Source of the DNA: a virus
DNA: 64,000 bases
Virus record (IMG/VR): IMGVR_UViG_3300013005_003552
Span: 80,266 to 144,265 of that record
Strand: one strand, 5' to 3'
Each line of letters begins with the position of its first letter. Positions within the stretch are counted from its first letter, which is position 1. The notes under the pieces are model-generated. The model did no database searches and was not told the origin of the DNA. It was given only the letters and a program-made list of their open reading frames with translations. The translations under genes and the position numbers were made by a program. Shown piece after piece: positions 1-64,000 of the stretch.

Positions 1-2
1 AC

Positions 3-2591
3 CCAGGTGCAGCAGGTGCTGCCAATCCAACTGAAACTGTGGTCAACACTGGTGACTACATTGGTTATTTTAACGGCCTAGCTTTCACAAAGAACAAAGA
101 CGATAGCAACAACAGTTATCAACAGGTAGCAGCCATTGGCATGTATGCCACTGGTAGTAATACTTCATACGGCCTAGGCGGCAACATTGTGATCAGCACC
201 AAGCGCGATGGTGGTGTAATGACTCCTGCAGTTACCATTGACAACGATCAAAATGTTATTATCACTGGCTGCTTGACTGTTAATGGTACCACAACAACTA
301 TCAATTCTACTGTGATGACAGTGGATGACAAAAACATAATTGTGGCCAGCGGTGCAGCATCAGCAACCTTGGCCAATGGCGCTGGTCTCAGCGTGGATAC
401 AGCGTTTGCAAACATTGAATATGTAAACAGTGGGTTAACTTTGGCCAGCGACGATCGTTGGAGTTTCAACAAAGCAGTGACCATTGGCATGCCTTCTACA
501 CTTTCAAACAGCACAGCAACTGGTGCTTTAGTGGTACAAGGCGGTGTAGGTGTTGGTGGTGACTTGAATGTGGGTGGTACATTTGGCCTGGCCAGCACCA
601 CAGATGCTACTAGCTCAACCACAGGTGCGTTTTCTGTGGCTGGCGGTATCAGTGCTCAAAAGAATATAATTGCCGGGACAAACTTATACTCAAACGCGAC
701 TACCACTGCAAGTAACTTGAATGCTGGAGCTTTCCAGGTACAAGGTGGTGCAGCCATCAAAGGTAATTTGTATGTTGGCGGGCAAACTGTTGACGGAGCT
801 CTCAAAGGCGGTATGTTTGTGTTGGCAGGCAGTAGAGCCACAGATGTTTCTACAGGTGCATTGGTAGTCAAAGGCGGGGTTGGTATTGCAGGTAATTTGT
901 ATGTTGGTGACGCAGGCGGTGCAAATGGCCTGGTAATTACCAGTACACTGCGTACCAATGGTACTGCAATGATTAACAGCAATGCAGATGCAAGGAGTGC
1001 TACAGCAGCATTGCGAGTGATTGGCGGCACACTGTTTGAAAGCAATGTGGTCATTGGAATTGGTTCTGGCTCACAAGGTCGTGTGTTCATTGACAATTCT
1101 GAAAATGTCACAGCTGGAGATATTTCCACAGGCGGCCTAGTACTAGGCAACGGCTCGGCTCGTGTGGGCATGAGCGTAAGCGGTGATATCAATATTGGTA
1201 CCAGTGACTCCGGTTCTATATTCATTCTCAATAGAGAAGCCGCCCGGGGCACTCCTACCACATCACCAATCAAGCCAAACGAAACTGTACTAACTGGCGG
1301 CAATCCAACTTTGGGTGCTATGACTGCGCTGGGTGGCGTAAATGTGTTTGGTAACCTACACATAGGACAACCACACGACGGCACATCGTATGATAACAAT
1401 ACCAATACATGGTCTGGCGTTTACAACGGTGCAACTACAAAACCAGTTGGTGCGTGGAGTGGCAACCTGGTACTCAACAGCGGCGCCTGGGCCACAAACT
1501 TCAACAGTGGCGCACTACAAATCAAACAAGTTATCCTTGCTGACGGCAGCACCAGTGATGGCGGGCTAGGTGTTGCAGGTAATGTGTATGCCAATGGCGC
1601 CAGCTATCTGGGTGGTTTAGGGTTCAGCAGTTCTTATGCTAACCTGGTTGCAGCAAGTTCAACCGAAAGTACCAAAGGCGGAACAGATCCAAACGGTAGT
1701 CTGACAGTGCTAGGTGGCGCTGGTATTCAAAGCAAACTCAATGTTGGCGGTGTTATTGCAGCCAATGCTGGAATCAACAGTACATCCAAGACTATCGGTT
1801 CTATTGTTATAACCGGCTCAGGCGGTCTTGGTGTGGGCGGCGGCATTACTGCTGCAAACATCAGTCTAGATGCAGCAACCAACACTCAAGAAAGTTTGCT
1901 TGTTCCGACCGGCACGCTGCTAACCACACCAAAAGTTGGCGCAGTTGAATTTGCTAGTGGAGTTTGGTATGCTACCCCAACCACCAGCAGCCGTGCTGTT
2001 ATTCAAACACCACACATGTACGTTATCAGTGGCAATGCTGCATTTAACAATGGTAGCCTTATTCCTACTGCTGGAACAAATACTGCTTATGGTATATTTG
2101 GCGGTACTTCTGGCACAGCAGGGCAATTGACCGTGGCAGCATCAACCACATATGAATTTGAGATTCAACTCAACATTACTCATGCTCTTACTCCTTCCAG
2201 TGGTACACTGTTGTTTAATTTTGGAGGTACAGCAACATATACCATGTATCATTATCAAGTGTCGGTAGTTCCACAGGTGTACACCGATGGAGTAGCCACA
2301 GCAGCAGCTCCTACAAGTCCAGTAGATACAGTATGGTCTGGCACAACAACATTGCCCAGTATATCAACTGGTCAAGCCATAATACTAACTGCAAATACAC
2401 TTGCAAATAAATCTATTAGAGCTAAAGGTATCTTGGTTATAAATGTTGGCGGAACTGTAATTCCTCAGATTGGATTTGGTGCTCCTAATGCACCTGGTGT
2501 GATCACTAGGGCTCTACAAGGATCATACTGGAAGATGTCACCTGTTGGTGGTGCATCCGACATCTCAACTGGTAATTTTGCTGCATCATAA
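3..2591 (+). CDS. Tail-fibre-like structural protein, 5' partial
   Basis: The frame is open to the left edge, so the start lies outside the window; the GTG at 39 is not needed as a start. The protein is built from about ten degenerate repeats of the form GALVVxGGVGxxGNLxVGG, 40 to 60 residues apart, followed by a non-repetitive C-terminal beta-rich region of about 200 residues (from about 1960 on). Repeats of this kind are common in long tail fibres and baseplate-associated proteins of marine and freshwater T4-like phages. Composition is rich in Gly, Ala, Ser, Thr and Asn with very few charged residues, as expected for a beta-structured fibre. Role in host attachment is inferred from composition and repeats; no adhesin tip could be identified. 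Confidence 0.75.
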   Translation, partial: PGAAGAANPTETVVNTGDYIGYFNGLAFTKNKDDSNNSYQQVAAIGMYATGSNTSYGLGGNIVISTKRDGGVMTPAVTIDNDQNVIITGCLTVNGTTTTINSTVMTVDDKNIIVASGAASATLANGAGLSVDTAFANIEYVNSGLTLASDDRWSFNKAVTIGMPSTLSNSTATGALVVQGGVGVGGDLNVGGTFGLASTTDATSSTTGAFSVAGGISAQKNIIAGTNLYSNATTTASNLNAGAFQVQGGAAIKGNLYVGGQTVDGALKGGMFVLAGSRATDVSTGALVVKGGVGIAGNLYVGDAGGANGLVITSTLRTNGTAMINSNADARSATAALRVIGGTLFESNVVIGIGSGSQGRVFIDNSENVTAGDISTGGLVLGNGSARVGMSVSGDINIGTSDSGSIFILNREAARGTPTTSPIKPNETVLTGGNPTLGAMTALGGVNVFGNLHIGQPHDGTSYDNNTNTWSGVYNGATTKPVGAWSGNLVLNSGAWATNFNSGALQIKQVILADGSTSDGGLGVAGNVYANGASYLGGLGFSSSYANLVAASSTESTKGGTDPNGSLTVLGGAGIQSKLNVGGVIAANAGINSTSKTIGSIVITGSGGLGVGGGITAANISLDAATNTQESLLVPTGTLLTTPKVGAVEFASGVWYATPTTSSRAVIQTPHMYVISGNAAFNNGSLIPTAGTNTAYGIFGGTSGTAGQLTVAASTTYEFEIQLNITHALTPSSGTLLFNFGGTATYTMYHYQVSVVPQVYTDGVATAAAPTSPVDTVWSGTTTLPSISTGQAIILTANTLANKSIRAKGILVINVGGTVIPQIGFGAPNAPGVITRALQGSYWKMSPVGGASDISTGNFAAS

Positions 2592-2604
2592 TCATTGACT
2601 CTTG

Positions 2605-2631
2605 GTCCAGTTAGTGTTAAACTAACTGGAC
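2605..2631 (+). promoter_or_regulatory. Intergenic hairpin between fibre gene and mazG
   Basis: A perfect 11-bp inverted repeat (GTCCAGTTAGT and its complement) with a 5-nt loop lies just after the fibre stop codon. No T-tract follows, so it is more likely an mRNA-processing or stability hairpin, or a weak attenuator, than a complete intrinsic terminator. It ends 11 nt before the mazG start and directly abuts its GGAG ribosome-binding site. Confidence 0.6.
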
Positions 2632-2642
2632 TGGAGATCAAC

Positions 2643-3077
2643 ATGAACATTGACCTAAACAAATATTCCGAATTCGTTGGTGCAGTAACCAGCGAAGCTT
2701 CTCGTGACTTAACCACATTCATGAACCGTCTAGACTACTTGGACGGAAATTTTGATTACGAAAAAGACGCTCACGGGCCAGACATCAATGTCCCGCTGCT
2801 GCTGACAGGTGCTCTGGGACTTGCCGCAGAAACCGGTGAATTTTGTGAAATTCCAAAAAAGATCTTTTTTCAAGGCAAACCACTTACCGAAGAAAATGTG
2901 TTTCACATGAAACGCGAACTAGGCGATATCATGTGGTACTGGATTAATGCATGTAGAGCTTTGAATCTAGATCCAAACGAAGTCATTGCTGAGAATGTAA
3001 ATAAATTGAAAGCTCGTTACCCAGGTGGCGAATTTGATGTACATCACAGCGAACACAGACAACAAGGCGATATATAA
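2643..3077 (+). CDS. mazG: MazG-like nucleotide pyrophosphohydrolase
   Basis: This 144-residue protein resembles the all-alpha NTP pyrophosphohydrolase family (MazG/MazG-like), which hydrolyses NTPs or dNTPs to NMPs plus PPi. Visible motifs are AAETGEFCE and KRELGDIMWYW, the two acidic helix pairs (ExxE and ExxD) that bind Mg2+. An in-frame ATG exists upstream at 2595, but the ATG at 2643 is preferred because GGAG lies 7 nt before it and the upstream start would sit inside the hairpin. Marine T4-like phages often carry mazG, proposed to tune host nucleotide or ppGpp pools; the real substrate here is unknown. It overlaps the next gene by one base (TAATG). Confidence 0.8.
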   Translation: MNIDLNKYSEFVGAVTSEASRDLTTFMNRLDYLDGNFDYEKDAHGPDINVPLLLTGALGLAAETGEFCEIPKKIFFQGKPLTEENVFHMKRELGDIMWYWINACRALNLDPNEVIAENVNKLKARYPGGEFDVHHSEHRQQGDI

Positions 3078-3322
3078 TGGGATTTCATCCATTAGTTGAC
3101 AGTGTGACTCATCTAAAAGACGAAGAACTGTACAACAAAATAACCGAACTTACAAATAAGATGAATTCTGCTTATAGACTAGGATCCGGGGATGCTTTGC
3201 GGCAAATGCAAATGATCATGCAACACTATCAAGACGAGCTAGCAAATAGAAATCGCAAGCGTCTTGAGGACATGGAAAAGAACAGTAAAAACTTTAGCAA
3301 AATCATAGATATCAAAAAATGA
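3077..3322 (+). CDS. Small hypothetical coiled-coil protein
   Basis: This 81-residue protein is not recognised. It is hydrophilic and predicted alpha-helical, with a long heptad-like stretch in the middle and a Lys/Asn-rich C-terminus. Its ATG overlaps the mazG stop by one base (TAATG), so it is translationally coupled to mazG, and its own stop overlaps the next start by 4 nt. The arrangement supports a real gene in the mazG operon; no function is proposed. Confidence 0.7.
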   Translation: MGFHPLVDSVTHLKDEELYNKITELTNKMNSAYRLGSGDALRQMQMIMQHYQDELANRNRKRLEDMEKNSKNFSKIIDIKK

Positions 3323-3831
3323 AATACGATCAATACGGAGTAGCGTATGCCAGCTGTGACGAGCTTTGCGACCTATTGTATCAAAAACCTGCACTTGACC
3401 TAGGCAAGGTTCATGTTATAGATCCCACTATCTACAACTATGCGGTAGCTGCTTTGTATGCAGAATTTCCATCTCTTCAGATTTATAATCCTGATGTTGT
3501 GGATATAGAATCTTTTGATCATACTAACCAACAGCAATGGCTCATGCCTGAATCTTATCAATCGTTGGATATTGCAGAGCATGTGTTGTCATTATGCACA
3601 AATGATGCAGAACTACAACGAGTTGGCACTGAGCTGCTGCTGTTTCAAGAACGCAACTTATTCAACTTGCTCAAATATCTAAAATATCTTGTGGACACCA
3701 TGCGAGCACACAACATTGTGTGGGGTGTTGGGCGAGGTAGTAGTGTGGCTAGTTATGTACTGTTTCTGCTGGGTGTGCATAAGATTAACAGTTTATATTA
3801 TGATTTAGATCCCAATGAATTCCTCAAATAA
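3319..3831 (+). CDS. DnaE-like fragment protein (PolIII alpha, pre-palm region)
   Basis: The last 50 residues carry GVGRGSSVASYVLFLLGV followed by a DLDPNEFL-type tail, closely matching the family-C DNA polymerase III alpha segment GPGRGSGAGSLVAYALGI that leads to the FERFLN motif. The preceding helices also resemble the region before this motif in DnaE. The frame stops before the catalytic aspartates (PDFDIDF in DnaE), so at 170 residues it cannot be a polymerase alone. Whether it binds nucleotide, primer-template or the clamp is unknown. It is coupled by a 4-nt overlap to the preceding gene. The family relation is seen in the motif; the role is not inferable. Confidence 0.6.
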   Translation: MKYDQYGVAYASCDELCDLLYQKPALDLGKVHVIDPTIYNYAVAALYAEFPSLQIYNPDVVDIESFDHTNQQQWLMPESYQSLDIAEHVLSLCTNDAELQRVGTELLLFQERNLFNLLKYLKYLVDTMRAHNIVWGVGRGSSVASYVLFLLGVHKINSLYYDLDPNEFLK

Positions 3832-3834
3832 ATA
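3827..3834 (+). promoter_or_regulatory. T4-type late promoter motif
   Basis: AATAAATA matches 7 of 8 bases of the T4 late consensus TATAAATA. It overlaps the stop of the preceding gene and lies 19 nt before the ATG at 3854, leaving room for the TAGGAG ribosome-binding site. Confidence 0.5.
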
Positions 3835-3853
3835 TCTACCTTAGGAGAATAAA

Positions 3854-4282
3854 ATGGCAAAACAAATTTATAGAACAGCACAAGGCAAACCCATTGATTT
3901 GGATGCGCTTAGAGTGCGCAACGAACAGTCAGTGGCTGTGGGCAATATGAAAACCAATGCCCGCGGCGACGAACTTGGTCCGGGCGGTATTGTGGTACGC
4001 ACACGCGAACAAGTGATGAAAGAATACTACAATACCAATGCTGTGTACACCAAAGAACGAGTAGAGCAGCAACGAGAAGATGCTCAAAATGCCAGAGCAA
4101 ATGTGCCACCTGTGAATACTGGCATTCCAGACGAAATACTAGAGCAAGATCAAACCATGGATGAAATTGAGCAACCAAAAATGCGCGGTGCACTTGCAGA
4201 CGCAGTGGCCAAGAGTACCAAGGTTGAACAAAAACTTCTTCAACCAAAAAAGAACAATGGCAACGGACCGTCGAGGATCTAA
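3854..4282 (+). CDS. Hypothetical protein, possible virion component
   Basis: This 142-residue hydrophilic protein is not recognised. It is rich in Gln, Asn and charged residues, with no membrane segment or enzymatic motif. A late-promoter motif and a good TAGGAG ribosome-binding site precede it, and it abuts the GroES-like gene. Late expression next to a gp31-type co-chaperonin makes a structural or head-assembly role plausible, but that is inference only. Confidence 0.7.
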   Translation: MAKQIYRTAQGKPIDLDALRVRNEQSVAVGNMKTNARGDELGPGGIVVRTREQVMKEYYNTNAVYTKERVEQQREDAQNARANVPPVNTGIPDEILEQDQTMDEIEQPKMRGALADAVAKSTKVEQKLLQPKKNNGNGPSRI

Positions 4283-4702
4283 ATGAGCGAATTACCAATT
4301 GGACAAGGATTATTTCCCACACAAGGAAGTTATCGACATACTCATCACATAGAAAAACTTCGCCCATTGGGCAACAATGTCTTGATCAAGGACATGAATT
4401 TTAGTGGTAGAACTCTTTCCAGTGGTATAGTGTTGTTAGGAGACGATGCCACTACCACCGGTATTCGTCCGCGCTGGGCGCAGGTATATGAAGTTGGTCC
4501 AGAACAACAAGATGTTGTTCCAGGACAATGGATCTTGGTAGAACACGGTCGCTGGAGTCGAGGCATTGAGGTTGAAATTGATAATGAGCAATTCACCTTA
4601 AGGCGAGTTGACCCAAACTGTATCATTTTTGTAAGTGACCACGCACCAGACGCCGATGATACCATTAGCTCTGCCGTCCAGGCACATAGCAAAACAAGAT
4701 AA
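4283..4702 (+). CDS. GroES/gp31-like co-chaperonin
   Basis: This 139-residue protein has the GroES-type beta-barrel layout. KLRPLGNNVLIKDM corresponds to the N-terminal strand of GroES, the GRTLSSGIVLLGDD segment sits at the mobile-loop position, and a VxPGQWILVEHGRW turn and a final strand (NCIIFVSD) follow. T4 gp31 replaces host GroES on GroEL for folding the major capsid protein; the same is inferred here. It starts directly after the preceding stop and uses a GAGGA ribosome-binding site inside that gene. Length exceeds bacterial GroES (about 97 residues), as does gp31. A generic Cpn10-fold protein of other use cannot be excluded. Confidence 0.75.
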   Translation: MSELPIGQGLFPTQGSYRHTHHIEKLRPLGNNVLIKDMNFSGRTLSSGIVLLGDDATTTGIRPRWAQVYEVGPEQQDVVPGQWILVEHGRWSRGIEVEIDNEQFTLRRVDPNCIIFVSDHAPDADDTISSAVQAHSKTR

Positions 4703-4706
4703 CCAA

Positions 4707-4949
4707 ATGGGATTCCGAAAGCCCAGCCTTGAGGATGCTTACGCAGCTATCCGTACAAGTCTGTTAGAAATAAATTCTCCGTACAACGATGGTTTCACCG
4801 GAATAGCTTGCAAGCAAGAGCTATATCAGTTAAAATGCTGGTTAGAGGACAACTATGATAGTTTACCAATCTTTGATGGAGAAGACAAATGGGAACAGGA
4901 ACGGATGATTCAAATCTTAAAGAGGAAGCCAAAAAACGCAGCCACATGA
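4707..4949 (+). CDS. Hypothetical protein
   Basis: This 80-residue protein is not recognised. The ATG at 4707 lies 4 nt after the co-chaperonin stop and is preferred to an in-frame ATG at 4635 inside that gene. The sequence looks like a small helical cytoplasmic protein with many aromatic and acidic residues. It is followed by a membrane protein gene that overlaps its 3' end. Confidence 0.6.
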   Translation: MGFRKPSLEDAYAAIRTSLLEINSPYNDGFTGIACKQELYQLKCWLEDNYDSLPIFDGEDKWEQERMIQILKRKPKNAAT

Positions 4950-5344
4950 CGGCTCGTCTTTATCGAGGCTTGCTTGATATTCTCAAAACCAAAAACGAAC
5001 ATCTAAGCACTGCGTTGGTTGCGCATATTCGCAGTTTTGATCGCGGCGAAGAATCAGAATTTAGCTACACCGAAATGATGGGCTTCTGGCGCATGCTCAT
5101 GGAGTTGATTTTTAATGTGTATGTTCAAACAGTACACTTTGTTGGCGTACTACTGGTTGCCACACTGGTGGTCGTTGCATGGCCGCTGCGGTGCTTGATA
5201 GAATTGTTCACAGGCAGTTGGTTTGGCAAAAATTATCAACATCAGGATGAGCCAGGGCAAGAACCTGTGTTTGACAAATCAGAAGAATCAAAAAATGTTG
5301 TGCGCCGAGTGGTGTACGAAGAAGCCAAGGTTGAGAAAAAATGA
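4946..5344 (+). CDS. Small membrane protein
   Basis: The 132-residue protein has a hydrophobic segment of about 30 residues in its middle (around FNVYVQTVHFVGVLLVATLV), a charged N-terminus and a charged C-terminal tail. The ATG at 4946 gives the ATGA overlap typical of this genome. An alternative ATG at 4889 has a better GGAGAAG ribosome-binding site but overlaps the previous gene by 61 nt. It overlaps the clamp-loader gene by 4 nt. Function unknown. Confidence 0.6.
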   Translation: MTARLYRGLLDILKTKNEHLSTALVAHIRSFDRGEESEFSYTEMMGFWRMLMELIFNVYVQTVHFVGVLLVATLVVVAWPLRCLIELFTGSWFGKNYQHQDEPGQEPVFDKSEESKNVVRRVVYEEAKVEKK

Positions 5345-6258
5345 AAGAACTATGGGTTGAAAAATATCGTCCTTGTACCGTAAAAGAGTATGTGTTCATT
5401 GACAACAATCAACGAGAACAAGTTGTACAATGGATCAAGGAAGGCCACATCCCACATCTCTTACTCAGTGGCGGCCCCGGTACCGGTAAAACCACACTAG
5501 CTCGTATGTTAATTCACGAACTTAAAGTGGACGAGTATGATGTGTTGCAGGTAAATGCAAGCAACGAAACCAAGGTTGAGACCATGAGAGACAAGGTGCT
5601 GGGATTTGCCAGCACCATGCCGTTTGGTGAGTTTAAGATAATTCTATTGGACGAAGCAGATTATCTTAGTCAAAACAGCCAGGCACTGTTGCGCAATGCT
5701 ATGGAAACATATCATGCCAGTGTGCGATTTATTTTTACTTGTAACGCACCGCACAAGATAATCCCAGCACTGCACAGTCGTTGCCAAGGTTTCCACATTG
5801 CCAAACAGGATCACACAGAGTTTACTGCACGAGTGGCCACTGTGTTGGTTAGTGAAGGCATAGAATTTGATCTGGATACCTTGGACAGCTATGTCAAAGC
5901 AACATATCCAGATCTGCGTAAATGTTTGAATCTTGTGCAATTAAACAGCAACGACGGACATCTGAACAAGCCTCGCGAGGGCGATAAAGCAGTTGGGGAC
6001 TGGAAACTGGATGCTGTTGAATTGTTCAAAGCTGGCAAAATTCGTGAAGCTCGTGTGTTGTTATGTTCACAAGCAGCACCAGAAGAAATGGAAGATATCT
6101 TTCGATGGATGTATGACAACATCACTTTATGGGGTACCACGCACGAGAAACAAGACGAAGCAATCAAGATCATTCGTACAGGTCTTGTGAATCATGTGAG
6201 TTGTGCCGACCCTGAGATCAATCTCAGCGCAACCATTATTGAACTGTCACAGATCTAA
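5341..6258 (+). CDS. 44: Sliding-clamp loader ATPase subunit (gp44-like)
   Basis: This 305-residue AAA+ protein is of the gp44/RFC-small type, which loads the gp45 clamp onto primer-template DNA with ATP. Walker A is GGPGTGKT at 44-51, Walker B ILLDEAD at 101-107, sensor 1 TCN at 133-135, and the SRC motif that supplies the arginine finger in clamp loaders is at 146-148. Length matches T4 gp44 (319). The partner gp62 normally encoded next to gp44 was not found; a radical SAM gene follows instead, with a one-base overlap. The gp45 clamp and gp43 polymerase lie about 30 kb downstream. Confidence 0.92.
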   Translation: MKELWVEKYRPCTVKEYVFIDNNQREQVVQWIKEGHIPHLLLSGGPGTGKTTLARMLIHELKVDEYDVLQVNASNETKVETMRDKVLGFASTMPFGEFKIILLDEADYLSQNSQALLRNAMETYHASVRFIFTCNAPHKIIPALHSRCQGFHIAKQDHTEFTARVATVLVSEGIEFDLDTLDSYVKATYPDLRKCLNLVQLNSNDGHLNKPREGDKAVGDWKLDAVELFKAGKIREARVLLCSQAAPEEMEDIFRWMYDNITLWGTTHEKQDEAIKIIRTGLVNHVSCADPEINLSATIIELSQI

Positions 6259-7346
6259 TGCCGGTTTGTTTAGAGCCTCTTGCCCAGCCGGGTCATGCTC
6301 CTAGTTTTTTATTAGACTGGGAGCTTACCATGAAGTGTAATCTAGACTGTTCGTATTGTGGCACTGGATTGTATGGCGGGCATGATAATACCACTGCGCA
6401 TCCACCCTTACAAGATTGTCTTAACACCATTGATTTCATGTATGCGTATGCTGATGCATATTTGGCATACAAGACACGAGGTTTACAAAAAGTAGTTTTG
6501 AATGTGTATGGCGGCGAAGCTCTCCATCATCCCCACATAGTAAGCATCCTTGAGGCTGCAAAACAAAAGCATCAAGATTACGCATGGCCAATTACCATTA
6601 CCACTACCACCAATGCTATTATTAGCGAAAAAAAGTTACAGTCGTTGCTGCCGTTGATTGATCAGTTTACTGTGAGCTATCATCCAGAGTCAACTGATAA
6701 ACACAAACAACAATTTAGAAACAATCTACTTGTTATAAAAAACAGCGGTCGAGCAATAAAGTGTGTGGTACTAATGCATCCTCAATATTTCGAAGACGCT
6801 CAACAGCAGGTACAGTGGTGTCAAGAACATGAAATTGCCTGTCAACCCAAGGCCATTGACCATCCCAAAGAATGGCCACAGTTTAACTATGACCCCAAAC
6901 AGGTTATTTGGCTTAATCAACTGTACAACACAGATATCTCTCCGGCTGCTAGCACAGATGTAAGTGAGCAAGGCAGGGCCTGTTGCGGAAGCAGGCAATT
7001 GTTTCATGACGAAAACTATAAACAATCTGTGTCGTTTGTTTACAATAAATTTCCAGACTGGTATTGTTCAGTCAATTGGTTCTTTGTATATGTTAAACAA
7101 GTCAACGGAGAAGTGTTTGTCAACAAAGATTGTATGATGAACTTTGACGGCTCCGTGGGACCAATTGGAAATCTAAGCGAGTCTACACAGTTACTGGATA
7201 AATTAAAAACACAGTTACAAAACAATTCGCTACCTGTTATTCAGTGCAAGAAGCATAGTTGCTGGTGTGGATTGTGTGCGCCCAAAGCACAGACCATGGA
7301 AAAATACACAAGCATCATGCAAAAATATCAGAGGAGAATATCATGA
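6258..7346 (+). CDS. Radical SAM protein with SPASM-like C-terminus
   Basis: The 362-residue protein has the radical SAM cluster motif CNLDCSYC (C27, C31, C34), a GGEALHHP segment matching the GGE motif, and a cysteine-rich C-terminus (a CC pair near the middle, further single cysteines, then C330, C335, C337 and C340) resembling SPASM or twitch auxiliary Fe-S domains. Such enzymes typically modify peptides or carry out difficult C-C or C-S chemistry. Substrate is unknown. It starts one base inside the gp44 stop and ends in an ATGA overlap with the next gene, so it is co-translated with clamp loader and downstream cupin and methyltransferase genes. Confidence 0.85.
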   Translation: MPVCLEPLAQPGHAPSFLLDWELTMKCNLDCSYCGTGLYGGHDNTTAHPPLQDCLNTIDFMYAYADAYLAYKTRGLQKVVLNVYGGEALHHPHIVSILEAAKQKHQDYAWPITITTTTNAIISEKKLQSLLPLIDQFTVSYHPESTDKHKQQFRNNLLVIKNSGRAIKCVVLMHPQYFEDAQQQVQWCQEHEIACQPKAIDHPKEWPQFNYDPKQVIWLNQLYNTDISPAASTDVSEQGRACCGSRQLFHDENYKQSVSFVYNKFPDWYCSVNWFFVYVKQVNGEVFVNKDCMMNFDGSVGPIGNLSESTQLLDKLKTQLQNNSLPVIQCKKHSCWCGLCAPKAQTMEKYTSIMQKYQRRIS

Positions 7347-7747
7347 AAGAAAAAAGCATTTATCTGGTTGCAACCTATATCATGAAACCCAAGGATCATG
7401 TTAATACCAGCAAAAAAGGATGGAAGGATGATCCTGCAAACATCAGGTATGATGAAAAGATTGAGATAACTCGCGGAGTTAAAAAAAGAGACATGGATTC
7501 AGCCAATGTAATTTTAGATCTAAGCAACTTGCGTATTGATCGTAATACTTTCAAAACTGAACGAACCTTTGATGAAATTTTTAGATACTATTTTAACAAT
7601 TACAACAAATATTTGATTCCAGTAATGGGACAACTGCATCCAGACTATCTTGATCAAATGGCCAAAGAAATTGAACAAGAATTATCTGCCATACCCACAG
7701 ATGATAATATCACGGAAGCAAAATATGAAGAACTGGAAACTAAGTGA
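7343..7747 (+). CDS. Hypothetical protein in radical SAM operon
   Basis: The 134-residue protein is not recognised. It begins with a short beta-strand (IYLVATYI), has a Lys-rich segment, a VILDLSNLRID strand and an aromatic-rich C-terminal half. ATG at 7343 is chosen because GAGGAG lies 7 nt upstream and it overlaps the radical SAM stop as ATGA. It overlaps the cupin gene by 23 nt. Its position between a radical SAM enzyme and a cupin makes it a candidate substrate or accessory protein, which is inference. Confidence 0.65.
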   Translation: MKEKSIYLVATYIMKPKDHVNTSKKGWKDDPANIRYDEKIEITRGVKKRDMDSANVILDLSNLRIDRNTFKTERTFDEIFRYYFNNYNKYLIPVMGQLHPDYLDQMAKEIEQELSAIPTDDNITEAKYEELETK

Positions 7748-8045
7748 AACTGGCGCCCGCGGCTGGTTCATAGGAGATTTCCCTGAGGCTGTATGGCGTA
7801 CTAAAGATTTTGAAGTGAACTGGCAGACCAACGAACCTGGTCATGCCACCAGCCACTATCACAAGGTGGTACATGAAATACAATTGGTCACGCGAGGACG
7901 CATATTGGTCAATGGTCAGATATATGAGGCCGGGGACATATTCATGTTTGAACCTGGTGATCTTTGCCAGGTAGAATTTCTAGAACAAACAGACACTGTG
8001 GCTGTGAAAGTTCCCAGTGTGCCCAACGACAAATATTATCTATAA
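7725..8045 (+). CDS. Cupin-fold protein
   Basis: The 106-residue protein is a single-domain cupin. Motif 1 is present as HYHKVVHE (H44, H46, E51), and the second motif region is GDIFMFEPGDL with cysteine or glutamine where the last metal-binding histidine is usual. Cupins of this size are metal-dependent isomerases, epimerases, dioxygenases or ligand sensors. The start at 7725 avoids an 98-nt overlap required by the earlier in-frame ATG at 7650. It lies between the unknown 7343 gene and a methyltransferase gene, 2 nt apart from the latter. Confidence 0.75.
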   Translation: MKNWKLSETGARGWFIGDFPEAVWRTKDFEVNWQTNEPGHATSHYHKVVHEIQLVTRGRILVNGQIYEAGDIFMFEPGDLCQVEFLEQTDTVAVKVPSVPNDKYYL

Positions 8046-8047
8046 AC

Positions 8048-8749
8048 ATGCACAGCTCTGCTCTCACCAATGCCAAAAAGTTCTTTGACACCTATTCAAC
8101 TGCCATGCCCGATGGCGCCATTGTGGTAGATGTAGGCAGCATGGATATCAATGGCAGCATCAAAGATGTGTGTCCAACTCGATTCAATTATGTGGGCATA
8201 GATTTCGAGTCAGGTAAAAATGTAGATCTGGTCATGTTGGATCCCTATGTTGTGCCTGTGCATGACGAAAAAGTCGACATCGTCACAGCCAGCAGTGTGT
8301 TTGAGCACAGCGAAATGTTCTGGGTGCTGTTCTTGGACATCATGCGCATACTCAAACCCAATGGATTGTTTTATCTCAATGTGCCCAGCAATGGTGCTTT
8401 TCACCGCCATCCAGTGGATTGCTGGCGTTTTTATCCGGACGCAGCCGAAGCATTGGTCACTTGGGCAGCTCGCAATGGACTCAATGTGGCTTTTTTAGAA
8501 AGCTGGTTCAGCAAAAAAGGTGACGATGACAGCGCATGGAATGATTTTGTGGCAGTGTTTGTCAAGAACAAAGATTCGGCGTCAGAATATCCCAGTCGCA
8601 TGGCCTACGATTTAGTGGACGGAAAATATCGTTGGAAGGTAAAAGCCGGCGAAATTTACAACGGCAGATTTTTTGGACAAGGAAGAGAATCTATTTTGGA
8701 TTTGCAAGACTTCCCTGAAGGCGGACAGCCGCCACGCACAAGAGCATAA
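8048..8749 (+). CDS. Class I SAM-dependent methyltransferase
   Basis: The 233-residue protein shows the Rossmann methyltransferase motifs: VVDVGSMD near residue 26 as the SAM-binding glycine motif (with Ser replacing one Gly), a YVGIDFESG acidic loop, VDIVTASSVFEH as motif IV, and LKPNGLFYLNVP as the post-strand motif, as in Methyltransf_11-type enzymes. The substrate is unknown. It starts 2 nt after the cupin stop. The run of radical SAM, unknown, cupin and methyltransferase genes suggests a shared pathway. Confidence 0.8.
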   Translation: MHSSALTNAKKFFDTYSTAMPDGAIVVDVGSMDINGSIKDVCPTRFNYVGIDFESGKNVDLVMLDPYVVPVHDEKVDIVTASSVFEHSEMFWVLFLDIMRILKPNGLFYLNVPSNGAFHRHPVDCWRFYPDAAEALVTWAARNGLNVAFLESWFSKKGDDDSAWNDFVAVFVKNKDSASEYPSRMAYDLVDGKYRWKVKAGEIYNGRFFGQGRESILDLQDFPEGGQPPRTRA

Positions 8750-8752
8750 ATA
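8745..8752 (+). promoter_or_regulatory. T4-type late promoter motif, start codon adjacent
   Basis: CATAAATA matches 7 of 8 bases of the late consensus. The ATG of the next gene starts 5 nt after it, close to where a late transcript should begin, so that mRNA may be leaderless. Confidence 0.5.
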
Positions 8753-8756
8753 CTGT

Positions 8757-8996
8757 ATGAATCCAAAGTTTCTTAAAGCCATGAAGGCAAAGAAAAAGCG
8801 GGTGATGGATCCTAATATTCCACGCCCTAATTTGTTTTCGCATGACAAAGAAATTCGTGGAATTAAAACAACCAACGAAACAGTAGCACAACAAATCACG
8901 CATTTGCAGGATCAGGTGCGTAAGTTAGAACGCAAAGTGCAGGCACAAGCAGACTATATTGGTGCCCTGAATCAGCGGGTAGTGCTAAAAAAGTAA
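8757..8996 (+). CDS. Small basic coiled-coil protein
   Basis: The 79-residue protein has a Lys-rich N-terminus and a C-terminal coiled coil (ITHLQDQVRKLERKVQAQ). The ATG at 8757 follows the late-promoter motif directly, with no Shine-Dalgarno sequence visible. The architecture resembles small DNA-binding or virion-associated phage proteins, but the function is unknown. It ends before a 145-nt promoter-bearing intergenic region. Confidence 0.65.
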   Translation: MNPKFLKAMKAKKKRVMDPNIPRPNLFSHDKEIRGIKTTNETVAQQITHLQDQVRKLERKVQAQADYIGALNQRVVLKK

Positions 8997-9082
8997 CACT
9001 TTTTAGCTGATTTTGCTATTTTTGCAACAAAAAACCCTGTAAAATCAAGCACTTACAGCATCTGAAATTGCTGCAAAAACGG

Positions 9083-9111
9083 TTGACCGTATTGGTCCAT
9101 TTTGCTATACT
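9083..9111 (+). promoter_or_regulatory. Sigma70-type promoter, TTGACC-17-TATACT
   Basis: The -35 box TTGACC (9083-9088) and -10 box TATACT (9106-9111, with an extended TGC) are 17 bp apart. The -35 lies inside a perfect dyad ACGGT-TG-ACCGT (9079-9090), a possible operator. A near copy of this promoter and its leader occurs at 58756. Confidence 0.8.
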
Positions 9112-9141
9112 AGTGGCATAGTGATTAATAAGGAGCCCAAA

Positions 9142-9411
9142 ATGTCCACAGCAACATACGATGCACTCACCGAGCAACAAAAGCGCGAAGTGCGCATGTA
9201 CGGATGCACTGAAGCGCAAATGCGCGAAGCAGTAGAGTCCAGCATTACATTCAAGCTCAGCGGTCCTGCTATGATAGCCGCCAGCATGATGTCGGATGCA
9301 CAAGAGATGATGGCATACGAACAGCCCGATTTCAACACCATTGAAGATCAGCGTCAACTGCTGAACCGTGCCAAATTTGTGTTGTTTACTTATGTTATGG
9401 AGAACAAATAA
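9142..9411 (+). CDS. Hypothetical protein, early-type gene
   Basis: The 89-residue, Met- and Gln-rich helical protein is not recognised. It is the first gene after a strong sigma70-type promoter and uses the ribosome-binding site AAGGAG. The in-frame GTG at 9121 lies upstream of that site and is not favoured. It overlaps the next gene by one base (TAATG). Early expression by host polymerase is inferred from the promoter. Confidence 0.7.
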   Translation: MSTATYDALTEQQKREVRMYGCTEAQMREAVESSITFKLSGPAMIAASMMSDAQEMMAYEQPDFNTIEDQRQLLNRAKFVLFTYVMENK

Positions 9412-9674
9412 TGTACACCGTTGAAATCTACAAAGCAGACAAGCGCAAGAAGTCAGGCGAGCGTCAGGTGCTCAAGCAGGACTACGACACCAACAACCTC
9501 AGCATGCTGGAGCACACTGTCAAACACACCTGGCTCAAGCGTGATGGCTATCGTTACGAAATCCACAAAACCTTTGTGACCAAGACTAACTTAATGAGTG
9601 GGCAGGAGTTCCAAGAGCGTTATGACCGTCCCTACTACTGCTCACCTTCGAGCGAAACTTATTGGAGCATGTAA
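9411..9674 (+). CDS. Hypothetical protein
   Basis: The 87-residue basic protein is not recognised. It alternates short strands with a Lys/Arg-rich N-terminal third and an aromatic C-terminus. It is coupled to the preceding gene by a one-base overlap and lies 2 nt before a 51-residue gene, all behind the promoter at 9083. No function is proposed. Confidence 0.65.
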   Translation: MYTVEIYKADKRKKSGERQVLKQDYDTNNLSMLEHTVKHTWLKRDGYRYEIHKTFVTKTNLMSGQEFQERYDRPYYCSPSSETYWSM

Positions 9675-9676
9675 TC

Positions 9677-9832
9677 ATGACAAAATTTGCCAAACAGGTT
9701 TTGACCCTAGCCGAACAAATAGGTGACCCAACTGGCTTCAGCGAAGAAACCATAGACTACATTGCCTGTGAGTTACAGGTAAGCTATGATGATGTTGAAG
9801 AAGTTTTTGAAGAACTTAGTTTTACTGATTAA
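9677..9832 (+). CDS. Small acidic protein, 51 residues
   Basis: This short frame starts two bases after the preceding stop and ends at TAA 9830-9832. The product is acidic, with a predicted helix pair and an Asp/Glu-rich C-terminus (YDDVEEVFEE). Position, spacing and codon use match the neighbours, supporting a real gene. Function unknown. Confidence 0.6.
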   Translation: MTKFAKQVLTLAEQIGDPTGFSEETIDYIACELQVSYDDVEEVFEELSFTD

Positions 9833-9849
9833 CATTGGAGCACATGAAC

Positions 9850-10536
9850 ATGGCCAAGACCTACAAGATTGAATCTCGCGAACTGGTTGCCCTGGCCTTT
9901 GCGGCTCAGCGTGTGAACGGCGCCATGTACAAAGACACCTCGTTCTTTGACACCGAAAAGGACGCGGTTGTCGAAGTGGTGCCAAACAAGACGCTGATGT
10001 TCAACAGTTTTGCCTTTGAGCCTGGTAGCAATCCAGAACTGGTACCCACAGACGAAGACCGTGCTCAAGCAGATGCTGCCATCACTGCAATCCAGGGAGA
10101 TGTGCTGATCAAGAAGCTGGCAGACCGTCGTGTGAGCGATTTCATATTTTCACTCAGCGAAGCCATCAGCCAGCCCACTTGCACCCAACGTGACTGCGGC
10201 TTGGTTGCGTTTGTGCCCAAGACCTATGCTGGCATGCTAGAGCGCCAGGAAAAAGATGAAGCCAAAATTGGACTGGCCAGTACCAGCGAATACCTGGGCC
10301 GTGTGGGCGAAAAGATCCAATTGGACTTTGCCCTGATTGACAGCAGATACCTTCAGCAGTATAATTGTTACAGTGTAACTGGGCATGACGGCTGCGGCAA
10401 CATGGTCAGCTTCTTGACCGCGCATCAAAATTTGGCAGTCAGCGGGCGCATACAGGGCAAGGTCAAGCGCACCGAAGTCAGCCAGTATCACAATGGTGCT
10501 AAGACCACCCAACTGAATTTTGTAAAAAGGGTTTAA
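9850..10536 (+). CDS. Hypothetical protein with possible OB-fold C-terminus
   Basis: The 228-residue protein is not firmly recognised. Its C-terminal 75 residues (from about GEKIQLDFALIDSRY to TTQLNFVKRV) have the strand pattern of a nucleic-acid-binding OB fold, including a GNMVSFLT strand and a VSGRIQGKVKR turn; this is inference from pattern. Cysteines at PTCTQRDCG could bind a metal. ATG 9850 is favoured because GGAG is 9 nt upstream; ATG 9844 is too close to it. It belongs to the early operon begun at 9083. Confidence 0.65.
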   Translation: MAKTYKIESRELVALAFAAQRVNGAMYKDTSFFDTEKDAVVEVVPNKTLMFNSFAFEPGSNPELVPTDEDRAQADAAITAIQGDVLIKKLADRRVSDFIFSLSEAISQPTCTQRDCGLVAFVPKTYAGMLERQEKDEAKIGLASTSEYLGRVGEKIQLDFALIDSRYLQQYNCYSVTGHDGCGNMVSFLTAHQNLAVSGRIQGKVKRTEVSQYHNGAKTTQLNFVKRV

Positions 10537-10541
10537 TAGTA

Positions 10542-10934
10542 ATGGAATTTGAAAAAAAAGTACATTGGCAAACTCACACTGGTGATGTAAACGGTCTGTG
10601 GAGCAATGCGGCCAAGGCTGTTACCATCCTTGAGGTATCGTTACGCAATGTCAATGACGAGGGTGATTTTGGCGAACTGTGTGCAAGATTTGACACCAAA
10701 ACCTGGAACTGCAATCAGGACGGTTTAATCTACACAGATGGTATCTGGATCAACGAGTTCCGTGCGCTCATGCGCTCGTTGGGTTTTACTCGCAACGCTG
10801 TGAACGACATCAACTACAGTGAGCAGGGCATGCAAGGCTACAACTTTGTGAGCATGGATGTGGGCCCAGAATTCCTGCGCGAAGTAGAACCCATGTATCG
10901 TTTTACCATCAACAAAGAGGCTATCAATGCTTGA
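10542..10934 (+). CDS. Hypothetical protein
   Basis: The 130-residue protein is not recognised. It is mixed alpha/beta, acidic, with several Trp and aromatic residues and no clear motif. It starts 5 nt after the preceding stop and overlaps the next gene by 8 nt, so it belongs to the early operon. Confidence 0.65.
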   Translation: MEFEKKVHWQTHTGDVNGLWSNAAKAVTILEVSLRNVNDEGDFGELCARFDTKTWNCNQDGLIYTDGIWINEFRALMRSLGFTRNAVNDINYSEQGMQGYNFVSMDVGPEFLREVEPMYRFTINKEAINA

Positions 10935-11214
10935 TTTTAGTGGTTATCATGTTCCCAATCATACACAAACTGCGCTGACAGACTATATTGAGCGTGGTAT
11001 TCCTGTGGGCGGATTCTTGCATGCTGTACTCAGCAACGATCTTTTTGGTGCTGTGGGTCGTGCTGACGCACAAAATTTGCCCGCACTCAAGGACATCACC
11101 GGCTGGATTTTTATGCAGGCTCCACAGGGCAGTTGGGGTAGTGAAGCCCTGGTACTTCGTTGGATACAAGAACATCCTTCAACGAAGTCAAGAGGTCCAA
11201 AAGATATTGCTTAA
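10927..11214 (+). CDS. Hypothetical phage protein
   Basis: The 95-residue protein begins with a pattern (GYHVPNHTQTALTDYIERGI then GGFLHAVLSNDLFGAVGRAD) that recurs in small proteins of many unrelated tailed phages from memory. No function is established to my knowledge. It overlaps the previous gene by 8 nt and ends the early operon, before the late promoter of dnaK. Confidence 0.7.
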   Translation: MLDFSGYHVPNHTQTALTDYIERGIPVGGFLHAVLSNDLFGAVGRADAQNLPALKDITGWIFMQAPQGSWGSEALVLRWIQEHPSTKSRGPKDIA

Positions 11215-11238
11215 TTTGCGGTTATCTGTTAAACTTGG

Positions 11239-11246
11239 TATAAATA
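11239..11246 (+). promoter_or_regulatory. Perfect T4 late promoter for dnaK
   Basis: TATAAATA matches the T4 late consensus at all eight positions. The expected start, about 6 or 7 nt downstream, falls at the base of the hairpin at 11248-11280, so the dnaK mRNA would begin with a stem-loop. Confidence 0.7.
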
Positions 11247-11247
11247 T

Positions 11248-11280
11248 TTGCATGTGGGTGCCCTCGGGGCCCACATGCAA
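11248..11280 (+). promoter_or_regulatory. Strong 5'-UTR hairpin upstream of dnaK
   Basis: TTGCATGTGG pairs with CCACATGCAA and encloses GCCC-TCG-GGGC, giving a long nearly perfect stem. No T-tract follows, so it is not a standard terminator. It may stabilise the late dnaK transcript or limit read-through. Its spacing to the SD AAGGAG leaves the ribosome-binding site free. Confidence 0.65.
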
Positions 11281-11305
11281 AACCATTTGTTTAAGGAGAT
11301 AAAAA

Positions 11306-13231
11306 ATGGCCAAAATCATAGGTATCGACCTAGGTACCACCAACTCTTGCGTCGCCGTAATGGAAGGCGACAAACCCAAAGTAATTGAAAACTCAGAAGG
11401 CGCCCGTACTACACCTAGTATCGTGGCCTATGCCAACGATGAAATACTGGTGGGTGCCAGTGCCAAGCGCCAGGCAGTGACCAATTCAAAGAACACCATC
11501 TACGCTGCCAAGCGCCTGATTGGTCGTAAATTCAAAGAAGAAGCTGTGCAAAAAGACATCAACATGATGCCTTTCAAAATTGTTGAAGCCAAGAATGGCG
11601 ATGCATGGATCAATGCAAACAACGAAGACCTAGCACCACCGCAAATCTCTGCTGAAGTCCTGCGCAAGATGAAGCAAACAGCAGAAGCCTATCTTGGCCA
11701 CGAAGTCACAGAAGCTGTGATCACGGTGCCTGCTTACTTCAATGACAGCCAGCGTCAAGCAACCAAGGATGCAGGTAAGATTGCAGGTCTAGATGTCAAG
11801 CGCATTATCAATGAGCCCACTGCGGCTGCACTGGCCTATGGTATGGACAAGGCCACAAAGAAAGACGCCAAGGTTGCTGTGTACGACCTAGGCGGTGGTA
11901 CCTTTGATATTTCAATCATTGAAATTGCCAACATTGATGGTGACAAACAGTTTGAAGTGCTTGCCACCAATGGTGATACATTCCTAGGCGGTGAAGACTT
12001 TGATCAACGCATTATGGACTTCCTGGTCGACGAATTCAAGCGTGAGTCAGGTACAGACCTTGCCAAGGATACTTTGGCACTACAACGACTCAAGGATGCA
12101 GCCGAGAAGGCAAAAATTGAACTTTCGTCAAGTGCGCAAACTGAGATTAATTTGCCATATATCACTGCTGACGCCAGTGGGCCAAAACACATGGCTATTA
12201 AACTAAGTCGTAGCAAACTTGAAAGTCTTGTGACAGATCTGGTTGAGCGCAGTATAGAGCCGTGTCGTACTGCTCTCAAGGATGCAGGGCTGGTTGCTGC
12301 CGACATCGACGACATCATACTTGTGGGTGGACAAACTCGCATGCCCATGGTGCAAGGCTATGTGGAAAGTTTCTTTGGCAAGGCTCCACGAAAGGATGTT
12401 AATCCAGACGAGGCAGTTGCCGCAGGTGCTGCCATTCAAGGTGCTGTGTTAGCAGGAGACAAGAAGGATGTGTTGCTACTAGATGTTACACCATTGTCAT
12501 TGGGTATTGAAACACAAGGTGGCATCATGGCCAAGGTAGTTACCAAGAATACAACTATTCCAACCAAACAGACACAGGTGTTTTCAACTGCGGACGACAA
12601 CCAACCAGCAGTAACCATCAAAGTATACCAGGGTGAACGCGAAATGGCACAGCATAACAAACTGCTGGGCGAGTTTAACCTAGAAGGTATTCCAGCGGCA
12701 CCACGCGGTACACCACAAATTGAAGTGGCGTTTGATATTGATGCCAATGGTATTCTCAAGGTTAGTGCCAAGGACAAAAACACAGGCAAGCAAAACAACA
12801 TCACAATCAAGGCCAACTCAGGTTTGAGTGAAGAAGAAATACAGAAAATGGTTGCGGATGCCGAAGCAAATGCAGAAACAGATGCCAAAGCCAAAGAACT
12901 TGCAGAAACCAAGAATGCTGCCGAACATCAGATCTGGGGTGTGGAAAAGAATCTCAAAGAGCACGGCGATAAACTGCAAGATGAACAACGCGAAGCAATC
13001 AAAACTGGCTTGCATGATCTCAAAGAGCTGTTGAAAACAGAAACTGATCCAGATAAAATTACCGAGGCGTTACAAGCATTTGTGCCAAAGAGTATGCCTT
13101 TGTTTGATCTAGTAGGTCAAGCTGAAGCAGAAAAACAAACAGCTGACGCCGAAGAAGTCAAAGCCAAGAAAACTGGCAATGATGAAACAGTGGTAGATGC
13201 TCAGTTCACCGAAGTCAAAGACAACAAGTAA
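11306..13231 (+). CDS. dnaK: Hsp70 chaperone DnaK, full length
   Basis: The 641-residue protein is a complete DnaK. The actin-like ATPase domain starts with [14 protein letters not shown], followed by the phosphate-2 loop [15 protein letters not shown], the [10 protein letters not shown] motif and the linker [16 protein letters not shown]. The substrate-binding beta-sandwich and helical lid follow, with an EEIQKMV lid helix and a charged tail ending in a FTEVKDNK sequence like the E. coli end. It would bind unfolded polypeptides and cycle ATP with a J protein, encoded at 20201, and a nucleotide exchange factor, not seen here. Sequence resembles betaproteobacterial DnaK from memory, suggesting capture from a host. 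It has its own late promoter, a leader hairpin and an intrinsic terminator. Confidence 0.97.
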
Positions 13232-13237
13232 ACTCAC

Positions 13238-13262
13238 TAAGGGGCTTCGGCCCCTTACTTTT
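13238..13262 (+). terminator. Intrinsic terminator after dnaK
   Basis: TAAGGGGC-TTCG-GCCCCTTA forms a perfect 8-bp stem with a UUCG tetraloop, followed by CTTTT. It lies 7 nt after the dnaK stop and just before the next ATG at 13263. Confidence 0.9.
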
Positions 13263-13745
13263 ATGAAAACACTATATTTAGACATGGACGGCGTGGTAGC
13301 CGATTTTGATGAATATGCTGCACGGACTCTTGGGGTACCACCTAGTGCAGGAATCTATCCTGATCAAGTATGGTACAATCTGGCCACGAATGCTAGACTC
13401 TATAGAGATCTTGTCAAGACACCCTATGCCGATGAATTAGTCAACAACTGCAAAGCCATATGTGCCGTTCAGGGCTGGGAACTGATGTTTTTAACTGCGG
13501 TACCTAAAGGCAACGATGTTCCGTGGGCATTCTACGATAAGGTTGTCTGGGCGCAGAATTACTTCCCGGATATTCCAGTTATGTTTGGTCCTTTTAGCAA
13601 GGACAAATGGACACACTGTAAGCCTGGCGATATACTGATTGATGATCGCAAGAGCAATATTGCTGAATGGCGAGCAGCAGGCGGTAACGCAATACATCAT
13701 GTGGATTACGAAACCACCTTGGCTGCGCTGAATCAATTTAGTTAA
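13263..13745 (+). CDS. 5'(3')-deoxyribonucleotidase-like HAD phosphatase
   Basis: The 160-residue HAD-fold protein starts with YLDMDGVVADFD (nucleophile D7, acid D9), has a FLTAVP segment matching motif II (Thr), and DILIDDRKSNI matching motif IV. This is the pattern of NT5C-type deoxyribonucleotidases, which dephosphorylate dNMPs, and fits nucleotide management beside MazG. The ATG at 13263 sits immediately after the dnaK terminator; the upstream in-frame ATG at 13197 lies inside dnaK. No SD is visible apart from terminator sequence. The 3' end overlaps that of the convergent phoH gene by 4 nt. Confidence 0.78.
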   Translation: MKTLYLDMDGVVADFDEYAARTLGVPPSAGIYPDQVWYNLATNARLYRDLVKTPYADELVNNCKAICAVQGWELMFLTAVPKGNDVPWAFYDKVVWAQNYFPDIPVMFGPFSKDKWTHCKPGDILIDDRKSNIAEWRAAGGNAIHHVDYETTLAALNQFS

Positions 13746-14512
13746 ATTTCTTTGTAAATTTTCAACACCTCCAAGACTGCAGGATGTCTATGAATGTCCC
13801 TGCCCGACAATTCAACACCAGCGACATACTGGCTTTGTTTGTACTGTTCAACCAAACGCCTAAAATCCAGTAGTCCGTTGTCTGGATCAGCGCGGTCGGC
13901 CTGACGAGTGTCGCCAGTAACCACAATTTTAGAACCTTCACCTAAACGAGTAAGCAGCATCTTCATTTGCCCTGGTGTGGCGTTTTGCATTTCATCTGCG
14001 ATGATCCATGCGTTCTTAAATGTTCGCCCTCGCATGTATGCCAGTGGAGAAATCTCTATCAATTGGTCTTCTAGCATACGGGTGATTTCTTGTGGTTTAT
14101 AGTACTCCTTTAGAATATCAAAAATAGGTCGAGTCCAAGGCTCCATCTTGGCATTTATATCGCCGGGTAAAAAACCATGTTTTTCGTCATCTACACCCAC
14201 AGCTGGACGAGTGATTATCAACTTGTTTACCTGCCCTGAACGCAAAGCTCTAACCGCTGCTACAACTGCCAACATGGTTTTACCTGTGCCGGCAGGGCCT
14301 GTGGCAAACACGATTTTACGCTCATCGTCTTTGAGTAGATCAATGTAGATTTCTTGATTACGACTTTTTGGAATTAATACCGGATCTTTTCTTTGATAAC
14401 TGTATTCTTTGAAACTTATTGTGTTATCTGCATGGACTGGCTGAAGGGCTAGTCTATTTTTCCTTTTACTCAAGGGTAACTCTCCTGTGATTGATGTTGT
14501 AGAGTTTGTCAT
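13742..14512 (-). CDS. phoH: PhoH-like P-loop ATPase
   Basis: This 256-residue protein is the only supported minus-strand gene. It has Walker A GPAGTGKT, then LIITRPAVGVDDEKHGFLPG, a WIIADEMQNATPGQMKMLL Walker B segment and VTGDTRQAD as sensor motif, all diagnostic of PhoH. PhoH proteins are common in marine and freshwater phages; RNA-helicase/nuclease links are reported for bacterial PhoH2, but the phage role is uncertain. The N-terminal 50 residues are a variable basic tail. The gene is convergent with the nucleotidase gene. No good SD precedes the ATG; a TAAATA motif lies 38 nt upstream. Confidence 0.9.
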   Translation of the reverse strand: MTNSTTSITGELPLSKRKNRLALQPVHADNTISFKEYSYQRKDPVLIPKSRNQEIYIDLLKDDERKIVFATGPAGTGKTMLAVVAAVRALRSGQVNKLIITRPAVGVDDEKHGFLPGDINAKMEPWTRPIFDILKEYYKPQEITRMLEDQLIEISPLAYMRGRTFKNAWIIADEMQNATPGQMKMLLTRLGEGSKIVVTGDTRQADRADPDNGLLDFRRLVEQYKQSQYVAGVELSGRDIHRHPAVLEVLKIYKEI

Positions 14513-14516
14513 ATTA

Positions 14517-14542
14517 GCAAGTTAGACTTGCTACACAAGTCT
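14517..14542. promoter_or_regulatory. Alternative hairpins in phoH leader
   Basis: Two mutually exclusive inverted repeats overlap here: GCAAGT-tag-ACTTGC (14517-14531) and AGACTTG-ctaca-CAAGTCT (14524-14542). They lie just upstream of the minus-strand phoH start and could control its translation. This is seen in sequence; function is speculative. Confidence 0.4.
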
Positions 14543-14549
14543 ACACAAA

Positions 14550-14556
14550 TATTTAC
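14550..14556 (-). promoter_or_regulatory. Possible late promoter for phoH
   Basis: On the minus strand GTAAATA lies 37 nt before the phoH start. It matches the TAAATA core of the late consensus but not the first two bases. Confidence 0.35.
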
Positions 14557-14662
14557 GGACATTCTCTTCACTGGATAAGTGTACTGTTTCTTTTGATAAA
14601 ATAAAGCTAAGTATTAGGCTACCACTGATTTTTTGGTAGATCCAACAACACCTGCGTTCGTT

Positions 14663-14670
14663 GATAAATA
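14663..14670 (+). promoter_or_regulatory. T4-type late promoter motif
   Basis: GATAAATA matches 7 of 8 bases of the late consensus and lies 18 nt before the ATG at 14689, in the divergent 176-nt region between phoH and the next + strand gene. Confidence 0.5.
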
Positions 14671-14688
14671 CCCGTAGAGGGCTTTATC

Positions 14689-15441
14689 ATGACACCTAAC
14701 AGCAAGTATCATATCATAGTTTGTGCACCGCCAGGCGGACTGGCAAAACAATTAAGTCTGTTGATTGATTACGCAATAAATCGCGCATCCGAAACACCAG
14801 ACTGGGCTGTTCCGGTGTTGCCAGACTACGCAGATAAACAGGATATTTTATTTGCCCAGTCTGTACTGGATGTTAAACAATTACTTGGTTTATTGCATGC
14901 AGAATCTGACATACCAGTTAGATTTTCCAGTTTGCCAGCAGAGACCATTAGACAACAATACAGTAATTGCAAAATCATACAGGTAGTTTGCGACAGACAA
15001 GACTACTTGCAAATGGCCTGGAATCATGTGTACGAAGATCAATTCAAAAGTATGGGGCATTTGTTTGTAGATGATTATTTCATCAACTTTGTAAAAAATG
15101 CTCATAATGATCCAGATTTAGACTTCATTGAGCTACTAAAAGACCCCCAAAGTTACTCAGATCCTAGACTTACTTTATTACTGAACCTGTTGAGTAGAGG
15201 ACACAACATATGGCCCTATGCCATCAGTTATTATCATAATGAAGTGTTTGAAACAGCAAGCCAATCATTCTTACCAATCAGTTTCAAAGAGCTGTGCATT
15301 CCAGAACATGGCAACACTGATGATGCCATTGTTAAAGTTATAAATTTCCTAGGCAATGAAGTTTTACGCAACAATGAAGTTGTAACCAACAGCTGGCGCC
15401 AATTGATGAAGCGTTTGAGCAGCATCGAAAAAACAAAATAA
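14689..15441 (+). CDS. Hypothetical protein
   Basis: The 250-residue protein is not recognised. It opens with a beta-strand and Gly/Pro loop (HIIVCAPPGGLAKQLSLLID) that loosely recalls sulfotransferase-like P-loops but lacks a canonical GxxGxGK. It is mostly alpha/beta with many Asn and aromatic residues, without signal peptide or membrane helix. It starts behind a late-promoter motif with AGAGGG as ribosome-binding site. No function is proposed. Confidence 0.7.
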   Translation: MTPNSKYHIIVCAPPGGLAKQLSLLIDYAINRASETPDWAVPVLPDYADKQDILFAQSVLDVKQLLGLLHAESDIPVRFSSLPAETIRQQYSNCKIIQVVCDRQDYLQMAWNHVYEDQFKSMGHLFVDDYFINFVKNAHNDPDLDFIELLKDPQSYSDPRLTLLLNLLSRGHNIWPYAISYYHNEVFETASQSFLPISFKELCIPEHGNTDDAIVKVINFLGNEVLRNNEVVTNSWRQLMKRLSSIEKTK

Positions 15442-15444
15442 ATA
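15437..15444 (+). promoter_or_regulatory. T4-type late promoter motif
   Basis: AATAAATA overlaps the stop of the preceding gene and lies 16 nt before the ATG at 15461, with ACGGAG between them as ribosome-binding site. Confidence 0.5.
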
Positions 15445-15460
15445 TACTACGGAGATAAAA

Positions 15461-16009
15461 ATGCCAGCTTCACTCAAGGACATCATTGAAAATACCAAGG
15501 ACATCTATATGACAGATAGTGCCCTTAATATCTTGCTGGACTTTGAGCGTGTGCTTGATGAATTAGATTTATATGCATTCCGCAACTGGAAAAAAGGCGA
15601 GTTGGTAGAAGGTCCCACTATTGAAAAATATTTTGTAACTTGCATTTTTATGTGGCCTTACAAACTCATGCCAGATCCTCGCGGTGCAGAGCGATTGACA
15701 GAATATGATATTGAAATCCGTTACAAGCGTGAGAGATTAGAATCTCCTCGCCGAGTAAAAAGCCCAGACGACTACGAACCAGGGACCAAATATCCACGCA
15801 TGGATAGCAAACCAATTTGGTTAGTTGAAATGGTCATGCCCAAGAGCCTGATTACAGAAATAAATCAAGGCAGTTTAGAACTAGAAGATGATGTGATTGA
15901 CATGCAGGACGTTGATCAGGCCTACGAAGCAGGTACCGACGATGATGTAAATCGTACAGAAGAAAATCAGAGCAGTGCAGAACAACCTGCCACTGGAGGA
16001 CAAGTATGA
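15461..16009 (+). CDS. Hypothetical protein, probable late product
   Basis: The 182-residue protein is not recognised. Its first 140 residues look globular alpha/beta, and the last 40 are an acidic, low-complexity tail rich in Asp, Glu, Gln and Asn. A late-promoter motif and good ACGGAG site precede it, and it overlaps the next gene by 4 nt (ATGA). Its neighbours lead into the lysis genes. A virion or assembly role is possible but unproven. Confidence 0.7.
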   Translation: MPASLKDIIENTKDIYMTDSALNILLDFERVLDELDLYAFRNWKKGELVEGPTIEKYFVTCIFMWPYKLMPDPRGAERLTEYDIEIRYKRERLESPRRVKSPDDYEPGTKYPRMDSKPIWLVEMVMPKSLITEINQGSLELEDDVIDMQDVDQAYEAGTDDDVNRTEENQSSAEQPATGGQV

Positions 16010-16536
16010 GTCTTGAATACGGCGATCTAAAACGACTGGTACACGACGAGCTACACATTGACGAGTTTTCAAGCAAACTAGGCGACAACAAAGATGTGGT
16101 AGTAGTGAGCCTTAAGGTAGCAGGTAAAGAACCATGTCAAGATATCTGTGCGTTTGTAGAAAAAGGTTATGACTGGGTGCTTGACGCAGATGTAAGTCCA
16201 GGCGAGTTGGAAGACGGCGCCCATGTAGTGTTTATAGAATTGCCCAGAGACAACAACTGCGTGAAGCATATCTTAGAATTCATGACCGATCTTATGAATC
16301 TCACTGAACAAAAGTTAGAGGACTATAGAGTGAAATACCGTCATCAATCAATAGAGTATCCTCTAGAATTAGAAACACTTGAAAGAGTTATTCCATGCAG
16401 TGCTAAAGAATACAAACGCATGTATAGCAAGCAAGAAATTGACCAATTAAAAACTGCCGCTGGTATCGATGTCGACACCAAGGCACCTAAGAACGATTTT
16501 ACCGAAAGCCTGCGAGTAGCAGCAGGCATACTTTAA
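16006..16536 (+). CDS. Hypothetical protein
   Basis: The 176-residue acidic protein is not recognised. It has an N-terminal beta-rich part (VVVVSLKVAG) and a C-terminal helical part. It is coupled by ATGA to the previous gene, with GGAGGAC upstream, and ends 9 nt before the endolysin gene. The two genes 15461 and 16006 are probably functional partners, inferred from coupling. Confidence 0.68.
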   Translation: MSLEYGDLKRLVHDELHIDEFSSKLGDNKDVVVVSLKVAGKEPCQDICAFVEKGYDWVLDADVSPGELEDGAHVVFIELPRDNNCVKHILEFMTDLMNLTEQKLEDYRVKYRHQSIEYPLELETLERVIPCSAKEYKRMYSKQEIDQLKTAAGIDVDTKAPKNDFTESLRVAAGIL

Positions 16537-16545
16537 GGAGCAATT

Positions 16546-17175
16546 ATGAGTTTCAAATTTGAATTCACTGAAGCAAAACTTAGACAGATACTGGTTGGAG
16601 CCCCACATGTGGATCAATGGTTCTTGGCCATTCAGGCCATTCTACCTGACTATGAAATTGACACGCCCGAGCGTGTGGCATGCTGGATAGGGCAGACTGC
16701 CCACGAAAGCGGCAACTATAGATTCCTGAGAGAAAATCTAAACTATTCAGCAGAAGGCTTGAACAAAATATTTAAGAAGTATTTCCCCACAGTAGAAAGT
16801 GCCAAGCCTTATGCTCGCAATCCAGAAAAGATTGCCAATAGAGTTTATGCTAGCCGCATGGGCAACGGTGATGAGCGATCAGGCGACGGGTGGAAATACC
16901 GTGGCCGTGGATTGATTCAACTCACTGGCAAAGACAACTACGAAAACTTTGCAATGAGTATTGAAGAAACAGTTGAAGAAACTGTCAAGTTCCTGGAAAC
17001 ATATGAAGGCTCTGTGCAAAGCGCCTGCTGGTTCTGGGAAGCAAACAACCTCAACAACCAAGCTGACAAGATGGATGTGAAACTGTTGACTAGAAAAATC
17101 AACGGCGGTTTCATTGGACTTGAAGATCGTATCAAACACATCACCCATGCCATGCATGTGCTGAAAGGGCACTAA
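16546..17175 (+). CDS. GH19 chitinase-like endolysin
   Basis: The 209-residue protein belongs to the GH19 (chitinase/lysozyme) fold used by many Gram-negative phage endolysins to cleave peptidoglycan. Visible features are WIGQTAHESGNYRF with the catalytic Glu at 54, the GWKYRGRGLIQLTGKDNY segment, and a late helix ACWFWEANNLN. No signal peptide or transmembrane anchor is present, so export should need a holin. AAGGAG lies 7 nt before the ATG. It heads the lysis block with a membrane coiled-coil protein and lipoproteins following. Confidence 0.88.
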   Translation: MSFKFEFTEAKLRQILVGAPHVDQWFLAIQAILPDYEIDTPERVACWIGQTAHESGNYRFLRENLNYSAEGLNKIFKKYFPTVESAKPYARNPEKIANRVYASRMGNGDERSGDGWKYRGRGLIQLTGKDNYENFAMSIEETVEETVKFLETYEGSVQSACWFWEANNLNNQADKMDVKLLTRKINGGFIGLEDRIKHITHAMHVLKGH

Positions 17176-17177
17176 TC

Positions 17178-17711
17178 ATGAGCTGGTCAGCCATAAGTTG
17201 GATGGTCAACTGGTTACCAGATAGTCTGCTCATGTTGGTTTTTTACGGCTGTTTCTTTCTAGGCATTGCTCTAATATTGATCAGCTGGTTTGTAAGTTTC
17301 ATTCCATTCATTAATCAATATCGCTTTCCTACTCAAGTGGTTGGTATTCTAGCCTATGGTCTAGGTGCTTTCATGATTGGTGGTCTGGGCACAGAACTAG
17401 GCTGGCGCGAGCGTGTGGCTGAACTGGAGAAAAAGGTAGCCGAAGCTGAAGTAAAATCTCAACAGGTCAACACTGTGATTCAAACCAAGATAGTGGAAAA
17501 AGTCAAGGTCGTCAAAGAAAAAGGCCAGCAACAGATAGAGTACATTGATCGTGTGGTCAAAGGCGACACAACAGAAATCATCAAAGACATGAGCGATGAA
17601 GAACGCCAAAAGTTCTTGGTCAAACAAAAGGAATTGGAAGATTCTATCAAGAATTTCTCAGTTCCGCAAATTATAGTGGAAGAACTCAATAAGGCCGCTG
17701 AATCAAAATGA
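17178..17711 (+). CDS. Membrane coiled-coil protein, inner-membrane spanin or holin candidate
   Basis: The 177-residue protein has two predicted transmembrane segments (about residues 15-40 and 50-72) followed by a long periplasmic or cytoplasmic coiled coil (ELEKKVAEAEVKSQQ and onwards). It lies 2 nt after the endolysin and overlaps the following lipoprotein gene by 4 nt. That order (endolysin, membrane coiled coil, lipoprotein) fits an i-spanin/o-spanin pair that fuses inner and outer membranes. Two membrane spans instead of one is atypical for i-spanins, so a holin-like role is an alternative. Confidence 0.65.
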   Translation: MSWSAISWMVNWLPDSLLMLVFYGCFFLGIALILISWFVSFIPFINQYRFPTQVVGILAYGLGAFMIGGLGTELGWRERVAELEKKVAEAEVKSQQVNTVIQTKIVEKVKVVKEKGQQQIEYIDRVVKGDTTEIIKDMSDEERQKFLVKQKELEDSIKNFSVPQIIVEELNKAAESK

Positions 17712-17974
17712 AAACATATTCAATCGTATTTGCCATGTTGCTCACAGGATGTTCCACCACAGTGCCTGTGGTAATGAAATTTCCTGATATTCCCCCTTCG
17801 TTAGATCAAAGCTGTGTCACCTTGGACAAAATCCAAGGTGAAAAAGTCAGCATAGTTGATTTACACAAAACTGTACTAGACAATTATACCAAATATCACG
17901 AGTGTTCAATCAAGGTCGAAGGTTGGTTAGAGTGGTATACCACCCAGAAAAAAATATATGAAAGTTTGAAATGA
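17708..17974 (+). CDS. Small lipoprotein, o-spanin candidate
   Basis: The 88-residue protein has a short lipoprotein signal with lipobox LTGC (Cys15), then a Pro-rich segment (VPVVMKFPDIPPS) as in Rz1-type outer-membrane spanins. Mature length is about 74 residues with two more cysteines. It overlaps the coiled-coil membrane gene by 4 nt and the next lipoprotein gene by 4 nt, supporting a spanin complex with the product of 17178. Confidence 0.65.
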   Translation: MKTYSIVFAMLLTGCSTTVPVVMKFPDIPPSLDQSCVTLDKIQGEKVSIVDLHKTVLDNYTKYHECSIKVEGWLEWYTTQKKIYESLK

Positions 17975-18375
17975 AAAAAGTTCTTGCTGTGATATTGTTG
18001 ACCAGTGCGTTATCAGGCTGTGCTGTTTGGGATGCCTATTTCATGGCCAAGTTTGATGTCAATGAATACCAATACATAACTCGGATACGCACACATGCTC
18101 AGCTGGGGATACCAAAATGTGGAACAGATGCTGTGGTTGAACATGTGAAGTACATTCATGTGGTGTCTCAAGAGTACAAGAACTATGCAGAAATGATTCC
18201 ACGCAATGAAAACAGTTTTCAATTGGCCGACACCTTGACAACAATTACTGATGAGTTTTATAAAAGATATCAAGGCGACAAACCGCCCAGTACTGTTTAC
18301 TGCAAGGCAAAATTTGCAGCCATTGAACGCAGTGCAGAAAACATACAAAAAGTAATAGGAGCCAAGCCAAGATGA
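17971..18375 (+). CDS. Lipoprotein in lysis block
   Basis: The 134-residue protein has a classic signal (MKKVLAVILLTSALSGC) with lipobox LSGC. The mature part is helical and contains two cysteines that could form a disulfide. It is coupled by 4-nt overlaps on both sides. A second lipoprotein directly after an o-spanin candidate is unusual; it may be an additional lysis factor or a superinfection-exclusion-type lipoprotein. No family is recognised. Confidence 0.65.
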   Translation: MKKVLAVILLTSALSGCAVWDAYFMAKFDVNEYQYITRIRTHAQLGIPKCGTDAVVEHVKYIHVVSQEYKNYAEMIPRNENSFQLADTLTTITDEFYKRYQGDKPPSTVYCKAKFAAIERSAENIQKVIGAKPR

Positions 18376-18635
18376 AAGCACAAGACATACTAGACAGTGT
18401 GCATGGTACTGAAACACAGGATCCTCGTATGGCGCAGGCTGCTGCCATGCTATCCGAGTATACCATGGAGTTTCAAGCAGGTAGAATGAGCAGCGACGAG
18501 TATCAAGAATTGGTCGCTGACCTGCAGGTAGAAAACTTGATCAATGCACAATGCGACGATCTGGCTGCCAAAGAAAGATTAAATAGTATTTGTTCAGCTG
18601 TGCTAAATGCAGCCAGCTTACTATCCAGCGTATAA
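18372..18635 (+). CDS. Hypothetical protein
   Basis: The 87-residue helical, acidic protein is not recognised. It has a DILDSVHG start, a DEYQELVADLQVE helix and a small-residue C-terminus. Small proteins of this type are frequent beside virion genes in T4-like phages. It overlaps the preceding lipoprotein gene by 4 nt. Function unknown. Confidence 0.65.
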   Translation: MKAQDILDSVHGTETQDPRMAQAAAMLSEYTMEFQAGRMSSDEYQELVADLQVENLINAQCDDLAAKERLNSICSAVLNAASLLSSV

Positions 18636-18647
18636 GGTAAAATAATT

Positions 18648-18902
18648 ATGATTACATCATCTCACAAAGACAACCTAGACATGTACCACAACATGGGCGG
18701 GTGGTTAGGCGACATTGGATTCAAGGCAAAGAATCTTGTACGCCTGTTTGAAAGCAAAGAAATGCCAGAACCGGCACTTACTCACATGTTCACAGAAATG
18801 ATGAAAATGACCAGCGTGAATGCCACACCAGACGAAATTCTAAAGAAGGATGATCTCAATGGTGTGTTGTCTGCTATTATTGCAGAAGCACAAACAGTTT
18901 AA
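18648..18902 (+). CDS. Hypothetical protein
   Basis: The 84-residue helical protein is Met-rich and not recognised. It follows the previous stop after 12 nt and precedes the DUF4337-like gene by 11 nt, which carries AAGGAG. No motif, signal peptide or membrane segment is visible. Confidence 0.62.
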   Translation: MITSSHKDNLDMYHNMGGWLGDIGFKAKNLVRLFESKEMPEPALTHMFTEMMKMTSVNATPDEILKKDDLNGVLSAIIAEAQTV

Positions 18903-18913
18903 GGAGTTTAACA

Positions 18914-19477
18914 ATGGCAATACAAGATTCTATTCTCAAATTAATTAACAAAGAACCCAAAGACGACAATGCCCCAAAGCCAGCTCCGGGCAGTCGCAGC
19001 GAGCGCGAGGCAAAAATCAAAGACAAAGCAGGTATGGTTATTTCTGTATTTGCTTTATTTCTGGCAGTGAATTCCTGGTATGGTGGTAAGTTAAGTTCAA
19101 CAGTGCTTAACAATACCCTGGGAGCCAACAACACCTGGGCCCAGTATCAAGCCAAAGCAAGTCGCGGTGTCAGCTACGAAATCGCTGCCAAAACAACTAG
19201 TGATCCAAAAATCAAAGCACAGTTCATGGCAGAGAAAGAGCGCATGGATGCTGACAAGAAAGAAATTGCTGTCAAAGCAAGAGAAATGGAAGCGGCTCGT
19301 GAAGAAGCCAAGAAGTCTAGTCCATGGATAGGATACGCATCAACTGCATACCAGCTGGCTATTGTGGTGTTGTCTGCTAGCATTTTGGCTGTGAGCACGC
19401 CCATGTTCTGGGGCAGTTTTGTAGTGGCCGCAGCTGGGTTGGCTCTAAGTGCCCAGGGTGTATTTTTATTTCTATAA
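18914..19477 (+). CDS. DUF4337-like membrane protein
   Basis: The 187-residue protein resembles DUF4337 proteins: an N-terminal transmembrane helix (GMVISVFALFLAV), the NNTWAQYQAKASRG segment typical of the family, a charged coiled-coil middle, and a C-terminal pair of membrane helices. The molecular function of DUF4337 is unknown. It sits in the lysis and membrane block, so a role in membrane remodelling or lysis control is possible. Start is set by AAGGAG before ATG 18914. Confidence 0.68.
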   Translation: MAIQDSILKLINKEPKDDNAPKPAPGSRSEREAKIKDKAGMVISVFALFLAVNSWYGGKLSSTVLNNTLGANNTWAQYQAKASRGVSYEIAAKTTSDPKIKAQFMAEKERMDADKKEIAVKAREMEAAREEAKKSSPWIGYASTAYQLAIVVLSASILAVSTPMFWGSFVVAAAGLALSAQGVFLFL

Positions 19478-19489
19478 CGGAGGAGTATC

Positions 19490-19606
19490 ATGCTTGAAAC
19501 ATTATTTTGGTTAGCTATTGGTGCATTCATTGGGTGGAATTTTCCTCAGCCCGAATTTGCCAAAACCATACAGACAAAAATTTTAGCAGCATTCAAGAAA
19601 ACATAA
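19490..19606 (+). CDS. Very small membrane protein, 38 residues
   Basis: This short frame has an excellent CGGAGGAG ribosome-binding site 6 nt before its ATG and ends 13 nt before the next gene. The product has one hydrophobic helix (LFWLAIGAFIGWNF) and a basic C-terminus, so it is a single-pass membrane peptide. It sits between a membrane protein and a holin candidate and could be a lysis regulator, such as an antiholin, which is inference. Confidence 0.6.
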   Translation: MLETLFWLAIGAFIGWNFPQPEFAKTIQTKILAAFKKT

Positions 19607-19619
19607 AGGAGCAATCAAA

Positions 19620-20108
19620 ATGGCAGCATTTGGAAAAACGCCAATTGGCGATCTAGGCGACACAGGCGATGCAGACGGAAGAATTCCTGCAGGCTTACCT
19701 AGCAACAGTTTTGGTGCAGTAACTCCGGGCTTTGGTGCATCACCAAGTCCAACACCAGCATCAGTACCACAAGCAGCACCACAGGGTCATGCACCAGACC
19801 GCACAGCCAGTGCAGCCGCGGCAGTGGCCGGCGGCGCAGAAAGCACCGTGGCCAACACCAACACAGATTGGATCAATAACAAGTGGCGTCCAGCAATGGG
19901 TTGGTTGTACATGCTTACCTGTTTCTTTGACTTTGTTATCTTTCCAATTCTTTGGAGTATTTTGCAAACACTACAAGGCGGGCAGGTTACAAGTCAATGG
20001 CAACCACTGACACTACAAGGCGCAGGCCTGTATCATATTGCCATGGGTGCTGTGCTTGGTATTGCCGCATACGGTCGTACCAAAGAAAAACTCGGCGACA
20101 AGCAGTAG
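19620..20108 (+). CDS. 3-TM holin-like protein
   Basis: The 162-residue protein has an 80-residue Pro/Ala/Gly-rich N-terminal tail, then NNKWRPAMGWLYMLTCFFDF and two further hydrophobic segments, ending in GAVLGIAAYGRTKEK. This matches the GTA-type 3-TM holin family, in which WRP..GW starts the first membrane helix. It would make the holes that release the GH19 endolysin encoded upstream. AAAGGAG precedes the ATG. The long low-complexity N-terminus is unusual for a holin. Confidence 0.7.
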   Translation: MAAFGKTPIGDLGDTGDADGRIPAGLPSNSFGAVTPGFGASPSPTPASVPQAAPQGHAPDRTASAAAAVAGGAESTVANTNTDWINNKWRPAMGWLYMLTCFFDFVIFPILWSILQTLQGGQVTSQWQPLTLQGAGLYHIAMGAVLGIAAYGRTKEKLGDKQ

Positions 20109-20135
20109 TCAAATAAGTAATTGCATAAACAAGTC

Positions 20136-20166
20136 AGCGGAAATTGCCTAACAAGGGATTTCCGCT
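20136..20166 (+). terminator. Hairpin, possible terminator before dnaJ
   Basis: AGCGGAAAT pairs with ATTTCCGCT across a 13-nt loop, 28 nt after the holin stop. Only CTT follows before the -35 of the next promoter, so termination strength is uncertain. Confidence 0.5.
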
Positions 20167-20194
20167 TGACACATGGTTAATTAACGTGTAAACT
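20166..20194 (+). promoter_or_regulatory. Sigma70-type promoter, TTGACA-17-TAAACT
   Basis: A perfect -35 TTGACA (20166-20171) is 17 bp from TAAACT (20189-20194). The ATG at 20201 lies 7 nt after the -10 box, at the expected transcription start, so the dnaJ-like mRNA should be leaderless. Confidence 0.7.
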
Positions 20195-20200
20195 ATGCGC

Positions 20201-21037
20201 ATGGACTACTATTCAATACTGGGTGTTCCCCGAGGGGCATCTGACGAAGATATCAAAAAGGCTTATCGCAAACTAGCGATGAAGCACCATCCGGATCGCG
20301 GCGGCGATCAAAATCAATTTCAAAAAATTCAAGAAGCGTATGCTACTCTAGGCGACTCACAGAAACGCCAGGAATATGATAACCCGCAACCGCAGCATCA
20401 AGGATTTCATTTCCATTTTGGTCAAGGAAACCCCCTTGATGAAATTTTTGCTTCGTTTGGGTTTGGTGGCGCCGGCGGCCCAGATCCATTTGCTCATATG
20501 CGGCAACAGCATCGAAAAAATAAAGATTTAAGAATTCAAATTGAACTAGAGCTAGAAAGCACACTAAGCGAACAAACCAAAACTATCAGTGTACAAACTA
20601 CCACCGGCGAAAGACAAACTGTTGAAGTAAAAATACCGCGTGGCATAGCAACAGGACATCAAATGCGTTATGCCGGCTTAGGCGATAACATGTTTGCTAC
20701 TATCCCAAGAGGCGACTTGTATATAAATTTTTTGGTCAGAGAGGATGTTAGATTTCAACTTGAAGGCATTGATCTTGTGTACAAGGTCAATGTAAACTGT
20801 TTAGATGCAATGACTGGTACAGATATAGATGTTCCTAACATTGAAAACAAAGTGTTTAGACTTTCTATACCAGCCGGTGCTAAACATGGTGCAAGACTAA
20901 GACTGCCAAATCAAGGCTTGTATGACATCAACACCATGCGTCGTGGTAATCTGATTGTAGAAATCGCTCTGACTGTGCCGGTGATTACAAATCCACAAGC
21001 AGTTGACCTGATTGAACAATTAAAGCAAGTTTTATAA
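20201..21037 (+). CDS. DnaJ/CbpA-like J-domain co-chaperone
   Basis: The 278-residue protein has a complete J domain at the N-terminus ([23 protein letters not shown] at 30-32), a Gly/Phe-rich linker to about residue 105, and the two beta-sandwich substrate-binding domains of DnaJ. The zinc-finger region is absent, so it is a type II (CbpA-like) J protein. It would stimulate the phage DnaK encoded 9 kb upstream, or host DnaK. ATG 20201 is chosen over ATG 20195 because the latter abuts the -10 box. It is followed 23 nt later by clpA. Confidence 0.92.
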
Positions 21038-21040
21038 ATA
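21033..21040 (+). promoter_or_regulatory. Perfect T4 late promoter for clpA
   Basis: TATAAATA matches the late consensus at all eight positions, overlaps the stop of the dnaJ-like gene and lies 20 nt before the clpA ATG, with AAAGG as a weak ribosome-binding site. Confidence 0.65.
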
Positions 21041-21060
21041 TCTTTATCTAAAGGCAAAGC

Positions 21061-23361
21061 ATGATACAGGCTAATCCTGAAATTGAACTCATTATTTCTG
21101 CTGCTGGCGATAATGCTAAAAGGCACAAACACGAATATGTAACCTTGGAGCATCTATTGTATGCCATACTTAATTACCGTCCATTTGGTGATCTTCTCAA
21201 GAACTTTGGCACAGATGTTGACGCGATATTAAACGATATTGACAGTTACAACAATAGATTTGACAATGGCAATCAAGCCAACGACGAAGATCTGCAACCA
21301 AAAAAAACTCATGCGTTAGAGCGTGTGTTTAATCGTAGTCTAACACAAGTTCTGTTCAGTGGTCGCAATCACATGCAGGTCATGGATTTATTTTTGAGCA
21401 TCACCGGCGAACAAAACAGTCATGCTGCTTATTTTATTATTAAACACGGCATTGACAGAGCCAAGATAATTGAATTCTACAATGAAAACTACAAAGAAGG
21501 CAACAGTAGGAAAAATGCCTCTAAGCAACGAGCAATCGAAGTACTAAAAGAATACTGCGATGATCTTAACGAATTAGCCACTGAAGGCAAAATTGATCCT
21601 GTAATTGGTCGCGAGCACGAGCTCGACGAAATAGCGCATGTGCTTGCCAAACGAAACAAAAGCAACATTCTCATGGTAGGCGACGCAGGGGTTGGTAAAA
21701 CAGCTATTGCCGAAGGACTGGCTCGACGCATTGTTGAAGGAGATGTTCCTGACTATTTGAGAGACTATACTGTTTACAATCTTGACATTGGCAGTTTGCT
21801 AGCAGGTAGTAAGTACCGCGGAGAGTTTGAAGAAAAACTCAAAGATGTAATCAAGGCGCTGAACATTCGTGGCAAAACAATTTTGTTCATTGACGAAGCA
21901 CATCAAATGCGTGGTGCAGGCTCAGGGTCGGGTAGCAATGTTGACTTTGCAAACATGATCAAACCTGCATTGACCAAGGGTCGTATCAAAGTGATTGCGT
22001 CTACTACTTGGGAAGAATACACTCAAACTTTTGAAAAAGATCGTGCGCTCATGCGCAGGTTCTATAGACTCACAGTAGACGAACCCACACCGGCTGTGGC
22101 CAAAGATATTCTATTTGGCCTCCGTGTTCACTTTGAAGAATTTCATGGCGGTAATATTTCAGACGATGCAATTGAAAGCGCCGTGGACCTCAGTGTGCGC
22201 TATCAAAGTGACAAAAAATTGCCAGACAAAGCAATTGATTTGATTGATACTGCTTGTGCCAAAGCCAAGATCTATCAAACAAATTGGACAGTAAATCGTA
22301 AAAACATCATTGAATGTTTGAGTAAGTTTACAAAAATTCCAGTTGAGCAACTCACCGGCGATGTTGAAGGCGATGGCAGCAACATTCAGAATCTTGAACC
22401 AAAAGTAAAGAGCAGACTTTACGGACAAGACAGTGCAGTTGAAATGGTGCTTGAAAAGATTTATGTAAGTCGTGCAGGACTAAAACCATTGAACAAACCA
22501 GTTGGCACATTTTTGTTTACTGGTCCCACAGGCACTGGTAAAACTGAGCTTGCCAAGTTGTTGGCTGAGTTTTTAGGCATGAAATTGTTACGCTACGACA
22601 TGAGCGAGTATCAGGAAAAACACAGTGTGGCCAAACTAATTGGCGCACCACCTGGCTATGTTGGATATGATGACAGTAATCTAGGCGGGGGCTTGTTGAT
22701 CAGTGACATTGAAAAGAATCCCAATGCTATTATTCTTTTTGACGAAATTGAAAAAGCTCACCCTGATGTCAGCAACATCATGCTCACTGTTATGGATGAA
22801 GGCACTGTTACCAGCAGCAATGGCAAAAAAGCAGATTGCCGTAATTGCATTGTGATAATGACCAGTAACCTAGGTGCAGCAGACAACGAAAGAAACAATA
22901 TTGGCTTTGGACGCGACTTGCAAAAGTCAGGTGAAGACGATAAAGCAGTGAAAAATTACTTTAGGCCAGAGTTTAGAAATAGACTAGATGCAATATGCAA
23001 GTTTAACAAGCTAGAAAAGAACAGCATGCGCCTTATTGTGAACAAGTTCATCAATGAAATGAATGACTTGTTGATTGACAAAGGCATCAAGGTAAAATTA
23101 TCTGACTCAGCGATTGAACACATTATTGACCAAGGCTTTGATCCCAAGATGGGTGCCCGCCCGTTGGGTCGTAAGATTAATGATCTGATAAAGGTTCCGT
23201 TAAGTCGTAAAATTCTTTTTGATCGCCTAGGGGCAAATAACACGGTGTCAGTAGACTATCGTAACGACAAGCTAGAATTTGATATCACCACAACCAATTT
23301 GGCAGTAATTCCTTCTATAGACAGCAATGGATACATCGTTCTGGACGGCATTAAATCCTAA
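21061..23361 (+). CDS. clpA: ClpA-like AAA+ unfoldase
   Basis: The 766-residue protein has the full ClpA plan: an N-terminal Clp domain ([16 protein letters not shown]), a first AAA+ module with Walker A GDAGVGKT (207-214) and [10 protein letters not shown], and a second with Walker A GPTGTGKT (488-495) and [13 protein letters not shown]. No ClpB-type middle coiled coil is present. An IGF tripeptide (614-616) sits at the position of the ClpP-docking loop, and [10 protein letters not shown] follows as in ClpA. It should therefore feed substrates to host ClpP. E. coli ClpA is 758 residues. It lies directly after the J-protein gene with its own late promoter. Confidence 0.93.
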
Positions 23362-24052
23362 TATCCAAATCTTGGATGCTAAGAAACTGCTCCACGGTCA
23401 GTACATGTACCGTTTGAGCATGTTGAGCTTTGGCAGTAGATTACTGCGTGATCTTTCGAGACTAGATTATGAGATTACACATTACAATCAACGAGCCTAC
23501 AGCTATGGAGGCAGTTGGCGTCAAACTAGACAGTTAACCGATGAAGATGTTCAACTGTTAAAACTTATTAAGAACATAGTTTATGCAGATGATCTCAGTC
23601 ACCCTGGCAACTTAAAAGTTAGAATCGAAGACCCGCATATTCAATTCTACAGCGTTGACGCTGCTGTGCTAAAAGATCTTGCATTGAAGTTAAGACACAC
23701 AGACAACAGTCATTTTGTAAGTTTCATGTGTCCAGAATCTGAACAAAATGCAGATCTTCTGAAGCAAGGCTTTGTACTCAAAAAGAAAAAGATTGATTGG
23801 CCCTATAGAATTGTTATTCGTGACGGACGGTACAATACAGAGTCAAAAACAAACTTAAAAAATTATCTTTTACAACTAGGCGACGAAGTTAAGGCTCCCC
23901 GGAATCTTTGGGAACAATTGGAAAAAGGAGGCTGGATTTGGGGAGGATACATTTATGTCAAAGACAAACAAATGGCTACCATGTTCAGCATGATAGATGC
24001 CAACATGATTGGTCGACTAGAAGAATTTAGAATAAGCTCTAACACAAAATAA
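23327..24052 (+). CDS. Hypothetical protein
   Basis: The 241-residue protein is not recognised. It starts inside the 3' end of clpA (35-nt overlap), is mixed alpha/beta and contains many Tyr, Arg and Lys residues, with no clear catalytic motif. Similar length proteins follow clpA or virion genes in other phages, but I cannot name the family. Its stop overlaps a late-promoter motif. Confidence 0.68.
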   Translation: MDTSFWTALNPNIQILDAKKLLHGQYMYRLSMLSFGSRLLRDLSRLDYEITHYNQRAYSYGGSWRQTRQLTDEDVQLLKLIKNIVYADDLSHPGNLKVRIEDPHIQFYSVDAAVLKDLALKLRHTDNSHFVSFMCPESEQNADLLKQGFVLKKKKIDWPYRIVIRDGRYNTESKTNLKNYLLQLGDEVKAPRNLWEQLEKGGWIWGGYIYVKDKQMATMFSMIDANMIGRLEEFRISSNTK

Positions 24053-24055
24053 ATA
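24048..24055 (+). promoter_or_regulatory. T4-type late promoter motif
   Basis: AATAAATA overlaps the stop of the previous gene and lies 24 nt before the ATG at 24080, which has TAGGAG as ribosome-binding site. Confidence 0.5.
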
Positions 24056-24079
24056 CATATATTATGTTAGGAGCCCAAA

Positions 24080-24247
24080 ATGGCCACAATCCATGAAGAA
24101 ATATTAATTATCAAAGTAAGTAAATTGGTTAAGGACAACAGCAATACGCCCCAACTGATCACTACTGATACAGCTATCGCATTAGAACAAGTAGCACAAG
24201 AACTAGTAGGTGACGGTGTAATTGTTGAAGTTGAAGAAGCAAAATAA
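24080..24247 (+). CDS. Small acidic protein, 55 residues
   Basis: This short frame has a good TAGGAG site 8 nt before its ATG and a late-promoter motif. The product is helical, acidic and hydrophilic. It is separated from the next gene by a 55-nt gap with a small GGCAT-ATGCC hairpin and another TAAATA motif. Function unknown. Confidence 0.62.
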   Translation: MATIHEEILIIKVSKLVKDNSNTPQLITTDTAIALEQVAQELVGDGVIVEVEEAK

Positions 24248-24267
24248 AACGGCATCTGCAATGCCAA

Positions 24268-24275
24268 AGTAAATA
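24268..24275 (+). promoter_or_regulatory. Weak late promoter motif
   Basis: AGTAAATA has the TAAATA core (6 of 8 bases matched) and lies 27 nt before the glycosyltransferase ATG. Confidence 0.35.
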
Positions 24276-24302
24276 CAAAACTGTTTTTCAAAGAGGACCT
24301 AA

Positions 24303-25241
24303 ATGTCAGATCAAAACCCACCCCACAAGGGCAAAAAAATTGTTATCCCTGGGCCTACAACGGCCCAACCTGCTGCGCCCAACGGCGGCACCCCACCTGG
24401 TCAACCAATGACTGGTGTGCCAGGTGCTGCTGAACAACGCCGTGTGCTGGACGAAATTGCCAAAGTTCAACAACAACAAACTACTACACAACAACAAGGC
24501 ACACCTTTTGATTTTTCAAAATGCCATTTACACATTGGTATTCCTTGCTACGGTGGTATGGTCAGTGAGCCTACAATGACCAGTTTCCTACGCTTTGTGC
24601 TGTTAGCACAACAAGTTGGATTAAACTGGAGTTTGGACACAATGGTCAACGAAAGTTTGATTCCTCGTGGACGCAACAACTTAATGGCCAAGATGATGAC
24701 CAATCAAAGTGCCACGCATTTTATGTTCATTGACGCAGACATTCGCTTTCAGCCTGAAAGCATTTTGCAAATGATAGCCTATGACAAAGAAGTTATTGGC
24801 GGCTTGTATCCTAAGAAAAGCCTGCCTATCAACTATGTTATTAATTTGAAACCACAGGTTACTGTGCAAGGTGACATCTACACTGTAGATACCATGGGCA
24901 CTGGATTCTTGTTGTTCAAACGACAGGTATACGAGAAATTGATCAAGGCTCACCCAGAAACCAAATATGTAGACGACATCGGACTAGGCAAACAGTACGA
25001 ACCCATGATGTACGCTATTTTTGATACTGAAATTGATCATCGTGGTCACTATTTGAGCGAAGACTGGACTTTCTGCCGTCGCTGGCAAGCACTAGGTGGC
25101 GACATCTGGGCACACAGCAAAACATTGTTGAATCATATTGGTCATTATGAATTCCAGGGCGACATTGCAAAACTGGATATTAATACTATGGCTCAACAGG
25201 CCCACGCTCAGACCAATCCTACACCAAGTGAGCAACGATAG
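24303..25241 (+). CDS. GT-A-type glycosyltransferase
   Basis: The 312-residue protein has a disordered Pro/Gln-rich N-terminus of about 70 residues, then a GT-A-like domain: CHLHIGIPCYGG as first strand, ESLIPRGRNNLMAKMM, and THFMFIDADIRFQPES, where DAD is the metal-binding DxD-type motif. A later EDWTFCRRWQALGG resembles the ED-containing motif of family 2 enzymes. Acceptor and donor are unknown; phage DNA, virion proteins or host glycans are all possible. AGAGGA precedes the ATG. Late expression next to structural genes favours virion glycosylation, which is inference. Confidence 0.75.
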   Translation: MSDQNPPHKGKKIVIPGPTTAQPAAPNGGTPPGQPMTGVPGAAEQRRVLDEIAKVQQQQTTTQQQGTPFDFSKCHLHIGIPCYGGMVSEPTMTSFLRFVLLAQQVGLNWSLDTMVNESLIPRGRNNLMAKMMTNQSATHFMFIDADIRFQPESILQMIAYDKEVIGGLYPKKSLPINYVINLKPQVTVQGDIYTVDTMGTGFLLFKRQVYEKLIKAHPETKYVDDIGLGKQYEPMMYAIFDTEIDHRGHYLSEDWTFCRRWQALGGDIWAHSKTLLNHIGHYEFQGDIAKLDINTMAQQAHAQTNPTPSEQR

Positions 25242-25752
25242 TATTCAAAAGCTAGATTTTGAGATTACCCTAAGTGGCACCTACTGGGGTAATCGTAATC
25301 CAGCATTTGAAATATTAATAAATGATCAGATTGTGATCGACAGTGTTATTGCAGCACCTCCAAGCAAAAAAGGAATCCCAGAACAGGATTTTATGACTGC
25401 TGCCCAGGTGCTGCAAACTCTACATACTGAAAAATTTAGTGTGGATCTGGCCCCAGGATCACATGTGCTGGGCATACGACTCAAGAACAAACTCCCAACT
25501 GACACCTGCGGGTTCAATGACGACGGTACTTACACAAGAGATGTGTTACTAAACATTGAAAAAGTCAAAATTGACAGCATGGATCTTGGTAATTTGATCT
25601 ACGAAGAGTCAATCTATGAGCTTGATTCTCCTACACAAATCAACGGAACAGAACTAGAGATATTGGAACGCTGTATAAATCTTGGGTTCAATGGTGTGTA
25701 CAAGCTGCGTTTTAGCATACCCTTTTACATTTGGTTACTGGAACGCCTGTAG
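25228..25752 (+). CDS. Carbohydrate-binding-like beta-sandwich protein
   Basis: The 174-residue protein looks all-beta: LDFEITLSGTYWGNRNPAFE, then FSVDLAPGSHVLGIRLKNK and a final DVLLNIEKVKID strand, a pattern resembling Ca-dependent carbohydrate-binding modules of the CBM60 type. Assignment is by pattern only. GTG at 25228 is taken as start, giving a 14-nt overlap with the glycosyltransferase; the upstream ATG at 25138 would overlap by 104 nt. A similar shorter domain is encoded at 26960. Possible role: virion decoration or glycan binding. Confidence 0.6.
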   Translation: MSNDSIQKLDFEITLSGTYWGNRNPAFEILINDQIVIDSVIAAPPSKKGIPEQDFMTAAQVLQTLHTEKFSVDLAPGSHVLGIRLKNKLPTDTCGFNDDGTYTRDVLLNIEKVKIDSMDLGNLIYEESIYELDSPTQINGTELEILERCINLGFNGVYKLRFSIPFYIWLLERL

Positions 25753-25762
25753 TCTAAATCAG

Positions 25763-25770
25763 CATAAATA
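25763..25770 (+). promoter_or_regulatory. T4-type late promoter motif
   Basis: CATAAATA matches 7 of 8 late-consensus bases and lies 23 nt before the ATG at 25794. Confidence 0.5.
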
Positions 25771-25793
25771 AGTGATCTAGAGTAAAGATTACT

Positions 25794-26963
25794 ATGTTTA
25801 TTGCGCAACTGTTTGAAAATAAAGCCAAAAGGATTGTTGTAACATATCCTGGGCGTTTTCAGCCTTTTCATAAAGGGCACCGTGAAGTTTTTGCCAGTCT
25901 GCAACGCAAATTTGGCAGCGACAATGTTTTTATTATCACCAGTAATAACACTGACGGTGTAAAAAGTCCATTCAACTTCAGTGATAAAATACGCTTCATG
26001 CATGCCATGGGTGTTCCTGACAACCAGGTGATTGAAAGCAGCAATGTGTATAATTTGCCTGCTCAATTTGAACCAATCAAAGATCAAGTAGTTTTTATTA
26101 CCGCAGTAGGTCAACCAGACGAAAAAAGACTTCAACCAGGGCGTGTAAAAAAAGATGGTAGCCCAGGTTTTTTTCAACCAGTACCCAATGACAGCAAAGA
26201 TTTCAAAACAGCCGACGAGCACGGATATGTAATCATTGCACCCGAATATCCGCAAAGCATTAGCATAGGCGGTAAGAATTACGACGCCAGTCACGGCACT
26301 CAAACTCGAGAACTGTGGAATCAGGTGCGTGACAACCCAGAACAACGCAAAGAATTTTTACAACAACTGTACGGGCGCACTGATCCAGAACTAGGACACA
26401 TACTTGACAAAATTCCACATGGCGCCCTAGAACCTGTAGAGCCTCCCGCGGCTAAAATGAAAAATGCAAAAAAAGATCTTGTGCAAGTGCCTGCTGTCAA
26501 GCCCAAAAAACTCAAAAAGGATACTGTGTCTGCTGATGATGCTCCATTGGCCGAAGACGAGTTTGATGAAGGCAGTTATAAAAATCTGCATCTTAACTAC
26601 AAGAAAAATAGATTCCGCTCATTGAAAAAACTTGACCCGTTTGCTGAAAGTGATGTAGAGGAAAGCATGTATCAATATGATAAGGATGACCCTTACAACA
26701 GCGAATTTGCTCCTGATGTGGGCATGGGCAGAATGACTCTACGAAGTTGGAAGTTGAGCATGATTCGTCGAGTAAAAGAATTTGCAGCAGAGCTAGAACG
26801 CAATGGTCAAGATCTTGACAGAGCAGCGTTATGGGATCATATTCACAAAAAACTCAAAAGCATGAATCTTGATCCAATAGCGCAAGAAATTGAATTGGCA
26901 CATCAAGAGCTTGAAAACATCAGGCGTCGTGGTGGTGTAAGATCAAGGGCGTTCAAGAAATGA
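25794..26963 (+). CDS. Nucleotidyltransferase with capsid-targeting-like N-terminus
   Basis: The 389-residue protein has a cytidylyltransferase-type nucleotide-binding domain: VVTYPGRFQPFHKGHREVF carries the HxGH-type motif (H26, H29), and further strands follow to about residue 180. The enzyme class transfers a nucleotide from ATP or CTP to a phosphorylated acceptor. A Lys/Pro-rich linker and a basic helical C-terminal domain follow. The first residues MFIAQLFEN resemble those of T4 Alt (MELITELFDE), whose N-terminal capsid-targeting sequence is cut by the prohead protease, and the gene at 28139 starts almost identically. Packaging in the head is an inference from this likeness. Confidence 0.75.
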   Translation: MFIAQLFENKAKRIVVTYPGRFQPFHKGHREVFASLQRKFGSDNVFIITSNNTDGVKSPFNFSDKIRFMHAMGVPDNQVIESSNVYNLPAQFEPIKDQVVFITAVGQPDEKRLQPGRVKKDGSPGFFQPVPNDSKDFKTADEHGYVIIAPEYPQSISIGGKNYDASHGTQTRELWNQVRDNPEQRKEFLQQLYGRTDPELGHILDKIPHGALEPVEPPAAKMKNAKKDLVQVPAVKPKKLKKDTVSADDAPLAEDEFDEGSYKNLHLNYKKNRFRSLKKLDPFAESDVEESMYQYDKDDPYNSEFAPDVGMGRMTLRSWKLSMIRRVKEFAAELERNGQDLDRAALWDHIHKKLKSMNLDPIAQEIELAHQELENIRRRGGVRSRAFKK

Positions 26964-27286
26964 AACAGCCAATAAAATTAGAATACGAAGTGCATTGGAC
27001 TTTGAATACAGAAAAAATGCTCAAGGATCCAATGGGTAGAGGACTGAGAGCCCTTGGTAAACAGGTACCTTATCGAATCTATCTGGAGCCTAGCAATGAA
27101 CTGCTGAGTGATAGAATGTTTGATATTTTTAATCCATTCTTTATATATGAAACGCACCATCTGAGTCTTGACCACGGCAGTTATAAATTAACAGTTCAGG
27201 ACCCAAGTGGCTGGCTGGATATATCATTAAAAAATATTAAACTTAACACTGTGGGCATATCCCAGGCACAATTTTCACTTGAGTAA
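26960..27286 (+). CDS. Small beta-rich protein
   Basis: The 108-residue protein is not firmly recognised. Its end (DISLKNIKLNTVGISQAQFS) and strand pattern recall the carbohydrate-binding-like protein at 25228, and it may be a diverged single-domain relative. It overlaps the nucleotidyltransferase gene by 4 nt. No enzymatic motif is visible. Confidence 0.62.
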   Translation: MKQPIKLEYEVHWTLNTEKMLKDPMGRGLRALGKQVPYRIYLEPSNELLSDRMFDIFNPFFIYETHHLSLDHGSYKLTVQDPSGWLDISLKNIKLNTVGISQAQFSLE

Positions 27287-27294
27287 ATATTATA

Positions 27295-27474
27295 ATGAAA
27301 ATAAAAGAAATAGTTTCTAGACCGTTGCAAGAATTTGCTACCAGTGGCAGTTCCAGTGCCGGCGGCATGGCCAGTTTTATTAAGCCAGGTGCCGGCACTT
27401 TGTTTGGCGGAGAATATCAACAAAGAGATAATCCTTTTCGACAGCCGGCAAAAAAAACAAGGAAGAAAAAATGA
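27295..27474 (+). CDS. Small basic protein, internal head protein candidate
   Basis: This 59-residue protein has a hydrophobic-charged N-terminal stretch (MKIKEIVSRPLQEF), a Gly/Ser/Ala-rich middle and a strongly basic C-terminus (PAKKTRKKK). It ends in an ATGA overlap with the next gene. Small size, basicity and an N-terminus resembling a capsid-targeting sequence fit a DNA-associated head protein, but this is inference. A weak TAAATA motif lies at 27284. Confidence 0.6.
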   Translation: MKIKEIVSRPLQEFATSGSSSAGGMASFIKPGAGTLFGGEYQQRDNPFRQPAKKTRKKK

Positions 27475-28139
27475 GTAATATGCGCAAGCTGTTAGAAAGT
27501 ATTGATAAATTTTCTGGCGAACCAAAACAAAAGCCTGGGGATCAGGTACGCGGCCATGAAAAGGCCAAAAGCAGCAACAGTAAAAAACATCCTTTTGCAG
27601 GACGCCTGGTTGGCGCCAATGAAAGCAAAGAAGACCACGATGATGACCTGGTCCAAAGTCTTATGTTAGAATATAAAATGTTTGAAGTTGGTAATCTTGC
27701 ACAGAACCAAACCAACTCAGATCAACCTAATAGTCCTGTAGCACAGATCAATCCACCAGGAATGGGTACTGCTAATACCAATCCTGCTTTACAAGCACAG
27801 GATGATCAAAAATCTAGTTTGGCCAGCAAAGCCAATGATCAACCTGGTCAACCACAACAAAACCAGCAACAACCAGCAACAAGTCAACAAGCTGCGCAAA
27901 AAATGAAACAGTCAGCTGACTTAACAAAAAATATAACAGGCTTAAAAAGTTTAGATCCAACACTGAACATTCAAAAAACGGTAGATGCGATTGAAAAAGA
28001 TCCACAACATGTTACTGCCGCAGACGCCGAAGCTCTTGCTCATGTGGTAAATGCTATTGAACCAATGTTAAAAAATAATCAGGCAGCAGCAGGACTAACC
28101 AGCAATCTCAAACGCATGATGACAAAAGGACCACAATAA
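27471..28139 (+). CDS. Gln/Asn-rich protein, head or scaffold candidate
   Basis: The 222-residue protein begins with MSNMRKLLESIDKFSGEP, an amphipathic helix with a LLE sequence like prohead-protease sites, followed by about 100 residues of low-complexity Gln, Asn, Pro and Ala sequence and a helical C-terminal third. Disordered Gln-rich regions are typical of phage head core or internal proteins. The gene overlaps both neighbours (ATGA upstream, TAATG downstream). No enzyme motif. Function inferred only from context. Confidence 0.65.
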   Translation: MSNMRKLLESIDKFSGEPKQKPGDQVRGHEKAKSSNSKKHPFAGRLVGANESKEDHDDDLVQSLMLEYKMFEVGNLAQNQTNSDQPNSPVAQINPPGMGTANTNPALQAQDDQKSSLASKANDQPGQPQQNQQQPATSQQAAQKMKQSADLTKNITGLKSLDPTLNIQKTVDAIEKDPQHVTAADAEALAHVVNAIEPMLKNNQAAAGLTSNLKRMMTKGPQ

Positions 28140-28498
28140 TGTTTATATACGAATTGTTTGAAGGCAAGGAGTATAAATGTACTTGTTTGCCAAACGACAA
28201 GGATCCAGATTGTCCCAAGCACGGGTTAGAGCCAATGGATGTTGGTGATGCATTGGATGTAAAAAATGAAGCCAAACAGCGTCTTGACCCCAAGTGCTGG
28301 ACTGGTTACAAAAAACAAGGTACTAAAATGAAGGGCGATGTTCGCGTGAACAACTGCGTGCCTATAGAAGAAGAAAACAAAGGACTGTACTACAATGTGA
28401 ACAAGCGCAAAAAGGCCGGCACAAGTAGAGACAAAGATCATCCCAAAGCACCCACAGCACAGGCCTGGAAGGACGCTGCTAAAACTGCGAAAAAATAA
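28139..28498 (+). CDS. Basic Cys-containing protein with capsid-targeting-like N-terminus
   Basis: The 119-residue protein starts MFIYELFEGK, nearly the same as the nucleotidyltransferase at 25794; LFE followed by G matches the T4 prohead-protease rule (L/I-x-E then A/G). It then has CTCLPNDKDPDCPKHG, a possible zinc site, KQRLDPKCWTGYKKQG, and a Lys-rich tail. The RLDPKCWTGYKKQGTKMK segment recurs in other T4-like phages from memory. Its function is unknown; packaging in the head is inferred. Confidence 0.68.
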   Translation: MFIYELFEGKEYKCTCLPNDKDPDCPKHGLEPMDVGDALDVKNEAKQRLDPKCWTGYKKQGTKMKGDVRVNNCVPIEEENKGLYYNVNKRKKAGTSRDKDHPKAPTAQAWKDAAKTAKK

Positions 28499-28500
28499 TC

Positions 28501-29547
28501 ATGCCTTTGTACAATTTCACATTTGCTTCTCGCGCACAACGAATAACAATACCCAGTGGGTTCCAGCCACAGGCTACCATTTATCTATGGGGCGCAGGTG
28601 GTGGTGCAGGCGGTGACGATAGTCCTGGGGCAGGTGGTGCAGGAGCCTGCGGTAATGCAATTAAAATTGTTCTTAATCTTTCTGCAGGAGATGTACTAGA
28701 ATTTGGTATTGGTAATAAAGGCACAGCAGGCACCGGTGGTAAACGCACCGCAGGAGGCGCAGCAGGTGAATCTTACATTGATACCAGTAACAATCGTTAC
28801 GGTGGTGGCACAGGCGGGCCTTGCGGAGCTAGAGGCAGTTCCGGCAGTGGCGGTGGCGGTGGCGGCGCAACAGTGCTGTTGCTCAATGATACCATAGTTG
28901 CTATTGCAGCCGGTGGCGCTGGTGGCGGTGGCGGTGGCAATGTTGGCACTACACCAGGCGAAAATGCAAGTGCAACGCCTTCCACTGGTGCAAATAGCAG
29001 TAGCACTGGGCAAAACGGTCAAGGAAAAGACGGAGACGGTGGTGGCGGTGGTGGCGGCGGTGGCGGAAAGTTTGGCGGAGTGTTTGGCGGACTACGCAGC
29101 GGTGACCAAGGTGCTTTAGCTGGTGGAACTGGTGCAAGTTTTGTAGCCTCTGTTGGTGGAGCAGTTGTAAGCGCAACCACATATACAGGCAGTGGCAGAA
29201 CTCCTCCTGCGATTGATGGATACACAGTAACACCCACTTTTGCCACTGGCGGAGTATCAGGAAGAGTTGCAGCAAGTGGCACAAGTGGCACTCCTGGGCA
29301 TATGATTGTATCACTGGAGCCAGTTGCCATGCCTTATGTAAAAGTAGATGGTGTATGGAAGCCAGTTACCAACGCCTATATCAAAACAGATGAATCTACT
29401 TGGGTTGAACTTGACGAAACTTACATTAAAGTAGCAAGTACATGGCGTCGACTTAGTCAAGATCAATCATTGTCGTCAACTGAGTTGGCGGAAAATCTCA
29501 GATATGGCAGTGGCGGCACTAGAGCTGCACCTGCAGACGACTCTTAA
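28501..29547 (+). CDS. Glycine-rich tail adhesin-like protein
   Basis: The 348-residue protein has an N-terminal beta domain (PLYNFTFASRAQRITIP), then about 200 residues with long poly-Gly and Gly/Ala runs, as in gp38-type adhesins where glycine-rich segments form a poly-glycine II sandwich that displays receptor-binding loops. The end carries three repeats of an YxKxDxxW-type strand (YVKVDGVWKPV, AYIKTDESTWVEL, TYIKVASTWRRL). Host-receptor binding is inferred from this likeness. It lies 2 nt after the preceding gene. Confidence 0.72.
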   Translation: MPLYNFTFASRAQRITIPSGFQPQATIYLWGAGGGAGGDDSPGAGGAGACGNAIKIVLNLSAGDVLEFGIGNKGTAGTGGKRTAGGAAGESYIDTSNNRYGGGTGGPCGARGSSGSGGGGGGATVLLLNDTIVAIAAGGAGGGGGGNVGTTPGENASATPSTGANSSSTGQNGQGKDGDGGGGGGGGGGKFGGVFGGLRSGDQGALAGGTGASFVASVGGAVVSATTYTGSGRTPPAIDGYTVTPTFATGGVSGRVAASGTSGTPGHMIVSLEPVAMPYVKVDGVWKPVTNAYIKTDESTWVELDETYIKVASTWRRLSQDQSLSSTELAENLRYGSGGTRAAPADDS

Positions 29548-29563
29548 GTATTAGGATATTACA

Positions 29564-30001
29564 ATGGAACAACTACACAAAGCATTAAAAATAGCTTTTG
29601 CAAGCGAGTTTAGCTTTTACCTAAAAGCTCACAACTATCACTGGAATGTGACAGGCCCGTTCTTTAGCCAACTGCATGACTTGTTTGGAAAAATTTACGA
29701 AGAAGTGTATGGCAGCATTGATCATTTTGCAGAAGAAATTCGCAGTGCTGGGGCTTTTGTTCCTGCCAGCTACACTAGATTCAGTATGTTGAGTCAGATT
29801 GAAGATGAGACCAGTATCCCTGACGACGGCGACATGGTTGCAGAATTATTAGCCGATAGTGATAAAATGGTGAAAATTTTGAAATATGTGTTTGATATTG
29901 CAACAGAACTAGGCGAAGAAGGTCTGGCAGATTTTGTTGCACAGCGCATGGATGCACATCGCAAACACTCCTGGATGTTGAGAGCAACAATCTCACAATG
30001 A
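29564..30001 (+). CDS. Dps-like ferritin-family protein
   Basis: The 145-residue protein matches the Dps family. The ferroxidase ligands are visible with correct spacing: H26 (NYHWNVTGP), H38 (FSQLHDLF), D53 and E57 (GSIDHFAEEIR). Dps forms 12-subunit shells that oxidise and store iron with H2O2 and, in some members, coat DNA. No Lys-rich DNA-binding tail is present. It would protect DNA or iron pools during infection, which is inference. It overlaps the following membrane gene by 4 nt. Confidence 0.85.
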   Translation: MEQLHKALKIAFASEFSFYLKAHNYHWNVTGPFFSQLHDLFGKIYEEVYGSIDHFAEEIRSAGAFVPASYTRFSMLSQIEDETSIPDDGDMVAELLADSDKMVKILKYVFDIATELGEEGLADFVAQRMDAHRKHSWMLRATISQ

Positions 30002-30318
30002 AAAAAACTTGTCCTAAACAAACCAGAACTCAGTGTGTCTGGTGGGAAGTTGCAGGCATAAGTTTGCTGGTGTTTCTTGCGGTGTATTCTATTGTGACAC
30101 ATGTGCCAGGATACACACTGAGCAAAGAATTGGTAATTGCAGCTGGGGCCAGTTTTTCTGTGCTTTGGTGTCTTTGGATAGTGCGCACATTTAGAAATAT
30201 AATGACCTGGTGGGTGGATCTTCAGCTAAGTATTGATCATGCTACCAAACTATTAGAAGAAACCAAACAAGACCTTAAAGAAATAAAATCGATCAAACAT
30301 GAGTTTTCTAGTCGCTAA
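29998..30318 (+). CDS. Two-TM membrane protein
   Basis: The 106-residue protein has two hydrophobic helices (about residues 18-38 and 45-62) and a C-terminal amphipathic helix with many Lys and Glu residues (KLLEETKQDLKEIKSIKH). It overlaps the dps-like gene and the next gene by 4 and 20 nt. Function unknown; the arrangement recalls small membrane proteins that carry a cytoplasmic coiled coil. Confidence 0.6.
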   Translation: MKKTCPKQTRTQCVWWEVAGISLLVFLAVYSIVTHVPGYTLSKELVIAAGASFSVLWCLWIVRTFRNIMTWWVDLQLSIDHATKLLEETKQDLKEIKSIKHEFSSR

Positions 30319-30934
30319 CATCCCCCCTGTACACTGTTATATTTGCAAAGAATTTTTGTATGACTTTGAAAAAGGCCACGGCGAATATGAACCATGTATA
30401 TGGGTATCAATTAAAAGTATTCGTGGACAAGCATTTAGAATAGAGGCATACTTACCCAACTATGGCGCACTTTATGACAAACTACCTCTCCATGCGTTTG
30501 TATCACGCACAGAGAATCTTGACCCTAAACTGTTTTTACCTTTAGACACACTGCAAATTTGGGACTGCTTTGATTACAACATAGCAGTCATTCAAAAAGC
30601 ATTTTTACGAAATCTCAGCTGTCAATTCTATGCCAAAGACAAAAACATGTATTCTGGCAACTACATGTTTACAGTAGACAATGCACATCCAGATCACAAC
30701 TTGATAGATACGGGATACAGTGAATGGCCCGAAGATCACAAAAGTTTTAACTTTATAGAATTGGATAATGGTCAATACGCTGCGCAGCCTAATAATCGTT
30801 GTTTGTTCTTTGATGCAGCAAGTAATCCTCGAGAAATGAAGTTTCCAGACTTCAAGGTTTGCACCAAAAAATATGTAGTAGAACAAAATCCCAAATGGCG
30901 ACTAGGTGATTCTGATTTAGTCACTTACGAGTAA
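30299..30934 (+). CDS. Hypothetical phage protein
   Basis: The 211-residue protein is not assigned a function. Its start region contains CYICKEFLYDFEKGHGEYEPC, a pattern I associate with conserved phage proteins of unknown function. It is mainly beta with many aromatics and has no membrane segment. It overlaps the preceding gene by 20 nt and ends 26 nt before the desaturase. Confidence 0.68.
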   Translation: MSFLVANIPPVHCYICKEFLYDFEKGHGEYEPCIWVSIKSIRGQAFRIEAYLPNYGALYDKLPLHAFVSRTENLDPKLFLPLDTLQIWDCFDYNIAVIQKAFLRNLSCQFYAKDKNMYSGNYMFTVDNAHPDHNLIDTGYSEWPEDHKSFNFIELDNGQYAAQPNNRCLFFDAASNPREMKFPDFKVCTKKYVVEQNPKWRLGDSDLVTYE

Positions 30935-30960
30935 ACAAACACCTAGAGAGAACAATTCCA

Positions 30961-31665
30961 TTGATTGAAATACTATACACTCTGATTGCAACACACATTA
31001 CTATAGCCTGTGTGACACTGTATCTACATCGTAGTCAGGCACATCGTGGAGTGACATTTCATCCGGTGGTAGCACATGCCATGCGTTTTTGGTTATGGCT
31101 TACCACAGGTATGGTTACCAAGCAGTGGGTGGCTATACATCGCAAACATCACCAACATTCTGATCATGCCGGTGATCCACATTCACCGCATGTGTTTGGT
31201 ATTTTCAAAGTAGTAACACAAGGAGCATTGTTATATCATGCAGCGTCAAAAGATAAAGTCATGGTTAATTCATACGGTGCTGGTACTCCTGATGATTGGA
31301 TTGAGCACAACTTATACAGTGCTCACTCCAGACTTGGCATTGGCATTCTCTTTTTGTTCAACATCATCGTCTTTGGTTGGGTTGGCGCCATAATATGGGG
31401 CATACAAATGTTGTGGATCCCATTCTGGGCCGCAGGTGTGATCAACGGCATCGGACATTGGTGGGGGTATCGTAATGGCACAACACGAGATCAATCTAGA
31501 AATATTGCTCCATGGGGTATTGTTATTGGCGGCGAAGAGCTGCACAATAATCACCATTTGGACCCTGCTAACCCAAAGCTATCGTTAAAGCCCTGGGAAT
31601 TTGACATTGGTTGGTTTTATATACGCATATTACAACACATGCGACTTGCACACTTACGATCCTAA
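30961..31665 (+). CDS. Membrane fatty acid desaturase
   Basis: The 234-residue membrane protein carries the three histidine boxes of the di-iron acyl-lipid or acyl-CoA delta-9 desaturase family: HRSQAH (H23, H28), HRKHH (H60, H63, H64) and HNNHH (H195, H198, H199). Hydrophobic segments flank the boxes. Introducing a double bond in host lipid acyl chains would alter membrane fluidity. The start is TTG at 30961 by necessity, as no in-frame ATG precedes the first box and a purine-rich CTAGAGAG lies upstream. Length is at the short end for the family. Confidence 0.88.
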   Translation: MIEILYTLIATHITIACVTLYLHRSQAHRGVTFHPVVAHAMRFWLWLTTGMVTKQWVAIHRKHHQHSDHAGDPHSPHVFGIFKVVTQGALLYHAASKDKVMVNSYGAGTPDDWIEHNLYSAHSRLGIGILFLFNIIVFGWVGAIIWGIQMLWIPFWAAGVINGIGHWWGYRNGTTRDQSRNIAPWGIVIGGEELHNNHHLDPANPKLSLKPWEFDIGWFYIRILQHMRLAHLRS

Positions 31666-31672
31666 ATAAATA
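31665..31672 (+). promoter_or_regulatory. T4-type late promoter motif, doubled
   Basis: CTAAATA and AATAAATA overlap at 31662-31672, right after the desaturase stop and 70 nt before the next ATG. The 77-nt leader holds a GATTCC-GGAATC inverted repeat. Confidence 0.5.
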
Positions 31673-31742
31673 CTCTAGAGCTCAATTAAGTTACAAACTC
31701 TGATTCCGTCAATTAAAATGAAAAACCGGGAATCAAAGAGGA

Positions 31743-32516
31743 ATGGATCCGTTAACGCTGTTTGCACTGGCCAATGGTGCGGTCAAGTTAGTCAAAGAAG
31801 GGTGCAAACTTTATAAAGATATAAAAGGCGCCGCTGGGGATGTCAAGGACATCCTCAAGGATCTTGATGACCAATTTCACAACAGATTCCGAGACCGTGC
31901 TCCTACAGTAGCAGAAAAAAATCAGTACATTAGCGAAAAAAATCGCATCATTGACCTAAACAAGCGCGATGGCGAAACCACCAACATCTACACAGAGATT
32001 GGCAATCATTTGGGCACATACTTTGACAACTACCACAAGTGCTTTGCTATTTTCGAAGAAGAAGAGCGCCGCAGCAAAACTGAAGTTTACACCGGAGAAG
32101 CCAGTCTAGGCAAGCGAGCACTGCAACGAGTGCTGATGAAAAAGCAGCTGGAGCACATGGGCGCCGAACTGCGCGAAATCATGGTGTACCAAAGCCCACC
32201 GGAACTAGGCGCCTTGTGGACGGATGTCAACGATATGATGCAGGTCATGGGCAAAGAGCAAAAGGTTGCCATTGCCAATCAAATGCGTCGTGCCACAGAA
32301 GCTGCTAAAGTTGCCCGTAGAAAGCGCAAGAAGTTAATGTACAAAATCACCTGCTGGAGTTTGGTTTCCATGTTCGTCGCAGGAATAGTTTTAATCTTTG
32401 GCATAGTAGTTCAAAATAGAATTGAACGCTTTCCGGAACTGGGCAACTGCATTCCGCCCAAGGGATCATGGCTGTACAAAAAGTGGACAAACTTGATATG
32501 GGCCACTTGCGAATAA
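31743..32516 (+). CDS. Membrane protein with helical N-terminus
   Basis: The 257-residue protein has a helical, charged N-terminal 200 residues (LVKEGCKLYKDIKGAAGDVK), a very basic stretch (AAKVARRKRKKLMYK), one transmembrane helix (SLVSMFVAGIVLIFGIVV) and a short C-terminal tail with two cysteines. It is not recognised. A late-promoter motif and GAGG site precede it; a virion or membrane-associated late role is possible. Confidence 0.65.
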   Translation: MDPLTLFALANGAVKLVKEGCKLYKDIKGAAGDVKDILKDLDDQFHNRFRDRAPTVAEKNQYISEKNRIIDLNKRDGETTNIYTEIGNHLGTYFDNYHKCFAIFEEEERRSKTEVYTGEASLGKRALQRVLMKKQLEHMGAELREIMVYQSPPELGALWTDVNDMMQVMGKEQKVAIANQMRRATEAAKVARRKRKKLMYKITCWSLVSMFVAGIVLIFGIVVQNRIERFPELGNCIPPKGSWLYKKWTNLIWATCE

Positions 32517-32529
32517 TCGCTCATAGGTG

Positions 32530-32558
32530 TTGCGGTATGCGTAAGTAAAGTGTATAAT
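32530..32558 (+). promoter_or_regulatory. Sigma70-type promoter, TTGCGG-17-TATAAT
   Basis: A perfect TATAAT (32553-32558) lies 17 bp after TTGCGG (32530-32535), 23 nt before the dsbA-like ATG with CAGGAG between. Confidence 0.68.
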
Positions 32559-32581
32559 GTGTTTTTCAATCAGGAGATATC

Positions 32582-32842
32582 ATGTCAACTAGAATGTTTG
32601 GTTCCGCCGAAAAGGCCAAGCTCACTCAATTAATCAACGAAGGCATGCAGGTCATGCAAGAAGTTGAAACACTACAAGAAGGTCTCAAAGACACAGTAAA
32701 GGCCATTGCTGAAGAATTAGAAATCAAGCCTGCTGTGTTGAGCAAGGCCATTCGCATTGCTCACAAATCCAAGTTGGGAGAAACCAACAAAGAAAACGAA
32801 GAATTAAATACCATTCTTGAAACTGTAGGAAAAACCCTGTGA
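32582..32842 (+). CDS. dsbA: DsbA-like dsDNA-binding late-transcription protein
   Basis: The 86-residue helical protein resembles the phage DsbA family (not the thiol oxidoreductase): LTQLINEGMQVMQEVETLQE, then GLKDTVKAIAEELEIKPAVL and LSKAIRIAHK. T4 DsbA is an 89-residue dsDNA-binding protein that enhances late-promoter transcription. Assignment is by remembered pattern and length. The gene has its own sigma70-type promoter, as expected for a regulator made before late genes. It overlaps the next gene by 4 nt (GTGA). Confidence 0.65.
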   Translation: MSTRMFGSAEKAKLTQLINEGMQVMQEVETLQEGLKDTVKAIAEELEIKPAVLSKAIRIAHKSKLGETNKENEELNTILETVGKTL

Positions 32843-33126
32843 ACAATGTAGTATCCGGCACAGTAGAGTGGATCAAAAGTGATTACAAAAGTCATAGAAT
32901 TCGTTTTTGTTTTGAGGTCCTTGCTTGGGCTATATCTATTGGCTGTTCTATCACTATGGCCCTCACCGTGCCTACTCCACCCCTTATTATCTTGTACCCA
33001 ATCTGGATTGTTGGTTGTGCTATGTACGCTGGGTGTGCTTACAGTCGTGGTTCCTTTGGTATGTTGGCTAATTACCTACTGCTTACCACAATCGACACCA
33101 TTGGGTTAGTGCGGATGCTCACATGA
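32839..33126 (+). CDS. Integral membrane protein
   Basis: The 95-residue protein has two or three hydrophobic segments (WAISIGCSITMALTV, IILYPIWIVGCAMYAG, MLANYLLLTTIDTIGL). It starts with GTG overlapping the dsbA stop and overlaps the next small gene by 4 nt. Members of this type occur in other phages as proteins of unknown function. Confidence 0.65.
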   Translation: MNNVVSGTVEWIKSDYKSHRIRFCFEVLAWAISIGCSITMALTVPTPPLIILYPIWIVGCAMYAGCAYSRGSFGMLANYLLLTTIDTIGLVRMLT

Positions 33127-33251
33127 CTCTTGTGGCTCTAGAAATCTTTGGCTACTGGATTGGCATGGGAGTGGCCATGTGGGTCATAATGTACACAGCA
33201 CTAACATTTGCTAGATTATGTGAATACATTACTGCTCATTTGTTTCGTTAA
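33123..33251 (+). CDS. Small membrane protein, 42 residues
   Basis: This short frame starts in an ATGA overlap with the preceding gene. The product is one long hydrophobic helix (YWIGMGVAMWVIMYTALTF) with a short basic end. Coupling and composition support a real gene. Function unknown. Confidence 0.55.
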   Translation: MTLVALEIFGYWIGMGVAMWVIMYTALTFARLCEYITAHLFR

Positions 33252-33292
33252 ATATTTTTGTCTCGCCGGACACAAAACGGCATGAAGAGTAG

Positions 33293-33312
33293 GCACCAGC
33301 TAGAAGTGGTGC
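33293..33312 (+). promoter_or_regulatory. Hairpin next to the gp43 ribosome-binding site
   Basis: GCACCA pairs with TGGTGC across an 8-nt loop and ends 2 nt before the GGAG site of the DNA polymerase gene. T4 gp43 represses its own translation by binding a hairpin in this position. The location is similar; whether it is an operator is inference. Confidence 0.5.
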
Positions 33313-33325
33313 ATGGAGAATATAA

Positions 33326-35983
33326 ATGAGTTATGTAGACGCTCTGTTTGACAGAGACAAAGACCGTATTCATGTTGTTGAGCGCAATGCCAGCGGCAGA
33401 GAGTACAGAGAATTTCCTGCAGAATATATTTTTTACTACGACGATCCCCGTGGTAAATTTCGAACCATATACGATACTCCAGTAAGCAGATTTGCTACTC
33501 GTAACAGCAAAGAATTTCATAAAGAAATTAGAATCAACTCTGGCAAACGCATATGGGAAAGCGATATTAATCCCATTTTCCGATGTTTAGAACACAACTA
33601 TTTGGGTGCCAAGTCACCCAAATTACAAACTGCGTTTTTTGACATTGAGGTAGACTTTGATCCTGTACGAGGGTTCTCCAGACCAGAGGACCCCTTTAAT
33701 GCGGTGACTGCTATCAGCATTTATCTAGACTGGTTAAACAAACTGGTAACCTTGGTTGTTCCGCCCAAGAACATGAGCTGGGAGACCGCACAAGAAATTG
33801 CAACCAAATACGATAACTGTTTCTTGTTTGAACAAGAGGCAGAGTTATTAAACACTTTTCTTGACATCATCGAGGACGCTGATGTACTAAGTGGATGGAA
33901 CTCCGAGGGTTTTGATATTCCGTATCTGGTCATGCGTACCACTCGTGTGCTGAGCAAAGATGATTGCCGGCGATTTTGCTTGTGGGGTCAACTGCCAAAA
34001 GAAAGACACTTTGAACGCTTTGGGGCTGAAAATTTAACTTTTGATTTAATTGGCCGTGTGCATCTTGACTATATGCAACTGTACCGCAAGTACACATATG
34101 AAGAACGCCATAGTTACAGTTTGGATGCAATTGGCGAGTATGAACTAGATGAGCGTAAGGTTGCATATGAAGGTACCTTGGATCAGCTGTACAACAAAGA
34201 CTTTGAAAATTTCATCGACTACAATAGACAAGATGCCATGCTGGTGGCTAAACTAGATAAAAAATTGCGTTTCCTAGATCTAGCCAATGAACTGGCACAT
34301 GACAACACTGTGCTGCTGCAAACCACCATGGGTGCAGTAGCAGTCACCGAGCAGGCTATTATCAACGAAGCACATCAACTGGGATTAATTGTGCCTAATA
34401 GGAGAAGAGATGATCAAGGAGATACGCAAGCAGCAGGTGCCTATGTTGCTTTCCCCAAAAGGGGCATGCACGACTGGGTTGGCGCCATCGACATCAACAG
34501 TCTCTACCCGTCAGCGATCCGTGCTCTTAACATGGGACCGGAAACAATTGTTGCTCAACTTAGACCGATAATGACAGATCGGCTCATTGCCGAACGCATA
34601 GCGACAGGAACTACCTTTACAGATGCATGGGAAGGTTTGTTTGGTACACTAGAGTACACGGCTGTGATGGAAAATCAACCAGGCACAGAAATTACCATTG
34701 ATTGGGAGGATGGTAATACTACCTTGCACTCCGCAGCAGAAGTCTGGCGGTTGATCTTTGACTCAAATCAGCCGTGGACACTGAGCGCCAATGGTACTAT
34801 CTTCACTTACGAAAAGAAGGGCATTATTCCTGGATTGCTAGAACGCTGGTATGCAGAACGGAAAGAAATGCAGGCCAAAAAGAAAGAAGCAGACACCGAC
34901 GAAGACAAAGCCTTTTGGGACAAACGACAGTTGGTTAAAAAGATTAACTTGAACAGTCTATACGGAGCTATCCTCAACCCAGGTTGTCGTTTCTTCGACA
35001 AGAGAATTGGTCAGAGCACTACTCTGACAGGAAGAATTATTGCTAGGCACATGGATGCATATATCAATGAGTGCATCATGGGCACATACGACCATGTGGG
35101 TGATGCCATTATCTATGGAGACACTGATAGCTGTTATTTCACAGCCTGGCCTGCTATTAAAGACGAAGTTGCCGCAGGACACATGGAATGGAGCAAGGAA
35201 ACTTGTGTTCAGTTGTACGACACTATTGCAGAACAGGTTAATGCCAGCTTCCCAGGATTTATGGAACGGGCATGTCACTGTCCACGCAGCATGGGCAGTT
35301 TAATCAAAGGCGGACGAGAACTTGTAGCAGAAAAAGGTCTTTATCTTAAGAAAAAGCGTTATGCTGTGCTAATTTTTGACATGGAGGGCAACAGGTTAGA
35401 CACTCATGGCAAACCAGGCAAGGTCAAAGCCACTGGTCTAGATCTCAAACGCAGCGATACCCCCAAAATAGTTCAAGATTTTCTTAGCAGTCTGCTGTTG
35501 GATGTGCTGACAGGTTGTAACAAAGAACATGTGTATGACAAAGTGCGGGAATTCAAATACTCCTTTCAAGATCGTCCTGCCTGGGAAAAAGGTACCCCCA
35601 AGCGTGTTAACAATTTAACAAAATACACAAGAGACGAAGAAAGGTTAGGCAAGGCTAACATGCCAGGACATGTTCGAGCTGCCATGAACTGGAATAATCT
35701 GCGACGCATGCATAGCGACAATTACAGTATGTCAATCGTGGATGGTATGAAAACCATTGTGTGCAAGCTCAAAGACAATCCTTTAGGATTTACCAGTGTT
35801 GGTTATCCAACTGATGAATTACATATCCCAGCATGGTTCAAAGAACTTCCATTTGATGATGCATTAATGGAAACTACCATTGTGGATCAAAAAGTAGAAA
35901 ACTTACTGGGTGTGTTGAACTGGAAGATTCCTGAAAACACAGAAATCAGCACCACATTTGAAGCATTGTTTACATTCGAATAA
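33326..35983 (+). CDS. 43: Family B DNA polymerase (gp43-like)
   Basis: The 885-residue replicative polymerase has the 3'-5' exonuclease Exo I motif FFDIEVDFD (D106, E108), palm motif A DINSLYPS (first Asp 389), motif B (KKINLNSLYGAILNPGCRFF), and motif C YGDTDS (D599, D601). Length matches T4 gp43 (898). It would copy the phage genome with clamp gp45 and loader gp44, also encoded here. A hairpin beside its ribosome-binding site suggests translational control. The stop lies 1 nt before the next ATG. Confidence 0.97.
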   Translation: MSYVDALFDRDKDRIHVVERNASGREYREFPAEYIFYYDDPRGKFRTIYDTPVSRFATRNSKEFHKEIRINSGKRIWESDINPIFRCLEHNYLGAKSPKLQTAFFDIEVDFDPVRGFSRPEDPFNAVTAISIYLDWLNKLVTLVVPPKNMSWETAQEIATKYDNCFLFEQEAELLNTFLDIIEDADVLSGWNSEGFDIPYLVMRTTRVLSKDDCRRFCLWGQLPKERHFERFGAENLTFDLIGRVHLDYMQLYRKYTYEERHSYSLDAIGEYELDERKVAYEGTLDQLYNKDFENFIDYNRQDAMLVAKLDKKLRFLDLANELAHDNTVLLQTTMGAVAVTEQAIINEAHQLGLIVPNRRRDDQGDTQAAGAYVAFPKRGMHDWVGAIDINSLYPSAIRALNMGPETIVAQLRPIMTDRLIAERIATGTTFTDAWEGLFGTLEYTAVMENQPGTEITIDWEDGNTTLHSAAEVWRLIFDSNQPWTLSANGTIFTYEKKGIIPGLLERWYAERKEMQAKKKEADTDEDKAFWDKRQLVKKINLNSLYGAILNPGCRFFDKRIGQSTTLTGRIIARHMDAYINECIMGTYDHVGDAIIYGDTDSCYFTAWPAIKDEVAAGHMEWSKETCVQLYDTIAEQVNASFPGFMERACHCPRSMGSLIKGGRELVAEKGLYLKKKRYAVLIFDMEGNRLDTHGKPGKVKATGLDLKRSDTPKIVQDFLSSLLLDVLTGCNKEHVYDKVREFKYSFQDRPAWEKGTPKRVNNLTKYTRDEERLGKANMPGHVRAAMNWNNLRRMHSDNYSMSIVDGMKTIVCKLKDNPLGFTSVGYPTDELHIPAWFKELPFDDALMETTIVDQKVENLLGVLNWKIPENTEISTTFEALFTFE

Positions 35984-35984
35984 C

Positions 35985-36950
35985 ATGACACATGATCAAC
36001 TGAGTAGATTTCCAAGGTTGGCAGAACTACGCAATCTACTGAAAAACTTTGGCAACGCAACTGATATTACGCCACAAATACAAAAAACTCAAGAGCTCAT
36101 GGCACTGTTGCCTGATGTGGACCAATTGGTTGAAAAAGAGTTAGATAGTCTAGCACAGTGCAAAGATCTGCTGTTTGCTGGCCACACACGATTGATGGAT
36201 CTTAAACAGCAGGTAGAAAATGAATACCAACAGATCTTGGACCATGTGAGTGATTGTGTATGGTTCAAACAACATCTTGAGATTGCAGATCATCAACGAG
36301 ATAAATGGCTGTGCAATCCTAATCAAGTTCAAGATTTGTTGTTGGTATGGAGTCGCACCAACGACGCATGGAAATACCCTGTGACCATGATAAATGCTCA
36401 ACACGACGAAGTAATAAAAATATTAATCAGTTACTATCTGTTGTACATGGTTGACACAGATAGAGATCTATTAATTAAAAAATACAACAGCATCGAGAAC
36501 AGTGTGCAACCTAGAGTAAAATTTCACACAGTACCAAGTTGGAATGATTTAGATTGGGCTACTAAACTTGGTTACAACGAACATCAAATGCACTGGGGCG
36601 TGCCTATGGGACAAATGGGTCTTGTGGTGGTGTGGAATCTATTTGAAAGATTCAATTTGTATGCAGCTGAAAATTTCTTAACTCAGGTAAAACCACTGTT
36701 ACGACCTGGAGGACAAGTTTTTTTCAACATGTTTGATGCTGACAGTAGTAACGCTGCTGCCTTCATCAGTGATGGCAAAATTGGAGGCATGAACAGAGCA
36801 CAAATAGATGCTCTGGCTCTCAAACTAGGAATGGAAATATCTATGTGGGTCAATCGCGGATCTGACTTGATTTCAGTGTCACTGAGTGTGCCCGGTGTTT
36901 TACAATCTGACAAAACTAAATGGCCAATGGGCATAGTAAAAAAGTCCTAG
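35985..36950 (+). CDS. Methyltransferase-like protein with helical N-terminus
   Basis: The 321-residue protein has a helical coiled N-terminal half (residues 1-110) and a C-terminal alpha/beta domain with a PLLRPGGQVFFNMFD strand-loop-strand characteristic of class I SAM methyltransferases after motif IV. The glycine-rich SAM motif is not clear, so it may be inactive or diverged. The ATG at 35985 lies 1 nt after the polymerase stop; the in-frame ATG at 35958 is inside the polymerase gene. Function unknown. Confidence 0.6.
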   Translation: MTHDQLSRFPRLAELRNLLKNFGNATDITPQIQKTQELMALLPDVDQLVEKELDSLAQCKDLLFAGHTRLMDLKQQVENEYQQILDHVSDCVWFKQHLEIADHQRDKWLCNPNQVQDLLLVWSRTNDAWKYPVTMINAQHDEVIKILISYYLLYMVDTDRDLLIKKYNSIENSVQPRVKFHTVPSWNDLDWATKLGYNEHQMHWGVPMGQMGLVVVWNLFERFNLYAAENFLTQVKPLLRPGGQVFFNMFDADSSNAAAFISDGKIGGMNRAQIDALALKLGMEISMWVNRGSDLISVSLSVPGVLQSDKTKWPMGIVKKS

Positions 36951-36955
36951 TACTG

Positions 36956-36984
36956 TTGACGATCTAAATAGATCATGTTACAAT
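36956..36984 (+). promoter_or_regulatory. Sigma70-type promoter with embedded late motif, clamp gene
   Basis: TTGACG (36956-36961) and TACAAT (36979-36984) are 17 bp apart. The spacer contains GATCTAAATAGATC with a CTAAATA late-type core (36964-36970) in a dyad. Both promoter classes may drive gp45. Confidence 0.68.
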
Positions 36985-37006
36985 CAATTAACTCAAAGGA
37001 GAATCT

Positions 37007-37735
37007 ATGAAAGACTACTTACACGACATCGTGCAACACACGCACAGCCTTGGTATTATTGACCTAGTGAAGATTACTGGCAATGACCAAGAAACCTGTA
37101 TTGACAGTATCGCCGAAGATCGCAGTGTGATCGTACAAGCCAAATTCAAGAACCCAGTTCCTGAATTTGTTGGAGTATTTGGCATGCCCAATCTTGGCAA
37201 ACTAAACACTATCCTTAACATTCCTGAATACAAAGAAGATGCAAAACTGACCATACTAAGCCAAGATCGTAACGGCAATCAGGTACCAGTTGGTATCCAC
37301 TTTGAAAACAAAAATGGCGACTTCAAAAACGAGTATCGTTTTATGGCCAGCGAAATCATTAGCGACAAATTAAAAAGCGTGAAGATGAAACAGGTCAAAT
37401 GGAATGTGGAATTCAATCCCACTGTGTCTAATATTCAAAGACTCAAGTTCCAGGCCAGTGCCAACAGTGAAGAGCCCACATTCATTGCTAAAACCGACAA
37501 TGGAAAACTAAAGTTTTTCTTTGGGGATCACAGCAGTCATGCAGGAGATTTTGTTTTTCAAGATGGTGTAGGTACACTGAGCAAGCCTTGGAACTGGCCA
37601 GTGAATGCAGTGATTGGCATCCTGGGCTTGGCGGGTGACAAGAGTATGAAGATCAGTGATGAAGGTGTTATGCAGATCACTGTTGATTCAGGTATTGCAG
37701 AATACAACTATCTCTTACCAGCACAACAAAAATGA
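37007..37735 (+). CDS. 45: Sliding clamp (gp45-like)
   Basis: The 242-residue protein is a T4-type processivity clamp. It has the family's FVGVFGMPNLGKLNTILNIP and DGKLKFFFGD-like segments (here DNGKLKFFFGDHSSHAG) and an end pattern ISDEGVMQITVDSGIAEYNY. gp45 is a trimeric ring that tethers gp43 to DNA and activates late transcription with gp55 and gp33. T4 gp45 is 228 residues. AAAGGAG precedes the ATG and a dual promoter lies upstream. It overlaps the next gene by 4 nt. Confidence 0.93.
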   Translation: MKDYLHDIVQHTHSLGIIDLVKITGNDQETCIDSIAEDRSVIVQAKFKNPVPEFVGVFGMPNLGKLNTILNIPEYKEDAKLTILSQDRNGNQVPVGIHFENKNGDFKNEYRFMASEIISDKLKSVKMKQVKWNVEFNPTVSNIQRLKFQASANSEEPTFIAKTDNGKLKFFFGDHSSHAGDFVFQDGVGTLSKPWNWPVNAVIGILGLAGDKSMKISDEGVMQITVDSGIAEYNYLLPAQQK

Positions 37736-38088
37736 TAACCAGTCTTACAGGCACCGCTGGAGTGACAATATACGGAGGATTAAGTCCTCCGTATATTAAC
37801 ATGACACAGCCCAGCGCAGGTATGGTGCGCTACAATGGTTCCAGTCAGCTCATGGAGGTGTACGATGGTACTGTTTGGTTACAGATGGGAAGTCATCCTA
37901 CCATACAACTGGATGCCCGTGTGCAAGAAATATTGTACTGGGCAGAAAAGAAAATGCGTGAGGATCAAGAACTAGAAAAGCGCATGGAGCAGCATCCGGG
38001 TCTTAGAGATGCCTATGAAAAATTCAAGGTAATGGATGTTCTCACACAAGAGAATGATAATAAAAAAGGAATCTATACCCGTGCTTGA
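37732..38088 (+). CDS. Hypothetical virion-like protein
   Basis: The 118-residue protein starts with a beta-rich segment (GVTIYGGLSPPYINMTQPS, then MVRYNGSSQLMEVYDGTVWL) often found in phage structural proteins, and ends with a helical charged half. It may be a small baseplate or fibre-associated protein. It is coupled to the clamp gene by ATGA and to the TGT-like gene by an 8-nt overlap. Confidence 0.62.
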   Translation: MITSLTGTAGVTIYGGLSPPYINMTQPSAGMVRYNGSSQLMEVYDGTVWLQMGSHPTIQLDARVQEILYWAEKKMREDQELEKRMEQHPGLRDAYEKFKVMDVLTQENDNKKGIYTRA

Positions 38089-39673
38089 ACAAGACAATCT
38101 AACTGCCAAGCAAAGCGACTATGCTGTGTTCTTGCCGGCTATTTCAGGATTCTATGCAACCTTTATAGGAAAACAGCGTGTTAACAATGACTATGTTGAT
38201 CCTGCTCGTATGCCTGCGGGCATGCAGGACATGGAACAGATGAACTGGTTGAACAGCCAAAAAAGTTTGTTTCCTTATCGGTGGAGTCTTTATTCAGGCG
38301 GTCACGCTAATCTCAATCTTGACAAGGATGATGCCAGCGAAGACATGGTTCGCAAGCGTGAGCCAGGTACATTCATGCTTGGTGACTCTGGTGGATTCCA
38401 GATTGCCAAAGGCCTATGGGAAGGTGACTGGAAGGCCAATTCGGGTTGTGCCAAAGCACAAAAGAAGCGAGACGCAATTCTCAAATGGCTCGACGGTATC
38501 GCTGACTATGGCATGATCCTAGATATTCCAACCTGGGTCATTCACGACAAGAAGGCCAGTGCAGCCTGTCAGATTACCACGCTGGAAGAAGCAGTAGACG
38601 CTACCAAGTTCAATAATGATTATTTCATGCAGCACAGAAAAGGCAAACGCAATGGTGGTGCCAAGTTCTTGAATGTGCTACAAGGTGACAATCATGCCAG
38701 TGCCGAAGAATGGTACCAGATCATGAAACACTACTGTGATCCTGTTCAGTATCCCGACACGCATTTTGACGGGTGGGCCATGGGCGGACAGAACATGTGT
38801 GATGTGCATCTTGTGCTCAGACGCTTGGTGGCTTTGCGACATGACAATTTACTACAAGAAGGTGTGCATGACTGGATGCATTTCTTGGGTACCAGTAAAC
38901 TTGAATGGGCACTGTTACTCACTGACATACAAAGAGCAATTAGAAAATATGTTAACCCTGCTTTTACCATTAGTTTTGATTGTGCAAGCCCGTTTCTTGC
39001 CACTGCCAACGGGCAGATGTATCATCAGATAGATTTGCCGCATAATGACAAATGGTGTTATCGCATGGGGCCCAGCGCAGACGATAAAAAGTATGCTCTG
39101 GACACCAGACCGTTCAAGGATGTGGTTCTAGCAGACAAGGTGTTCAATCACTTTGACGAAAGTCCTATCAGTCAACATCTTCAGATCAAGGATGTGTGCA
39201 TATACAAACCCGGCGATTTGAACAAAATTGGCAAGGAAGGCAAGACCTCATGGGACAGTTTCAGCTATGCACTCATGATGGGTCATAATGTTTGGATGCA
39301 CATTGAAGCTGTGCAGAGAGCCAATCGTGAATATGATTCAGGCACTTGGCCCAACATGCTGTGGAATCAAGGCACCAAAGGTCGTACTGGCGATCATGCA
39401 AAATTTAGAGACATTGTTGATGCTATATTTGCTACCAGTGACAAACAAGAAAGTTTAGACATTATCGAGCACTACAGTAGATATTGGATGGATATCATTG
39501 GCACTCGCGGTTTCAAAGGCGACAAAACCATGAATGCTCATAGTCAATTTAATTCACTGTTTGAATTTGTAGAACCAGAGGCTGAGGAGACCGAACGCGA
39601 TGAGAAAATGGCAGAAGATGCAGCAGAAGATCGACTTGAACAACTTGCAAGAATCGAACGAGGAGGAGACTGA
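38081..39673 (+). CDS. dpdA: TGT-superfamily, DpdA-like DNA transglycosylase
   Basis: The 530-residue protein has the sequence landmarks of the tRNA-guanine transglycosylase superfamily in order: a GDSGGFQI segment with the key Asp at 102, FLNVLQGDN near 200, and FDGWAMGGQN with the Gly pair near 235, within a likely TIM barrel. The CxCxxC zinc site of tRNA TGTs is not seen. Phage members (DpdA) exchange guanine in DNA for a 7-deazaguanine base, and folE, queD and queE lie within 14 kb. I prefer GTG 38081, which has AAAGGA upstream and an 8-nt overlap with the previous gene; ATG 38036 is possible. The role is inferred from motif plus context. Confidence 0.75.
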   Translation: MLEQDNLTAKQSDYAVFLPAISGFYATFIGKQRVNNDYVDPARMPAGMQDMEQMNWLNSQKSLFPYRWSLYSGGHANLNLDKDDASEDMVRKREPGTFMLGDSGGFQIAKGLWEGDWKANSGCAKAQKKRDAILKWLDGIADYGMILDIPTWVIHDKKASAACQITTLEEAVDATKFNNDYFMQHRKGKRNGGAKFLNVLQGDNHASAEEWYQIMKHYCDPVQYPDTHFDGWAMGGQNMCDVHLVLRRLVALRHDNLLQEGVHDWMHFLGTSKLEWALLLTDIQRAIRKYVNPAFTISFDCASPFLATANGQMYHQIDLPHNDKWCYRMGPSADDKKYALDTRPFKDVVLADKVFNHFDESPISQHLQIKDVCIYKPGDLNKIGKEGKTSWDSFSYALMMGHNVWMHIEAVQRANREYDSGTWPNMLWNQGTKGRTGDHAKFRDIVDAIFATSDKQESLDIIEHYSRYWMDIIGTRGFKGDKTMNAHSQFNSLFEFVEPEAEETERDEKMAEDAAEDRLEQLARIERGGD

Positions 39674-39674
39674 T

Positions 39675-39848
39675 ATGGAAAGCACCAGCAATCGAGTCCG
39701 TCATTTGGAAGAAATGCATAGAGTTTTGGACTTAAAAATAACAGAAATGCAACAGCATCCACATGTGGACGAACAAAAGGTTGCAGAATATAAGAAACAG
39801 AAGTTACAATACAAGGACGAAATTTCTAGACTTAGGTGTCAAGAATAG
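39675..39848 (+). CDS. DUF465/YdcH-like coiled-coil protein
   Basis: The 57-residue protein is a helical hairpin: VRHLEEMHRVLDLKITEM, a short HPHVDE turn, then KKQKLQYKDEISRL. This matches DUF465 (YdcH family), whose function is unclear. ATG 39675 has an AGGAGGAG ribosome-binding site and lies 1 nt after the preceding stop. Confidence 0.7.
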   Translation: MESTSNRVRHLEEMHRVLDLKITEMQQHPHVDEQKVAEYKKQKLQYKDEISRLRCQE

Positions 39849-39882
39849 AAACAACAACACAAACAATTGTCCGAGGACTACA

Positions 39883-40206
39883 ATGATCACTAAAGGTTTT
39901 TACAAGTGGCTGGCCCAAAAAATTTCTTCTGCACAAGAGGACAACCAAGACGAGCTGCGGCATAATCTATCAAAGTTTGGACAAGGCATTCCGGCAGGGC
40001 ATACCAGAGTGTATGATGAGGTGGATGCCACTTTGGATTTGCACTTCCGCATGAGCAAAGCCGAAAACGGTTATGTAATGTCAGTTAGACACACTGATCG
40101 TAAAACTGAAAGATCAAATAATACACTGTATTTGATAGCAGATCATGAAGATCTTGGTCAAAGTATTTCTCATATAATCACTGTTGAAAGTTTGAAAATC
40201 AAATGA
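39883..40206 (+). CDS. Hypothetical protein
   Basis: The 107-residue protein is not recognised. It is hydrophilic and mixed alpha/beta. ATG 39883 is chosen because of GAGGA 6 nt upstream; the earlier frame opening lies in the preceding gene. It overlaps the following gene by 4 nt (ATGA), and the sequence gives no functional motif. Confidence 0.62.
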   Translation: MITKGFYKWLAQKISSAQEDNQDELRHNLSKFGQGIPAGHTRVYDEVDATLDLHFRMSKAENGYVMSVRHTDRKTERSNNTLYLIADHEDLGQSISHIITVESLKIK

Positions 40207-40718
40207 ATCGTCAAGGACATGAAACTGTGAAATTCTTTGTTGGCCAAGAAGTTGAGCACTCGCCTGCTTACGGCATGCGCACACTGTTTGTGATTGGTTT
40301 GCAAAACCCAACTGATATAATTGGATGGGCTCAGCAGTGTGAATGTCAGCACATCTATTTTGGTGCCAATCAAACTTTTCCCAATCCTGGCATCAATGAC
40401 AGTGACACATGGCGACCTTGGGAAAACATGATCAAGGCTGCACTGGACTCTGGTGCATGGTGTACGCTGGATCTTGATGTGAGTGCAGTCGAAGCCTTGC
40501 ACGAAAGTGGCTTGTGCGAATATGCTAGATTCATTCCCATGATCAGTGTTAAACTGCCCTACATTAGTTTGCTCAATTACAATACCACAATTAAACTAGA
40601 TGACCGAGACTTTGAATCAACCAACCCTGGCGTGTGGTGCCATAGTCTACATGATTTGAAAAATCGTGCAGTGTTCACTGACTGGTCTAAATATTCTCAA
40701 GATGAGGTGATAACATGA
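40203..40718 (+). CDS. Hypothetical protein, conserved in T4-like phages
   Basis: The 171-residue protein is not assigned. It starts with a GHETVKFFVGQEVEHSPAYG segment, then a strand-rich half ending in FIPMISVKLPYISLLNYNTT, which resembles the C-terminal half of a TIM barrel. Its position between the TGT-like gene and later que genes makes a link to base modification conceivable, without direct evidence. It overlaps both neighbours by 4 nt. Confidence 0.65.
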   Translation: MNRQGHETVKFFVGQEVEHSPAYGMRTLFVIGLQNPTDIIGWAQQCECQHIYFGANQTFPNPGINDSDTWRPWENMIKAALDSGAWCTLDLDVSAVEALHESGLCEYARFIPMISVKLPYISLLNYNTTIKLDDRDFESTNPGVWCHSLHDLKNRAVFTDWSKYSQDEVIT

Positions 40719-40918
40719 AAGAGTTTTTAATAAGAGACGAACCTGCATTTAGATTAAAAGGGCGAATGAGCCAGTGTCTGAGCCCAGAGAATCTTTGGTG
40801 CGTGGAATTCACTGGGCAAAGTCTAAATGACAAAGGTGAAGTGGTTAATAATAGTACCTATCAGTTTTTCCTTGAGGACGCACATATACAAAACATGGTA
40901 AAAGGATTACTGTCATGA
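40715..40918 (+). CDS. Small hypothetical protein
   Basis: The 67-residue protein is not recognised. It appears mainly beta with a helical end. It is coupled by 4-nt overlaps with both neighbours, which supports its reality. Confidence 0.6.
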   Translation: MKEFLIRDEPAFRLKGRMSQCLSPENLWCVEFTGQSLNDKGEVVNNSTYQFFLEDAHIQNMVKGLLS

Positions 40919-41067
40919 CCTGCGAAACCTGTGGCAAAGACTACTCCCCAGCCTGTGACTTTCAGCAAGGTCGCTGTCCGTTGCATCCACCCATGTGGAA
41001 CTTGACACCATATCATTTTCGCTATCTCACACTTGTCAACACTATCAAAGGTTGGTTTCGCTCATGA
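40915..41067 (+). CDS. Small zinc-ribbon-like protein, 50 residues
   Basis: This short frame starts and ends in ATGA overlaps. The product has CETCGKDY, CDFQQGRCPLH, giving C3, C6, C14, C21 and H24, a plausible zinc-binding set, and a basic aromatic end. Possible DNA, RNA or protein adaptor; function unknown. Confidence 0.6.
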   Translation: MTCETCGKDYSPACDFQQGRCPLHPPMWNLTPYHFRYLTLVNTIKGWFRS

Positions 41068-41504
41068 ATACACAAATGGACAGATCACAAACAGACATAA
41101 ACAGTGAAGTTGCAGATCGCATGATATGGGTGCGTTTTGAAAAAGAGGGTATTCATAAATATCCAGCAGCACTGGAGGATCCTAAACTTGCGGATGTATC
41201 TTTTCTTGGCTTTCCTCATCGCCATATTTTTCACTTCCGGGTGTCAATCAGTGTGTTCCATAATGACAGGGACATCGAATTCATCCAGTTCAAACGATGG
41301 CTGGAGAGTCTGTATAGCGATTCCACTCTAGAACTCAATTATAAATCCTGCGAGATGATTGCAGACGACTTATATATCCAAATTAACTTGCGTTACCCCG
41401 GCAGGCATGTTATTATCTCAGTTAGCGAAGACGACGAAAACGGTTGCGAAATTGTTTATCGAGATCCCCGCACCCCAGAAAAAACTTTTTACCATCCAGT
41501 ATAA
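41064..41504 (+). CDS. Hypothetical protein, possible T-fold
   Basis: The 146-residue protein carries WVRFEKEGIHKYPAA, FPHRHIFHFRVSISVFH, RDIEFIQFKRWLESLY and CEMIADDLYIQINLRY, then VIISVSEDDENG. The order of strand, D/EF-x-x-FKxWL helix and V-x-V-x-ED end resembles the T-fold of QueD-type enzymes. This likeness is inference, and no zinc site is clear. Related sequences occur in other phages from memory. It overlaps the zinc-ribbon gene by 4 nt. Confidence 0.62.
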   Translation: MNTQMDRSQTDINSEVADRMIWVRFEKEGIHKYPAALEDPKLADVSFLGFPHRHIFHFRVSISVFHNDRDIEFIQFKRWLESLYSDSTLELNYKSCEMIADDLYIQINLRYPGRHVIISVSEDDENGCEIVYRDPRTPEKTFYHPV

Positions 41505-41518
41505 TAGGAGAAATCAAG

Positions 41519-41827
41519 ATGGCGCACCCAAAGTGGCTTACCAAATACTTTGTTATGAAGTCCGAAGTTAATCAAATCTATGATGACTTAGAAAAATATC
41601 GTGAGTTCTGTGTTTCACACGGTCGTGTGTTCAATGAAGCGGCACTGTACAATGAACGCGACAGAGATTTTTCTGATTTCATGCGTTTCAAAGAACGAGG
41701 ATATAGCAAGAATCATTGGAACTGGGCCAACAAAGATCCTAACGAACAGCGTAAACCCTTCAACAAAGACAACCGAGGCCCTCGTGGTTTTAACAACTAT
41801 CGCTCAGGATACAATCGCAATGCGTAA
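41519..41827 (+). CDS. Hypothetical basic protein
   Basis: The 102-residue protein has a helical N-terminal half (KYFVMKSEVNQIYDDLEKYR) and an Arg/Asn/Gly-rich C-terminal tail (NRGPRGFNNYRSGYNRN) as in some RNA-binding proteins. ATAGGAG precedes the ATG. It overlaps the glycosyltransferase gene by 8 nt. Function unknown. Confidence 0.65.
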   Translation: MAHPKWLTKYFVMKSEVNQIYDDLEKYREFCVSHGRVFNEAALYNERDRDFSDFMRFKERGYSKNHWNWANKDPNEQRKPFNKDNRGPRGFNNYRSGYNRNA

Positions 41828-43010
41828 GTTATACTACATGGGTCTTGAAAGTTACAAAGCTCGGTACACACTACAGCTAACAGAATGGAATCGTCGTGTG
41901 TTCGAACGACGCGGACTTGATGTTAGTTATGTACCAGGACTTACTCTGGACAATGGAGAAAAGATTGTGGTTGGTCAGGTGCTGGATGCACATGGTCGCA
42001 CATACTTTGGCATGAGCCAGCTGATGAATCTAGTTAGACTAATGCAGCAAGGAGAAGTAACCAGTGAAGATGTTATCTACTTTGAAGACATGTTTCAGCC
42101 CGGTATTGAGAGCTTACCTTATATTCTCAATCAAGTGCCTGCTAATCTGCGTCCTCGCATTTTTGTCCGTTGTCTTGCTCAAGCCATTGATCCTGATGAC
42201 TTCGTACATGTATGGGGCATGTCTAAGTGGATGGGCTTGTATGAAAAAATGGTATGCGAACTTGTCCGGGACTCAGGAGGCGCAGTACTAGCCACCAATG
42301 AAGAAATGGTCATGCACATGAAGATTGCAGGATGGGATTGTCCTATCTACAACATTTCAGGCCTGGCCTTTGGCAAGGATGAAGTGCGTGAGCGTGTACC
42401 TGGCGAACTCAAACCATTCCTTGAACGCAGTATGCGTGTGGGCTTTGCAGCTCGCTGGGATCAAGAGAAACAGCCCAACTTTTACATGGACTTGATTGAA
42501 CTCTACCATGAGCGCAATCCCGGCAACACAGTAGAGTTTGCTGTGTTCTCTGGTGCGCCATTGCGTACCAACAATGACAGCTACATGGCTCGTACACGAC
42601 AAATGCAAGCCGAAGGCAAACTGACAATCTATGAAGATCTAGAAAAGAACGACTACTATGCTCTTCTTGCTGACACTCGGGTGTTGTTCAATTGTGCTTT
42701 ACAAGACTGGGTTTCTAACACAGTGAGCGAAGCAGATACTCTTGGTTGCAATGTACTTTATCCTGCTTACCGTAGTTTCCCCGAGTCCTTTGGCAATGAT
42801 CACACTAGATTGTATGTGCCTTGGTCATTGAAAGACGCTTGTAAGAAACTGGAGAAACTTTTGTACCTGGAAAGTTCTCGTATGGGCAAGATCAGTGACT
42901 GGACCAATGGCACTGTAGATCGTATTGTCGACATCATCGAAGGCCAAGGCGAGCAATGGTTGCGCATGAGTACAGACTATCGTAAACACACTCACGAAAG
43001 TAAATTCTAA
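41820..43010 (+). CDS. GT-B-type glycosyltransferase
   Basis: The 396-residue protein looks like a two-domain GT-B glycosyltransferase. The C-terminal domain has SMRVGFAARWDQEKQPNFYMDL, a VEFAVFSGAPLRTNN strand, YYALLADTRVLFNCALQDWV and a SEADTLGCNVLYPAYRSFPE segment like the nucleotide-sugar-binding E-x7-E region. Acceptor is unknown; phage DNA glucosylation is one option for T4-like phages, surface glycans another. ATG 41820 overlaps the previous stop by 8 nt. GalE and HldD genes lie nearby. Confidence 0.72.
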   Translation: MRKLYYMGLESYKARYTLQLTEWNRRVFERRGLDVSYVPGLTLDNGEKIVVGQVLDAHGRTYFGMSQLMNLVRLMQQGEVTSEDVIYFEDMFQPGIESLPYILNQVPANLRPRIFVRCLAQAIDPDDFVHVWGMSKWMGLYEKMVCELVRDSGGAVLATNEEMVMHMKIAGWDCPIYNISGLAFGKDEVRERVPGELKPFLERSMRVGFAARWDQEKQPNFYMDLIELYHERNPGNTVEFAVFSGAPLRTNNDSYMARTRQMQAEGKLTIYEDLEKNDYYALLADTRVLFNCALQDWVSNTVSEADTLGCNVLYPAYRSFPESFGNDHTRLYVPWSLKDACKKLEKLLYLESSRMGKISDWTNGTVDRIVDIIEGQGEQWLRMSTDYRKHTHESKF

Positions 43011-43012
43011 TT

Positions 43013-43117
43013 ATGATTTATGTCATTGGAATCCTTTTGGTGGTCGCCATGTACTTTTTCATCTGCATGGTAGACAGCGAAACCAAACATCACGACCAGG
43101 ATTCCAATGGACTTTGA
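43013..43117 (+). CDS. Very small membrane peptide, 34 residues
   Basis: This frame starts 2 nt after the glycosyltransferase stop and overlaps the next gene by 11 nt. The product has a single hydrophobic helix (VIGILLVVAMYFFICMV) and a short polar tail. Support comes from position and composition only. Confidence 0.45.
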   Translation: MIYVIGILLVVAMYFFICMVDSETKHHDQDSNGL

Positions 43118-43346
43118 GCTGTGGCATCAATTGTTAACTGAAACTGTGTATTGGCAAGACATCAACCCTCACAGGTCTCTTGATATTTTGCAACGCACTG
43201 CTGTGGCCTGGGCACATGATCAGAAGTATTTTATGCAATCTGGTCCTGACCGGGTGGATTTGACAAAACTCTACGAACAATATAAACTACTAGAAACTCT
43301 CAAAGGAACTTATCATGGCGAAGAAATCGGATCAGAACACTGCTGA
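43107..43346 (+). CDS. Hypothetical protein
   Basis: The 79-residue protein is not recognised; it is rich in His, Trp and Tyr and probably helical. It overlaps the following gene by 32 nt, unusually long for this genome, but both frames show phage-like composition. Function unknown. Confidence 0.58.
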   Translation: MDFELWHQLLTETVYWQDINPHRSLDILQRTAVAWAHDQKYFMQSGPDRVDLTKLYEQYKLLETLKGTYHGEEIGSEHC

Positions 43347-44391
43347 ACCAGTGAACCCAGAACATGAACATCTAATCGAGGTACTAAAGTTCACTCCGCG
43401 TACTTACAAAATCCAGCTATGGGGTTACGGCGGTGAGTACGCCATGGGCACTGTGGACCGAAACATATATGATTACTTTCGTAGGCGTAGATTGAGCGTG
43501 GCTGATTTTGCCTGGGACAGTGACTATGCTGAAACTCATAACATACCAGAATCCATGTGGCCATTTGTTCCAGGATCTTGGTATGAATGCGAAAACATGG
43601 GACATGTGTACGGAGTAGACCGAGCATCTGGCACCATGCAGATTTTGGATGAAAATGGCGAAGTGGTGTATGAACGCAGCTTGGAAGAACTTGATGGTTG
43701 TGATGTAGAGCTTAACACTCGCGACGAAATTTGGATTGATAGTCAACCCAAAGATACTGTTGTATTTTTTGGTTACACCGCTGACAAAGGAACCTTCTTT
43801 GAAGCTGACATAGAGCTTGGTGCTCCTTTTGATCCAGAAAAACTATGCTTGGTTATTGATGATTTTGATTCAAATGAGATCATCACAGGTGCAGAGTACG
43901 ATGGCGAAGAACTGTGCAACGACGGCGGAGATACCAATGGCAAAGGATCTGATTTTGCATTCTACATTGCAGGCAGTAACAAAGGCCAGGGCTATGAGAG
44001 ATATCGCGACATGGACGATATCAAATACAATCTTACCAATTGGTTTCCTAGCAAAATCAAGCCTGTAGTTGCAGGTATATATGAAGTGGAAGCCAAACAA
44101 GGACATATCTATCATGCTGTGTGGTCTGGCGAGTTCTGGCACAATGAATGGAGTGATACAAAAGAACCATTGAAAATCAAGCAATGGCGAGGCATCGCCT
44201 ATGATCCAGACGAGCAATTTCTTCGTGATGAGTTAGATCAAATATACTTGTCGCTTGTTGTTGAAGACCAAGATGCTGAAGTACTAAATTGCGAACATTG
44301 CGGCTGGAGCGGCAGTGCCAACAACACCAATGACTGGGATGGCCAAATGTGTTGCCCTGACTGTGGCGAACCTGTACAATCTATCAATTGA
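43315..44391 (+). CDS. Hypothetical protein with C-terminal zinc ribbon
   Basis: The 358-residue acidic protein ends with CEHCGWSGSANNTNDW then CCPDCGEP, a classic four-cysteine zinc ribbon. The rest is beta-rich with many Asp and Trp residues and no known catalytic motif. It overlaps the previous gene by 32 nt and is followed 10 nt later by galE. A nucleic-acid-binding or modification role is possible but unsupported. Confidence 0.68.
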   Translation: MAKKSDQNTAEPVNPEHEHLIEVLKFTPRTYKIQLWGYGGEYAMGTVDRNIYDYFRRRRLSVADFAWDSDYAETHNIPESMWPFVPGSWYECENMGHVYGVDRASGTMQILDENGEVVYERSLEELDGCDVELNTRDEIWIDSQPKDTVVFFGYTADKGTFFEADIELGAPFDPEKLCLVIDDFDSNEIITGAEYDGEELCNDGGDTNGKGSDFAFYIAGSNKGQGYERYRDMDDIKYNLTNWFPSKIKPVVAGIYEVEAKQGHIYHAVWSGEFWHNEWSDTKEPLKIKQWRGIAYDPDEQFLRDELDQIYLSLVVEDQDAEVLNCEHCGWSGSANNTNDWDGQMCCPDCGEPVQSIN

Positions 44392-44401
44392 GAAAAATAA
44401 A

Positions 44402-45382
44402 ATGATCAAAGTATTTGTTACAGGAGCAACTGGCTATATTGGTAGCCATGTATGCAAGAAATTAAAAGAAGATGGCTATGAAGTAATTGGTCTTGACCGT
44501 GTGCGCAGAGAACACACCCTGCAATACATGGATCAATTTATAGAAGCAGACTATCATAGTCAAACCTGCATTGATGCACTGGTGCAGCATGCACCCCAAG
44601 CAGTTATTCATCTAGCAGGTACTAGTCTAGTAGGACCCAGTGTGAGTGATCCTGGCGAATACTATACAAACAATGTGGCCAAGACTGCTGCATTGCTAAA
44701 TGCCATACGGTTTCTAGAACACATGCCAGTGGTAGTTTTTTCTAGCAGTGCCGCGGTGTATGGTGCACCAGAAAAAGACCTGATACACGAAAACGATCCT
44801 TATAGCCCACTGAGTCCATATGGACAAAGCAAGGCCATGATTGAAATCATGCTAACGGATTTTTTCAAGGCCTACGGCATGTGCAGTGCCAGTCTGCGTT
44901 ACTTCAATGCCTGTGGTGCTGACGAGTCTGGAACTCTTGGTCAAGCACCTGGTGCAACACACATTGTGGCTAGATTATTAGAAAGTGCTAGAGATAAAAC
45001 AAAATTTACTCTTTACGGTAATGATTATAATACCGCAGATGGTACTTGTGTGAGAGATTATGTGCATGTGAGTGATCTAGCCTCGGCTCATAGCCTAGCA
45101 GTGTCGTACCTAATGAGCGATATGGATCCTTGCTTTGCTCTAAATCTTGGCACAGGCCAAGGATACAGCAATCAAGAAGTCATTGACACAGTTATCCAAA
45201 CTGTTGGGTCTGTTGACATTTCTGTTGGCCCACGACGAGCCGGAGATCCTGATCAACTGGTAGCAGGAAATGTGTTAGCCAAAGCAAAACTAGGTTGGCA
45301 TCCAGAAAACTCTAATTTGTCCAATATTGTAACTTCTGCATGGAAGTGGTATAATAACCCATCAAATCAAGTTGACAACTGA
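44402..45382 (+). CDS. galE: UDP-glucose 4-epimerase-like SDR (GalE type)
   Basis: The 326-residue extended SDR has the NAD-binding TGATGYIGSH at the N-terminus, VIHLAGTSLVGPSV, SSSAAVYG with the catalytic Ser region, YGQSK with Tyr and Lys, and LRYFNACGADESG as in GalE. It would interconvert UDP-glucose and UDP-galactose or a related UDP-sugar. ATG 44402 is the first residue before the Rossmann strand; the earlier ATG at 44315 lies in the preceding gene. A glycosyltransferase gene lies 1.4 kb upstream. Confidence 0.87.
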   Translation: MIKVFVTGATGYIGSHVCKKLKEDGYEVIGLDRVRREHTLQYMDQFIEADYHSQTCIDALVQHAPQAVIHLAGTSLVGPSVSDPGEYYTNNVAKTAALLNAIRFLEHMPVVVFSSSAAVYGAPEKDLIHENDPYSPLSPYGQSKAMIEIMLTDFFKAYGMCSASLRYFNACGADESGTLGQAPGATHIVARLLESARDKTKFTLYGNDYNTADGTCVRDYVHVSDLASAHSLAVSYLMSDMDPCFALNLGTGQGYSNQEVIDTVIQTVGSVDISVGPRRAGDPDQLVAGNVLAKAKLGWHPENSNLSNIVTSAWKWYNNPSNQVDN

Positions 45383-45400
45383 TCTAAATAAGTTTACAAT
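45372..45400 (+). promoter_or_regulatory. Sigma70-type promoter with embedded late motif, folE
   Basis: TTGACA (45372-45377) and TACAAT (45395-45400) are 17 bp apart. The spacer holds TCTAAATA (45383-45390), a late-type core, as in the gp45 promoter. The -35 overlaps the end of galE. Confidence 0.72.
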
Positions 45401-45438
45401 ACACAACTAGCCATCCTCGGCTATAACTCGGAGAGCAA

Positions 45439-46206
45439 ATGGTTTACAACAAAGCATACATTAGCAATGACGAAGAAACCGCACTAGACGCCATGGCAGG
45501 CGATGGCGGTTATGCCCTGGGGCAAGCACACAAACAGATTGCAGCAAAAATGCGCCGTGAAGGCAAGCGATTCTGGGCAGGCGATAACATCAGCGACTAT
45601 GTTGACGATAAGGCCAAAGAACAACTGATTGACGAAGCGCGAGCTGCATTTGAACTTGTGCTAGACACACTGCTAATTGATCGACACAATGATCCTAACA
45701 GCCACGGCACAGCACAACGCTTGGCCAAGATGTATTACAACGAAATAATGGCAGGACGATATGAATCAGCACCAGACGCAACAGCATTCCCAAACAACAC
45801 CACAGACCGATACGAAGGTATGCTGGTTGTGCGTTCTGAGTTACGCAGTATGTGTAGTCATCACCATCAGCCTGTCAGTGGCGTTGCTTATATTGGAATT
45901 ATCGCTGCCGAAAAACTAATTGGTCTGTCTAAGTATACTCGTATTGCTCAGTGGTGTGCTCGTCGTGGCACTCTCCAGGAGGAACTGGCCAATGACATTG
46001 CTAGGGAGATCAGCCGAGCCACCGGAAGCAAAAATGTAGGTGTTTACATACAGGCCACGCATGATTGCTGTGAGAATCGCGGCATCATGGCACACAGTTC
46101 ATTGACCCAGACCACTGTGCTGACAGGTGCATTCAAAGACGATCACAGTGTGAAGAAAGAGTTCATGGACAATATTAAACTACAGCAAGAATTTGCTCCG
46201 AGGTAA
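45439..46206 (+). CDS. folE: GTP cyclohydrolase I
   Basis: The 255-residue protein is FolE, which turns GTP into 7,8-dihydroneopterin triphosphate, the first step to 7-deazaguanines (and folate). Zinc ligands are visible at MCSHHHQP (C139 and the His run) and DCCENRG (C210); the LSKYTRIAQWCARR and GVYIQATHDC segments are family hallmarks. An N-terminal extension of about 60 residues precedes the catalytic domain. CGGAGAG precedes the ATG. With queD and queE about 4-6 kb downstream and the TGT-like gene upstream, it most likely supplies a deazaguanine pathway. Confidence 0.93.
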   Translation: MVYNKAYISNDEETALDAMAGDGGYALGQAHKQIAAKMRREGKRFWAGDNISDYVDDKAKEQLIDEARAAFELVLDTLLIDRHNDPNSHGTAQRLAKMYYNEIMAGRYESAPDATAFPNNTTDRYEGMLVVRSELRSMCSHHHQPVSGVAYIGIIAAEKLIGLSKYTRIAQWCARRGTLQEELANDIAREISRATGSKNVGVYIQATHDCCENRGIMAHSSLTQTTVLTGAFKDDHSVKKEFMDNIKLQQEFAPR

Positions 46207-46209
46207 AAA

Positions 46210-46377
46210 ATGGAGATACAACCCAAAGATCCCAGTCGCGGACATTTTTATGTGAGCCTTGCAAAAAGTGCGATTAGAATATTTGCTGGTGGTGTATTGA
46301 TGGCCGGAAATATTTGGCTAGCCGGTGTATGCATTGTACTGGCTGAAGGATTGGGTATTATTGAGGAACTGGTATGA
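46210..46377 (+). CDS. Small membrane protein, 55 residues
   Basis: This short frame starts 3 nt after folE and overlaps the next ATG by 4 nt. The product has a central hydrophobic stretch (IRIFAGGVLMAGNIWLAGVC). Coupling on both sides supports a gene. Function unknown. Confidence 0.58.
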   Translation: MEIQPKDPSRGHFYVSLAKSAIRIFAGGVLMAGNIWLAGVCIVLAEGLGIIEELV

Positions 46378-46613
46378 CCACTGCCAAAGAACTCAGTGAT
46401 AATCTCATAGCTAGAGCCAAGGCCATGCAGTCTTTTCGCATTGTCAAACAATTGGACGATGCTGACATTATTTTCAGCGCAGGCGTAGTACCATTTGATC
46501 TTAAAATAAACAAAGACGGGCGCATGACAGTCACAGTGTATGCCCTGACACTGGAAGAAGCCAACGACCAAGTTGATGCTTGGATAAAACACTTAGAAGA
46601 GGGAGATGATTAA
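46374..46613 (+). CDS. Hypothetical protein
   Basis: The 79-residue protein is a helix-strand-strand-helix type with an acidic end (EANDQVDAWIKHLEEGDD). It overlaps its neighbours by 4 nt and 1 nt. It is not recognised. Confidence 0.62.
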   Translation: MTTAKELSDNLIARAKAMQSFRIVKQLDDADIIFSAGVVPFDLKINKDGRMTVTVYALTLEEANDQVDAWIKHLEEGDD

Positions 46614-46816
46614 TGAAAAAAGATATTATCAAGGCAACACAGGCATACCTAGAAGCAGGCATTGAAAAGCATAAGGCCAACATCAATATCATGTTGAACA
46701 ATCCCATGGGCATCCATGATCATACAGATTTCATGGGCGCACTTGACGCCGAACTTGGTAAAATGAGCGAATACAGAGACAAACTGGAAACACTCAATTC
46801 GTATTGGAAAGGCTAA
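46613..46816 (+). CDS. Small helical phage protein
   Basis: The 67-residue helical protein contains the HKANINIMLNNPMGIHDHTD segment, which I associate with small conserved proteins in T4-like phages. No function is known to me. It overlaps the previous gene by one base (TAATG). Confidence 0.65.
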   Translation: MKKDIIKATQAYLEAGIEKHKANINIMLNNPMGIHDHTDFMGALDAELGKMSEYRDKLETLNSYWKG

Positions 46817-46818
46817 TC

Positions 46819-47358
46819 ATGAGTGCAGTACGAGAAAAAGATTCTGCAGATTTTGATCTAGAAGCGTTTGTTGACTTGTTTGACGAAGCACTGACCAGTG
46901 ATGATCCCAGTGTTCAAAAAACTCTACAGCATCTCATGGTTATCTGTGCGCTAGCTCGTAATCATGCTAGACACGATTCTCGTAACGGCCCATTGCGAAG
47001 ACTGTTTGAAGATATAAAACATCTTAATTCAAGATTAAACAATCTAGAGAGTCAACGTGGCATGCATCATCCTGGCTACGGTCCTGTTCCGCCAACTAAC
47101 CCAACTATCTGGCCACCTGTTGTTACTCAGCCAGGAACAGCTAGCCCAAATTGGCCAGGCCCAAATCAAATCTGGTGCGGCACTGACACCACCGCTGTCT
47201 GGTGCGGCACTGACACCACCGCTGTCAGCGTGAGTTTGCCTGAGAACAGTGCAGTTGCTCAAAGTGTAAGTGCAACTATTGCAGAGCGAGTGGATGATCT
47301 GTTAAAATCAAACTACAAAGGCTCCAGTGTTGGGACTGTAAATGTTAAAATTGCTTGA
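46819..47358 (+). CDS. Hypothetical protein with Pro-rich middle
   Basis: The 179-residue protein has a helical N-terminal half, a Pro/Gly/Trp-rich middle and a helical C-terminus. A perfect 27-bp tandem duplication at 47171-47224 gives two copies of WCGTDTTAV in frame. ATG 46819 is preferred over ATG 46804, which lies in the preceding gene. Function unknown. Confidence 0.65.
   Translation: MSAVREKDSADFDLEAFVDLFDEALTSDDPSVQKTLQHLMVICALARNHARHDSRNGPLRRLFEDIKHLNSRLNNLESQRGMHHPGYGPVPPTNPTIWPPVVTQPGTASPNWPGPNQIWCGTDTTAVWCGTDTTAVSVSLPENSAVAQSVSATIAERVDDLLKSNYKGSSVGTVNVKIA
47171..47224 (+). repeat. Perfect 27-bp tandem duplication
   Basis: Two identical 27-bp copies lie head to tail inside the gene at 46819, adding nine residues in frame. 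Identity suggests a recent duplication. Confidence 0.9.
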
Positions 47359-47812
47359 ACGACTAGGTAGAAAACGCATTATCAACGATAGGCTCAACGA
47401 TGAGCCATATCTTGAACGCTATTATCTTTTTCTTAAAGAAAGAAAGAAATTTCCGTTCAATGTATTTTTACACAAGTTCTTAAAAGGAGACCCAGACGAT
47501 GTACATGATCACCCATGGCCGTATTGCACTTTCATACTTGCGGGAGGTTACTACGAGTGGATTCCGGAGTTTAATGACTCAGGTACCAAGGTCAGTGAAA
47601 CACGGCATTGGCGTGGGCCTGGCCATTTCCGCTTTTGCAGGGCTGGTAGCTTTCATCGTATTGAACTTAAAGATGGTGTAACTGCATGGACTTTATTCAT
47701 GCCAGGACCTCATCAACGAGAATGGGGATTTTTAATAGGACAAGATCCAAACAAAGATTGGGAACACAATGAAAGTTATCTCACCCGGCGTGGTGGCACT
47801 AAAGCCGTTTAA
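47342..47812 (+). CDS. Cupin-like protein
   Basis: The 156-residue protein has a cupin-like core: DDVHDHPWPYCTFILAGGYY (H55, H57 as metal ligands) and FRFCRAGSFHRIEL with the third His, then WTLFMPGPHQREWGF. This suggests a metal-dependent oxygenase or sugar-binding cupin; phages of several groups carry relatives. It overlaps the preceding gene by 17 nt and the next by 44 nt. Substrate unknown. Confidence 0.7.
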   Translation: MLKLLERLGRKRIINDRLNDEPYLERYYLFLKERKKFPFNVFLHKFLKGDPDDVHDHPWPYCTFILAGGYYEWIPEFNDSGTKVSETRHWRGPGHFRFCRAGSFHRIELKDGVTAWTLFMPGPHQREWGFLIGQDPNKDWEHNESYLTRRGGTKAV

Positions 47813-48104
47813 GATTCATACCACTGCTCTCACACAAGAAATGGTAGACTGGTGGGTCATGGTCGGCGCGGAAGCTCAAGAAATCACTGACGACCATTGG
47901 GCCAAAGCTGGCCGTATGATAGCTAAACACTATCGCATACGCATGGGCCAGGGCGACTGGAGTCACAAGTTCAACGATGGCAGTAACAACTATCTTATTC
48001 ATTTGCGTGAAGAGTTTGCCCCCGAAGCCAGCTTGTTCATGTTAAAATTTCACGAGACAATTATCAATCACGACTGTAAGGTACCAGACTATGACTTCTC
48101 CTAA
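47769..48104 (+). CDS. Hypothetical protein
   Basis: The 111-residue protein is not recognised. It overlaps the cupin-like gene by 44 nt and the phosphoribosyltransferase gene by 14 nt. It is alpha/beta with several His and Trp residues. Both overlaps are long but composition is natural. Confidence 0.58.
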   Translation: MKVISPGVVALKPFKIHTTALTQEMVDWWVMVGAEAQEITDDHWAKAGRMIAKHYRIRMGQGDWSHKFNDGSNNYLIHLREEFAPEASLFMLKFHETIINHDCKVPDYDFS

Positions 48105-48660
48105 CAAAATTGTAACTATTGATCAAACACAGTTGAACGGATACATTCACAGTATCATGCGTCAAATGGCTGCTGACAATTGGCGTCCAGACTATATTGT
48201 GGGTATCACTCGAGGAGGTCTTGTGCCTGCTGTGATGATCAGCCAATATCTAGACATTCCCATGCACACCTTAAACATCAGCTTTCGCGATGCAGAGCTA
48301 GGGCCTGAAAGCAATCTCTGGATGGCAGAGGATGCATTTGGGTATGTGCCCACAGATGTTGCGCCTAGACCAGCAAACATGACTGTGTCTGATCCTGCAC
48401 TGCGCAAGAAGATTCTTATTGTAGACGATATCAATGACACTGGTCGCACACTACGCTGGATCAAAGAAGACTGGGAATCAGGTTGTTTGCCTAGAGATGA
48501 AACCTGGAACGATATCTGGCATCACAATGTACAATTTGCCACTGTGGTGGACAACGACTCAAGTGAATTTAAGGGTGTTGACTACGCTGGACTAATTATT
48601 AACAAACATGAAGACCCTTGCTGGATTGAATTCCCTTGGGAGAATTGGTGGGCAAAATGA
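48091..48660 (+). CDS. Type I phosphoribosyltransferase
   Basis: The 189-residue protein has the PRPP-binding signature ILIVDDINDTGRTL and an upstream YIVGITRGGLVPAVMIS loop, as in xanthine/hypoxanthine phosphoribosyltransferases. It would attach a base to PRPP to form a nucleotide. With deazaguanine genes nearby, salvage of a purine-like base is conceivable, which is inference. It overlaps the next gene by 4 nt. Confidence 0.82.
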   Translation: MTSPNKIVTIDQTQLNGYIHSIMRQMAADNWRPDYIVGITRGGLVPAVMISQYLDIPMHTLNISFRDAELGPESNLWMAEDAFGYVPTDVAPRPANMTVSDPALRKKILIVDDINDTGRTLRWIKEDWESGCLPRDETWNDIWHHNVQFATVVDNDSSEFKGVDYAGLIINKHEDPCWIEFPWENWWAK

Positions 48661-49148
48661 TTAATGGCAAAAAAGTAGGATTTACCGCAAGCACATTTGA
48701 TTTACTACATGCAGGGCATGTGGCCATGTTGCGCGAAGCAAAAGAACACTGTGAATATCTTATCTGTGCTTTACAAAATGATCCTACACTGGATCGTCCT
48801 AGTAAAAATAAACCTGTTCAAAGCATAGTTGAAAGACAGCTACAATTGGCAGCATGCAAGTATGTTGATGAAGTTTGGGTATATAACACAGAAAAAGACC
48901 TAGAAGATCTTTTACTAATTCTTCCCATAAATGTGAGAATCTTGGGAGTCGAGTACGAAGGCAAAGAATTCACCGGCAGAGAAATTTGCCACAAGCGCGG
49001 AATTGAATTGTTCTTTAACGGCCGTGATCACAGTTTTAGTTCTAGCGAACTGCGTCAACGAGTGGCTAATGCAGAAGAATTTAAGAAAAAGTTGCAAGCA
49101 TTTGAACCAGTAGGATCAGATGACACTGGAGGCCCTAGTGAGAAATAA
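48657..49148 (+). CDS. Cytidylyltransferase-like nucleotidyltransferase
   Basis: The 163-residue protein matches the glycerol-3-phosphate cytidylyltransferase (TagD)/RfaE-C type: VGFTASTFDLLHAGHVAML with the HxGH motif (H18, H21), a YLICALQNDP strand and FSSSELRQRV as the ISSTxIR-like motif. It would activate a phosphorylated alcohol or sugar with CTP or ATP. With the HldD-like epimerase at 50414, a heptose-type sugar nucleotide is one option. It overlaps the phosphoribosyltransferase gene as ATGA. Confidence 0.8.
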   Translation: MINGKKVGFTASTFDLLHAGHVAMLREAKEHCEYLICALQNDPTLDRPSKNKPVQSIVERQLQLAACKYVDEVWVYNTEKDLEDLLLILPINVRILGVEYEGKEFTGREICHKRGIELFFNGRDHSFSSSELRQRVANAEEFKKKLQAFEPVGSDDTGGPSEK

Positions 49149-49151
49149 ATA
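49144..49151 (+). promoter_or_regulatory. T4-type late promoter motif, start codon adjacent
   Basis: AATAAATA overlaps the stop of the preceding gene. The ATG at 49157 lies 6 nt after it, so a late transcript would be leaderless. Confidence 0.5.
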
Positions 49152-49156
49152 CAAGC

Positions 49157-49333
49157 ATGTGGACTCTAGTGATAATGCTACACGCTGTTTCGCCCAATGT
49201 GCCCCCGTCCAAAGGGTCAATAACCTTTATGACTCAAAATTTTGAAGAATGTCAAAAAGTAAGAGACACACTAACAAGATCATGGGCGTCAGACCGTTAT
49301 CGCGTTACTGCAAACTGCATTTTTATCAAATAA
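49157..49333 (+). CDS. Small protein, 58 residues
   Basis: This short frame directly follows a late-promoter motif. The product has a hydrophobic start (MWTLVIMLHAV), two conserved-looking cysteines (EECQKV and ANCIF) and a basic middle. Small phage proteins with a similar layout are common. No SD is visible. Confidence 0.55.
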   Translation: MWTLVIMLHAVSPNVPPSKGSITFMTQNFEECQKVRDTLTRSWASDRYRVTANCIFIK

Positions 49334-49385
49334 ATCAACCCAGCGGTCTTTGGCATCACTCCCGCTATACAAACTCTGCTGCCTA

Positions 49386-49394
49386 TGCTATAAT
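49386..49394 (+). promoter_or_regulatory. Extended -10 promoter for queD
   Basis: TGC-TATAAT forms an extended -10 element 20 nt before the queD ATG. No good -35 box is seen. An inverted repeat CCTATG-CATAGG (49382-49404) flanks the -10 and could be an operator. Confidence 0.55.
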
Positions 49395-49413
49395 CTAACA
49401 TAGGAGAAAACAC

Positions 49414-49959
49414 ATGGCAAGAAATTTTTCAACAAAAACTTACGGTAACGATCGCGGCTATTCCTGCTGCTTCAGACAGTGGAAGGCCACTCATAGTCAT
49501 TGCAGTTTGATGCATGGCTATAGTTTAGGTTTCCGTTTTGTGTTTGAAGCCGAGCAACTAGACGAACGCAATTGGGTGCAAGACTTTGGTGGCTTAAAAG
49601 AAATCAAGGCCTGGTTGGACACACAGTTTGATCATACCACGGTGATCGCAGAAGATGATCCTCTACTGGATCGTTTCAAACAAATGGCAGGTTGGAGTCG
49701 CATGGCCGAAGTTGACGGCAAACCAGATGAAGTTCAGAAAAGTCCATACCATAATCAAGGTGTAATTGATTTGCGTATTGTGCCTGCTGTGGGATGCGAA
49801 GCATTTGCAGAATTTGTTTACAAACATGTTGCACAATGGCTAGCCGCTGACCCAACCAACAAGTATCAAAATTTGCTAGGCGACGAACATCAGCGAGTAA
49901 AATTGGTGAGTGCTGAAGTGTTTGAACATTCAGGTAACAGTGCTATCTACGAAGGATAA
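49414..49959 (+). CDS. queD: 6-carboxytetrahydropterin synthase QueD
   Basis: The 181-residue protein is a QueD/PTPS T-fold enzyme, which turns dihydroneopterin triphosphate into 6-carboxytetrahydropterin. Visible are SCCFRQWKATHSHC (C30 as catalytic Cys), LMHGYSLGFRF in place of the HGH zinc motif, NWVQDFGGLKEIKAWL, QFDHTTVIAEDDPLL and a late EVFEHSGN region. The His to Tyr change at the second zinc ligand (position 36) is a known-looking variant of this subfamily from memory. TAGGAG precedes the ATG. It follows FolE in the pathway and precedes QueE. Confidence 0.87.
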   Translation: MARNFSTKTYGNDRGYSCCFRQWKATHSHCSLMHGYSLGFRFVFEAEQLDERNWVQDFGGLKEIKAWLDTQFDHTTVIAEDDPLLDRFKQMAGWSRMAEVDGKPDEVQKSPYHNQGVIDLRIVPAVGCEAFAEFVYKHVAQWLAADPTNKYQNLLGDEHQRVKLVSAEVFEHSGNSAIYEG

Positions 49960-49961
49960 CT

Positions 49962-50414
49962 ATGACAATTCACGACGAACGCATCTTTACAAATATCGCT
50001 TATGAACGCAGTGAAGCTGGTCCAGCTGCGCCCTGGGATGATACAGTAAGACAAGACTTTCATGTAGCAGTGTTTAACGATCGTTATCCATGCACACCAG
50101 GTCATTTGTTATTTGTACCACAACAGAATAGCAAGCATGTGTTACGAGATGCGTTTGTTGATGCATTTGATCATGGAAAACAAAAAGTAGATACAGGAGA
50201 ATGGGATGGTTTCAACATCGGACTTAATTATGGCGAAGCTGCGGGACAAACTGTGCCATGGCCTCATATCCATCTTATACCCCGTAGAAAAGGCGATGTA
50301 CCGGACCCGGTGGGCGGCGTACGAAATACGATTCCGGGCAAGGGCAACTATCGAAAGACACCAGCGCCAATCCGCACCCTAACCGGCGACAGTGAAGGCG
50401 GAGACATAGATTAA
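49962..50414 (+). CDS. HIT-family protein
   Basis: The 150-residue protein has the HIT-type core: PCTPGHLLFVPQQNSKH, FNIGLNYGEAAGQTVPWPHI and HIHLIPRRKGDV. In HxHxHxx the first His is replaced by Trp, while the middle catalytic His and the last are kept. HIT enzymes hydrolyse or transfer nucleotides, such as dinucleoside polyphosphates or sugar nucleotides. It lies 2 nt after queD and overlaps the next gene by one base. Confidence 0.82.
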   Translation: MTIHDERIFTNIAYERSEAGPAAPWDDTVRQDFHVAVFNDRYPCTPGHLLFVPQQNSKHVLRDAFVDAFDHGKQKVDTGEWDGFNIGLNYGEAAGQTVPWPHIHLIPRRKGDVPDPVGGVRNTIPGKGNYRKTPAPIRTLTGDSEGGDID

Positions 50415-51283
50415 TGATAATTGTAACAGGTGATCGCGGATTTATAGGCAGCGAACTAAAGAAACAACTTGTGAATAATGGTCACAATGTTCATAGTCTT
50501 GACTGGGCTGATCGTGGCAAAACTTGGGATACTGGTGGCGATTCAATTGAATGGATCTTTCACATGGGCGCTATTAGTGAAACCAATGTGTTTGATTGGA
50601 ATGCCTTGGTTAGAAAAAACATAGAAGACACACAGGCATGGATTCGTTTTGCCAACGAACACGGCTGCGGCATTACCTATGCCTCAAGTGCTAGTGTGTA
50701 CGGCCCGTGGAGCAACAGCCCCGAATGGGGGCCTTTTCAGCCTCAGCACCACTACGGCGTGAGCAAGATAACCATTGACATGTGGTGCGCTGAGCAACAG
50801 TTCAAGGTGCCGGTACAAGGCATGAGATTTTTTAATGTGTACGGTCGCAACGAAGGTCACAAAAACCAACCTAGTCCTATTCGTAGATACATTGAGAGTG
50901 CTATAACCAGTCGTAAACTAACTGTCTGGCATCATGAAGGACGATTAGGATCTAGAGATTTTATCAGTGTGGATGACTGTATCAATGGTATGCTAGCCTT
51001 AAAAAACACAGGTACTAGTGGAGTGTATAATATTGGCACCGGCAAGCAGTTGACCTTTGAAGACATTGCCAGACTAATACAAAAACATGTGGGCATGGAC
51101 AATGCGCAGATCCATATCACACCCATGCCAGACGAGATGGTGCCAAAATATCAGTGGGAAAGTTGCGCTAACCTAAATAAACTATTGACAGTGATCCCAG
51201 ACTGGAATCCAGATACGGTTGAGCAATGGCTCGACAAAAACTTTGAAACTCTATACAATAAAATTCGTGAGGAAATTCTATGA
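50414..51283 (+). CDS. HldD-like ADP-heptose 6-epimerase (extended SDR)
   Basis: The 289-residue NAD-dependent SDR has VTGDRGFIGSELKKQL, HMGAISETNVFD, TYASSASVYGPW, HHYGVSKITIDMW with the catalytic Tyr and Lys, and MRFFNVYGRNEGHK. The HMGA-SET and FNVYGxxEGHK segments are characteristic of ADP-L-glycero-D-manno-heptose 6-epimerase, which completes the LPS heptose donor. Phage use could be host surface remodelling or a modified sugar. It overlaps the HIT gene by one base and queE by 4 nt. Confidence 0.8.
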   Translation: MIIVTGDRGFIGSELKKQLVNNGHNVHSLDWADRGKTWDTGGDSIEWIFHMGAISETNVFDWNALVRKNIEDTQAWIRFANEHGCGITYASSASVYGPWSNSPEWGPFQPQHHYGVSKITIDMWCAEQQFKVPVQGMRFFNVYGRNEGHKNQPSPIRRYIESAITSRKLTVWHHEGRLGSRDFISVDDCINGMLALKNTGTSGVYNIGTGKQLTFEDIARLIQKHVGMDNAQIHITPMPDEMVPKYQWESCANLNKLLTVIPDWNPDTVEQWLDKNFETLYNKIREEIL

Positions 51284-52173
51284 AACTAAAAGTTAGTGAA
51301 ATCTTTTATAGCACACAAGGCGAGGGTAGATATGTTGGTGTACCCAGCGTGTTTCTGCGTACATTTGGATGTAATTTTACCTGTGGCGGATTTGGAATGC
51401 CCAGAGGTGAAGTGAGTGTAGAACGAGATTCTGTAGACTCAGACAAATACAAGTCATTTGCAGATTTGCCACTGGTACACACCGGCTGCGACAGCTATGC
51501 CAGCTGGGATCCGCGTTTCAAAGATTTTAGTCCCACCAAGGATATTGATACACTGGTGAATGAACTACTGGTTCTTACTCCAAACGGTCGTTGGCAACAG
51601 TACACCGGTAATCCTGTGCATCTTGTGATCACGGGCGGCGAGCCATTGCTGGGCTGGCAACGAGTGTATCCAGAACTACTGGAACATTCGCGCATGCTGG
51701 ATCTTGATTACATAACTTTTGAAACCAATGGTACTCAGCCGTTGAGTCCTGATTTTCAAAATTATATTGAAAAGTGGCACACCACCTGGCGTGGTACTAA
51801 CGAGTCAGATCACGATCAGTTTGTTGGTCGCTGGCGTGAAATGCAATTCAGTGTAAGCCCAAAACTCAGTGCCAGTGGCGAAAAATGGGAAGACGCTATC
51901 AGGCCAGAAGTAGTGCTGGAATATCAACAGTTTGGTTACACATATCTAAAATTTGTAGTTGCAAGCAAGGAAGACTTTGACGAAGTACAAAAAGCAGTTG
52001 GCGAATATCGTCGGGCAGGATTCATGGGGCAAGTTTATGTTATGCCTGTTGGAGGAACAACTGAGTTGTACGAGAAAAACAAATTATTTGTTGCCGAAGA
52101 AGCACTGAAACTAGGGTATATTTACAGTCCAAGACTTCATGTGGATCTTTGGGGCAACGGTTGGGGCAAATAA
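51280..52173 (+). CDS. queE: 7-carboxy-7-deazaguanine synthase QueE
   Basis: The 297-residue radical SAM enzyme has the QueE opening MKLKVSEIFYSTQGEGRYVG, then RTFGCNFTCGGFG with C31 and C35, a GCDSYASWD segment with C70, and a TGGEPLLGWQ motif (119-122). QueE makes CDG, the committed 7-deazaguanine. The third cluster cysteine is not at the usual CxxxCxxC place and is probably C70, giving a long insertion; such variants exist from memory. Coupled as ATGA to the HldD-like gene. QueC was not found. Confidence 0.88.
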   Translation: MKLKVSEIFYSTQGEGRYVGVPSVFLRTFGCNFTCGGFGMPRGEVSVERDSVDSDKYKSFADLPLVHTGCDSYASWDPRFKDFSPTKDIDTLVNELLVLTPNGRWQQYTGNPVHLVITGGEPLLGWQRVYPELLEHSRMLDLDYITFETNGTQPLSPDFQNYIEKWHTTWRGTNESDHDQFVGRWREMQFSVSPKLSASGEKWEDAIRPEVVLEYQQFGYTYLKFVVASKEDFDEVQKAVGEYRRAGFMGQVYVMPVGGTTELYEKNKLFVAEEALKLGYIYSPRLHVDLWGNGWGK

Positions 52174-52598
52174 TGGTCACAAAAAAAACGCCTGTAAAAA
52201 CACCAGCAACTGCAAAAAAGAAACCAGCTCGAGTAAAAAAACCTGCAGGTGGTGCTGCTGCAACGGCAAAGCCAAAACTTCGTGTTAGCGCCAATGCAAA
52301 AGAGGCAGCTACCAGACGAGGCGAACCTTATGTTAGTGTTGTCAGTGTTGAACTAGATCAAGACAATGTTGGTAATGGTGCTTTTGAACTAGACTGGAAT
52401 GACATATTTGTTGCCAAGTTGATTCGTGCTGGCTACGAAGGCAAAGATGATGCCCAAATTGTTGATCGTTGGTTTCAAACCATTTGCCGTAACGTGATCA
52501 TGGAAAACTATGAGCAATGGGAAGTAAATCAACCAAAAGAAGATAGACTGACTCTGCAACGACGAGATCTAGGCAACGGCAGAACTGAAGTTAGCTAG
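52173..52598 (+). CDS. Hypothetical protein with basic N-terminus
   Basis: The 141-residue protein has a Lys/Pro/Ala-rich N-terminal 45 residues (KKTPVKTPATAKKKPARVKK) like histone H1 or HU tails, then a small acidic globular part. Such tails bind DNA or RNA. Function unknown. It overlaps queE by one base (TAATG). Confidence 0.62.
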   Translation: MVTKKTPVKTPATAKKKPARVKKPAGGAAATAKPKLRVSANAKEAATRRGEPYVSVVSVELDQDNVGNGAFELDWNDIFVAKLIRAGYEGKDDAQIVDRWFQTICRNVIMENYEQWEVNQPKEDRLTLQRRDLGNGRTEVS

Positions 52599-52606
52599 GC
52601 TATTTT

Positions 52607-53776
52607 ATGACCCATATATGTAGCGCAAAAATTTTTAACATTTCCAAAAAAGTAAAAGATTCCTACTTTGTTTTTCTCACAAGAGATCTCGAGTGGGTTG
52701 AGAGAAACACACCAGATCAAAAAACGCCTTTTGTGCCCACTGGCGCATGGGGAGAGCCATGGCTAGAATATGATCCTGTGTTCATGCAACGATTGGCACG
52801 GTTTATTAAATCCTATCCCAACGATTATGTTAACTCTCAAGGAACCATGTGGTATGAAATCAGCAATGCCCATGAATTTTTCTTAGAGTGGCTGCGTTCA
52901 GGCCAACTTGAAAAGGCGCATGAGCATCTCAATCTCATGCATCAAAGTCCGTTGTTGATTGGCATCAGCCAAGGCGATGTTGAAACTTACTATCTTCAAA
53001 CCTACCCAGACGCAAGTTATATAAGGTTACTGCGACACTATGATGTGTTGCTGGGAGTTATGGAATACTTAGGTATCATTGGTCCGCAAAATCACGAACA
53101 AGGAACTTCATTTGTAGCAGTATCTGCTGATACTCTGCTAGATAACTCTCCCAAGGTTATTGTTGCACCCAAATGGCAGGGTGGATTATGGGGCATTCAA
53201 ACTTCCCGTGGTCTGTTCAGTGATCGAGATCTCATGGCCTTGTATATCGCCTTAAAAGTAAAAAGCAAATATCCCATAGAATCTCGCATCGTGGAAATAG
53301 GCGGAGGAGCTGGTCAGGTGGCCTACTGGTTGTATCAGCTGGGGTATAGAAATATTTTCATGGTGGATTTGCCAGGCGTGGCTGCATGTCAAGCCTATCA
53401 GTTGGCAGCCAACATCGGCGCAGAGAATGTGAGTTTTGCATACGAAAACCTTGACACCGCTGTTAAATTCCTAACACCATCTCAACTCAAGCATCGTGTG
53501 GATAGATTCAATTTGGTAATCAATTCAGACAGCATGCCCGAAATGGACAAAGAATCCTTAAATGGCTATTTGGAATTTATTGCCAACAATTCGGATTCTT
53601 TTTTCAGCATCAATCAAGAAGCCAGATCCACATCTTTTAACATGAATCCGCAACATGTTGTACACCGTGTAATCAAAAAAGAATTTGCAGATAAATTTAC
53701 CCGAATTGATCGCAGTAAATTTTGGTTACGGGACGGGTACACTGAAGAATGGTATTTCACCAATAAAACGGGCTAG
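52607..53776 (+). CDS. Putative sugar O-methyltransferase
   Basis: The 389-residue protein has a C-terminal SAM-binding domain: RIVEIGGGAGQVAYWLYQLG, then NIFMVDLPGV and a FNLVINSDSMPEM strand, matching the putative sugar O-methyltransferase family (TIGR04371 type). The N-terminal 200 residues are family-specific. Methylation of surface or virion glycans is inferred. Weak ribosome-binding sequence before the ATG. Confidence 0.75.
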   Translation: MTHICSAKIFNISKKVKDSYFVFLTRDLEWVERNTPDQKTPFVPTGAWGEPWLEYDPVFMQRLARFIKSYPNDYVNSQGTMWYEISNAHEFFLEWLRSGQLEKAHEHLNLMHQSPLLIGISQGDVETYYLQTYPDASYIRLLRHYDVLLGVMEYLGIIGPQNHEQGTSFVAVSADTLLDNSPKVIVAPKWQGGLWGIQTSRGLFSDRDLMALYIALKVKSKYPIESRIVEIGGGAGQVAYWLYQLGYRNIFMVDLPGVAACQAYQLAANIGAENVSFAYENLDTAVKFLTPSQLKHRVDRFNLVINSDSMPEMDKESLNGYLEFIANNSDSFFSINQEARSTSFNMNPQHVVHRVIKKEFADKFTRIDRSKFWLRDGYTEEWYFTNKTG

Positions 53777-53782
53777 CCCAGG

Positions 53783-53812
53783 TTGACATGGAGGTAAATA
53801 ATATGCTATTAT
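53783..53812 (+). promoter_or_regulatory. Sigma70-type promoter, TTGACA-18-TATTAT
   Basis: TTGACA (53783-53788) and TATTAT (53807-53812) are 18 bp apart. GGGCTAGCCC lies just upstream. The exonuclease ATG is 7 nt after the -10, so its mRNA should be leaderless. Confidence 0.68.
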
Positions 53813-53818
53813 ATCTCT

Positions 53819-54814
53819 ATGAACTATTTAATCGTAGACACTGCTAATACATTCTTTCGGGCTCGTCATGCAGCCCATAGAGCCAGCACCTTGGAAGAAA
53901 AAGTGGGCTTTGCTATTCATGTGACTTTATCCAGTATCTACAAGGCCTGGCGTGATCAAAAGGCCAATCATGTGGTTATCTGTTTAGAAGGTCGCAGCTG
54001 GCGCAAAGACTATTATCAACCATACAAGAAGAATCGTGCTGTGGCTCGTGCTGCACTCACTGATGCTGAACTGGAAGAGGATCGTGCATTTTGGGATGCC
54101 TTTGACGATCTCAAAACATTCTTCTACGAAAAATCCAACTGCACAGTCTTGCGTCACGAGAACCTTGAAGCAGATGATCTTGTGGCAGGCTGGATACAAA
54201 GTCATCCTGCAGACAGTCATGTGATTGTGAGCAGTGACACAGACTACTACCAACTGTTGGCAGACAATGTCACACAGTACAATGGAGTGTCAGACGAACT
54301 TCACACATTGGAAGGCATCTTTGATTACAAAGGCCGGCGTGTGGTAGACAAAAAGACCAAAGAACCCAAAGTGATTCCTGATCCAAATTGGCTGCTGTTT
54401 GAAAAATGCATGCGTGGTGATGTGAGCGACAATGTGTTTTCGGCTTATCCAGGCGTGCGGATAAAAGGCAGCAAGAACAAAGTAGGCTTGCTGGAAGCGT
54501 TTGCCGACATGGACAAAAAAGGTTTCAATTGGAACAATCTCATGCTCCAACGCTGGGTTGACCATAATGGCGAAGAGCATCGTGTGTTAGACGACTACGA
54601 GCGTAACTGCACCTTGATTGATCTTTCTGCACAACCTGACCATGTGAAAGCGTGGATTGCAGAAACCATTGCTGCCAATGCAGTGGTCAAAAACATTCCA
54701 CAAATTGGTGTCAAGTTTATGAAATTTTGTGGCAAGCATCAATTGGTTAAAATTGGTGACCAAGCACAGCAGTATGCAGACTTTTTAAGTGCTGGCTATC
54801 CGGAGAAAACATGA
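53819..54814 (+). CDS. rnh: 5'-3' exonuclease, RNase H/FEN type
   Basis: The 331-residue protein is a T4 RNase H-like flap nuclease: MNYLIVDTANTFFRARHAA carries the first metal Asp, LEGRSWRKDYYQPYKKNR the DNA-binding region, LEADDLVAGW and VIVSSDTDYYQLL the acidic cluster. It removes RNA primers and flaps in lagging-strand synthesis. T4 RNase H is 305 residues. It has its own promoter and no leader. It overlaps the next gene by 4 nt. Confidence 0.9.
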   Translation: MNYLIVDTANTFFRARHAAHRASTLEEKVGFAIHVTLSSIYKAWRDQKANHVVICLEGRSWRKDYYQPYKKNRAVARAALTDAELEEDRAFWDAFDDLKTFFYEKSNCTVLRHENLEADDLVAGWIQSHPADSHVIVSSDTDYYQLLADNVTQYNGVSDELHTLEGIFDYKGRRVVDKKTKEPKVIPDPNWLLFEKCMRGDVSDNVFSAYPGVRIKGSKNKVGLLEAFADMDKKGFNWNNLMLQRWVDHNGEEHRVLDDYERNCTLIDLSAQPDHVKAWIAETIAANAVVKNIPQIGVKFMKFCGKHQLVKIGDQAQQYADFLSAGYPEKT

Positions 54815-55032
54815 ACAAAGAGTTGTTAAGAAAATTACAGTTACAAGCAGGTGGGTCTCATTATCCCGATATCAATCCACAGATACAGGCAAAGTTCGCC
54901 GAGTTGATTATAGCAGAATGTGCTCAGGCCTGTATTAATATGGGCAATGAATATGAAATAAAATCTGCTGGTCAATATCAAGCAGAACTGTTTGCTTTTG
55001 CGATTAAACAACATTTTGGAGTAGAAGAATGA
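54811..55032 (+). CDS. Small hypothetical protein
   Basis: The 73-residue protein has an AELIIAECAQACI helix pattern found in small phage proteins. It is not assigned. It overlaps both neighbours by 4 nt and follows the exonuclease. Confidence 0.65.
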   Translation: MNKELLRKLQLQAGGSHYPDINPQIQAKFAELIIAECAQACINMGNEYEIKSAGQYQAELFAFAIKQHFGVEE

Positions 55033-55268
55033 CTAAAAAATTAAAAATTGTATTTGACCCTGCTGTGTTTGAACAATTTGACGGATCTCAGGAAGAGCTC
55101 AACGCCTTAGTGGATGAGATTACCAGCATGTTCGAAGGCAAAACTCCTGAAGAAATCAAGGCCATGAGTAAACCAGTGGATTGGGACGAACTAGACCAAG
55201 ATGAAGCCAAGCATTTGGGACAAGTGCTGTATAATGCACAGAATGATATCAAGCCAACACTGCAATGA
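55029..55268 (+). CDS. Hypothetical acidic protein
   Basis: The 79-residue protein contains a beta-strand start (KLKIVFDPAVFEQF) and a helical acidic remainder. It overlaps the previous gene by 4 nt and the following short frame by 4 nt. Function unknown. Confidence 0.62.
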   Translation: MTKKLKIVFDPAVFEQFDGSQEELNALVDEITSMFEGKTPEEIKAMSKPVDWDELDQDEAKHLGQVLYNAQNDIKPTLQ

Positions 55269-55342
55269 CCTACACTGTACACAAGAGTCTGGTACGCACT
55301 ATACAAGCAGGCGAGCCTGATTTCAAAAAGGATTACGCATGA
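55265..55342 (+). CDS. Possible 25-residue peptide
   Basis: This very short frame links two genes by ATGA overlaps on both sides, which is the rule in this genome. The peptide is basic and polar. Coding is plausible but uncertain. Confidence 0.35.
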   Translation: MTYTVHKSLVRTIQAGEPDFKKDYA

Positions 55343-55875
55343 CCAAGATCAGCGCCAGCCCCGACCGCCACTTCTTCCAAAAGGAAGGTTACATAAAACG
55401 CATGGAAGAAAAAGACGAATCTCCCAACGAAGATTATCTTGACTGGTTTCAAACCGTACTAGAAGAACATCGGAACAAGTTTGATGATCCAGCCAGCCAA
55501 GAAAACAATCTGGAATACGATCTCTTGACCACTGAATGGATCTTGAACAAAGTTCGTGCCAGCGATGCCTATGCTCAAAATTTGTACGCAGCCATGTGCA
55601 ACATGCAGTGGCAAAAACGCGAAGTCATGCCCATACTCAAAGATCAGTACTGGGGTTGTAGCTGGAGATATGCTGGAGGTATCATTGCCGACATGCAACA
55701 AAAAGGTGACTACATCGATTGGTACTGTTCAGGTATGGGCGACGGTCTGGGCAACGGAGATGTAGATGGAGTCAAAGGTTATGTGCCAGAAGGTACTGTG
55801 ACTGAAGAAATTGCAGACGACCTATACAAGCTAGGCTGGGTATGCAAAGAAGACAACGGAGATCAACATGGCTGA
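55339..55875 (+). CDS. Hypothetical phage protein
   Basis: The 178-residue protein contains CSWRYAGGIIADMQQKGDYI and DWYCSGMGDG, a segment I recall from conserved unknown proteins in many phages. No function is known to me. It is acidic and soluble. It overlaps the next gene by 8 nt. Confidence 0.68.
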   Translation: MTKISASPDRHFFQKEGYIKRMEEKDESPNEDYLDWFQTVLEEHRNKFDDPASQENNLEYDLLTTEWILNKVRASDAYAQNLYAAMCNMQWQKREVMPILKDQYWGCSWRYAGGIIADMQQKGDYIDWYCSGMGDGLGNGDVDGVKGYVPEGTVTEEIADDLYKLGWVCKEDNGDQHG

Positions 55876-56047
55876 ATTCAAGATAGACAGGTTTGGTGCT
55901 AACCCAGTGATAGTACACCTTACCAGAAAACAAATTATGCAAATGCACGAGATGATGGAACATTTCAAAGATCAAGAAACATTTGCACTGAAATACGAGG
56001 ATGGCAAGTTGACTTTCAACTTTACCATTGATTTTGATAAAGATTAA
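55868..56047 (+). CDS. Small hypothetical protein, 59 residues
   Basis: This short frame overlaps the previous gene by 8 nt and ends 25 nt before the next ATG. The product is a helix with Met/His repeats (KQIMQMHEMMEHF) and a beta-strand end. Function unknown. Confidence 0.6.
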   Translation: MAEFKIDRFGANPVIVHLTRKQIMQMHEMMEHFKDQETFALKYEDGKLTFNFTIDFDKD

Positions 56048-56072
56048 TAACAAAAAAGCTAGGAAAAAACAA

Positions 56073-56540
56073 ATGACTGAACTCAAGGCAACACCTGTTG
56101 TTAAAAATAAATTTTGGATTGTGGAAAAAGATGGCGAAAAGATTGCCACTATCCAAAACACCGATGATGGTATTGTGTGGGTGGATGCCACTCATAGAGA
56201 AAAATACACAACCATTAAGATGTTACAAAATCGACACAACATAGAATTTGTAAAACCAAACAAAATTAGAACATCAACCGGCAACGAAGTCAATGGGTTC
56301 CCTACTGTTGGTAACCCACACAATGCCTTGTATGATGTGAGCAAGCGATTACCAATTTATACCAAAAACACTAAAAGCAAAAGTTATTACTGTGCTGGTT
56401 ACTATCTTGTGAAGTTGAATCATAACTGGACCAAAACTTACAATCCAAAATTAATAACTTTGCAAAGATATGATTTTCAAGGTCCGTGGCGCACTGCCGA
56501 CGAACAAGAACAAGCTGCAAGGAAATGCTATGGACTATAA
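56073..56540 (+). CDS. Hypothetical protein
   Basis: The 155-residue basic protein is not recognised; it contains the FWIVEKDGEKIATIQ strand pair and FPTVGNPHNALYDV, seen in conserved phage proteins. ATG 56073 has AGGAAA upstream; the earlier ATG at 56028 lies in the preceding gene. It overlaps the next gene by 11 nt. Confidence 0.65.
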   Translation: MTELKATPVVKNKFWIVEKDGEKIATIQNTDDGIVWVDATHREKYTTIKMLQNRHNIEFVKPNKIRTSTGNEVNGFPTVGNPHNALYDVSKRLPIYTKNTKSKSYYCAGYYLVKLNHNWTKTYNPKLITLQRYDFQGPWRTADEQEQAARKCYGL

Positions 56541-56748
56541 ACCTACCATGCACATTGTGAATTTTTCTGACAAAATTCGTGCATTGAATCAATTGCGTAC
56601 CACCGAACTACGACTGACCGCAGTGGAGGCAAATAATCTACATGCTGACATAACCACCATGCTGGCCGAAATAGCCAGGCTTAATCTTCACTTACAAAAT
56701 AATTCTAGTCAAACCATTGAAGTACAACTAGATGGGGGCAAGTTCTAA
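56530..56748 (+). CDS. Small helical protein
   Basis: The 72-residue protein is mainly helical (NLHADITTMLAEIARLNLHL) with a short beta end. ATG 56530 has AAGGA upstream. It lies at the end of the preceding gene. Function unknown. Confidence 0.6.
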   Translation: MDYKPTMHIVNFSDKIRALNQLRTTELRLTAVEANNLHADITTMLAEIARLNLHLQNNSSQTIEVQLDGGKF

Positions 56749-56766
56749 TATATGCCCAGATTTTAG

Positions 56767-56774
56767 CATAAATA
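56767..56774 (+). promoter_or_regulatory. T4-type late promoter motif
   Basis: CATAAATA matches 7 of 8 late-consensus bases and lies 22 nt before the ATG at 56797. Confidence 0.5.
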
Positions 56775-56796
56775 AAAGTATAGGAAATATCAAAAA

Positions 56797-57084
56797 ATGA
56801 GTAGACCTAAACCAGTAGTTCTGCTTGAACATGTGAACAAGACCACATTCAAGAGCGACCAAGTGCTAAACAGCGAAGGCATTTGGGCAGTATTCTACGA
56901 CACCAAACCAATCAATCTTAAGAATCATAATATTCTTATAGCCTACCCAGGGCCAAAGTACAAAAAAGTCAGTTTCAGTAATCCCGGACATGCCATCAAT
57001 CTTGCAAAAAAACTAAACAGCCTTTTCAAGACTGATAAGTTTTCGGTGGTACTGCTCAAGCAAGGTGATCAAATCTATCCATAA
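56797..57084 (+). CDS. Hypothetical protein
   Basis: The 95-residue basic protein is not recognised. It is alpha/beta with HNILIAYPGPKYKKVSFSNP in the middle. A late-promoter motif and a weak TAGGAA ribosome-binding site precede it. It overlaps the next gene by 20 nt. Confidence 0.65.
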   Translation: MSRPKPVVLLEHVNKTTFKSDQVLNSEGIWAVFYDTKPINLKNHNILIAYPGPKYKKVSFSNPGHAINLAKKLNSLFKTDKFSVVLLKQGDQIYP

Positions 57085-57415
57085 ACCAGGAAGGCAAAGA
57101 CAATGGGAACAACAATTGTTTGCCAATGGCAAAATACCTTTGGACCAAATTTGGCGTAATATTCTCAACCCAAATAGTCTTCGACTTACCCCGGCAGCGC
57201 ATCGACTGCTGCTGCAAAATCAAATAAAATTTTATAAATTCCAATTGGACAGTATTACCAATCTTCAATTGCTTCAATTGGACAGATTGTTAGCAAGTCC
57301 ATATTTTGTTCGTGATAGAAAACACATTGAACTAATGGGCGAACAAGATGCCATTATGCTGGAGTTGCATGCTAGTAATCTTAAACAATATTTAGATAAC
57401 CTCGGCGATGAATAA
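57065..57415 (+). CDS. Hypothetical protein
   Basis: The 116-residue protein is helical (LLQNQIKFYKFQLDSI, LQLLQLDRLLASPYFV). Similar helical proteins with a IMLELHASNLKQYLDN-type end occur in other phages from memory. It overlaps the previous gene by 20 nt and the next by 8 nt. Function unknown. Confidence 0.63.
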   Translation: MIKSIHKPGRQRQWEQQLFANGKIPLDQIWRNILNPNSLRLTPAAHRLLLQNQIKFYKFQLDSITNLQLLQLDRLLASPYFVRDRKHIELMGEQDAIMLELHASNLKQYLDNLGDE

Positions 57416-57686
57416 ATTTGTTGAAAACAACAGAGTGGCTGTGTTGACCAATCCAGAGTTTGGATGGTACACAGTGCATCTGGATCAAACCAAATTGTTT
57501 GATCCAGATCTGGTGCAAAAAGTGTTGAATCATGATCCCACTGCTCCGCCCGGACTAACAGTGGAATGGTTGGTACCAGGTGATCATTTCGTAGTAGAAT
57601 GGTTTCAAGGACTTGAGATAATAAGAGTATTTGTACCAGACATCTTTTTACCATTTTCTCGTAACGATGTCTGGCTTGTGGCCTAG
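57408..57686 (+). CDS. Hypothetical protein
   Basis: The 92-residue protein is mixed beta/alpha and not recognised. It overlaps the previous gene by 8 nt and ends just before the -35 box of the next promoter. No functional motif. Confidence 0.62.
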   Translation: MNKFVENNRVAVLTNPEFGWYTVHLDQTKLFDPDLVQKVLNHDPTAPPGLTVEWLVPGDHFVVEWFQGLEIIRVFVPDIFLPFSRNDVWLVA

Positions 57687-57687
57687 G

Positions 57688-57716
57688 TTGACAATAAACT
57701 ACTACTGTTTTATACT
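57688..57716 (+). promoter_or_regulatory. Strong sigma70-type promoter, TTGACA-17-TATACT
   Basis: A perfect -35 TTGACA (57688-57693) and -10 TATACT (57711-57716) are separated by exactly 17 bp. It lies 24 nt before the ATG at 57740, with TAGGAG between. Confidence 0.8.
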
Positions 57717-57739
57717 AGAGACAAATTCTAGGAGATGTT

Positions 57740-58237
57740 ATGAAAATTGGTTTTAGTTTTGGTCGTTGTGTTCGAGATATTGTGAACCATGTTGTCAAGA
57801 TTGAAGATGTACTGTGCATTATTGCTAGAACTCACATGCGCACAGAAGACCATGTGAAAACTGTGGTGGAGCAGTACATGTACCAACCTGGCTATCTTGA
57901 GGGCCTGGACCCTGCTGAGTGTGAGCGTGTGGGTCTAGAACTGTTTCACAGTGGTCGAATTCTTGAACCAAGAGCCAATGGTGTTCATGTGATGCAGGTA
58001 CCTCGCGAATACATTTGGATGGATTTGTTTCCCACTGTGGCCAAAGTGCAAAATGACGGCGTCAAAGCTGCCTGGGAAAGCTATCGTATGCTGATTGGGC
58101 TAACTGAGCAGTTGCCAGAACACGGCGAAGATCATGTGTATCAGCACAGTGAAAAAATGATTCCCAAAGAACTTACTCCCGAAGAAGAGAAACAGCAAAA
58201 AAACGCTCTGGATCTATTGATAAGGGCCATGGTATGA
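57740..58237 (+). CDS. Hypothetical early phage protein
   Basis: The 165-residue protein starts MKIGFSFGRCVRDIV and is alpha-helical with a DVLCIIARTHMRT segment, recalled from small conserved proteins of unknown function in other phages. It is expressed from a strong host-type promoter, suggesting early function. It overlaps the next gene by 4 nt. Confidence 0.68.
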   Translation: MKIGFSFGRCVRDIVNHVVKIEDVLCIIARTHMRTEDHVKTVVEQYMYQPGYLEGLDPAECERVGLELFHSGRILEPRANGVHVMQVPREYIWMDLFPTVAKVQNDGVKAAWESYRMLIGLTEQLPEHGEDHVYQHSEKMIPKELTPEEEKQQKNALDLLIRAMV

Positions 58238-58410
58238 CAACCCAATCAAATGATCGCTTTCGTAACTGGCTGCGTAACATTTGGTTAGAAAACTGCCGGG
58301 AACACGAAGAATTCCAACAACTGCCGTACTCTCTAAGAGAATACTGGAACCGATACAAATACTGGCTCAAACGCGAATATAGGCATCAGCAGAGAAATGG
58401 CCAAGCATAA
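58234..58410 (+). CDS. Small basic protein, 58 residues
   Basis: This short frame overlaps both neighbours (ATGA upstream, 14 nt downstream). The product is rich in Arg, Gln, Trp and Tyr (LREYWNRYKYWLKREYR) and probably helical. It may bind nucleic acid; function unknown. Confidence 0.6.
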   Translation: MTTQSNDRFRNWLRNIWLENCREHEEFQQLPYSLREYWNRYKYWLKREYRHQQRNGQA

Positions 58411-58759
58411 AAAACAACCGCGACTGTTTTTGCTCAGCTGGGACATGTACGGCCTTGAATCTTTGGTAGACTTGACCACACTTGAACATTTGCGTGACCA
58501 AGAAGAGAAAATCCGCCTGCTCAAGATCCTTAGTGATCCTAAGGCCAAAGACCCAGGTGATCAAACAGGTACTGCCTTGAACAGAGCTGTACAAGGCATT
58601 CTAATGCGAGCCAGAATAAACAGTCAAAGGCATTATGAAGTTTATACCATCCAGGTAGACCCAAACATCCAAGAAAAGGATCTTTGGGATATGTTCAATA
58701 GCAGTCCACACACAGCCGCAGAATTGATACGCGAGCACGGTAACCGTTTGCACGGTTGA
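58397..58759 (+). CDS. Hypothetical protein
   Basis: The 120-residue protein begins with basic residues and a LFLLSWDMYGLES strand-helix and continues as alpha/beta. It is not recognised. It is the third gene behind the promoter at 57688 and ends just at the next promoter. Confidence 0.63.
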   Translation: MAKHKKQPRLFLLSWDMYGLESLVDLTTLEHLRDQEEKIRLLKILSDPKAKDPGDQTGTALNRAVQGILMRARINSQRHYEVYTIQVDPNIQEKDLWDMFNSSPHTAAELIREHGNRLHG

Positions 58760-58784
58760 CCAAAAAGGCCCATTTTGCTATACT
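58756..58784 (+). promoter_or_regulatory. Sigma70-type promoter, TTGACC-17-TATACT
   Basis: TTGACC (58756-58761) and TATACT (58779-58784, extended TGC) are 17 bp apart. It is almost the same element as at 9083, including CCATTTTGCTATACT and the AAGGAGCC leader. Confidence 0.8.
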
Positions 58785-58810
58785 TGTGTTATAGTAAAAA
58801 AGGAGCCAAA

Positions 58811-59077
58811 ATGCAGCCAGCAAACACACTTTATGCAAAAGTGTTGCTAAAAAAGCAACCATACAGCCAAAATGTTATTAGTATTGTAATATGTGCTAGT
58901 ACTGCGCCAAACTTTACCAAAGCCAACGCACCCTATTACACCGAACTGCCCTTGCAAGTAACCACGCTAGATCAAATTCATGCCAAAGTACACAATTTCC
59001 AAACATGGTCCAACACTGCCAGTGTAAGTCTATCAATCCATGCTAAAGTTTTTGAACATTTATTTGATGTTGCTTAA
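58811..59077 (+). CDS. Hypothetical early protein
   Basis: The 88-residue protein is not recognised; it is beta-rich with a NVISIVICAS strand and a LDQIHAKVHNFQTW helix. It uses AAAGGAG before its ATG and follows a copy of the 9083-type promoter. The sequence is not similar to the protein at 9142. Function unknown. Confidence 0.65.
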   Translation: MQPANTLYAKVLLKKQPYSQNVISIVICASTAPNFTKANAPYYTELPLQVTTLDQIHAKVHNFQTWSNTASVSLSIHAKVFEHLFDVA

Positions 59078-59099
59078 AAACTACACCAGCAAAACTTTG

Positions 59100-59128
59100 T
59101 TGACACAAATTCACATCTGCAATATACT
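59100..59128 (+). promoter_or_regulatory. Sigma70-type promoter, TTGACA-17-TATACT
   Basis: A perfect -35 TTGACA (59100-59105) and TATACT (59123-59128) are 17 bp apart. It lies 33 nt before the MoxR ATPase ATG with TAGGAG between. Confidence 0.8.
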
Positions 59129-59160
59129 AGTTCTGCAAATCACATTTTTAGGAGTTTAAG

Positions 59161-60282
59161 ATGGCGGCACAAACAAGCGAAAATCGTACTATCACAGCAA
59201 TTGAGGCTCGCAAGACTATCATGCGATGCTTTAAGAAACAGCGCCCTGTGTTTCTCTGGGGCCCCCCGGGCATTGGCAAGAGTGAGCTGGTAGAAGGCAT
59301 CACCAATGAACTTGACGGTTTCATGATTGACTTACGACTAGGTCAAATGGAGCCCACTGACATCCGAGGCATTCCTTTTTACAACAAGGACTTGGGTAAA
59401 ATGGATTGGGCACCGCCTGTTGACTTGCCCGACCAAGAACTGGCCAGCCAGTATCCTATTATCGTTCTATTTTTGGACGAACTTAATTCAGCGGCGCCGG
59501 CTGTGCAAAGTGCGGCGTACCAGCTGATTCTAAATCGGCGTGTGGGAAAATATGTACTACCCAACAATGTGGTTATGGTTGCCGCCGGTAACCGCGAAAG
59601 CGACAAGGGTGTTACATTCCGCATGCCGACCCCTCTTGCCAATCGCTTTGTTCACCAGGAATTGCGTGTGGACCACGGCGCCTGGGAACAGTGGGCAGTG
59701 AACAATAAAATCCACAAAGATGTGGTTGGTTATGTTGGCTTTGCCAAACAAGACTTGTTTGACTTCGATTCTCGCAGTCCCAGCCGTGCGTTTGCCACAC
59801 CACGCACCTGGAGCTTTGTGAGTCAATTCTGTGAAGACGAAGACACAACTGATGCAGAATTGACTAACCTGATTGCAGGTACAGTTGGCGAAGGCATTGC
59901 CATCAAGTTCATGGCTCACCGCAAGGTTGCAGGCAAGATGCCCAAGCCCGACGATGTGCTCAGCGGTAAAGTAACTACTCTTGACACCAAAGAAATTAGT
60001 GCTCAGTACTCGCTGGCAGTGAGCTTGTGCTACAGCCTGCAAGAGAAGTTTCAAGCAGTGCAAGGCGACAAGACCAAGATGGATGCATGGCACCCGCTGG
60101 CTGACAACTTCCTCAAGTACATGATGGACAATTTCAACACTGAGTTGGTGGTCATGGGTTCGCGTATTGCACTCACTACCTACAACCTGCCGCTGATCCC
60201 CAACAAGCTCAAGAACTTTGACGAGTTCCACAAGCGTTTTGGCAAGTACATCCTGGCTGCAAGTGCTCGCGAGAAAGCCTAA
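59161..60282 (+). CDS. MoxR-family AAA+ ATPase
   Basis: The 373-residue protein is a MoxR-type AAA+ ATPase: Walker A GPPGIGKS (34-41), IIVLFLDELNSAAPAVQSAAY as Walker B and following helix, VVMVAAGNRESD as sensor 1 and FRMPTPLANRFVH. MoxR ATPases act as chaperones for partner VWA-domain proteins, and such a protein is encoded next. It has its own promoter and is followed by a terminator. Target is unknown. Confidence 0.88.
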   Translation: MAAQTSENRTITAIEARKTIMRCFKKQRPVFLWGPPGIGKSELVEGITNELDGFMIDLRLGQMEPTDIRGIPFYNKDLGKMDWAPPVDLPDQELASQYPIIVLFLDELNSAAPAVQSAAYQLILNRRVGKYVLPNNVVMVAAGNRESDKGVTFRMPTPLANRFVHQELRVDHGAWEQWAVNNKIHKDVVGYVGFAKQDLFDFDSRSPSRAFATPRTWSFVSQFCEDEDTTDAELTNLIAGTVGEGIAIKFMAHRKVAGKMPKPDDVLSGKVTTLDTKEISAQYSLAVSLCYSLQEKFQAVQGDKTKMDAWHPLADNFLKYMMDNFNTELVVMGSRIALTTYNLPLIPNKLKNFDEFHKRFGKYILAASAREKA

Positions 60283-60286
60283 AACG

Positions 60287-60322
60287 AACAGAGTGGGTTT
60301 GACCATAAATCCACTCTGTTTT
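60287..60322 (+). terminator. Intrinsic terminator overlapping next promoter
   Basis: ACAGAGTGGGTTT pairs with AAATCCACTCTGT (one G-T pair) across a 6-nt loop, followed by TTTT, 5 nt after the MoxR stop. The -35 of the next promoter sits in the loop and the -10 directly follows the T-run. Confidence 0.85.
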
Positions 60323-60327
60323 ATAAT
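60299..60327 (+). promoter_or_regulatory. Sigma70-type promoter, TTGACC-17-TATAAT
   Basis: TTGACC (60299-60304) and TATAAT (60322-60327) are 17 bp apart, inside the terminator hairpin of the upstream gene. It precedes the VWA gene with AAGGAG. Confidence 0.78.
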
Positions 60328-60350
60328 ACATACTCATATAAGGAGCCTGC

Positions 60351-61628
60351 ATGTCAACTGCATCCACTACTCTTAACGAAAAGATTAAGAAAAAAGATTT
60401 ACCCAAGATTGAGTTTGATCAAAAGCGCGACAATGCTGTTCGCGAAAAACTGATCACAGCTCGTATTGCACTGTTACTCAAAGCACCGTTTTTTGGCAAC
60501 CTTGCAACTCGCATGAAACTGATCAATGGTGACGAATGGTGTCCTACTGCGGCAACCGACGGACGCAATTTCTACTACAATACTCTTTTTATCGAAAAAC
60601 TACCTCCTAAACAACTAGAGTTTTTAGTTGGACATGAGGTTTTACATGCGGTATATGATCACATGGGTCGCCGAGGTGATCGTGATCCTATGATTTTTAA
60701 TGTGGCCAATGACTTTGCTGTAAACAGTGATTTGGTTGATCAAAAGGTTGGCGAACGCATTAGTGTTGTGCCCATGTTGTACGATTCAAAATATCGCGGC
60801 ATGAGTTCAGAAGAGATCTACGACGATCTCATGAAGAATGTCAAGAAGATCAATTTAGATCAGCTGGTCGAACAACTGCTAGACGAGCATTTGGATGGTA
60901 ACGATGGTGAGGATGACGGCGACGGCGACAAGGACGGCAAAGGTCGCCCGCGTTTGAGCGAAGAAGAAAAACAGCAGATTCGCGACGAGATTCGCGAAGC
61001 GGTATTGAATGCTGCTCAGCAGTCAGGTGCAGGCAACTTGCCCGCAGGTGTCAAGCGTCTAATCAAGGACTTGACTGAAAGTGTTATTGATTGGCGCTCA
61101 TTGTTGGAACAGCAAATTCAAAGCACAATCAAGAGTGACTTTACTTGGATGAAGCCTAGCCGTAAAGGATGGCACATGGATGCTATCATGCCTGGTATGT
61201 TGCCTGGTACACAAATTGATATTTGTGTAGCAATTGACACTTCGGGCTCAATCAGTGAGCGTGACATCAAAGACTTCATGGCCGAGATCAAGGGCATCAT
61301 GGAAGCCTACGACGAGTACAAGATTCATGTATGGTGCTTTGATACAGAAATCTATAATCCGCAAATCTTTACTAGTGAAAATCTAGAAGACATTGCCAAC
61401 TACCAACCAGCCGGGGGTGGCGGCACAGACTTTATGGCAAACTACGAGTGGATGAAGGCCAACGATATTCAGCCCAAGAAGTTTGTTATGTTTACTGACG
61501 GCATGCCGTTTGGTGAGTGGGGTGATGAGCAGTATTGCGATGTATGTTGGATCATCAAAGGCAACCCTGGCTGTGAACCACCATTTGGTGTGTGGGCTCA
61601 TTACGAGGAGGCAGCAAAAAGCAAATGA
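60351..61628 (+). CDS. VWA-domain protein with metallopeptidase-like N-domain
   Basis: The 425-residue protein has an N-terminal putative metallopeptidase domain (HEVLHAVYDH, H95, E96, H99, a zincin HExxH motif), an acidic linker (DGNDGEDDGDGDKDGKG), and a C-terminal VWA domain with the MIDAS motif DTSGS (D296, S298, S300) and MFTDGMPFGE. This is the DUF2201 plus VWA-like arrangement typically paired with MoxR ATPases. Substrate and purpose in the phage are unknown. It has its own promoter. Confidence 0.85.
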   Translation: MSTASTTLNEKIKKKDLPKIEFDQKRDNAVREKLITARIALLLKAPFFGNLATRMKLINGDEWCPTAATDGRNFYYNTLFIEKLPPKQLEFLVGHEVLHAVYDHMGRRGDRDPMIFNVANDFAVNSDLVDQKVGERISVVPMLYDSKYRGMSSEEIYDDLMKNVKKINLDQLVEQLLDEHLDGNDGEDDGDGDKDGKGRPRLSEEEKQQIRDEIREAVLNAAQQSGAGNLPAGVKRLIKDLTESVIDWRSLLEQQIQSTIKSDFTWMKPSRKGWHMDAIMPGMLPGTQIDICVAIDTSGSISERDIKDFMAEIKGIMEAYDEYKIHVWCFDTEIYNPQIFTSENLEDIANYQPAGGGGTDFMANYEWMKANDIQPKKFVMFTDGMPFGEWGDEQYCDVCWIIKGNPGCEPPFGVWAHYEEAAKSK

Positions 61629-61885
61629 AAAAAATCTACCATTTTCTTTGCTGGCAGTGGCAACAGTTTGAAACATGGCAGCGGTTTTGGCTGCTGGCCA
61701 TGTTTCTCTTTGGGTGTACTTTTACCGCGCCAGACCATTGGCGTCCATATTTTGTATGGCCGGCCTGTGTTATTGTGATTGGTTATATACTAAAATGGAT
61801 ACTGTATGATGGTATTAGAAATGCTTGGAATAAGTACAATGAAGAGCAAGAAAAAATTGTTCAGATAATAAAAGATTCCAGGTAG
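61625..61885 (+). CDS. Two-TM membrane protein
   Basis: The 86-residue protein has two hydrophobic stretches (FWLLAMFLFGCTF and FVWPACVIVIGYIL) and a charged helical C-terminus. It overlaps the VWA gene by ATGA and lies 2 nt before the next small membrane gene. Function unknown. Confidence 0.6.
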   Translation: MKKIYHFLCWQWQQFETWQRFWLLAMFLFGCTFTAPDHWRPYFVWPACVIVIGYILKWILYDGIRNAWNKYNEEQEKIVQIIKDSR

Positions 61886-61887
61886 AA

Positions 61888-62091
61888 ATGCTGCATCAAG
61901 AATTGATTAGAGCGACTACTTTGCTAGTCGCTATTTTTTTTCTATTCTATTATTTTACCAAGACAGACCGTGAGGCCTCTGCTCTGCGCAGAGATTGCGG
62001 TATCGTGGTTGAGCGCGATAAAATCACTAATCAACAGCGATCTGACTGTGCTCGTTATCTAAAAGAAATGCAAAAATACAAGTCCAAGTAA
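61888..62091 (+). CDS. Single-pass membrane protein
   Basis: The 67-residue protein has an N-terminal membrane helix (TTLLVAIFFLFYYF) and a polar tail with two Cys residues, each within a short repeat-like RDC or SDC segment. It lies 2 nt after the previous gene. Possible Rz-like or anchor role; no family recognised. Confidence 0.6.
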   Translation: MLHQELIRATTLLVAIFFLFYYFTKTDREASALRRDCGIVVERDKITNQQRSDCARYLKEMQKYKSK

Positions 62092-62092
62092 A

Positions 62093-62099
62093 ATAAATA
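62093..62099 (+). promoter_or_regulatory. Late promoter motif, start codon adjacent
   Basis: ATAAATA lies directly after the previous stop, 6 nt before the ATG at 62105. A late transcript would start at or near the start codon; no SD is seen. Confidence 0.5.
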
Positions 62100-62104
62100 T
62101 TTGC

Positions 62105-62743
62105 ATGTTACCATTGCAAATACACCCGCAGAAACTCAATAGCCACACACTTGACAAACTTGAACAATTGATTCTTTCAAAGAGTCAATTGGTTCCATAC
62201 GAAGATCCCAAAGGCGTCTGGGTTGATCAAGGGCTCGTAGCCAATCATCACATTTGGGAATGGGAGCATCCGGATACTGCGGACATCAAAGCCTCCTTGG
62301 ACGAAATTTTGCATCCTTTACTAGGCAACTATGTGAGCATGGCCAGCTACATTCTTGAAAGCCAACTGCCATGGGATGTTCACAACGACTACATCATTGA
62401 ATGCAAACACACTGACATAGAACCTTATTATGCTGTGATGATCCCATTGGAAACTGTGTCTACACGCACAGTATTTTTTGATCAGTGGGCTGCATACAAA
62501 GACTTTGGTCGCTATAAACAAGAACACGGACCTATTCCTGATCATGTGCCTCACACCGAATGGAGTGACATGCTTGGACATTGTAGAGCCATGGATAGAT
62601 TCTTTCTCAGCATACACAAAGTATACGAGTGGCAACGCGGCGATCTGGTGTTGTTTGATAGAAAACAATGGCATGCTAGTGATGATTATCGCAGTCGCTT
62701 GAAAAACAAACGAGCCATAATTTTGTTTACAAACAAACTGTAA
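62105..62743 (+). CDS. 2OG-Fe(II) oxygenase-like protein
   Basis: The 212-residue protein has the pattern of an Fe(II)/2-oxoglutarate oxygenase: PWDVHNDY (H93, D95) as the HxD pair, a YYAVMIPLE strand, and WQRGDLVLFDRKQWHASDDY with H190 and a later Arg-rich strand. Such enzymes hydroxylate proteins, nucleic acids or small molecules; phage members are common. It has no SD and follows a late-promoter motif. Substrate unknown. Confidence 0.7.
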   Translation: MLPLQIHPQKLNSHTLDKLEQLILSKSQLVPYEDPKGVWVDQGLVANHHIWEWEHPDTADIKASLDEILHPLLGNYVSMASYILESQLPWDVHNDYIIECKHTDIEPYYAVMIPLETVSTRTVFFDQWAAYKDFGRYKQEHGPIPDHVPHTEWSDMLGHCRAMDRFFLSIHKVYEWQRGDLVLFDRKQWHASDDYRSRLKNKRAIILFTNKL

Positions 62744-62754
62744 TTTGCTATACT
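62726..62754 (+). promoter_or_regulatory. Sigma70-type promoter, TTTACA-17-TATACT
   Basis: TTTACA (62726-62731) and TATACT (62749-62754, extended TGC) are 17 bp apart. The ATG at 62760 lies 6 nt after the -10, so the transcript should be leaderless. Confidence 0.68.
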
Positions 62755-62759
62755 ACAGC

Positions 62760-62954
62760 ATGGCAGATGAAAAACACTCCTATCAATATACCATGCTTCC
62801 GATGGTATTGGCTAGTCACGAAACCACAACCAATCCAACAGACTATCTGGAACTGTTAAACGCTTTGGGCCAAAGCGGATATGAATTAGTAGCCATACAC
62901 AACGAGGTGTTCATCTTAAAAAAACATGTTATTTCCAGAAATCAATCCACTTAA
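62760..62954 (+). CDS. Small DUF4177-like protein
   Basis: The 64-residue protein has LELLNALGQSGYELVAIHNE then VFILKKH, the strand-helix-strand pattern of DUF4177-type small proteins. ATG 62760 is at the predicted transcription start; the in-frame ATG at 62745 lies within the promoter. Function unknown. It overlaps the next gene by 29 nt. Confidence 0.62.
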   Translation: MADEKHSYQYTMLPMVLASHETTTNPTDYLELLNALGQSGYELVAIHNEVFILKKHVISRNQST

Positions 62955-63219
62955 TGTACACGGGCTCAGACGCACAGACCATTGTCCTCCACACTTTGCT
63001 CGTGTACCGTTTGACTTGTATGTTAATGAACAAGACATCTTAGACTGGGTCTATACAAATCTTCATGGGCGTTTTTATTTTGGAGACTACATTAGCACAG
63101 AAAGCAATGGTAAAAGAATCATGTGCAAACTTTTAGCTTTTGAAAATCATAGCGAAAGCACTTACCTGGGACTGTTCCTTGATCAAATCAATGATCGAAA
63201 CAATCATAACATTTGGTAA
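62926..63219 (+). CDS. Hypothetical protein
   Basis: The 97-residue protein contains RTDHCPPHFARVPFDL and a FYFGDYIS strand. It is not recognised. It starts 29 nt inside the previous gene and ends 63 nt before the next ATG. Position in an ordered run of + strand genes supports coding. Confidence 0.62.
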   Translation: MLFPEINPLNVHGLRRTDHCPPHFARVPFDLYVNEQDILDWVYTNLHGRFYFGDYISTESNGKRIMCKLLAFENHSESTYLGLFLDQINDRNNHNIW

Positions 63220-63246
63220 AGAAAAAAAATCAATTGGCTGTGTTGC

Positions 63247-63254
63247 CGTAAATA
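63247..63254 (+). promoter_or_regulatory. Weak late promoter motif
   Basis: CGTAAATA retains the TAAATA core and lies 28 nt before the ATG at 63283. Confidence 0.4.
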
Positions 63255-63282
63255 AAATAGCAGTTATTCAAATGGAGAATTT

Positions 63283-63555
63283 ATGAGTACAGTGGAATCA
63301 CCCGAACCGCGTCCTACGCTTGGCGTAACCGATTTAGTGAATATTGCCCAGATTATACAGTTGGCTACTAGTAGAGGCAGTTGGAAGACTGAAGAACTCA
63401 GCACAGTTGGCAATACCTATGACAAATTGATCGCGTTTCTAGAAGCAGCTGGTGCTGTTACTAGAAGTGCGGCTGACGACACCGCGCCGTCAACAGAAAC
63501 AGTAGCGGAACCTAAGGAGAAAAAAAATGCTAAAGCACGTGGTAAAACACAATAA
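63283..63555 (+). CDS. Hypothetical protein with acidic-basic tail
   Basis: The 90-residue protein has a helical first half (LVNIAQIIQLATSRGSW) and a disordered charged tail ending in KEKKNAKARGKTQ. TGGAG precedes the ATG. It overlaps the next gene by 29 nt. Function unknown. Confidence 0.62.
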   Translation: MSTVESPEPRPTLGVTDLVNIAQIIQLATSRGSWKTEELSTVGNTYDKLIAFLEAAGAVTRSAADDTAPSTETVAEPKEKKNAKARGKTQ

Positions 63556-64000
63556 TCGTCGGGCAGCTCTGTTGTATCGCAGAGTCCCCGGCGAAGATCA
63601 TATGTGTCTTTTGGTTTACAGCGATCTGCTGCCCAGAATGATTCATGATGAAATTATGAAGGTACTAGAAAGTGCCCCTGGTCAACAGGCCAACGACTTA
63701 GCCGATGCTCTGTTCCGCAATATAATGCCCGATGGTCGTAACACACTTCAGGTGCTACACGCCGAAGGCATGATTCAAAAAGTTCCTTGCAATCAAGTTA
63801 TTGTTCAGGCCAATGCCAAAAGTACTGTACGACTAGATGAACTCAATGACATTTTGGACGAAATGGCCAAGGGCCAGGAAGCTGTGCAACGCCTGGCAGA
63901 ACTTGATCACAAAGTAACCGGTTGGAAACCAGGCATGCAAGAACGCGAAGCTGCCAAACCAAAAGCCAAAGTAGTAGAAGGTCGTGAAGTTGGTGCACCA
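63527..64000 (+). CDS. Conserved phage protein, 3' partial
   Basis: The frame starts with ATG after AAGGAG and stays open to the right edge (158 codons, no stop). The product begins MLKHVVKHNNRRAALLYR, then VYSDLLPRMIHDEIMKVLES, QANDLADALFRNIMPDGRN and a TVRLDELNDILDEMAKGQE helix. I recall similar proteins of unknown function in other T4-like phages. The predicted charged C-terminal linker continues beyond the window. Confidence 0.72.
   Translation, partial: MLKHVVKHNNRRAALLYRRVPGEDHMCLLVYSDLLPRMIHDEIMKVLESAPGQQANDLADALFRNIMPDGRNTLQVLHAEGMIQKVPCNQVIVQANAKSTVRLDELNDILDEMAKGQEAVQRLAELDHKVTGWKPGMQEREAAKPKAKVVEGREVGAP

Follow-up and report, generated by a model that had tools for sequence, protein, structure and literature searches.

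What does a phage do with a MoxR-type ATPase encoded beside a protein that combines a metallopeptidase-like domain with a VWA domain, and when in the infection would such a pair act? The question is raised by two adjacent genes of the IMG/VR virus record IMGVR_UViG_3300013005_003552, which comprises 144,265 bases; the stretch analysed here, referred to as the window, consists of its bases 80,266-144,265 (64,000 nucleotides) and also encodes a T4-type DNA polymerase (phrog_262), a 5'-3' exonuclease and a GTP cyclohydrolase. The first gene (59161..60282) encodes a MoxR-type AAA+ ATPase of 373 aa (phrog_1297; N4 gp24 family), and the second (60351..61628) a DUF2201 zincin-VWA protein of 425 aa, hereafter the partner (phrog_1314; N4 gp25 family); these genes and all features described below lie on the + strand. 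The two PHROG profiles match the window proteins over nearly their full length, and both open reading frames occupy exactly the span (59161-61628) in which an earlier note had proposed a MoxR and HExxH/VWA gene pair, with its domains and motifs confirmed. The reading favoured here, to which a probability of about one half is assigned, is that the pair forms a conserved two-gene, ATP-driven remodelling machine that operates intracellularly in the early-to-middle phase of infection.

The assignment of the first protein relies on motifs, profiles and fold. Alignment places a Walker A motif, GPPGIGKS, at residues 34-41 (59260..59283) and a Walker B motif, LDE, at residues 105-107 (59473..59481), together with the sensor-1 residue N144 and a conserved arginine, R162 (Arg finger). 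K40, D106 and E107 are kept in 76 of 77 distinct phage MoxR rows, the exception being the truncated row of phage JSF3. Among Pfam families, AAA_3 is matched with 24.5 bits, short of its cut-off of 27, while PF00004 and PF07728 score above theirs. The predicted model (pLDDT 93.6) resembles NorQ (Z 15.2, rmsd 3.7, 223 aligned residues) and CbbQ2 (Z 14.9), but the AAA modules of dynein score about the same as NorQ, so that the fold alone cannot single out NorQ; at the profile level, Midasin is the solved structure that matches best (E 1.8e-28). DSSP, applied to the model without superposition on NorQ, assigns a beta hairpin to residues 71-84 (71-75/80-84; 59371..59412), which may correspond to the helix-2 insert of clade-7 AAA+ proteins.

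In the partner, two Pfam families lie one after the other: PF13203, the 'putative metallopeptidase domain', at residues 33-272 (E 7e-37; 127.9 bits, cut-off 23.2), and PF09967, 'VWA-like', at residues 291-414 (61221..61592; E 6e-21; 75.2 bits, cut-off 26.4). The HExxH motif, HEVLH, is found at residues 95-99 (60633..60647), with H104 and D121 as further conserved candidate ligands, and profile matches around it include the solved protein MJ1213 (E 3e-4), which we take to be a zincin, and an M48 peptidase (E 0.009). The MIDAS motif DTSGS at residues 296-300 (61236-61250) is completed by T359 and D383, and a search with residues 285-423 of the model (pLDDT 87.1 for the whole protein) confirms the VWA fold (Z 12.8, rmsd 2.6, 138 aligned), NorD being absent among the matches listed. 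The very acidic linker that the earlier note had described between the two domains is indeed present at about residues 176-205 (60876..60965), as judged from composition and from low model confidence (pLDDT 56-67 in the blocks covering 181-200); its D+E content amounts to 40%, compared with a median of 34% in 127 distinct sequences (window and viral contigs). Immediately before the VWA domain, at about residues 258-288 (61122..61214), there is a conserved element of low pLDDT, which by its position is a candidate for a 'finger' such as that reported for NorD in the available part of PMC13036017. Domain, motif and profile evidence thus support the earlier interpretation as a MoxR/VWA chaperone-type pair.

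Many public records, as well as the PHROG label, call the partner an 'HNH endonuclease', a name carried by 23 of 60 proteins among the matches listed, and this label has kept the partner hidden. That it is in fact such an endonuclease is nevertheless regarded as practically negligible in probability, for its significant Pfam matches are to zincin and VWA families only, and no HNH family appears up to an E value of 1.

If the metal sites matter for function, how faithfully are they kept? Identical and near-identical loci were removed before the alignment, promoter, neighbour, conservation, folding and terminator counts. Every one of the 127 distinct sequences (window and viral contigs) retains H95, E96, H99, H104, D121 and the five MIDAS residues, and a loss of HExxH or MIDAS in relatives, which the earlier note had held to speak against its reading, was therefore not encountered in this set. 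The 19 reference phages show one departure at E96 (Q in Atu_ph07, giving HQxxH) and one at H104 (D in JSF3), and 72 of 74 bacterial/archaeal genome rows have E96, with gaps in the remaining two. The record of phage rv5 has HGVGH in place of HExxH, but this apparent loss is doubtful and was set aside, since the record also has an aberrant C-terminus and the rv5 relatives naswa and APECc02 have HEVGH and a longer C-terminus. A neighbour gene of phage phiKT1024, not recognisable as a partner, entered the first alignment and the search profile derived from that alignment, but was dropped from the trees and conservation counts. Judged from these alignments, constraint is strong on the metal site of the partner and only slightly weaker on the catalytic Glu.

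With regard to timing, each gene is preceded by a σ70-type promoter with a 17-bp spacer that agrees with the consensus at 11/12 positions: TTGACA-17-TATACT before the MoxR gene (59100..59128) and TTGACC-17-TATAAT before the partner gene (60299..60327). A loose promoter scan gives no enrichment (19 sites found, 16.4 +/- 3.9 expected). Sites of at least 11/12 number 15 on the coding strand and one on the other strand of the 144,265-bp record, with 1.35 per strand expected from 20 Markov-1 simulations, in which the maximum was 4. In relatives, sites were counted from 250 bp upstream to 60 bp inside the gene start at 125 distinct viral loci; after leaving out genes short of upstream DNA and loci lacking a MoxR gene, 123 partner and 116 MoxR genes were counted. 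A site of at least 11/12 occurs at 95 of these partner genes and 56 of these MoxR genes, against 33/472 other open reading frames and 45/625 random windows, and the corresponding Fisher p values of 2e-55 (partner) and 2e-23 (MoxR) are uncorrected for shared ancestry and so overstate the independence of the viral loci. The individual host-type promoters proposed in the earlier note thus recur in viral relatives.

Between the two genes, fold and terminator searches recognise a 16-bp terminator-like hairpin (60286..60321) that encloses the -35 box of the partner promoter. A close relative (L002) has it as well, and two further relatives (L006 and L007) fold similarly when aligned. A terminator before or over the partner -35 box is found in 20/114 relatives (window included) compared with 18/342 control windows, which makes it a minority trait rather than a general one, and the promoter regions of relatives fold more weakly than random windows (mean -8.4 vs -11.7 kcal/mol; 94 sites). 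The T4-type late motif TATAAATA has only four matches in the record, none of them upstream of the pair.

Information from other phages agrees with early or middle use. An annotated early promoter lies directly upstream of g028-g029 in phage AR9, where 34 early promoters were predicted and all but the one before g057 were confirmed (33), according to the available part of PMC5312081; the promoter of g028-g029 is thus probably among those confirmed. The rv5 record annotates σ70-type promoters before the MoxR gene (P4) and before a two-gene run containing the partner (P11). N4 gp24 and gp25 are called middle transcripts in the accessible text of Chan et al. 2014 (PMC4193335), whereas in the window each gene has a host-type promoter of its own, and temporal transcriptome data exist for PA5oct (as cited in PMC6950013, in the part available). 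The view of the locus as a separate early module therefore stands, in the sense of two transcription units of early (or middle) use, and no sign was found of the late-only expression that would have told against it. For the phage of the window itself, early expression seems probable on the strength of its promoter sequences.

Such timing fits an early action on host complexes. It does not settle the question of the target, since phages may make their assembly chaperones early as well. Early-type promoters and an HExxH motif kept in 127/127 window-and-viral sequences would also suit a protease aimed at the host, serving counter-defence or shut-off through the removal of one host complex, yet this explanation is held to be improbable: the catalytic Glu is lost in Atu_ph07, bacterial genomes frequently contain the pair too, and its strong conservation sets it apart from most counter-defence genes. 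Furthermore, PADLOC yielded no meaningful match, with none at all for the partner and only weak AAA matches for the MoxR protein.

How widely the pair occurs bears on both its target and its descent. A tblastn search of 50,697 phage records recovered the partner in 773 and the MoxR protein in 800 of them, the pair being present in N4-like podoviruses, Vequintavirinae, jumbo myoviruses, the Bacillus phages G and PBS1/AR9, and a cyanophage; since podoviruses and myoviruses are represented alike, no single tail type explains it. Conservation of the pair in other phages, a point that the earlier note had singled out, is evident from a MoxR gene near the partner in 150/157 viral loci, and the same holds for 71/80 loci of bacterial and archaeal genomes. 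Distances between partners correlate with those between MoxR proteins (r 0.87 over 103 rows, uncorrected for common descent). Among the 111 rows of the partner tree, 37 make up a starred clade that unites all 18 viral rows with 12 reference phages and seven MAG loci, the latter perhaps representing phage contigs binned into MAGs. Of the 74 genome rows, eight are placed on the phage-rich side of the root as drawn, namely these seven and the row L176. Phage G groups (starred) with three Bacillales loci, all from a single MAG and possibly viral themselves, S-TIM54 lies within a bacterial group (starred), and L176 joins PBS1 by long branches only. Among the 103 rows of the MoxR tree, phage G belongs to a starred set of 22 whose other 21 members are genome rows, the five nearest to it being Bacillota. 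The placement of phage G and S-TIM54 among bacteria suggests that the pair was captured from bacteria more than once, the number of captures being uncertain, as the three Bacillales loci may be viral and some of the branches are long.

The neighbourhood of the pair is rich in nucleotide metabolism. Downstream of it, thymidylate synthase occurs in at least 67 and DHFR in at least 59 of 126 distinct loci, counts that are lower bounds because many loci end early, and the 232-aa family phrog_15894 is present in 109 of the 126. A dCTP/dCMP deaminase or thymidylate synthase is annotated near the pair in N4, roseophage V17, QDWS595, 121Q and Vibrio phage 2.275, and neither is annotated in the stretches around the pair in PA5oct and rv5. 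Thymidylate synthase, DHFR and deaminases nearby would accord with a chaperone that inserts a metal into a phage nucleotide-metabolism enzyme or matures it, comparable to the action of NorQD on nitric oxide reductase as set out in the available part of PMC13036017. Shared timing may, however, be all that this neighbourhood reflects, and the explanation is considered very improbable. To our knowledge, neither of the two frequent neighbours, thymidylate synthase and DHFR, needs an inserted metal. No conserved metalloenzyme neighbour was recognised in the loci examined, most neighbours having no functional annotation, and the conserved neighbours in bacterial loci include nothing specific that points to a target.

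The principal competitor of the remodelling machine is a virion-assembly chaperone with a maturation protease, in which motor and partner would fold, assemble or trim structural proteins. It was put forward by Iyer et al. 2021, who described the pair in jumbo phages and argued by analogy with a pair of Acidianus two-tailed virus (PMC7824862, available part); it is also the only published proposal found for the pair, and among open-licence papers no experiment on the function of the pair was found for any phage. Certain observations favour virion assembly and count against the remodelling machine: the MoxR homologue in the PA5oct record is flagged ESI-MS/MS, a virion gene adjoins the pair in S-TIM54, and structural genes flank it on both sides in 121Q; the missing catalytic Glu of Atu_ph07 likewise weighs against the remodelling machine. 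In addition, virion preparations of phage DC4 contained an AAA ATPase encoded next to a metallopeptidase, a finding that its authors treat with caution (PMC10638138, available part). On the other side stand the early/middle promoters, the nucleotide-metabolism neighbours of many loci and the sharing of the pair by podo- and myoviruses. Moreover, all AR9 virion proteins except g084 and g215 belong to the late class (41 of 43; PMC5312081, as far as available), so that g028 and g029, with their early promoter, are probably not virion proteins, and homologues of gp24/25 are not listed among roseophage virion proteins in the accessible portion of the source. On balance, an intracellular target, be it host machinery or the machinery of replication and nucleotide metabolism, seems more probable than permanent residence in the virion, and assembly is retained as a possible though distinctly weaker candidate than the remodelling machine.

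The remodelling machine could operate as a two-gene motor resembling Midasin or NorQD cut in two. In NorQD, the finger preceding the VWA domain inserts into the pore of the ring, which is also touched by the C-terminus, and a linker is twisted as ATP is turned over (PMC13036017), and NorD MIDAS mutants bind NorQ yet fail on the target (PMC9976466), according to the available parts of both papers. From the conserved element at residues 258-288 and the acidic flexible linker we infer the same mode of action for the phage pair. By extension from NorQD and Midasin, six MoxR subunits would form a ring, on which the VWA domain of the partner might dock via the element preceding it and via the C-terminus, while an acidic residue in the target would be gripped by the MIDAS metal. 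Driven by ATP turnover, the VWA domain could then be pulled or twisted relative to the zincin domain at the N-terminus, with the acidic linker spanning the two, and the target, whether of host or phage origin, would thereby be dismantled, matured or cut. A bolder version, a 'split Midasin with a blade', is speculative and rated slightly below virion assembly: a takeover motor of bacterial origin, captured more than once and present in N4-like podoviruses and in myoviruses including jumbo phages, would early in infection grip one host complex by the MIDAS, pull it and clip it with the zincin. If this were true, the N4 core genes gp24 and gp25 would encode a general motor for dismantling host complexes.

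Among known systems, Midasin (Rea1) offers the closest solved AAA+ module by sequence profile and, like the partner, has an acidic stretch before its MIDAS domain. Unlike the pair, it consists of a single giant polypeptide that contains six AAA modules but lacks a peptidase domain, and it acts on pre-60S ribosomes. NorQ/NorD of Paracoccus and CbbQ/CbbO share with the window pair the MoxR fold, a VWA partner with MIDAS and the candidate finger position, but the available parts of the NorD literature mention no zincin domain, and the target of NorQD is a known metalloenzyme. AR9 g028/g029 comprise an AAA ATPase and, in the same order and under one early promoter, a 'zincin-like protease fused to vWA domain', as its depositors named the partner after its domains; they are very divergent from the window pair, and transcription of the AR9 early genes depends on a virion RNA polymerase of the phage itself (PMC5312081, in the part available), in contrast to the host-type promoters of the window. 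The jumbo-phage pair has the same architecture and pairing (PMC7824862, available part), and the closest named relatives of the partner are found in jumbo phages (Phosso 46%, PA5oct 44%, Atu_ph07 37%); whereas virion assembly was proposed there, the promoters, timing and neighbours in the window point rather to the early-to-middle phase. N4 gp24/gp25 are a homologous pair (PHROG E 2.7e-97 and 8e-110; phmmer 127 and 121 bits) with the same gene order and intact HExxH and MIDAS, differing in an identity of only about 27% for each protein; in the accessible text of Chan et al. 2014 (PMC4193335) they are counted among the 14 genes forming the core of 25 N4-like phages and among the five of these listed without known function. 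On sequence criteria, the window pair is thus a member of the family of N4 gp24/gp25, AR9 g028/g029 and the jumbo-phage pair, a family already known through Iyer et al. 2021, Chan et al. 2014 and the AR9 depositors. The present analysis adds the joining of the phage versions into one family, promoter evidence that is replicated in relatives, the conservation of the catalytic residues and the recognition that the public label is wrong; among open-licence papers, as far as their text was available, none was found that joins the jumbo, N4, AR9 and Vequintavirus versions. Viewed as one family, these versions are early or middle in several unrelated transcription schemes, and the old puzzle of N4 becomes something testable in E. 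coli phage N4.

Between the two genes of the pair, at window 60286-60327, a terminator-like hairpin 3' of the MoxR gene is combined with the promoter boxes of the partner, the gene for the DUF2201 zincin-VWA protein. The -35 box of the partner promoter sits inside this hairpin and the -10 box directly after it, so that about 40 bases are common to the terminator-like stem and the promoter. This arrangement is near-identical in the related locus L002, and the folds are similar in L006 and L007. Across the whole 144,265-base record, near-consensus σ70-type promoters number 15 on the coding strand and one on the other strand, with 1.35 expected, and some of them stand immediately 5' of single genes, such as those for GTP cyclohydrolase and a 5'-3' exonuclease.

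The partner family, phrog_1314, is named "HNH endonuclease" in PHROGs, and the same name is carried by 23 of 60 rows in a spread sample of phage-record matches, metallopeptidase-type names being found in 9 of these rows; examples of partner records in public phage data are NC_008720 gp25 and NC_071039 gp144. No HNH domain was found in the window protein among Pfam matches up to an E-value of 1.

Of the 126 distinct loci around the pair, 109 contain a member of a function-unknown family, phrog_15894 (for instance L229:8916-9611), some 2.5 kb 3' of the partner gene start; the homologue in the window (63527-64000) is cut off by the window end. In the viral relative L008 (6587-9206), two partner genes, 50% identical, stand in tandem 3' of a single MoxR gene, the lower-scoring copy carrying the MIDAS change T359N. 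An 18.6-kb contig from a Bacillales MAG, CANHCR010000048.1, has the pair twice (L113 and L127), with MoxR convergent to the partner. Finally, the partner of phage rv5 (NC_011041 gp012; L092:7756-9081) has the motif HGVGH and a C-terminus that is aberrant in comparison with those of naswa and APECc02, departures that reflect either a sequencing problem or, alternatively, decay of the gene in that isolate.
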